Source: a virus. Taken from it: 28,464 nt of DNA. The notes under the pieces were generated by a model. It had not been told where the DNA came from. It ran no database searches and saw only the letters and a program-made list of their open reading frames with translations. Position 1 is the stretch's first letter. Each line of letters starts with the position of its first letter. Positions 1 through 28,464 of the stretch are shown piece after piece. A program made the position numbers and the translations under genes. The stretch lies in the IMG/VR virus record IMGVR_UViG_3300040815_002608, positions 1-28,464 of that record; one strand, 5' to 3'.

Positions 1-2
1 TA

Positions 3-257
3 TCAGATCCAGAAGCAGCAAGTAAGAAAAGAACAGAAGCAGCAAAGCCTGGTACTTCAAATCACGGATGGGGTCTTGCATTTGACTTTAACACTGTTCA
101 TGATGGTAAAAAAGGATTTGAATCTGAAACATATCAATGGATGCTTGAAAACGCTCCTCGTTTTGGTTTTGAAAGCCCTGAGACACTCCGTGATGGAAAA
201 GGAACTGAAGAAGCATGGCACATTCAGTGGATAAAGATAAACGAGATATGGGGATAA
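3..257 (+). CDS. M15-family peptidoglycan peptidase (VanY / D-Ala-D-Ala carboxypeptidase-like), C-terminal part
   Basis: This gene is cut by the left window edge; 84 codons remain, read in frame from base 3 to a TAA at 255-257. The fragment has the zinc-site signature of M15 (LAS) metallopeptidases. SNHGWGLAFDF supplies a His (residue 21) and an Asp (residue 28) in the H-x6-D spacing. EAWHIQW near the C-terminus supplies the catalytic Glu (70) and the third zinc ligand His (73). Members of this family cut peptide bonds in bacterial cell-wall stem peptides. The spacing between the two motifs (about 45 residues) and the end shortly after EAWH fit a catalytic domain at the C-terminus. It lies 3 nt before the spike-like gene and upstream of the wedge genes. 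This suggests a virion-associated lysin that helps the tail pierce peptidoglycan, but a lysis endolysin cannot be excluded. The N-terminal domains and start are outside the window. Confidence 0.88.
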   Translation, partial: SDPEAASKKRTEAAKPGTSNHGWGLAFDFNTVHDGKKGFESETYQWMLENAPRFGFESPETLRDGKGTEEAWHIQWIKINEIWG

Positions 258-260
258 TAT

Positions 261-1187
261 ATGCCAACAAAAGAATACTTAAATAAAACAATAAATAGAG
301 AAAACGCCATGAACCAGTTCACAGAAGAAGAATTGGAAAAAGGTGTTGGAAGATTTTTCTGCTCAAACTCAGACGAGAAGATTCCGGGATTTAATAAAGC
401 TCCTTGTGAAAAAATTCGTTCCGGTAATCATAATGCGTTTTTGGTATTTGGTAGAGATAGAAACTCTTCTTGGGCAAGCGGCCACGGAGGAGCAGGTTCA
501 GTTGAATGTGGTATGATTGACTTGGTCGCTGGTCGTGGTCAACTCACTATGGCAAATAATAGAAAAAAAAATAAAGAACCATTAGCCGGCATAGAATACG
601 TTGACCCAATGTTCCATTCAGATGCAGCAAGAGTTTATATAACTCAAAAAGCTGAAGATATTGATATGTATTTTGGCCTCAAACCATCTGGTGGGCCAGT
701 GTCTATTAATAAGTCAGCAGTTGCAGCAAAAGCAGACCATGTGAGACTAATTGGCCGAGAGAAGGTTAGAATCTATTGTGGTCGTGGAAACTTCGAAGGT
801 TTTGAGAGAGGTGTTGGAGAAACAAACTGTTTAGGCGAAAGACTTGAAGGCCAAGTTATTGAACTGCAGGTTGGAAACCAAGAACTCCATCCTATGGTTT
901 TAGGTAATAGGCTTATTGAATATCTTAAAGGGCAACAAGAAGTTAATAGAAAAGTTTATAAACAGTTGGTTGATATCAATACTCAGCTAACAATTATAAA
1001 CGGCGCTTTAGCAATAATAACAGCAGGTTCACCACCTTTTTCTAAGTTTACTCAAGATAGTATAACGAATTTATCTGAGGCTCTTGGATTGTCTCTCAAT
1101 TCAATAATACAAACAATCAATTACTTAGATTCAGACTTAATACCTGGTAGCGAGCATATTCTAAGTGACTCGGTATATACAACGTGA
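261..1187 (+). CDS. Probable baseplate spike / hub-tip structural protein
   Basis: A 308-residue protein with no signal peptide or membrane segment. Its N-terminal third is Gly/Arg-rich (VFGRDRNSSWASGHGG, then MIDLVAGRGQ). The middle alternates short hydrophobic strands with charged turns (ADHVRLIGREKVRIY), a pattern compatible with a beta-helix. The C-terminus (from about residue 215, MVLGNRLIEYLKGQQ) is a helical tail. From memory, proteins with the DAARVYI.QK...DMYFG, HVRLIGRE and HPMVLGNRL pattern occur in marine phage genomes without assigned function. Position supports a spike role: it sits between a cell-wall peptidase and the gp25/gp6 genes, as gene V precedes W and J in P2. The start at 261 follows the upstream stop by 3 nt, with a GGGG at 250-253. 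An ATG at 309 behind AGAG is a real alternative that would remove 16 residues. The spike role is inference; that it is a phage structural protein is more secure. Confidence 0.6.
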   Translation: MPTKEYLNKTINRENAMNQFTEEELEKGVGRFFCSNSDEKIPGFNKAPCEKIRSGNHNAFLVFGRDRNSSWASGHGGAGSVECGMIDLVAGRGQLTMANNRKKNKEPLAGIEYVDPMFHSDAARVYITQKAEDIDMYFGLKPSGGPVSINKSAVAAKADHVRLIGREKVRIYCGRGNFEGFERGVGETNCLGERLEGQVIELQVGNQELHPMVLGNRLIEYLKGQQEVNRKVYKQLVDINTQLTIINGALAIITAGSPPFSKFTQDSITNLSEALGLSLNSIIQTINYLDSDLIPGSEHILSDSVYTT

Positions 1188-1194
1188 GATAACA

Positions 1195-4100
1195 ATGGCA
1201 GAATCAAAATTTAAAAATCTACAAGAAGAAGTATGTTATAAAGAACCAGAAGAGGTTCTAGAAGAAGAAGCAGAGGACAAGATATGTCCTACGTGCATAC
1301 CAAATGAAAATTATATTGAACCAGATTGGACTCTAACGGATGAACCTTATCTCAACGAGAAGAAGTGTGAATACCAAGTTAGAGTATCAATAAACCTCTT
1401 CGGAGACATATATCACGATGGCCAAGACTTTAGTCCAAGAGATCCTCGTAGCAGAATATTTACGAATATTATGGAGTCTCCATATAACCTCAATACCCTG
1501 TTGAAGACATATATAAGGCCGGGCATTCGAAAGATGTTGCGTTTCTATAATAAACTTGAGACCGATGAAATAGTGTGCGCATCTCCGCCTCAAAATGAAG
1601 GCGAGACTTGTAAGGCTATATTTGGTCTGGATTATGAACAATATGTCATCAGAGAAGATCAGATAACAGAAGAGCCTGTCCCAGAAAGATTTGAAACCAT
1701 ATCTATTGATCCTCTAATTTTTAATGCAATACCTGAGATCAAGAATGGAAACGCTTTGGAACTCGTAGCGAGGGTTCAAGACTATACATTTATTACAAGC
1801 CAAAAAATGCTTGTGGTTCTTATTGGAATACCGGCATATCGTTTTGATGCTGTACCAGACGCTCCAGATCTTGGTTCTCTGGATACGTCTACAGAACAGA
1901 TTGTTATTAAACCACCAGAGTTTATGAGAGCCATTGGTCTCTTTAAATCAGCTATGAATTCATTCAAAACATTTCAGTCTTATTTCTATAGAGAAGAAAA
2001 TGGCTCATTGTATTTTGAAGAGACTGGAAACCCTTTCTACATAAGGTTCTATCCAGAAGAGAGGATAAAGAAATTTGTTGACAGACTTGACTCTCTATTG
2101 AATAAGAACGGTTTTGACCTCAGAGGCTTTCTAGACTTGGGCACTAAGTCACGAAATATTGCATACGAAGTTGAAGTATCCTTTGATAAGTCAGATGAAA
2201 GTAATCCATTTACTATCAAGAATGTGAGAGCTAGAAAGAAGAATTGCCCTTATATTGAGTGTAAGAAAGGTCTCAATTCATTCATTGAGAAGACAAAGAA
2301 AGACCAGACAATGCTTGGTTATTTTTCGAATATCAACAATATTTCTAGAGTACTTCAAAACAACAAGACCCCTCCATGGCTTGACTTCATTATAGAGAAT
2401 ACATATCCTCAACTAGCAGTTAATTACGGAAGTTCAGGTAATTTAGAAGATGATAGTTGCATCAAACTTAATCTGAATGACTTATCAGACTTCATTCTTG
2501 ATGAGACAATGGACTTGTTCAATTCTATTCAATATAAGTTCAATCAAAACAAATGTAAGACCAAAGAGGAAATGTTAGCTCAAAATGCCGAGATACAAGA
2601 TTTCTTCTCAGGCTCTCCAGATTCATTAAGGCAACTTGATGGACTTAAACTTGCATGGAAGGAGAGAACTGAACAGCTTGAACAAGTCGGCAAAAAAATA
2701 AAGCAAGGTTGGAATGCTGCGGGTCAACTAGTTACAGGCTCCAAGAAAATAGAGTTTCCAACTCCACAAGAGATAGGGGATAATGCAGGCAAGGCAGCAG
2801 GAGATTTTGTAAAGGCTCTCAACCCTTGTGATTTTAAAGGAAACTTATCGGCAGTATTGAAATGTATCTCTGCTTTTCTAACACTAGATGAAGTTTATTA
2901 TGCCTTGATAAAGCAGATTATCTCATCTGTTGGAGAAGAAGCATTGGAAATCATCATGCAAACACTTCCAGCAAATAAACAAGCAAAGATACGAAAAGAA
3001 GTTGAGAAACAGTTTAAGGATATACCTTTTCCATGGGACCCAGGGTGGCAAGGCGGCTCTCTGGGGAAAGCTGTTGATAGACAGACAGTAAAAAACATCA
3101 ATGAAAAGAAAGATAAAAGCAAAAACGACAAAAACAAAAGAAATGCTGAAGAGCAATCTGCTTCCATACAGACACAAATAGACGAAATAAACCGCAAGAT
3201 AGATGTTCTAAACGATGTTAATTATTACGAGACCTACTTGAGTAGTCTTAATCAGCAAAGCAAGGCATTACAAGATGAGATAAAGCAGATAGAAAACAAT
3301 ATTGAGTTTATTAACTCTCTAATAGAACGTGAAGAGTTGAAAATACAAGAGCTTGAACAGTTTCGTTCTTCATATGATTGGACAACAGCACCAGAAGATG
3401 GAGCAACTCCAGCACTAGTTGAGCAAGCAGACAGAGACATTTCTATTCTTAGAACAAACATAAGAGAAAACCTTGCGCCCAAACTAATAGAGCAAGGTAA
3501 AAGTTTAATTGTAGTTCAAACAAACTTAAAGCAAGTAACAGAAAGAATATTGAGTGATGATCTTAAAAATGAAATTGAAGTATTACAAGCAGAACTAGAG
3601 ATATTACAAAAAAAGAAGCACGAAGCAGATACCACAGTTGAGGATATCCAAGATTATTATAACTTTACAAACCTCTCAGAGGAAGAACAGCAAGAAGTCA
3701 TTGATAAACAAAAAGAAAGAACTGCAATAGTCGCAACAACTCCAAGCGACAAGATTCAACAAGGAACTCTCGGCAAGGCTCTTGGTAATGTTCAACAAGC
3801 GTTAATTCAAGCTTATATCGATGAAATAATGAAATCAGCATCTATCGGTGAACTTCAACGAGCCATTGAGAACATACCGGGTGCAGACCTCTTAGGTAAA
3901 CTTGTATCTCGTTTCAAGTGTCCATCAGACCCTCTTGTGTATCCACCCATTGAGTCTTTCTTATCTACGCTAACATTTGACCCATGCGGTGGAGAGAAAA
4001 CAAGAGTCTCTTTGCCAAAAGTCCAAGAAACACCAACAAGTTTCAATTGGGTTGAACAGTTGACAGATGCATTCTATGTATCTCTTAGGGAGGTTTTTTC

Positions 4101-7100
4101 TCGTGTTATTATTGCTCTCATGATGAAGACGACTCAACTACTAAATGCTGACTATTGTAAACTTGCCGGTAACCTAGTGGGGAACCTAATAGATGGCGGC
4201 GGCTGGGAAGGCTTCCTTAGAGATACATTATGCCCAGACCCTAAAACAAACGACCAACGAAATAAACTTAATGAGCAAATACTCTCATCAGGAGGAGCCG
4301 CAGGTCGTGGAAATGATGCATATCAAGACCTGGCGCGTGTATTATCTATCGCAGCAACCAAAAGAGAGATTGAGTTGGCCATGATTGGAGAGCCGACAAG
4401 TGGTTTTTTGGCGAATATATCAACATTGGTATCAAATGTTCTCCCACAGTTCGCAGATGTATTCGGAGATCCAAATTCTGTTGCTCAATACTTCCAAACC
4501 ATGGGTAATTTCTTAACACCCGCTCAACGTGCTGCTCTCCAAGATAAGGCATCGACCCCATTAGAAGATTTCCCAGTTGAGACAAGTATTTGTTTAACAA
4601 AAGAAGAAAAAGACTTGTGGGACCAAGAGCGTCAAGCCGCTTTCTCTGATCCTGCTTTGGGACGAGAGTTTGTTAATAAGCAAGATGAAAAGGCAAAAAG
4701 AGATTTATCTGATGCTGCTAATTTGTTGTTAAATGGACCTGAAGGATTATTACAAGATGCTATAGACAATGCTTTTGATCCTAATTGTGGTAATGTGGTG
4801 CCAAGTTTTTCAGACTTACCGCAGAATCAACAGACAACTATTTCAAATGCTATAACCGGTATCTTCAAGAGACTTGAGAGAGCATTTATTGATGACACCA
4901 TTGAAGCCAATTTCTTCAGTTCTTTTTTTGGTATTGGAGGCAATACACCCGGTGTTTTGAGTGTGATATTGAGTAACAACAAAAACAACACCATCAACTA
5001 CCATGTAGCAATTAAAAACAATCCCGTTCTCAGTTTCTTCTTTGGTGGCGCAAATATGGAGTTACCAGAGACAGTTGGTATTCAACTAAAAGAATATATT
5101 GATAAATTACCTTCCGATTATCAAGTCGGTAAAGACTACACTATTCACTATACAAATGAGAAAGAGTATATCCAAAACTTCACTAGTAAACTTATCATCA
5201 ATGATACATTTGATCCGGATGGTAAGATAGAATTTACAGATCCAGAAAACAACATTACCATTTTAACAGACAACATGTTAGAGGTGCAAGAAGAATATCA
5301 ACCAGATCAAGGTGCGGTATCATTCACAAACCCATTTGCAGCAGAAACGCTTGATAAAATGTTGCAGGCAATCTGGGATAATTATGGTCTCATTAACTTT
5401 GATAGCGCTAAGATATTTGAAGGTATGAACGCCGATGTATACGATAAGCTTCCAAAGACATTTACGAAGAGACGAGAAGGACAAATATCAGAAGGTTTTC
5501 TATATGGTAATGGGGACACTCCTATACTTGAAGACTCAGACCTTGTATATGTTGGGCCAAATGGCGAAGAACCATATGAAGACTTTTTCACGGAAGAAGA
5601 TAAAGTTCTCGGAAGATCGAAGACAAACAATCCACGAGTTCATTTCTTAGACCCAGCGAAATATGGTGGTACATATCTCAAGCCTCAAATCTACATTGCA
5701 GAAGCAGAGCACAAAGGTTGGCTTCAATTTTCACAGATTATAATGCCGAACCCAACCGGTTGCGATCCTAAGAACTCAAATTTCTTAATGCTTGATACTT
5801 TGATTCAAGATATCAATAAGAACAAGCAGAAGATTCAAAACCATGAGTTATTGCCGTATGCCCCAGAGTGTACAACAGAATTGCCGTTTGATAAAATAGC
5901 AAATTCAGATACATTAGCAACCTTAGAAGGTATTGTGAGAGCAACGACCAGAGTCCATCTCAGTGACTTCTTGATTCGCTCTTTCCCGATATTCTCAAAC
6001 ATATACCTTCATATGGATAAGAACTTTGATAATACAATGTTAGAATATATTTCAGAGAAAATATACAAAGCTCTCCTCAACGAGACAGCGATATTCGCAT
6101 CAACATACGAAGGTTATACGTATGCTCTTCTATTCTTGGAGCAAGTCGTTCAAATTGTTCAGCGTAGAGTTGCAGATGGTGCAATGGAAACAAACGAAGA
6201 GATAGACAGTATACTTCGAATATGCAACACAGCCCAAGAGAATTACGTAGCGATTAGCAGCAGTGATCTCTTTAAAATGAAAACTCATAAACTTGAGCCA
6301 TTTATAAATCACTTGATATCTACATTGTCTCAAGAGCAATTTGAATTATATAATCAAGAAGTTGATGAAATGCTTGATGTTGTAAAACAAGGATGCGCCA
6401 TATTATCAGGTAAAGGCGAGGGTTTTGATTTGTTATCATTTTTTGAGAGCGTAACATTCATTCCAGAACTTATAAGCCTTGAAGCAGCACGTCTTGCTTC
6501 AAAGGTATATACCCTAGATTCTGTTGTCAGTGAAATGAAAAAACTTCTCAAATACATTGTCAAAGAAGAATTAGCTCTCTATACAAAGAAGTTCAATGAA
6601 GAGCTTGAGCCGAGACCATATATCTACGACATTACCAAATTCTTTATTGGAGGGTCTCATATACTTCTCGGAAAGCAGATTGAAGCCGGTGTATATGACA
6701 ATGAGGTGCCTATTGGAGGCGGTGTTGGTAATTTCCCATATGGTGATATTGTTGACTGTGCAAGAGCCGATATGGTTCATGCCCTCAATGGAACAACGAT
6801 CTCCGATGAAAGGTTCGAAGAGATCAAAGAGCGAGGTGGCTTCTATCTAGAGAAATATATTGTATCTCAACCAAAAGAGAACACAAGACCACAGCTTCTA
6901 AGTCCCATCTCAGGCATTCAAAGTATTGCCGAATTCAAGAACTTTTTGAGCCAAAACCGCTTTGTCTTCACTCCGGATAGTAATGTATCCGACTTCTTCG
7001 GAGACGCTGTTCTAAGTGAAAACGGTGAGGAATATGAGGGTTCTATTGGTATCAAATATGGCGTTCGTCTCTGTTACATCCCACCACAAGGAACCGAACT

Positions 7101-7755
7101 TAACTTGTCCATAGATGAGTACCCTCGCAGTCAACGTAGTTTTGTTCAAAACCCTGCGGTATTTCAAACAGATTCGGGGCAAAAAACACTCCAAGCATCC
7201 AAGTACTCCTTCCCTATAGCCTCTTTCGAACAAGATATTATAGATGCAAAAATGCAAGAATTGTTGGACTCTGATGCTAATTTGGATCAAGACCTCAAGT
7301 GCTACATCGACAAACTGGTTGAGACCACAAACTTCAAGCATCTGTTTGATAATGTCCTTCAAATCAAGAAAGTACCATCGATATATATGATATACTCATA
7401 TATAAACTTCCTAACATCTCTCGGAGATGAGACTGAGCGAGATCCCGGAGATGAGAATAATCCAATATCACTAAGCAACTTAGGCAAAATCTTCAATGAT
7501 TCTAAGAAAGAGGCTCGCAAGCTATTCGTTTCCTACTATAAGAACAATGACCGAGACCCACCTAATGAAGAAGACGATAATTTAGATCTTGTTCAGCTAG
7601 CTCAAAGAAGTATCCTTGATAAACTTAAATTCGTAAACGTAGGGGAATTTTCGTGGGACATTCAAAGACGTATAAGAAGAGACTCGCCATTTGGTAAAGA
7701 TGGGAATGAGTGTCAAAATAATTTCGGCAAGTTATTTAAGACAGGAGGATTTTAA
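1195..7755 (+). CDS. Giant virion protein of unknown function (2186 aa, central coiled coil)
   Basis: No characterised family is recognised. The ATG at 1195 is preferred over an in-frame ATG at 1165 that would overlap the previous gene by 23 nt; 1195 follows that gene's stop by 7 nt and has GTGAG at 1184-1188. Visible layout: an acidic N-terminus with a CPTC pair (residues 31-34); an alpha/beta region to about 480; hydrophobic helices around 540-615; a long charged heptad-like coiled coil at about 636-847; then mixed domains. Around 1508-1605 there is a conserved-looking segment (GWLQFSQIIMPNPTGCD, ATTRVHLSDF), followed by helices to about 1820. The C-terminus is rich in D/E/N/K. No signal peptide or clear membrane helix is seen. 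From memory, very large proteins with the GW...CDP...ATTR pattern occur in uncultured marine phages. Its place just before gp25 suggests a baseplate, hub or tail-tube-associated component. A tape-measure role is possible because of the coiled coil and hydrophobic helices, but is unproven. Confidence 0.7.
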   Translation: MAESKFKNLQEEVCYKEPEEVLEEEAEDKICPTCIPNENYIEPDWTLTDEPYLNEKKCEYQVRVSINLFGDIYHDGQDFSPRDPRSRIFTNIMESPYNLNTLLKTYIRPGIRKMLRFYNKLETDEIVCASPPQNEGETCKAIFGLDYEQYVIREDQITEEPVPERFETISIDPLIFNAIPEIKNGNALELVARVQDYTFITSQKMLVVLIGIPAYRFDAVPDAPDLGSLDTSTEQIVIKPPEFMRAIGLFKSAMNSFKTFQSYFYREENGSLYFEETGNPFYIRFYPEERIKKFVDRLDSLLNKNGFDLRGFLDLGTKSRNIAYEVEVSFDKSDESNPFTIKNVRARKKNCPYIECKKGLNSFIEKTKKDQTMLGYFSNINNISRVLQNNKTPPWLDFIIENTYPQLAVNYGSSGNLEDDSCIKLNLNDLSDFILDETMDLFNSIQYKFNQNKCKTKEEMLAQNAEIQDFFSGSPDSLRQLDGLKLAWKERTEQLEQVGKKIKQGWNAAGQLVTGSKKIEFPTPQEIGDNAGKAAGDFVKALNPCDFKGNLSAVLKCISAFLTLDEVYYALIKQIISSVGEEALEIIMQTLPANKQAKIRKEVEKQFKDIPFPWDPGWQGGSLGKAVDRQTVKNINEKKDKSKNDKNKRNAEEQSASIQTQIDEINRKIDVLNDVNYYETYLSSLNQQSKALQDEIKQIENNIEFINSLIEREELKIQELEQFRSSYDWTTAPEDGATPALVEQADRDISILRTNIRENLAPKLIEQGKSLIVVQTNLKQVTERILSDDLKNEIEVLQAELEILQKKKHEADTTVEDIQDYYNFTNLSEEEQQEVIDKQKERTAIVATTPSDKIQQGTLGKALGNVQQALIQAYIDEIMKSASIGELQRAIENIPGADLLGKLVSRFKCPSDPLVYPPIESFLSTLTFDPCGGEKTRVSLPKVQETPTSFNWVEQLTDAFYVSLREVFSRVIIALMMKTTQLLNADYCKLAGNLVGNLIDGGGWEGFLRDTLCPDPKTNDQRNKLNEQILSSGGAAGRGNDAYQDLARVLSIAATKREIELAMIGEPTSGFLANISTLVSNVLPQFADVFGDPNSVAQYFQTMGNFLTPAQRAALQDKASTPLEDFPVETSICLTKEEKDLWDQERQAAFSDPALGREFVNKQDEKAKRDLSDAANLLLNGPEGLLQDAIDNAFDPNCGNVVPSFSDLPQNQQTTISNAITGIFKRLERAFIDDTIEANFFSSFFGIGGNTPGVLSVILSNNKNNTINYHVAIKNNPVLSFFFGGANMELPETVGIQLKEYIDKLPSDYQVGKDYTIHYTNEKEYIQNFTSKLIINDTFDPDGKIEFTDPENNITILTDNMLEVQEEYQPDQGAVSFTNPFAAETLDKMLQAIWDNYGLINFDSAKIFEGMNADVYDKLPKTFTKRREGQISEGFLYGNGDTPILEDSDLVYVGPNGEEPYEDFFTEEDKVLGRSKTNNPRVHFLDPAKYGGTYLKPQIYIAEAEHKGWLQFSQIIMPNPTGCDPKNSNFLMLDTLIQDINKNKQKIQNHELLPYAPECTTELPFDKIANSDTLATLEGIVRATTRVHLSDFLIRSFPIFSNIYLHMDKNFDNTMLEYISEKIYKALLNETAIFASTYEGYTYALLFLEQVVQIVQRRVADGAMETNEEIDSILRICNTAQENYVAISSSDLFKMKTHKLEPFINHLISTLSQEQFELYNQEVDEMLDVVKQGCAILSGKGEGFDLLSFFESVTFIPELISLEAARLASKVYTLDSVVSEMKKLLKYIVKEELALYTKKFNEELEPRPYIYDITKFFIGGSHILLGKQIEAGVYDNEVPIGGGVGNFPYGDIVDCARADMVHALNGTTISDERFEEIKERGGFYLEKYIVSQPKENTRPQLLSPISGIQSIAEFKNFLSQNRFVFTPDSNVSDFFGDAVLSENGEEYEGSIGIKYGVRLCYIPPQGTELNLSIDEYPRSQRSFVQNPAVFQTDSGQKTLQASKYSFPIASFEQDIIDAKMQELLDSDANLDQDLKCYIDKLVETTNFKHLFDNVLQIKKVPSIYMIYSYINFLTSLGDETERDPGDENNPISLSNLGKIFNDSKKEARKLFVSYYKNNDRDPPNEEDDNLDLVQLAQRSILDKLKFVNVGEFSWDIQRRIRRDSPFGKDGNECQNNFGKLFKTGGF
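7743..7748 (+). promoter_or_regulatory. Strong ribosome binding site of the gp25-like gene
   Basis: AGGAGG is a perfect Shine-Dalgarno core 8 nt before the ATG at 7757. It fixes that ATG as the start rather than the upstream in-frame starts inside the preceding gene (for example 7691). It lies within the last codons of the giant gene, so termination and re-initiation are probably coupled. Confidence 0.85.
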
Positions 7756-7756
7756 G

Positions 7757-8179
7757 ATGGCTATACCAACAAGACTAGCACCGCAATTTCCATTGCAGAT
7801 TAATGAAGAGACAGGAGCATACTCAGAACTCGCTCTTACAGATCTAACAAAGGTTGTAGATCAAAATCTTAAAATGGTTCTCTTGACATCACCCGGAGAA
7901 CGAATTATGTTTCCAAATTTTGGTGTTGGAATGAGAAACTATCTTTTTGAGAACGAGACAACAATCGATAGAGGGTTTGGTAACCTTCCTCCTCTCCGCG
8001 AGAATATCTTGTCTCAAGTTCGCACATATGTGCCTTATATAACAATACAAGAGTTGGAGATCGGTGGCTCTCAATTTGATAATATGTTGAATGTTAAGAT
8101 CCGCTATTCAGTTGATAACTCAGGCACCTCAACAGTATTTAACTTGACAGTCAGTGAAGTTAATAACAACTCACTTTAA
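7757..8179 (+). CDS. gp25: Baseplate wedge protein, gp25 / P2 gpW family
   Basis: A 140-residue protein, the normal length for the family. The signature is TSPGERIMFPNFGVGMRNYL beginning at residue 44. It matches the conserved 'TxxGER' plus 'P.FG.gl...LFE' core of T4 gp25-like wedge proteins, also called gpW in P2 and TssE-like in type VI secretion systems. The C-terminal strands (ITIQELEI, NVKIRYSVDNSGT) fit the usual ending of the fold. In contractile tails this protein sits in the baseplate wedge core, binds the gp6/gpJ protein and nucleates sheath assembly. The next gene encodes exactly that partner. The start is set by AGGAGG at 7743-7748. The start codon follows the upstream stop by 1 nt. 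Confidence 0.93.
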   Translation: MAIPTRLAPQFPLQINEETGAYSELALTDLTKVVDQNLKMVLLTSPGERIMFPNFGVGMRNYLFENETTIDRGFGNLPPLRENILSQVRTYVPYITIQELEIGGSQFDNMLNVKIRYSVDNSGTSTVFNLTVSEVNNNSL

Positions 8180-8191
8180 AATAACAAGCAA

Positions 8192-8208
8192 AACTACTTA
8201 TTGTAGTT
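8192..8208 (+). other. Small perfect hairpin in the only real intergenic spacer
   Basis: AACTAC (8192-8197), loop TTATT, GTAGTT (8203-8208): a 6-bp perfect stem with a 5-nt loop. It lies in the 42-nt gap between the gp25-like and gp6-like genes. The ribosome binding site GAGGG starts 2 nt after the stem. There is no T-run after it and the stem is A/T-rich, so it does not look like an intrinsic terminator. It could modulate translation of the gp6-like gene or mark an RNA processing site, or be chance. Confidence 0.4.
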
Positions 8209-8210
8209 AA

Positions 8211-8215
8211 GAGGG
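8211..8215 (+). promoter_or_regulatory. Ribosome binding site of the gp6/gpJ-like gene
   Basis: GAGGG lies 6 nt before the ATG at 8222. It decides against the in-frame TTG at 8216, which would lie only 0 nt from this site and add two residues (M-C) before the true start MPKNKN. Confidence 0.7.
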
Positions 8216-8221
8216 TTGTGC

Positions 8222-10021
8222 ATGCCAAAAAATAAGAACATAGCAGTTAAATACACAAGCAGAGACTTTGAGAGCATCAAACAAGACTTGGTTGAATACG
8301 CAAAGAGATACTATCCGGATGGATACAGAGACTTCTCAGCGGCTTCTTTTGGATCTCTTGTATTAGACACCGTAGCATATACAGGTGACATTTTATCATA
8401 TTATCTGGACTATCATGTAAATGAAAGCTTCCTAGATACTTCGCTTGAATTTGATAATATCAGAAAGCATGCGAGAGCATTGGGATACAAGTTTGCAGGA
8501 ACCCCATCATCATTTGGAACTGTTTCTCTATTCATTTTGTGCCCCGCTAATACCGACGGCACAGCACCTGATCAAACTTATCTTCCAATATTGAAAGCAG
8601 GGACTTCGTTCTCAACATCAGACGGAGGTAACTTCATACTCTCAGAAGATGTGGACTTTGCGGATGCATCATCGGATATCGTAGCAGCTAGATTCGACTC
8701 TTCAACTGGAGCAACAACTTATTTTGCTGTTCGTAACTTCGGTCAAGTTCAATCTGGTGTATTGAATATTGCAACTGTTGACCTTCTGAATTCTGCTTTT
8801 GAGCGCTTCAAAAAAGTTCGTGTTGGGGCATCAAATATATCTCAAATCATTTCTGTGTATGACACCGAAGGCAACCGATATTATGAAGTTGATAACCTTT
8901 CTCAAGAAGTGGTATTCGTTGAGACCACAAATCAAAATGCAGCCACCGATGGCGTTCGCTCTATTCTCAAGCCATTTGCAACCACAAGAAGGTTCACTGT
9001 TGAACAAGATGATACTGGGACATATCTTCAATTTGGTTTTGGTTCTGAGGACGAAGACGATGGTGGTATCACAGATCCGTCTAGAGTAGCTCTCAAAATG
9101 CAAGGCAAAGATTATGTTAGTTCCAAATCTTTCGATCCTACAAAGCTTTTGTCGACCAATAAGCTCGGTATAGCACCATCAAACACTCAGTTGTCAATTG
9201 TATATCGCTCAAACTCTCCACAGAGCACGAACGTAGCAGCTAACAGTATCTCAAACGTTGGTACAAAGACGTTTATATTTGATGATATCACAGTTCTCAC
9301 AAACTCACAAAGACTATTTGTTGAGAGTTCGTTGGAGGTTAACAATGATGACCCAATAACCTCAATCAATGTCGATATCTCAACCGAAGAACTTAAACAG
9401 AGAGCAAAGTCTCATTACGCTACACAGAATAGAGCGGTCACAAAACAAGACTACGAGTCACTGGTATACAATATGCCTCCTCAATATGGTGCAGTTTCAA
9501 GAGCTAATATCATCAATGACCCTTCATCGACAAACAGAAAGTTGTCACTTTATGTAATTTCTCAAAATAATAACGGCATTTTGGAGATGACCAATTCAAC
9601 AACCAAGAACAATATCAAAAACTGGCTCAACCAATACAAAGCGATGAACGATCAGATTGAGATATATGATCCTAAGATAGTTAACTTTCGCATTGAGTTC
9701 ACCGTAATGGTTGATAAGCGTTTCTCACAAGACGCAGTTCTTAGACAGTGTATTAGTGAGGTCAAAAGCTTATATAGCGATAAGATGTATATTGGAGAAC
9801 CGCTTTACGTGACAAGAGTGTATGAGATTCTAAACAGAGTAGACGGTGTTGTTGACGTGCGCAAGGTGAAGGTATATAACAAAACAGGTGGCGCATATTC
9901 AAGCGTTAACTTAGATATGGACAAGGTTCTTTCCAAAGACGGCACGTTCTTTCATACACCAGACAATACAATCTTGGAACTTAGATTTCCAGACGAAGAC
10001 ATCAAAGGGATAGCAAAGTAA
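8222..10021 (+). CDS. gp6: Baseplate wedge protein, T4 gp6 / P2 gpJ-like
   Basis: A 599-residue protein, close to T4 gp6 (about 660) and longer than P2 gpJ (about 300). The N-terminus carries the family opening YTSRDFESIKQDLVEYAKRY (residues 11-30). It is followed by the helical SFGSLVLDTVAYTGDILSYY segment, typical of baseplate-J-like wedge proteins. The middle is beta-rich. Around residues 390-425 is the family's second helical stretch (ELKQRAKSHYATQNRAVTKQDYESLV). The C-terminus has the ferredoxin-like region and the usual ending (RVDGVVDVRKVKVY, then FHTPDNTILELRFPDEDIKG). In contractile baseplates this protein forms the wedge ring and contacts gp25 and gp7/gpI. It directly follows gp25, as expected. 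Its stop TAA overlaps the next ATG (TAATG at 10019-10023), which suggests translational coupling. Confidence 0.9.
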   Translation: MPKNKNIAVKYTSRDFESIKQDLVEYAKRYYPDGYRDFSAASFGSLVLDTVAYTGDILSYYLDYHVNESFLDTSLEFDNIRKHARALGYKFAGTPSSFGTVSLFILCPANTDGTAPDQTYLPILKAGTSFSTSDGGNFILSEDVDFADASSDIVAARFDSSTGATTYFAVRNFGQVQSGVLNIATVDLLNSAFERFKKVRVGASNISQIISVYDTEGNRYYEVDNLSQEVVFVETTNQNAATDGVRSILKPFATTRRFTVEQDDTGTYLQFGFGSEDEDDGGITDPSRVALKMQGKDYVSSKSFDPTKLLSTNKLGIAPSNTQLSIVYRSNSPQSTNVAANSISNVGTKTFIFDDITVLTNSQRLFVESSLEVNNDDPITSINVDISTEELKQRAKSHYATQNRAVTKQDYESLVYNMPPQYGAVSRANIINDPSSTNRKLSLYVISQNNNGILEMTNSTTKNNIKNWLNQYKAMNDQIEIYDPKIVNFRIEFTVMVDKRFSQDAVLRQCISEVKSLYSDKMYIGEPLYVTRVYEILNRVDGVVDVRKVKVYNKTGGAYSSVNLDMDKVLSKDGTFFHTPDNTILELRFPDEDIKGIAK

Positions 10022-11514
10022 TGGCAATTAAAAGATATTTCGCAGAAGCGGACAATACAATAACAAATGCATTTCAAGAAAACCTCACAGTTAGAGGCAC
10101 AGGCTCTAATATGGGCCAAGCAGATATCCTTGAAGTGTTCTCAATCTATGCACAGGAAAGTTCAACTTCGACAGAACTCGCTCGCATCTTGATCAAGTTT
10201 CCAGTTGATGATATCCAAACAGATATTGACAACGGAGTTATTCCAAGCACAGGTGTAACATATCACCTCAAGATGTTCAACGCTCGTCATCCGTGGACTC
10301 TCCCAAAGAACTACGACCTTGAGATTCTCGCTGTATCTGCGTCTTGGGAAGAAGGAAATGGTCTTGATATGGAGAACTATTCTGATGAGACATATGGAGG
10401 TATTGGTTCAAACTGGGTCAATGCATCTTCTGGTGCTGCATGGGATGAGCAAGGTGGAGACTATCATGCTTCTCCGTTTTTTCTTGCTTCATTTGACAAA
10501 GGCGACGAAGATGTTGATGTCAACGTTACAAGTCTTGTAGAAGAATGGCTGGATACTACAAAAGAAAATCATGGCTTTGGTATCAAACTTTCATCTTCAT
10601 ATGAAGCCTCCTCATCAGCAAACCCTTCTGGTGCTGAGATATCATATTACACAAAGAAGTTCTTTGCTCGTTCTTCTGAGCATTTCTTCGATAGACCTGT
10701 ATTGGAAGCACGTTGGGATTCAACAAGACGAGATAATCGTGGTAATCTCTACTTCAGTTCTTCTTTGGCTCCTGCTGCTGAGAACCTAAACACACTCTAT
10801 ATGTATAACTACATTAGAGGAAAACTTCGCGATATTGCTGGAGATTCTGCCGCTAGACCCGTTCTAAACCTTTACAAGTCTTCTGGGTCTGCCCCTGAAG
10901 GTGACGCGCTTTATTTCCGTGATTCTTCCAACAATGCGGTAAATTTTCTTTCTGCATCACGAGAAGACACTGGGGTTTACAAAGCAACCTTCTCTGTAAC
11001 AGGTGGAGTTGTTGATACAACCTATCCATACCTTGTTGATGTTTGGACAATGTCTGGGAGTGAACTCCATACAGGTTCGGTTATCGTTCCTAACGACCAT
11101 GGCTTCTCAAACTATAACCCGAACACCAAGTATGTTGTAAACGTCAAGAACCTCAAGCCAAAATACACAAGAGGTCAAACTGAGCGTTTCCGACTTTATG
11201 TGAGAGAAAAGAATTGGTCTCCGAACATTTATACTGTTGCAAAGTCAACACCGGAGAACACATTGATAGAAAGTGCATCGTATCAAATAACGAGAGCACA
11301 AGATAAGAAGATAGTGATACCATACGGAACTGGCTCAACTGCTGAGACCATGCTTTCATATGACTCTGATGGAAACTACTTTGATTTAGATATGGACTTA
11401 TTAGAGGCTGGATATACTTACGAGTTGAAGTTGTCTTTCTACGAAGACTCACTATCGTCATACAGAGAACAGCCCTATACATTTAAAATCAGAGTAGAAC
11501 AAGATGAGTATTAA
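10021..11514 (+). CDS. Tail/baseplate protein with N-terminal DNRLRE-like domain
   Basis: A 497-residue, beta-rich protein. Residues about 45-215 match the DNRLRE / CBM96-type jelly-roll pattern: TELARILIKFPVDDI (51-65), then ASWEEGNGLDME, and VDVNVTSLVEEWLDTTKENH (from residue 165) leading to GFGIKLSS. Next come an FFARSSEHFFDRPVLEARW strand, an Ig-like middle part and a second beta domain from about 375 (RGQTERFRLYVREKNW) to the end. DNRLRE domains are linked to carbohydrate binding and to cell-surface or extracellular proteins. In this position the protein is probably an adhesin-like baseplate component or an adaptor between the wedge and the large receptor-binding proteins. Overlap with both neighbours (1 nt upstream, 11 nt downstream) indicates coordinated translation; AAAGGGA lies 10 nt before the start. 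Ligand and exact role are not visible. Confidence 0.75.
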   Translation: MAIKRYFAEADNTITNAFQENLTVRGTGSNMGQADILEVFSIYAQESSTSTELARILIKFPVDDIQTDIDNGVIPSTGVTYHLKMFNARHPWTLPKNYDLEILAVSASWEEGNGLDMENYSDETYGGIGSNWVNASSGAAWDEQGGDYHASPFFLASFDKGDEDVDVNVTSLVEEWLDTTKENHGFGIKLSSSYEASSSANPSGAEISYYTKKFFARSSEHFFDRPVLEARWDSTRRDNRGNLYFSSSLAPAAENLNTLYMYNYIRGKLRDIAGDSAARPVLNLYKSSGSAPEGDALYFRDSSNNAVNFLSASREDTGVYKATFSVTGGVVDTTYPYLVDVWTMSGSELHTGSVIVPNDHGFSNYNPNTKYVVNVKNLKPKYTRGQTERFRLYVREKNWSPNIYTVAKSTPENTLIESASYQITRAQDKKIVIPYGTGSTAETMLSYDSDGNYFDLDMDLLEAGYTYELKLSFYEDSLSSYREQPYTFKIRVEQDEY

Positions 11515-14500
11515 AAGTTTATTTAACAACAAGACAAAGACAGTTGAGAATGCTTCAAGCGGAAGTGCAGATGTAGAGTCAAAAGACTTCATTCTCTCAA
11601 CAACGCAGCGTAATGAAACGTTCCAACCGTTCATTGACTTTGCTTCTGCATCCAACTTTGCAAAGTTTGGTTCAGCCGAAGAGTATTACAAGAACGCTAT
11701 TGAGAGAATTCACAATGAGTATCCATATGATGGCTCTGAGAATGAGAAACTTCAATTCGAACTCTCATCGTCTTATCTTGACAAGTATATTTTAGATAAC
11801 CGATACCCAAAGACAAACGGTTATATCAACCTATCACACGGTGGATGGGGAACTCAACAGTCTGAAGCTGACGGTTATGGTTTGTCTGATAACAATGAAT
11901 ACATCTTCATGAGAGGTGGTATTCATGTTCCCGATGAAAATACAGACTCTGAATTGAGAAAGTGGTTTGATAAGTCTGTCGTGTATGATGAAGATAAAAA
12001 CAGAGTATCAAGTCTCAAGATGGACTTAGCTCAAGGTATCACAACAGAGTTCTGGCTAAAGAAAGATGCATTTGATCTTGCAAAGACCGAGAAAGAAGTT
12101 ATCCTTGACCTTTGGAATGGTGAAGCATCATCCTCGTCTGACTATGGTCGTTTTACTCTTGCTCTATCCGGTACAGCAAATGGCGAAGATACTTTCATCG
12201 TGACCCTGCAATCTGGAACTGACGGTTTCTATGAGCAGTCTATCGGAACAGCAACAGTTACAACCTCATCACTATCTGATTGGCATCACTATGCTTTGAG
12301 TTTTGTATCCGCTTCTTCAACCATCACAGGACGCTTGTATGTTGACGGAGAACTTAACGAGAGCAAATCTCTTGGTTCAACAGGTATTGACGAGATTGGC
12401 GGTCTTATCAATGGTTACATCGGCGCTCTTCAAACTTCACCATCTGGTTCATCTGCTGTTCAATACGCTGGCAAGCTAAGTGCAAGCATTGACGACTTCC
12501 GTTATTGGAAGACCCGAAGAACCTCAAGACAAATTTATAATAATTGGTATCGTCATGTTGGCGGTGGAACAAACACAGATGACGCAAACGTATATCTAGG
12601 TGTATATTATAAGTTCAACGAAGGAGTTGTTGGTAATACTTCTATAGACTCCAGTGTATTAGACTACTCAGGTCGACTTGTAAACGGTTCATGGACAGGT
12701 TATTCTTCTGGTGCTCGTTCAACTGACTCTGCTTTCGTTGAATCTGGACTTTTAACTTCCGAACCTAAAGACCCAATCATCTATAGCTCACATTCTGATG
12801 TTGTGTCTCTAAAAGAAGAATTGATGACTTCTGGTAGTGCACATGATCGTGAAAATCCTGCTCTGCTATACAACAAGGTTCCACAATGGATTAGAGACGA
12901 AGATGAAGCAAACGACTTCACAACAAAGAAATTATATCAAATCATTGCTAGCTACTTCGACACACTTCACGTTCAAATTGGAGCGTTGCCTCATCTCAAG
13001 AATAAAGTATATCCGGAGTCAAATTACAAACCTTTACCTTTCGCCGACCGTTTGCTTGAAGACAAAGGTCTTATCGTAGCAAACCTTTTTGCTGACTCTG
13101 ATGTTTTGGAAGCATTTGGCGACCGAGACCTCAATCAAGTTCAATTTGAGAAGAAAGTAACTGATATCAAGAACCAAATCTATACAAATATCTATAACAA
13201 CCTTGAAGACATCTATAAACACAAAGGAACAGAGGGTGCTATTCGCAATATGCTTCGTTGCTTTGGTATCGATGATGAACTGGTCAAACTAAACGTATAC
13301 ACAGATGAAGGAACTCACTACTTCTCGGATGCTTTCAAACATACAAGTATCAATAAGAAGTATGTTGATTTCAACAAGAAAGAGAATCTTGGCGGCTCTA
13401 TCTTCCAAACAAGCTCTGCTAATCACTCATTGACTTATACTTCAGGCTCCGGAGATGAAAAACTTGAGCAATACAATGCTATGTCAAGTGAAGTATCTAT
13501 TATTGCACCAAAGAAACTTGGTTTTTTCGATGAAGGTCACTTCGACACACCATTCCTAAGTGCATCTGTATTTGGTATGCACACTGCTGGGCCTGTATCC
13601 TCAGACTATACTTGGGGCGCATCTGCAACAATTGAGACTCCACAATACGCTTCCATACCATTTGATATGGTTACAAGTTCTAGTTTAGAGCATCAAGCAG
13701 AATTAGAGTTAACAGCAGGCTCGGATACAGCGCTTATTGTTTCTGCTGATCCAAATCAGGCTTTAACAACAGATCCATCAACAATAGATCATATTATCTA
13801 TACAGGTTCATATGGTCTCGCATTTAGAGCCAGTGGTTCAACAGGCGGCGCAAACGGACCATTCGCAAATCAGAACTCATATTCTGGTGCAGACAAATCT
13901 AACCTATCATTGACTTTTTGGCTATCTGGCTCTGGTGAAAACGCTCCATCTGATACTGTCCTATTTGTGTTTCAAAGAAATACATTGCCACGAGATGTTT
14001 TCGCATTGACAGTTAATAATGGAGACTTCGAAGTTTTTATATCCTCTTCTGGAGGTACAAACACTATCACTTATGACACAAACCACGCAATTGCTGATGG
14101 TTGGACTCACTACGCTCTTGTATTTAGCGACACAACAGAACCGGTGATGTATAAAAATGCTAGCCTTGTAACAACATCGGGATATTCAGATCCAGGTGGC
14201 ACTGTCGCTAACATTCAAAGATTCTTGGTTTACTTAGACGAAGAAACAGCATATCAAGATATTGTTGTTTGGACTAAACAGCTTACTTCTGCAGATGTAT
14301 CCAACCTGTATGGTAACGGAAACTGGGTCAATCCTACTTCTGTAAGTGCGTCATCAATTAATGACTGGTATAAGTACGGCTATGAAGACTATTGGTCTGG
14401 CTTAGGTTTTTCCGAAGGCGATACTCTGGGTGCCTCAACTTATACTATCTCATCTTCATACTCTGCTGGCTCTGGAAATGACTTGGGTATCTTATCTAGT

Positions 14501-17500
14501 ACGAGAGCACAACAGTTTAAGTTCACTTTAGGTAATAACCCTTTCGGAGATGCTAAGAGTGACACCACAATAAGAAACGAATTGACTGCTGCTCTCAATA
14601 ATGTATTCTCAGCAAACTTTGGGAACACAACTTATACTGGAGCAGATGGCGCAACAGCAACCTTTACACTTCAATCCGGCTCAACAGGCCCAGCAACTGT
14701 AAGTGCCTCTGAAGTATCATCAAGCTTTATTATCGGCACTCTGAATGACGGAGATCCTTTGGAAACAGTCATCGATGGCAACGACACTGCTAACTTCCAA
14801 GTCTATTTGGTAAGAGATGAACTTGAATCATCAAGCGGTAAGTTCTTGCTTAAAGATTACGATGGAAATATCACACTTGAGAGTCCGGTATATAAAGAAG
14901 TATACTCTAACGAGCCTTGGAATATCTCGGTGAGAGTAAAGCCGGAAGACTATCCTATCGCTGGTAATGTCGTAACCTCATCAAACAGAGACTACGTGCT
15001 TGAGTTTTACGGAGTAAATCATGCTTTTGATACAGTAAAGAATGAATTCTTCTTAACACAAAGTCTCAACTATGAAACTGGTTCTGCTTACCTGTCAAGT
15101 GCAAAGCGCTTCTATGTTGGTTCTCACAGAACAAACTTTACAGGAAGCGTTCTAGAACAAACAGATATCAAAGCAGGTCGTTTCAATCTATGGTATGACT
15201 ATGTTGGTAATGATGAAGTCAAACTTCATAACAGAGATGTATCAAGCAAAGGTAACAAGCGAACAGCGCGTCCTTCCACAATGTTCTCAAAGGACTTGGA
15301 AGGCTACGAAATACCAACTTATGAATTGCTAGCAGCAGATTGGGACTTTGAATTGGTATCAACATCAGATAGTTCTGGTGAGTTCATAACTGTTGACGCA
15401 TCAAGCGGCTCAACTGATACACGATATGGTTGGATAGACAACATTGTAAGACGTGAACATAGAGCAAAAGGCTTTGGCTTCCCTGCTTCTACAACTATCG
15501 CTGCGAATGAAATCGTATATTCATCAAAGAAAGAACTTCCTGAGATTGGCTATAGCGCTGATGGTGTGACTATCAAAGGAGAACAAGAAGAATACTTCAT
15601 CGAAGATGAAGATGTAAGTGATAACTTCTATGCTCTTGAGAAGAGCATGTATCAAACCATCTCTGAAGAAATGATGAGAACACTTTCAACTGCGCAAGAA
15701 ATGTCAAACCTCATGGGTGAGGCTGTTGAACGATATCGTCTTGAATACAAGAAACTCAATCATGTTCGCCGTATGTTCTTCGAAGATGTTGAGCAAGATC
15801 CAGACTTCGATAAATTCACAGAATACTTCAAGTGGATTGACTCTTCGGTATCCTATATGGTATCTCAGATGTTCCCAATGAGCGTTCGCTTCTCAAAAGG
15901 CATCTCAGATGTTGTTGAATCTCATCTGTTTGAGAGAAACAAATATCAAAACAAGTTCCCACTGATCACAACTCATACAGCGACAGAAGGCCGCGCAGTT
16001 GGTATCGGCCAATCGAAATACCGTTGGGAGTTCGGACATGCGCCTGTTGAAGCCGGCGCTGGAGACAATGATAACTGTCTATGGCAAAAGGAACGCGCTG
16101 AGAGAACCGACATCCCTGAGCGTGAGACCATAAGACAAGTTATTGGTAATAGAAACAATGCAGAAGGTACAACTGTATCTGGTAGTAGCGGTCTATACAC
16201 AACATCAACATACGGTATTCGTCGTTTCTCCGAGACAATACAAATGAAGTCCGTGATATCTCAAACATTCCATCCGGGTATTAACTCAACATTGCAGAAA
16301 GATAGAGACTATGTTTGGTCAACAACACAAAGACACTCTTCATTATCAAGCGAAGGTTTTCCTGTTAACGTTCTTCTCGTTGGAGCAGGTGAAGGTCAAG
16401 GTATTGAGTTGCCTGTTGAGTGTGATGATGTTGAGAAGCCAAACCAAAAGAAAAAGTTCAACACCATCGTTAACGTTGGTAAACACTCTGAGGGTTCACC
16501 AGGCGGTACATTTACACCCATAGATGATTCCAACTCATATGAATACTCTGTAAAAGGTGCCTTTAAGCTTCCGTTTGAGATCTATTCTGGCTCTGTTACA
16601 ACCGGTTACAACGCTAGAATATCTTCTGGATATAAGTCTGATGCTGTTGTAACAAACCTGCACACAGATACAACAGACTTCTCAAATGATATTCCGTTGC
16701 AAGGTCCATTTACACAGCAGTGGGTTGGTGGCCACCAAGCAAGACATGTTGACTTGAACAGATATGATACTTCTCTTTATGATGAGGAAGCAGAAGCTGC
16801 GCCTGCAAATAATATTCACAACCTTTATACGAGACCAGAAGCATGGAGATTCCTTGTTGTTGAATCTGGTGGAGACTCCGATGGCGCTCTTGGTTTAACA
16901 GATCCACAATATGGTGTTACGGCAATCTTCGGACATCCGAACTCTGGAAGCTATCCTGATGCTGCTAAAAAAGCAGCCACATTGTATAGAGATGGCCGCA
17001 CAAAACGCGCTATGAACATCGCCAATATACAAACCACTACCTCAAGTGTTAACCACGGAAATTTCACGGAAAATTACGAAATAGTGAGTGTTGCTGGTGG
17101 CAAGAAAGAGAACAACCTGTTCTTCCGGAAGAATAGTGAGACACATGACTTTTTACCTGATGCTATTGGCGATATTCTTCCTGAGACAACGAACTATCAA
17201 ACATTGATTGGTGTATCCAACCATCCAAGTGGAAATGTGTTTGGCGTTGGGGAATCAAATATATTGAATGCTGTCGTAGAAAATGCACTTGAGGGTTCAC
17301 CTGCATCGATGTCCTTTATAATGGCTGCTCCAACTTATATATCACAACAAACAGCCCCTTCGTTTTTAGAAGTAACTGGGGCATCAACAGAGGTATTGGT
17401 TGAGACGGTAAATACAGAGACCTATGATACTGGTACGGATATAATAGTTGAGTCAAATAGAAGAGCTTTTAGATCATTTGGTACCTCAGAAGCATTATCA

Positions 17501-19114
17501 GTTGATACATCCTATAGTGGCCTCGGTTCATCAGATTTTTCCATATCATTTTGGATTAATAACATTAGTTCTGATGCTTCTACGAACACTAGGGTAGAAT
17601 TACGAGACTCTTCTGGTCAATATCTATACAAGATTGATATGGATGACAATATAGTTATCAATGTAAGAAGTGGCTCTTTAGGAACTCCTGGAACAGCCAC
17701 CTATACCACACAATTAGCCGGTGTTAATGGTGGTCAATGGAATCAAGTTATAATAAGATTTCCAATTGGCGATTTAAGAATGCCACCAGATCTGACTATG
17801 AATGGTACCAACTACACACCATCAGGATATTCTCATAATGGAGGAGCCCCAGGGACAATCGATAAATTATATATTTTCCTTGATGATCAATATGGTATAC
17901 AAGACTTTGTAACTTGGGATACTCTTCTTAATACATCCCAAGTTACAGAATTATATAATTCAGGAGACTGGTATGAACCATATCTACACTCAGCAGAAGG
18001 AAACATTGTTGATTGGTATATGATGGGCAACGAAGACTATTGGAAAGAAATAGGCTATAATATTGGAGATGCTTTATCTGATATTGGGGGCTCTGTAACA
18101 CGCTATATATCTTCAAGCTACGGCACAGGAGCAAACGATTTATTTTTAAGTTCCATATATGCAAGTCGCTTTATATTCACTCCGGGAGAAGGTTTACTCA
18201 GAAACTTACAAGTTTTTTCGGGCTTAAGAACATCTCTATCTTCCTCATATCCAGACTTCACTGTTTCATATGATATTGATGGAAGTCAAGAATTTGCTTC
18301 GTATGAAATGATTTACAATAATACTTCTTCAGTCGCTGTTGATCTTAATATCTCTAGCACAACAACACCTTTATTTGGTTTAGCTTCAACAGTCGATGCA
18401 GTGCCAGCGACCATAGAAACCGGTTATTTCAACACAACAACAATAGCGACCGAGAGCGTAACAAGAACCATTATATCATCTCGTTTCTCTGCTCCCGGCT
18501 CTATCGACACATTGACTTATGGCTTCTTAGATGCATACTCTCAAGAATACTCAGTATATAACAGTCTCAACTACCGTAACCTTTCCGTTCGTGGAGCGGC
18601 GGTTCGTGTCTCATCTTCTGCTGATGGTTCTGACTTCTACAACTTTGGAGGCTCTGGTGAGGACGGAACAATAAGAGTTGATGACCATAGGGGTGAAAGA
18701 GACAGTCACAAAGCATTGCTATCTCGTCATTCCGGAAAGTTTGGTATTGACCCGCGATATGCTTCTGAGCTTGGCTCTGATCCATTAGAAGAAGCCAATC
18801 CTGATCCATCATTCCATAAACAACAACGCAATGAGAATAAAAGACCAACGGAGACTTCGACCATTTCATCGCCTGTCTTTGTAACGAGACACGACAATAT
18901 GTATGTGAACTCGGCTATTCCAAGATCTGATTTCCAATACAAGTGGGTAACTTCTTCACTTGGAGATAATTACAGTATTACAAGTGGAAAGCAAAGAATG
19001 TATGGATACGCACACCCAACAGGAATCCTAAGTTCATCTGTTGAGATAGATGGAGATTCCGGTTTCGTTCCGGCAATAACTTTCCCAACAGCCTCAGAGA
19101 TTTTTGGAGAATAG
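11504..19114 (+). CDS. Giant baseplate / receptor-binding protein with multiple LamG-like domains and a gpI-like helical segment (2536 aa)
   Basis: The start overlaps the previous gene by 11 nt. Domains in order: a conserved N-terminus; LamG-like domain 1, about 165-350 (GITTEFWLKKDAF, DWHHYALSF, DDFRYWK); a helical segment, about 455-600 (LYQIIASYFDTLHVQIGALP, IYKHKGTEGAIRNMLRCFGI), resembling the KGT region of P2 gpI-type tail proteins; LamG-like cassette 2, about 725-1095; a ConA-like scaffold domain, about 1097-1230 (NFQVYLVRDE, WNISVRVKP, RFYVGSHRTNFTG); a helical region, about 1390-1500; a beta region; LamG-like cassette 3, about 1946-2315; and a C-terminal domain beginning near SRFSAPG (2326). 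LamG folds commonly bind glycans, so host recognition is likely. The gpI-like part and its place after gp6/J suggest it also joins the baseplate wedge, like T4 gp7 or P2 gpI. No chaperone, protease or signal-peptide motif is seen. Family function is not established. Confidence 0.8.
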   Translation: MSIKSLFNNKTKTVENASSGSADVESKDFILSTTQRNETFQPFIDFASASNFAKFGSAEEYYKNAIERIHNEYPYDGSENEKLQFELSSSYLDKYILDNRYPKTNGYINLSHGGWGTQQSEADGYGLSDNNEYIFMRGGIHVPDENTDSELRKWFDKSVVYDEDKNRVSSLKMDLAQGITTEFWLKKDAFDLAKTEKEVILDLWNGEASSSSDYGRFTLALSGTANGEDTFIVTLQSGTDGFYEQSIGTATVTTSSLSDWHHYALSFVSASSTITGRLYVDGELNESKSLGSTGIDEIGGLINGYIGALQTSPSGSSAVQYAGKLSASIDDFRYWKTRRTSRQIYNNWYRHVGGGTNTDDANVYLGVYYKFNEGVVGNTSIDSSVLDYSGRLVNGSWTGYSSGARSTDSAFVESGLLTSEPKDPIIYSSHSDVVSLKEELMTSGSAHDRENPALLYNKVPQWIRDEDEANDFTTKKLYQIIASYFDTLHVQIGALPHLKNKVYPESNYKPLPFADRLLEDKGLIVANLFADSDVLEAFGDRDLNQVQFEKKVTDIKNQIYTNIYNNLEDIYKHKGTEGAIRNMLRCFGIDDELVKLNVYTDEGTHYFSDAFKHTSINKKYVDFNKKENLGGSIFQTSSANHSLTYTSGSGDEKLEQYNAMSSEVSIIAPKKLGFFDEGHFDTPFLSASVFGMHTAGPVSSDYTWGASATIETPQYASIPFDMVTSSSLEHQAELELTAGSDTALIVSADPNQALTTDPSTIDHIIYTGSYGLAFRASGSTGGANGPFANQNSYSGADKSNLSLTFWLSGSGENAPSDTVLFVFQRNTLPRDVFALTVNNGDFEVFISSSGGTNTITYDTNHAIADGWTHYALVFSDTTEPVMYKNASLVTTSGYSDPGGTVANIQRFLVYLDEETAYQDIVVWTKQLTSADVSNLYGNGNWVNPTSVSASSINDWYKYGYEDYWSGLGFSEGDTLGASTYTISSSYSAGSGNDLGILSSTRAQQFKFTLGNNPFGDAKSDTTIRNELTAALNNVFSANFGNTTYTGADGATATFTLQSGSTGPATVSASEVSSSFIIGTLNDGDPLETVIDGNDTANFQVYLVRDELESSSGKFLLKDYDGNITLESPVYKEVYSNEPWNISVRVKPEDYPIAGNVVTSSNRDYVLEFYGVNHAFDTVKNEFFLTQSLNYETGSAYLSSAKRFYVGSHRTNFTGSVLEQTDIKAGRFNLWYDYVGNDEVKLHNRDVSSKGNKRTARPSTMFSKDLEGYEIPTYELLAADWDFELVSTSDSSGEFITVDASSGSTDTRYGWIDNIVRREHRAKGFGFPASTTIAANEIVYSSKKELPEIGYSADGVTIKGEQEEYFIEDEDVSDNFYALEKSMYQTISEEMMRTLSTAQEMSNLMGEAVERYRLEYKKLNHVRRMFFEDVEQDPDFDKFTEYFKWIDSSVSYMVSQMFPMSVRFSKGISDVVESHLFERNKYQNKFPLITTHTATEGRAVGIGQSKYRWEFGHAPVEAGAGDNDNCLWQKERAERTDIPERETIRQVIGNRNNAEGTTVSGSSGLYTTSTYGIRRFSETIQMKSVISQTFHPGINSTLQKDRDYVWSTTQRHSSLSSEGFPVNVLLVGAGEGQGIELPVECDDVEKPNQKKKFNTIVNVGKHSEGSPGGTFTPIDDSNSYEYSVKGAFKLPFEIYSGSVTTGYNARISSGYKSDAVVTNLHTDTTDFSNDIPLQGPFTQQWVGGHQARHVDLNRYDTSLYDEEAEAAPANNIHNLYTRPEAWRFLVVESGGDSDGALGLTDPQYGVTAIFGHPNSGSYPDAAKKAATLYRDGRTKRAMNIANIQTTTSSVNHGNFTENYEIVSVAGGKKENNLFFRKNSETHDFLPDAIGDILPETTNYQTLIGVSNHPSGNVFGVGESNILNAVVENALEGSPASMSFIMAAPTYISQQTAPSFLEVTGASTEVLVETVNTETYDTGTDIIVESNRRAFRSFGTSEALSVDTSYSGLGSSDFSISFWINNISSDASTNTRVELRDSSGQYLYKIDMDDNIVINVRSGSLGTPGTATYTTQLAGVNGGQWNQVIIRFPIGDLRMPPDLTMNGTNYTPSGYSHNGGAPGTIDKLYIFLDDQYGIQDFVTWDTLLNTSQVTELYNSGDWYEPYLHSAEGNIVDWYMMGNEDYWKEIGYNIGDALSDIGGSVTRYISSSYGTGANDLFLSSIYASRFIFTPGEGLLRNLQVFSGLRTSLSSSYPDFTVSYDIDGSQEFASYEMIYNNTSSVAVDLNISSTTTPLFGLASTVDAVPATIETGYFNTTTIATESVTRTIISSRFSAPGSIDTLTYGFLDAYSQEYSVYNSLNYRNLSVRGAAVRVSSSADGSDFYNFGGSGEDGTIRVDDHRGERDSHKALLSRHSGKFGIDPRYASELGSDPLEEANPDPSFHKQQRNENKRPTETSTISSPVFVTRHDNMYVNSAIPRSDFQYKWVTSSLGDNYSITSGKQRMYGYAHPTGILSSSVEIDGDSGFVPAITFPTASEIFGE
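13680..14788 (+). repeat. LamG-plus-tail cassette, copy A (inside the 2536-aa protein)
   Basis: Encodes about residues 725-1095. It has a LamG-like fold (YGLAFRASG at 770, NLSLTFWLSGSG at 800, GWTHYALVFSD, DIVVWTKQLTSADVSNLYG at 919). A distinctive tail follows: DWYKYGYEDYW (954-964), ISSSYSAGSGNDLGILSS (982-999) and a small beta module. The same layout recurs in copy B (17341-18450). Identity is at protein level; the DNA copies are diverged. By hand count, Phe is TTT in about 11 of 19 codons here, against roughly 9 of 31 in the scaffold at 15000-16600. Confidence 0.7.
17341..18450 (+). repeat. LamG-plus-tail cassette, copy B (inside the 2536-aa protein)
   Basis: Encodes about residues 1946-2315 with the same order as copy A: AFRSFGTSEALS (1988), DFSISFWINN (2011), DFVTWDTLLNTSQVTELYN (2134), DWYMMGNEDYW (2170-2180), ISSSYGTGANDLFLSS (from 2202), then a small beta module. 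Codon choice is richer in TTT, TTA and ATA than the flanking scaffold (Phe TTT about 10 of 13 by hand count). It ends just before the conserved-looking IISSRFSAPGSID segment. Confidence 0.7.
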
Positions 19115-19115
19115 A

Positions 19116-22100
19116 ATGGCGTATTATTTAGACTTTGTTGGATTGAATACATTTATTTATGAACCTGTGGGATATGACGAAGAAACACAATCTAATCCTA
19201 GTTTCAGAGAATATTTAACTCTTCCCGGCAACCGTGGTCTTACTCAAAATACATTTGGCATTAATCTTGTTGGGTTATTAGCAAAAGACGGAATACAAAA
19301 CTATAAAAATTATCTCTTCTCACACGAACTTCCGACAACCGCATCATTTTTTCCTGCTCTCATGCTTAAAAGAAATGGACCATACGGTTTTCCAACTTGG
19401 AAACAGATAAGAATAAGCGAAAACCCTTTGTCTCGTAGACAACGCAAAGAGAATGTTTTTACGTTTATCAAAGAGCCCGGCGAAGAGTTTGTGTTCAATA
19501 ACAACGGTCGACTCAACACTCTGAGGTCTAGATATGGCGCTATTCAAAAATATACCGAAAACCCCGTATCTTCCCGATTCAAGCCATTTGTTGTTGGTGG
19601 AGCAACTATTGTTGACGATGGAACAGCCGAGCGTTTTGAGATTGTTGGTTCTTATGGTAACGAAACCCTATTCTTCAACAATGAAGAAATAAACAAATAT
19701 TACAATTTAAGACATTTGAGGTCTCGTCAATATGAGACCGTCAAAGACTTTTATCTTAACGGAGGGCTTGATAAGGATGGCTCTCCACTTGACTCGTTTG
19801 AATTTCTGAAGTATGGCGAATGTGTTTATCCTCCTCGTGTTCATCAATACAAAAATTATGTGAGACAGAGAACAACTTTCTCATTTCCATGGAGAGACAA
19901 TAGAGAAGATAGAATAGAAGAGGTTTCTGACCAAGGCTTTGGTTCTGCTGTTACACAAAGCATTTGGCCTATGGATGCTTATTCCACTTGGGATACATAC
20001 GCAGAAGACTCTTATAATAGATGGGGCTTAAATGGCGTATATGGGTATACTAGAAATGACGATCCGCACACTGATTACGGTATTCTACAGAACCAGTATT
20101 CTTTTGGGTATTCTCTTATGCAGATTAACTTAGGAGCAGGTCAAATAGATAATATCTTAAGAGCAGCCCCTCAATATAACCGAAAACACACCGTTACTAT
20201 ATCGTCTTCTGTTGTTTCTCCAAACGGAATGAACATTGAAGGTATAAACACAGGCACAACAATGGGGAATATGGGAACTGATAGTGAAGATGGAATTGGT
20301 ATTCCCGGTGGTGAAGCAAAATGGGAGGCTGGTTCTCAATCTGGGTTAAATCCGTTTTATGATTCCTACGACAAATATATTCAAGGAGTCAAGCAAGCCG
20401 GAAAAGAATATTCAATCATTCCGGAATTTAGAATTAGCGATCACGTTGAGACTTACGAATCCAAGGGGGTTACTGAGGATATAGAAGGATTATTTTCATT
20501 AACAGGTGCATTATCAAATACAGCAGATTCGTCAAAAGATAATTTCTACCAAATATACTCAACAAGCGAATTTATGAAGCATTTTGAAGTTGTAAAAGAA
20601 GACCACAAAGAATTCGTACCAGCGAGTTCAATATCTCTTAAATGTAAGGCTATAAAAAAGTTTCTCCCATACGAAGGTTTTTATCCTGCTCAACGTTCTG
20701 TTGATTTAGCAAAACAGTTTTATGATTCATACTCTACATATACCGCGCTTTCCGGCGCAGAAGACAATTATGGTACCGCCAGTACTGCTCCATATTTATT
20801 TCAAAATCTTATGGTTCCAACATTTGCTCCCGGTATCTTTTTCAATACAATAAAATCTGGGGTTGCTGTTGATTATCCTTTGGTGGAAGCCACAATGAGT
20901 CTAGCTACAAATGTGACTCATAGCAACAATAATTATTTTATAAAAGGAAATCAGGATGATACGCTGTTTACCAAAAGAATTCCTTTTGAAGCATTAGTTG
21001 AACCAGAAAAGCATCTTGCTGGGTTTGATATTTTTTGTAATGAACCTCACAGATACGCCAATAATTCTGGTTCTGTTAGTTGGTCCGGAGAGGGTAATAG
21101 TCGTTTTAAACTTATGTCAAATAACTTTTTAGCAGAAGTCGCAGACTTCTTTATGCAAAAAAAAGTTTTTACAACAATATCTTCTCGCCCCTCAAGTGAT
21201 CCCAACACCGGTATTGCTCAAAATGGAAAAACTTACGCAATGCGTGTAAAGATGTATAAAAGTAAAGACCAAGCAACGATACCAAGAGTTTCTCAAGGAC
21301 GAGGAGATTATACACCTCCACAACACCCATCATCATCTCGCGAAACATTTACTATGTACTCAAGACCAACGGCTTTTGGTCCTCCACAGTGGCTATCGGG
21401 TTCAGGTATATTTGCAAGTGTTGATATGGGTTTGGGTGAGCAAGGTGAGAATTATGCTTTTACACCTCCCTATTATTATGGAGAAGCATGGGCTGATATA
21501 TCTTTTACTCCATCTCAGACAAAAAAATATACCATCTCTGAAATAATAAAAGATTCAACAGTTCAATATTATAGATATAAAGAGATAGAAGATACATTTG
21601 ATGAAGGAGCAAAAAGTTTTTTTATCGAAAAAAACTCCATGGATCTTTCTGCAACTGTTAATTTATTCTCACAATCTGATTATAGTGAAGAACAAATAGC
21701 AGAAGGCAGTCAAGTAGTACAAGATGCTAGTGAAAACCCTTCTCGTTGGGTCATACAGACCAAATTTGAAACCCCAATGTTAAATTTTAATCACCTCTCA
21801 GCATCAGATAGTGTCACACTTCCAAACAATGCTTCTCAATCTGTCCCCCGTGGAATGTGGCATCAATATGGCCTCATCGAAGAAGATCCAACAAAGGGTA
21901 TTTTCCTGCAAGTTACGGATATACCTGACTTATGGATTGAAAATGTTGTTGGAAACGATTCAGGTGATTATGAATCTTTAGCGGACCTTTGTGGCTTTTC
22001 AACAGAAGCAAAACGTCTCGGAGAGATAGCAGATGAGAAGAAGATAAGCGAAGCAGTTGTTGCGGTACCATTTATTGAAGAAGAAGGGCAAAGAAAATTC

Positions 22101-23075
22101 TTCCGAATACCTCGTATTGATATAGAAAGAGCGTTTGGAGGTTCAGTTAGCAGAAGTTTAGTAGGAGACTCGGTTCTTAAAATGGTCTCAAAAATGCAAA
22201 ACTATGTACTTCCTCCACCTATGGACTTCATTAACAACAGTAATATTGACCCATTCGCTATGTATATTTTTGAGTTCTCGCACACTCTCAAGAAGCAAGA
22301 CCTTGCAAATATATGGCAAAACCTATATCCAGAGATTGGCCAAACATTTGAAACAGCAGAGTCAACAGTATCTCATGAACTATTAGCACATGAACTATTA
22401 GGCGGCGGCGCAAAACTAAACCCACAGGGTACACTTGATGTAAATGCTGTGGGTAACGAAATTCCGAATAAAGTTCGTTGGATGGTTTTTAAAGTTAAAC
22501 AAAGAGCGGCTATAAATTACAACAAAAGAATCATCGGAAGACAAAACATAGATATTTTTGAAGAAAATGCTCCCAAAATATCTTATAATTGGCCTTATGA
22601 CTTCTTTTCTCTGGTTGAATTGGCCAAGGTTGAAGCCGAAGTTACATTCTCTGAAAGACTGGTTAAGTCCGGACAAGAACCTCGTGAAACTATTGTTCCT
22701 AAATACGGTACAAAATTCTTCGGTGAAGGAACCTCTATAGATGCTGCGAATAAAGTAGGTATTGATGAGGGAGCAAGAACTAGATCAAGTCAACAGAGCG
22801 CGGCTGAAGCTCAACGTATACGTGATGAGGTTGAAGCGGAACGACTAGCTTCTTTGAACGAGTTCGGAAGAACTCCAGAAGAAGCAGAGGAAAGAGCAAG
22901 ATTGAAATCTGAATATGCCCTCGGAACTGGTGAATATTTGGGTCGAACAACAAGCGGTGGTAGAATGACCAAGAGAATGACCAATTCAGATTATGATGGT
23001 GATGGTAAAAGAGATCCTGAAGATGGTGGTTATGACCCAACAGACATAAATAATGATGGCTCAACGGAAACATAA
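19116..23075 (+). CDS. Large tail structural protein with acidic calcium-loop-like C-terminus (1319 aa)
   Basis: The start at 19116 (MAYYLDFVGLN) has GGAGA at 19106-19110 and follows the upstream stop by 1 nt; an in-frame TTG at 19104 is rejected. No characterised family is recognised. Conserved-looking islands are RNGPYGFPTWKQIR (86-99), RWMVFKVKQRAAINY (1121-1135) and NWPYDFFSLVELAKVEAEV (1158-1176). From memory, these occur in large proteins of uncultured marine phages and in the same neighbourhood. The body is mixed beta with many Tyr, Phe and Asn. After about 1200 it changes: a charged helical stretch (about 1224-1268, AAEAQRIRDEVEAERL) and a Gly/Arg linker, then DYDGDGKRDPED (1292-1303) and DINNDG near the end. 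The latter resemble thrombospondin type 3 or dockerin calcium loops. No signal peptide is seen. It is probably a virion tail component, and this is inferred from context. Codon choice is somewhat more TTT/TTA/ATA-rich than in the upstream gene. Confidence 0.72.
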   Translation: MAYYLDFVGLNTFIYEPVGYDEETQSNPSFREYLTLPGNRGLTQNTFGINLVGLLAKDGIQNYKNYLFSHELPTTASFFPALMLKRNGPYGFPTWKQIRISENPLSRRQRKENVFTFIKEPGEEFVFNNNGRLNTLRSRYGAIQKYTENPVSSRFKPFVVGGATIVDDGTAERFEIVGSYGNETLFFNNEEINKYYNLRHLRSRQYETVKDFYLNGGLDKDGSPLDSFEFLKYGECVYPPRVHQYKNYVRQRTTFSFPWRDNREDRIEEVSDQGFGSAVTQSIWPMDAYSTWDTYAEDSYNRWGLNGVYGYTRNDDPHTDYGILQNQYSFGYSLMQINLGAGQIDNILRAAPQYNRKHTVTISSSVVSPNGMNIEGINTGTTMGNMGTDSEDGIGIPGGEAKWEAGSQSGLNPFYDSYDKYIQGVKQAGKEYSIIPEFRISDHVETYESKGVTEDIEGLFSLTGALSNTADSSKDNFYQIYSTSEFMKHFEVVKEDHKEFVPASSISLKCKAIKKFLPYEGFYPAQRSVDLAKQFYDSYSTYTALSGAEDNYGTASTAPYLFQNLMVPTFAPGIFFNTIKSGVAVDYPLVEATMSLATNVTHSNNNYFIKGNQDDTLFTKRIPFEALVEPEKHLAGFDIFCNEPHRYANNSGSVSWSGEGNSRFKLMSNNFLAEVADFFMQKKVFTTISSRPSSDPNTGIAQNGKTYAMRVKMYKSKDQATIPRVSQGRGDYTPPQHPSSSRETFTMYSRPTAFGPPQWLSGSGIFASVDMGLGEQGENYAFTPPYYYGEAWADISFTPSQTKKYTISEIIKDSTVQYYRYKEIEDTFDEGAKSFFIEKNSMDLSATVNLFSQSDYSEEQIAEGSQVVQDASENPSRWVIQTKFETPMLNFNHLSASDSVTLPNNASQSVPRGMWHQYGLIEEDPTKGIFLQVTDIPDLWIENVVGNDSGDYESLADLCGFSTEAKRLGEIADEKKISEAVVAVPFIEEEGQRKFFRIPRIDIERAFGGSVSRSLVGDSVLKMVSKMQNYVLPPPMDFINNSNIDPFAMYIFEFSHTLKKQDLANIWQNLYPEIGQTFETAESTVSHELLAHELLGGGAKLNPQGTLDVNAVGNEIPNKVRWMVFKVKQRAAINYNKRIIGRQNIDIFEENAPKISYNWPYDFFSLVELAKVEAEVTFSERLVKSGQEPRETIVPKYGTKFFGEGTSIDAANKVGIDEGARTRSSQQSAAEAQRIRDEVEAERLASLNEFGRTPEEAEERARLKSEYALGTGEYLGRTTSGGRMTKRMTNSDYDGDGKRDPEDGGYDPTDINNDGSTET
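22374..22401 (+). repeat. Short tandem repeat coding HELLA-HELLG
   Basis: CATGAACTATTAG occurs twice (22374-22386 and 22389-22401) with a 15-nt period, giving HELLA then HELLG at residues 1087-1096. Being a multiple of three, it keeps the frame and looks like a small local duplication in a loop before a GGG turn. Confidence 0.75.
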
Positions 23076-23086
23076 GGTAACATAAT

Positions 23087-24019
23087 ATGACATTTTTTAA
23101 TAAGAAAGAAGACGTTTTAAAAATTGAGTTAACACCTCACGGTAGAAAGTTATTATCTCAAGGCAAACTTATGCCTTCATATTATGCTTTTCTTGACGAT
23201 GATATTCTTTATGATGCATCTCAGGGTGGCGTATCAGAGAACAACTCTCAAAGCAAACAAAGAATACTCTCAGAAACACCATATATGAAGCCTCAGACGA
23301 ACTACAAGGGCGTTGACTCATCAAAGAGTGATATGAGCACCAAAGCAGAACAAGCGACGTTTTTACAGCAAAAGATTGGCTCTAATAACACAGCAGAGTC
23401 AAGAGCAACAGGTTGGAATGTTACAGCACTATTGGGCGAGATAGAGTCCTCACAAAATGCTCTATCAGGTTCAGATGTTGCAACTCAACCAATACCACAA
23501 CTTGAGATGGAACTCAATTATACAATGTCAGCAGGGAACGCAGCAAATCTTGAAATAGCAAACCAAGGTCTCATGTTTAACAGACAACTTCCAACGCTTG
23601 TTAAGCCAGACGGCTCATTTGTTGATATCGTTCCAGAGCAAATATTGCTTAATATATTTGAGCGTAATGGCTTCTTCCACAAAGACTCATATGAGATTGA
23701 AGTGTATCTATATGAACAAGATGAAACACAGATCGATAGAAAGCTCAAGTTCTTCGAACAAGATACACAAATCAAAAACAACATGTTGGTGGATCAGGAA
23801 ATTCAGTCAGATGAAGACATAACAAATGAATTTGTGGAATACTATTTAGATATTAGCGTAGATAAAGAGATTCCTGAAGAGGACATTTGCAAGGGGTTGA
23901 GAAGGTTGAAAGCAAAAGATATTTTCTTAGACATTGAAATTGAATGTCCAGACCGCGATGATATTGATGTGAATATCTACGGCACAAGAGTTAGAAACGA
24001 AGATTTGGAGGATTGCTAA
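23087..24019 (+). CDS. Phage structural-type protein of unknown function (310 aa)
   Basis: The start follows the upstream stop by 11 nt, with AAGG at 23074-23077. The N-terminus (MTFFNKKEDVLKIELTPHG, then GKLMPSYYAFLDDDILYD) is a distinctive pattern that I remember from conserved hypothetical proteins in marine phage genomes; no function is known to me. A low-complexity Ser/Gln/Asn middle (residues 45-150) separates it from a C-terminal region rich in Asp, Glu and Ile (DEDITNEFVEYYLDISVDKE), ending in a Cys-containing acidic tail (EDLEDC). There are no membrane segments or catalytic motifs. Its place between two large tail proteins, with its stop overlapping the next start (TAATG, 24017-24021), suggests a small tail or baseplate adaptor made together with them. 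Confidence 0.62.
   Translation: MTFFNKKEDVLKIELTPHGRKLLSQGKLMPSYYAFLDDDILYDASQGGVSENNSQSKQRILSETPYMKPQTNYKGVDSSKSDMSTKAEQATFLQQKIGSNNTAESRATGWNVTALLGEIESSQNALSGSDVATQPIPQLEMELNYTMSAGNAANLEIANQGLMFNRQLPTLVKPDGSFVDIVPEQILLNIFERNGFFHKDSYEIEVYLYEQDETQIDRKLKFFEQDTQIKNNMLVDQEIQSDEDITNEFVEYYLDISVDKEIPEEDICKGLRRLKAKDIFLDIEIECPDRDDIDVNIYGTRVRNEDLEDC
24007..24011 (+). promoter_or_regulatory. Ribosome binding site fixing the start of the 934-aa gene
   Basis: GGAGG lies 7 nt before the ATG at 24019. It selects that ATG over the in-frame TTG at 24013, which lies only 1 nt from the site. It is inside the last codons of the 310-aa gene, so translation is probably coupled. Confidence 0.8.
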
Positions 24020-26823
24020 TGTCTATAGAACTTGTTGGGTTTGAGAACTTACCAAATGTGTATATCAAAGAGGTTGCTCTCTATGAATATTCTGATACTG
24101 AAATGGAAGTTCGAACAACTGTTTGTGTTCATGACTTGCAAGATGGTTCGATATGGTCAGATACCTCAGAGTTCTTGGCTCAGTTCATAAAGATATCAGT
24201 GTTATTCACAGAAGATACAGATCAAAGCAGTCAGATAAACAATGGGACTATTGACATAACAACGCTTAAGAATATCCAAAGTAAAAGCATCAAGAAACCG
24301 ATGAAGACAGAAGACAACCTTGTATATCAATATACGTTTTCTCATGTCACAAGCAAAACCCCAAGTCACCTAAACGTTTATGCTTTCTGTCATATTAGCA
24401 AAGAGCAGATATTAGAGAATCTCGGTATCATGGTGCCAAAGAGTTATTTGGGACCTATCAAAGCGGAAAAAATATTCAACGGTTCTAAATTAGTTGAGAA
24501 TACTTATGTCTTTGCGAGAGATAACGGAGAGTATTGGTCCGGCCCTATTCATCAAGCAGAAGATGGAAGATATATGATTGGTTCGTATCATAAAGATGTT
24601 GCTCATGAATATGTGAGAAGAATCATTATCAAAAACACAAAACTCAAAGATATGAGAGATGTGAGACGCAGTCAAGAAAAGAAATCCACAGAGGCTTCTA
24701 ATATCCTAAGCGATCTTCAGGTTTCTTACAATTCAAACACAGATGTTAATGCTTTGTTTATGCTTAACGTTAAGTCTGTTCTCAAACAGAAAACCAAGTA
24801 TGGTTCATTTTTGGAAAGAGCGTCAAGTGCAGTTGTATCTCAAATCCTGCGAGACTTCACTATAAAACTCATGACCATTGAGAGAATGAGAATTAAAACA
24901 CATAAACAATCCGGTATTCTACGCAGCGCATCAATGAAAGCACAAAGAGTATATTCCAAGAAGATGATATGCAAGTCATATGATCAGAATGGTATTTTGA
25001 GAAACATGACAAGACTTGAAAGACGCGGAACGTTCGACGTTGTTGAAAGTGAACTTCGTTCAAACTCCGCAGAACCAAATAGAAAAACAAGCGAGATATT
25101 CAAAGAACAACTAGCTGACTATAAGAGAGTCTCAAAAATAACCGAGCTATTCTTCGACTACGGAGAAGAGATAAGAACTTTCCAATTCAACGACTATGAG
25201 ATGACCGACAAGACTCCCGGCGAATATCAGTATAGAACAAGCATTAGTTTCATTGATCCCATCGACATCTTTTTACGTCAAGCCACAAGAATAATGAAAG
25301 AGGATTTGTCTCAAATTAAGAGATATGTTGGATATGCTTCACGAATGAGAAACTTAAGTTTGGCTAATGTAGACTACCAGAGGTTAGTTGAGTCATATGT
25401 GAACAACTATTCTTACGTGTATGAAATAACAGAGAGAGAAAAGAGAAATATGATCTCCAAAAAACTCAATCTCATGAATCCGATAACAGCCACATTAGAG
25501 TCAACAAAGAAGTTTGAAAAAGAATACAAAGAACTATACTCAGAGTTTATGGCTTTCTTAGACTATGATCCAGAAGTGCCTATGAGGCGCAATCTTCCTG
25601 TGTCGGTTAAATCGAAAGATTCGGCAACAGCGAGAGTTATTGTAGATAAGACTTTTGATAAGATAGTTAAACCTTCTCACAACAAATATGGCTTTGGATA
25701 TATGGCCGGAGGTAAAATGGATTCAATGAGAATGCTTTCTAAAAGAGAATATCAAGAACGTGTTCAACAAGAAACCGATTCAAATTACATTGCAGAACCA
25801 AACATAAACAGCCCAGATCTACCACAAGATGTGCTCACAGGTCTCAGGAATATCTCAGCATTCAGTCCAGCATTTCTTGCTCCTATGATTGGGAAAATGG
25901 GATCGACTACAATAAATATGGGCCTTGATAAGACTACCCCTTTTGATAAAGTAAATTTACTCATCAACAGCGCAAAGAAAACACAAACTAACAACAACTC
26001 AGGCGTCATCACAACTCAAGCCCCTTCTGTTCCCACGCAGGAACCAACAACGGAAGGAGAAGAGCCATTCATTGATGCATCAAAAATCATTGGCTCAAGT
26101 CATGAATTCGTAACCTACAGTGAGATGAAAGACTCTTACAATGTTGTAGATAAACAGACCAATTCTGGTGTTAAGGTTGACAACTCAATGGGCGGTTATA
26201 CAAACAATCGAACATTCGATATAACATTAGATAACACAAAATTACTATCAGCAGCAGAAGCGACAGCACTACCCAACCAACTCAAAGCAGTTATAGGCGG
26301 CACAACATCGGCTACAAGAAATAATTATGTATCATCGGCCGGAGACTTGCTTGCTGCTCCAACAACCAAAAACTATTATGAAGTCAACAACTTTTCCGTT
26401 CAACAAGTCGCTTATATTGATGGGTTTATGCGAGACACCAATAATAATATCATGCTAAACAAGCCAGTGTATAAACTTATGTCCCTCAACAACTTCAGTG
26501 TATTGGATAAGCCAGTGCTTTGTTTTCTACAAGCCTACACTAATAATAAGTTCAATATTACAGATGAAAGTTCAACTAGCGTTTTAGATTCTGTATTTGT
26601 ATTGACGGACAGAGATGTGACAGGTGTTCCAGATAGAGCAACTAATCAAAGACAACCTAATTATAATATACAAGATTTAGATTATATTACAATGAGATCT
26701 GAGATAGTAGTTCAAACAAACCAACCGGTTACTGTTGAAATAGTTCAAACTAATGACGACACCGAACAAACATCTACTGTTCCAATTGTAAGCACCAATG
26801 TAAATCTGTTTGGAAGCTACTAA
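24019..26823 (+). CDS. Large tail structural protein of unknown function (934 aa)
   Basis: Starts MSIELVGFENLPNVYIKEV. The N-terminal 150 residues are beta-rich (EVRTTVCVHDL, LVYQYTFSHV, LNVYAFCHIS). At residue 175 comes a GPIHQAEDGRYMIGSYH segment followed by an Arg/Lys-rich helical stretch; from memory this GP(I/V)H..DG..M.G..H pattern is shared by structural proteins of marine phages. The middle (about 260-610) is mostly helical and strongly basic (ERMRIKTHK, RMRNLSLANVDYQRLVESYV). A Thr/Pro/Gln-rich linker follows at about 655-685 (TTQAPSVPTQEPTTEGEE). The C-terminal part is beta-rich and ends in TVEIVQTNDDTEQ and a short strand. There is no signal peptide or enzymatic motif. Its TAATG overlap with both neighbours suggests these three gene products are made in fixed proportion. 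Function is not known; virion tail location is inferred from context. Confidence 0.65.
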   Translation: MSIELVGFENLPNVYIKEVALYEYSDTEMEVRTTVCVHDLQDGSIWSDTSEFLAQFIKISVLFTEDTDQSSQINNGTIDITTLKNIQSKSIKKPMKTEDNLVYQYTFSHVTSKTPSHLNVYAFCHISKEQILENLGIMVPKSYLGPIKAEKIFNGSKLVENTYVFARDNGEYWSGPIHQAEDGRYMIGSYHKDVAHEYVRRIIIKNTKLKDMRDVRRSQEKKSTEASNILSDLQVSYNSNTDVNALFMLNVKSVLKQKTKYGSFLERASSAVVSQILRDFTIKLMTIERMRIKTHKQSGILRSASMKAQRVYSKKMICKSYDQNGILRNMTRLERRGTFDVVESELRSNSAEPNRKTSEIFKEQLADYKRVSKITELFFDYGEEIRTFQFNDYEMTDKTPGEYQYRTSISFIDPIDIFLRQATRIMKEDLSQIKRYVGYASRMRNLSLANVDYQRLVESYVNNYSYVYEITEREKRNMISKKLNLMNPITATLESTKKFEKEYKELYSEFMAFLDYDPEVPMRRNLPVSVKSKDSATARVIVDKTFDKIVKPSHNKYGFGYMAGGKMDSMRMLSKREYQERVQQETDSNYIAEPNINSPDLPQDVLTGLRNISAFSPAFLAPMIGKMGSTTINMGLDKTTPFDKVNLLINSAKKTQTNNNSGVITTQAPSVPTQEPTTEGEEPFIDASKIIGSSHEFVTYSEMKDSYNVVDKQTNSGVKVDNSMGGYTNNRTFDITLDNTKLLSAAEATALPNQLKAVIGGTTSATRNNYVSSAGDLLAAPTTKNYYEVNNFSVQQVAYIDGFMRDTNNNIMLNKPVYKLMSLNNFSVLDKPVLCFLQAYTNNKFNITDESSTSVLDSVFVLTDRDVTGVPDRATNQRQPNYNIQDLDYITMRSEIVVQTNQPVTVEIVQTNDDTEQTSTVPIVSTNVNLFGSY

Positions 26824-28464
26824 TGTCAAAATTTCAAATCAAAAACTCTCAACTCAACTCTTTGTTTGCGTACCTTAAGAAGAACCAAATATCATTTTCT
26901 GTTGGCGACGATCAGGGTAACTCCGAGAAAGTTATATTTTCTCCGAGAACATTTGGACAAAAGAACGAACTCTTGTCTCTTCTCAATGGTTACGGCTCTG
27001 GTTTATACCATGACTCCGTAGTTCAGGTTGACCCTGCTGTTATTAATGAGTATAACTATATCTCCAATCAATATGAAAATATGATAGCAAACAATGCTGA
27101 GCTTGAGCTACCATTACATTATTTAGAGAACACAAACGTTCAAAATGAAAAATACGAAGACTTAAAAGCTATTGAGACCAAGAACATGAACAAGAATCAC
27201 ATCATGAATATCTTGAATCTCCAACAAACGCTTCTTCCAAGATCAACACCACAAACCAATAAGTTTCAAAATATATTTTTCGGAACAGACTTTCGCCAAT
27301 CTCGCTCAAAAAAGTTTCTAAACGAGTTCCCTTATCACAACAGGCTTCAATATGTTTGTTTGGAGAACAATGACTTCGTTGGAAGCATGCTTAAGAAATA
27401 TAAGTTTCAAGAAGAAATGTTTGGGAGCCTGATCAATCCTTCCAATGCAATTGCAACAACACTTCAGGTCAATGGCGAAGAAACTCAAATATCAACTTAT
27501 GACCTATTAGATATCGTGCAGAATAGCGACTTTACACTTGATGAATCAGATAAGCTTATTCTCGCAACATCAAAGCAAAACTCAAACTATATTGCAAACA
27601 ATTTCAAGAAGTATCTGTTGATAAACTACCTTAACAACAAAATGTTTCACTTCACAAAGAGGTTCTCCGAGATATACAACAACCAACCATGTGAGAAAGA
27701 ATATATTATATACAAGATACAAAAGTTCAAAGACACAGACTCATTTCCAACCCAAACATTCTGGGCATACGATGAGAGTTTTAAGGAATATATCGACACT
27801 CAAATCAAGCTTGACTCAACATATCGTTATCTCTTCACGGCCTATACTATTATCTATGGTACAACAACAAGGATTGAAGATATAAAAGAAGAGCGAGGCA
27901 ATCAAGTTTCTATCAAATTTGTTCGTTCTCCATCATATCGCATGGCTATTTTGGACTTTGATGAAATATTGCTAAAGGTTACACCAAAGATCCAAATGCC
28001 GCCATTTGTATCGTTTCAAAACGAATCTAACTCAATGAACTTCATCAAAATATATCTTGACCTCAAAAACTCATCAATGAAAGAGCAGTTCGTAAACATA
28101 ACACCGAGTGATTCAACGATGATGGAAGGCGTGGTTACAGATGAAGAAGGTAAGGTTTCATTTGAATACTCAAAAGAGGACGGTAAGTTCGAAGTGTTTA
28201 GACTTTCCGAAAGACCAGATAGTTATCTTTCATTTGAGAACGCAAAGATATTGGACGTGAGAAATAGACACTCATCGACCTCTGTTGTTTTCAAAGATAA
28301 CGTTTTGCCAAATAAAAAATACTATTATATGTTCCGTGCTGTAAATATGATAGGCACTCCGTCTAATCCTACGCCCGTTTATGAGGTTGAGCTAATAAAA
28401 GATGCATCAAAATCAAAGGTTAATTTCAAGAAGATTGAGTTAGACACCGACAAAGTGTATTTAG
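26823..28464 (+). CDS. Tail structural protein with FN3-like domain, 3'-truncated by the window
   Basis: An open frame runs from the ATG at 26823 (MSKFQIKNSQLNSLFAYL) to the last base without a stop: 547 complete codons. The start overlaps the previous stop (TAATG, 26821-26825) and has GGAAG at 26812-26816. The N-terminal ~380 residues are mixed helix and strand with no recognised family. Residues about 391-530 look like a fibronectin type III domain: PPFVSFQNESNSMNFIKIYL (393-412), EVFRLSERPDSY, then VLPNKKYYYMFRAVN (494-508) and GTPSNPTPVYEVEL, the usual Tyr-rich E-F-G strands and closing strand. FN3-like domains are common spacer or adhesion modules in phage tail proteins. The protein continues beyond the window, so total length and C-terminal domains are unknown. 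It is probably the next member of the tail operon. Confidence 0.72.
   Translation, partial: MSKFQIKNSQLNSLFAYLKKNQISFSVGDDQGNSEKVIFSPRTFGQKNELLSLLNGYGSGLYHDSVVQVDPAVINEYNYISNQYENMIANNAELELPLHYLENTNVQNEKYEDLKAIETKNMNKNHIMNILNLQQTLLPRSTPQTNKFQNIFFGTDFRQSRSKKFLNEFPYHNRLQYVCLENNDFVGSMLKKYKFQEEMFGSLINPSNAIATTLQVNGEETQISTYDLLDIVQNSDFTLDESDKLILATSKQNSNYIANNFKKYLLINYLNNKMFHFTKRFSEIYNNQPCEKEYIIYKIQKFKDTDSFPTQTFWAYDESFKEYIDTQIKLDSTYRYLFTAYTIIYGTTTRIEDIKEERGNQVSIKFVRSPSYRMAILDFDEILLKVTPKIQMPPFVSFQNESNSMNFIKIYLDLKNSSMKEQFVNITPSDSTMMEGVVTDEEGKVSFEYSKEDGKFEVFRLSERPDSYLSFENAKILDVRNRHSSTSVVFKDNVLPNKKYYYMFRAVNMIGTPSNPTPVYEVELIKDASKSKVNFKKIELDTDKVYL

Follow-up and report, generated by a model that had tools for sequence, protein, structure and literature searches.

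Genomic context of the 1319-aa protein

The window, a 28,464-nucleotide stretch of viral DNA, contains an ORF at positions 19104-23075 that holds a 1319-aa protein, with the start codon ATG at 19116 and the stop codon at 23073-23075. The initial annotation described an acidic, calcium-loop-like tail on this protein, and the ORF, its frame, the motif DYDGDGKRDPED and the hexamer DINNDG are as described there. The two nearest relatives of the window protein, encoded at the loci L002 and L003, are 79% and 65% identical to it overall. The features considered are the following:

11504..19114, + strand: 2536-aa protein, encoded upstream
19116..23075, + strand: gene for the 1319-aa baseplate-module protein, with its stop codon; residues about 75-1178 form the core and residues 1179-1319 the variable tail
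19338..22649, + strand: conserved core, residues 75-1178
22650..22754, + strand: proximal part of the tail, residues 1179-1213; 22/35 identical to L003
22755..22982, + strand: charged predicted helices and Gly/Arg linker of the tail, residues 1214-1289
22983..23036, + strand: conserved acidic island NSDYDGDGKRDPEDGGYD, residues 1290-1307; 17/18 identical to L003
22989..23024, + strand: calcium-loop-like motif DYDGDGKRDPED, residues 1292-1303
23043..23060, + strand: second acidic hexamer DINNDG, residues 1310-1315; present in L002, absent from L003

Upstream of the 1319-aa gene lie genes for a gp25-like baseplate wedge protein (Pfam GPW_gp25, E 3e-10) and a gp6-like wedge protein (phrog_219, E 4e-23), which assign the 1319-aa protein to the baseplate module of a phage with a contractile tail. 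A relative of the gp6-like protein (32% identity) also occurs, amid a similar order of genes, in Flavobacterium phage immuto and Microcystis phage Mel-JY01; the 1265- and 1336-aa proteins of these two phages were considered as homologues of the 1319-aa protein and rejected, as they do not align with the core profile. Among nine proteins scanned on the contig of L002 (G001) were products of terminase, portal, primase, RuvC-like and SbcC-like genes. At the left edge of the window, positions 3-257 encode the C-terminal end of what we take by eye to be an M15/VanY-type peptidase (SNHGWGLAFDF ... EAWHIQW). An antisense ORF at 22780-23073 was rejected as a gene, with its counterpart stopping after about 74 codons in L002 and a stop codon present in each minus-strand frame of L003.

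The 2536-aa and 1319-aa genes are separate and overlapping in the window (11504-19114 and 19104-23075). In 62 of the 79 relatives analysed, the core and a match to the 2536-aa protein lie within one ORF of at least 2,200 aa, with the match often covering only part of the 2536-aa protein, as judged from the eight rows shown. At 14 further loci a second ORF holds the match, which is also the arrangement seen in the window; at the remaining three the core ORF starts at the edge of the available sequence. This distribution suggests that gene fission or fusion links the two proteins, which would work as one unit in a permanent partnership, and the single-ORF arrangement makes the 2536-aa protein the probable physical partner of the 1319-aa protein.

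Conserved core

Relatives of the 1319-aa protein are encoded by 300 viral stretches, from which 79 distinct loci (80 rows) were analysed; the core is common to all 79, and the tails described below come from this subset. The core alignment comprises 60 of the 75 ORFs that reach residue 1170, together with the window protein. A search of the core family from a distant member gave 19 loci, several of them on contigs already in the set. The AlphaFold2 model of residues 1-1190 has a pTM of 0.83 and a mean pLDDT of 80, with residues 1 to about 75 mostly below 50. Its final core strand spans residues 1164-1179, and the core match ends between residues 1176 and 1198 in 71 of the 79 loci, in agreement with the initial annotation, which had put the end of the core near residue 1180.

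The full-length protein has no match among 50,697 phage records and no Pfam family at E <= 1, and the core finds no match in the PDB, either by profile or by Foldseek at E <= 0.001. The best VIA-align match, to a Klebsiella phage baseplate cup chain, has a Z of 4.8 over 124 residues, a level at which the program warns that a merely common arrangement may be reflected. The core thus resembles no solved fold convincingly. At E <= 0.001 its fold has eight matches, all of them predicted viral proteins and none with a named function; these include A0A516M7I0 from an uncultivated virus (TM-score 0.81, 38% identity) and A0A0F7LAZ6 from an uncultured marine virus. One further core relative (L094:5001-6503, 37% identity over residues 728-1178) sits in a 2.8-Mb contig labelled as a WOR-3 bacterium MAG, and may belong to a prophage or reflect a mis-assembly; a single labelled contig is too little to name this bacterium as the host.

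Variable C-terminal tail

Beyond residue 1178 the relatives diverge, and their tails are unrelated. Tail statistics were computed for 69 of the 79 loci, leaving out six hand-chosen near-duplicates and four ORFs that run off the sequence edge. These 69 tails range from 0 to 204 residues with a median of 63, and contain 0.0% Cys and few aromatic residues. Endings in Gly-Tyr or Asp-Tyr were dismissed as a feature of the family, being no commoner in tails (5/69) than in long ORFs of the same loci (22/237). The initial annotation had asked whether relatives lack the last ~120 residues, and 77 of the 79 loci indeed have short or unrelated tails (L063 among them is cut at a contig end). By eye, L024, L067 and L094 end in an extension that is longer and of less low complexity, with L024 and L094 resembling each other, which suggests that the C-terminus of the core family acquires modules repeatedly.

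The tail was modelled with 39 of the 67 listed core pieces together with the window, L002 and L003 sequences. The model places helices at about 1217-1250 and 1254-1268 (fragment numbering plus 984), where pLDDT block means rise as high as 92, and a low-confidence Gly/Arg/Thr linker after them, so that the charged helix and Gly/Arg linker read earlier from the sequence are borne out. The 76 residues preceding the island are 25-38% identical to L003, namely 7/28 at residues 1214-1250 and 15/39 at residues 1251-1289. Apart from phrog_34744 at E 0.26, the sole PHROG near the 1319-aa protein is phrog_25888 (unknown function), which matches a 158-aa C-terminal piece at E 0.012 over residues about 1216-1298, mainly in the helical stretch; we judged this match to be compositional. 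When the window is compared with L002, residues 1214-1250 (22755-22865) are 19/37 identical, whereas all 35 residues before and all 69 after them match; this short patch of divergence possibly stems from recombination.

Occurrence of the acidic island

At residues 1290-1307 the tail carries an island with the consensus NSDYDGDG(K/R)RDPEDGGYD across its carriers. The hexamer Dx[DN]xDG reads DYDGDG in the window, L002 and L003, and all three have Asp at loop positions 9 and 12 and Arg at loop position 8. The full pattern DxDxDGxxDxxD is found in two of the 69 tails of relatives, those of L002 and L003, and would be expected by composition 0.0007 times in their 5,460 residues. At the DNA level, the degenerate pattern of the motif occurs once in the window and on average 0.00 times in 100 shuffles. 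Loss of the acidic positions in relatives was named in the initial annotation as a refutation; those of the first motif are kept in both tail carriers. DINNDG, which it placed at the extreme C-terminus, is absent in L003. The tail is clade-restricted and DINNDG is not conserved.

The pattern DxDGDGxxDPxD is encoded in 57 viral stretches, from which 58 ORFs were read; two of these belong to the core family (L082 and L086, the contigs of L002 and L003) and the others are different proteins or reading-frame accidents. A scan with the alignment of the three tails returned seven loci, of which two are the contigs of L002 and L003 and the other five have tails without the motif. L012, L004 and L041 are without the island, and L016 as well as L039 and its near-duplicate L040 have a tail hexamer and not the full motif. 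A search for a further copy of the island in the window, G001 and G002 found none, the next local score being 39 as against 103-106. Both G001 and G002 have a looser hexamer of the same type inside one unrelated ORF, and the hexamer by itself therefore lacks specificity. In another protein, L085:3175-3210 encodes DWDGDGIRDPND 25 residues from the C-terminus of an ORF weakly resembling Peptidase_M15_4 (E 0.0033, below the cut-off); this may be a calcium loop of a lysis-type phage enzyme.

Selection and origin of the island

Between the window and L003 the island differs at seven codons, six of them synonymous, and the single protein change is a conservative Lys to Arg substitution. The nine nucleotide differences fall 1, 1 and 7 at codon positions 1, 2 and 3. 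In 20,000 column shuffles of the tail alignment, identity at 17 of 18 residues was reached once. Nei-Gojobori (NG86) estimates of dN and dS against L003 are 0.06 and 1.26 for the island (dN/dS about 0.05), 0.68 and 1.12 for residues 1179-1289 (0.61), 0.19 and 2.24 for core residues 901-1178 (0.08) and 0.26 and 1.73 for core residues 75-900 (0.15); these ratios are rough because of the few sites and high dS. In a core tree of 15 of the 61 rows, with L010 as an arbitrary outgroup, the window, L002 and L003 are grouped with a support of 0.992, and their sister L012 is without the island. The island was thus probably gained once in one small phage group and then kept. Since the window and L002 are amino-acid identical over the last 69 residues, the three carriers represent two independent lineages at most. 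Near-identity amid a diverged linker, mostly synonymous changes and a tree that fits a single gain together argue that the island is selected at the protein level: it is real and under purifying selection, while the linker drifts.

These data bear on two rival explanations. The tail could be a neutral, freely varying disordered end whose island is alike in different lineages merely through recent recombination. Hypervariability across relatives (0-204 residues) and the mosaic pattern, in which the window and L002 share their last 69 residues but diverge at 1214-1250, would fit such an origin. However, six synonymous codon differences among 17 identical residues speak against recent DNA transfer between the window and L003 islands, and we consider this explanation improbable. 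Alternatively, the conserved stretch could serve the next gene, which starts at 23087, as a nucleic-acid signal such as a promoter or ribosome site; in favour of this, the island ends 50 bases upstream of that start codon. The concentration of differences at third codon positions and a distance to the next gene that differs between the window and L003 both run counter to a DNA or RNA element, which makes this proposal very unlikely.

A third explanation accepts selection on the protein and dispenses with calcium. The island would then be a short acidic docking peptide for a basic surface of another phage protein, its richness in Asp and Gly mimicking the spacing of a loop. Conservation reaching past the loop ligands (NS before, GGYD after) is as expected for a recognition peptide, and the conservative nature of the lone substitution and the low predicted order are also compatible with one. 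On the other side stands the exact DxDxDGxxDxxD spacing, which composition would so rarely produce in the examined tails. We regard a calcium-independent peptide as a possible, though rather unlikely, account.

Comparison with known calcium-binding families

The initial annotation had likened the motif to thrombospondin type 3 and dockerin calcium loops. A loop of the Dx[DN]xDG kind, with its acidic positions kept in L002 and L003, stands up to comparison, whereas membership in either of the two named families is not supported. The thrombospondin type 3 repeat has the spacing DxDxDGxxDxxD, like the motif in the window; however, tandem repeats are absent here, where a single full loop is conserved and the second hexamer of the window and L002 is missing in L003. 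An unrelated viral protein, L084, has seven such acidic motifs and is nearer to the thrombospondin type 3 repeat type.

Dockerins have two conserved calcium loops with a helix after each. The tail would be a true dockerin if it bound a cohesin in another virion or host protein, and the two Dx[DN]xDG hexamers of the window and L002 would fit this. The two-loop feature fails in L003, which has one hexamer, and AlphaFold2 predicts no helix of four or more residues after either hexamer. No cohesin was found at E <= 1 in G000, G001 or G002 (0/3; none known complete), with a control search detecting cohesin in 2 of 14 named genomes. With listing up to E 10, neither the 37-aa end of the window protein nor the 26-aa end of L003 drew a Pfam model for EF-hand, thrombospondin type 3 repeat or dockerin, though these are short queries and the filters drop most weak matches. 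A dockerin is accordingly an extremely improbable identity for this tail. The only weak Pfam match to the tail end is FG-GAP, below the cut-off, and among PDB sequences this end matches calcineurin B best (E 0.23).

A canonical EF-hand has a hydrophobic Ile, Leu or Val at loop position 8 (PMC3123361), and the Arg found there in all three carriers sets the motif apart from that class. A close likeness is that to the Dx[DN]xDG linear motif surveyed by Rigden et al. (2011; PMC3123361), with which it shares the hexamer type as DYDGDG, further acidic residues three and six positions later and a convergent, narrow occurrence. The cases described in that survey are crystallographically ordered, whereas the window loop lies in a predicted flexible C-terminal tail. 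Excalibur-like motifs of disordered proteins (PMC8391695) likewise show EF-loop-like acidic spacing without flanking helices; Excalibur itself reads DxDxDGxxCE, while the window motif is without Cys and has Asp-Pro. The phage lysin LysGH15 also contains an EF-hand-like calcium loop, but in an enzyme whose activity is calcium-dependent and not in a structural tail (PMC4022735); the likeness drawn here is one of description. In lactococcal phage p2, calcium acts on the baseplate before infection (PMC3499812). This is an analogy only. Phage p2 is of a different kind, and calcium there swings the receptor-binding heads downward.

A putative calcium loop on a flexible tail

The explanation most consistent with the retention of the first-motif acidic positions in both tail-carrying relatives, through mostly synonymous changes, is that the island forms a functional Dx[DN]xDG-type loop. 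In this interpretation, to which we give roughly even chances, a single such loop on a flexible, clade-specific tail would contact a virion protein or the host surface. According to PMC3123361, Dx[DN]xDG binds Ca2+ nearly identically in 16 structural contexts, some of them without regular secondary structure before or after the loop. The ion is held by Asp side chains, by the carbonyl of the residue that follows the hexamer and by later ligands whose spacing varies. The motif has arisen repeatedly by convergence, the newer examples being narrowly distributed. In the present protein, Asp 1292, 1294 and 1296 and the main-chain carbonyl of Lys 1298 would hold one Ca2+, with Asp 1300 and/or Asp 1303 as later acidic ligands. 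AlphaFold2 assigns the loop block means of 43 and 55, a low confidence that neither proves nor disproves calcium binding because the program models no ion; the region shows three-residue helical turns only, again with low confidence.

The last ~140 residues would form a flexible, probably surface-exposed extension of a baseplate-module protein. Binding of Ca2+ would turn its disordered end into a small rigid knob in contact with either the host surface or another protein of the virion. The label of one relative suggests a marine origin, and seawater contains about 10 mM calcium. If the host lives in seawater, as is likely, calcium at millimolar levels would be enough to fill even a ~100 micromolar site outside the cell, in which case the role of the loop would be structural rather than sensing. 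EF-loop-like motifs of disordered proteins bind Ca2+ at about this ~100 micromolar level (PMC8391695).

A more far-reaching scenario is speculative and, taken as a whole, rather improbable. The loop would give a giant baseplate-associated protein, encoded by two genes, a C-terminal docking tip that is ordered by calcium. This tip would be folded at high outside calcium and loosen as calcium falls, and would thereby provide a detachable or gated contact in attachment. The hypervariable C-terminus would then be a general socket for lineage-specific contact modules.

Implications

Within the literature covered, no report turned up of motifs of the thrombospondin type on virion proteins or tail fibres of phages. 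Among the matches listed, papers on EF-hands or calcium in phage proteins concern, by title, mostly lysins, and two tail depolymerase papers (PMC5539073, PMC10581125) mention EF-hand once each. Should the loop bind calcium, a widespread motif, Dx[DN]xDG, would have become established at the C-terminal end of a structural protein of a phage. It would also lie in a flexible context, of the kind that PMC3123361 says the motif does not occupy, an absence which that survey links to its dependence on crystal structures. In this large, unclassified family of proteins the C-terminus stands out as the site of lineage diversification, and it offers a lead on how uncultivated phages change their contacts.
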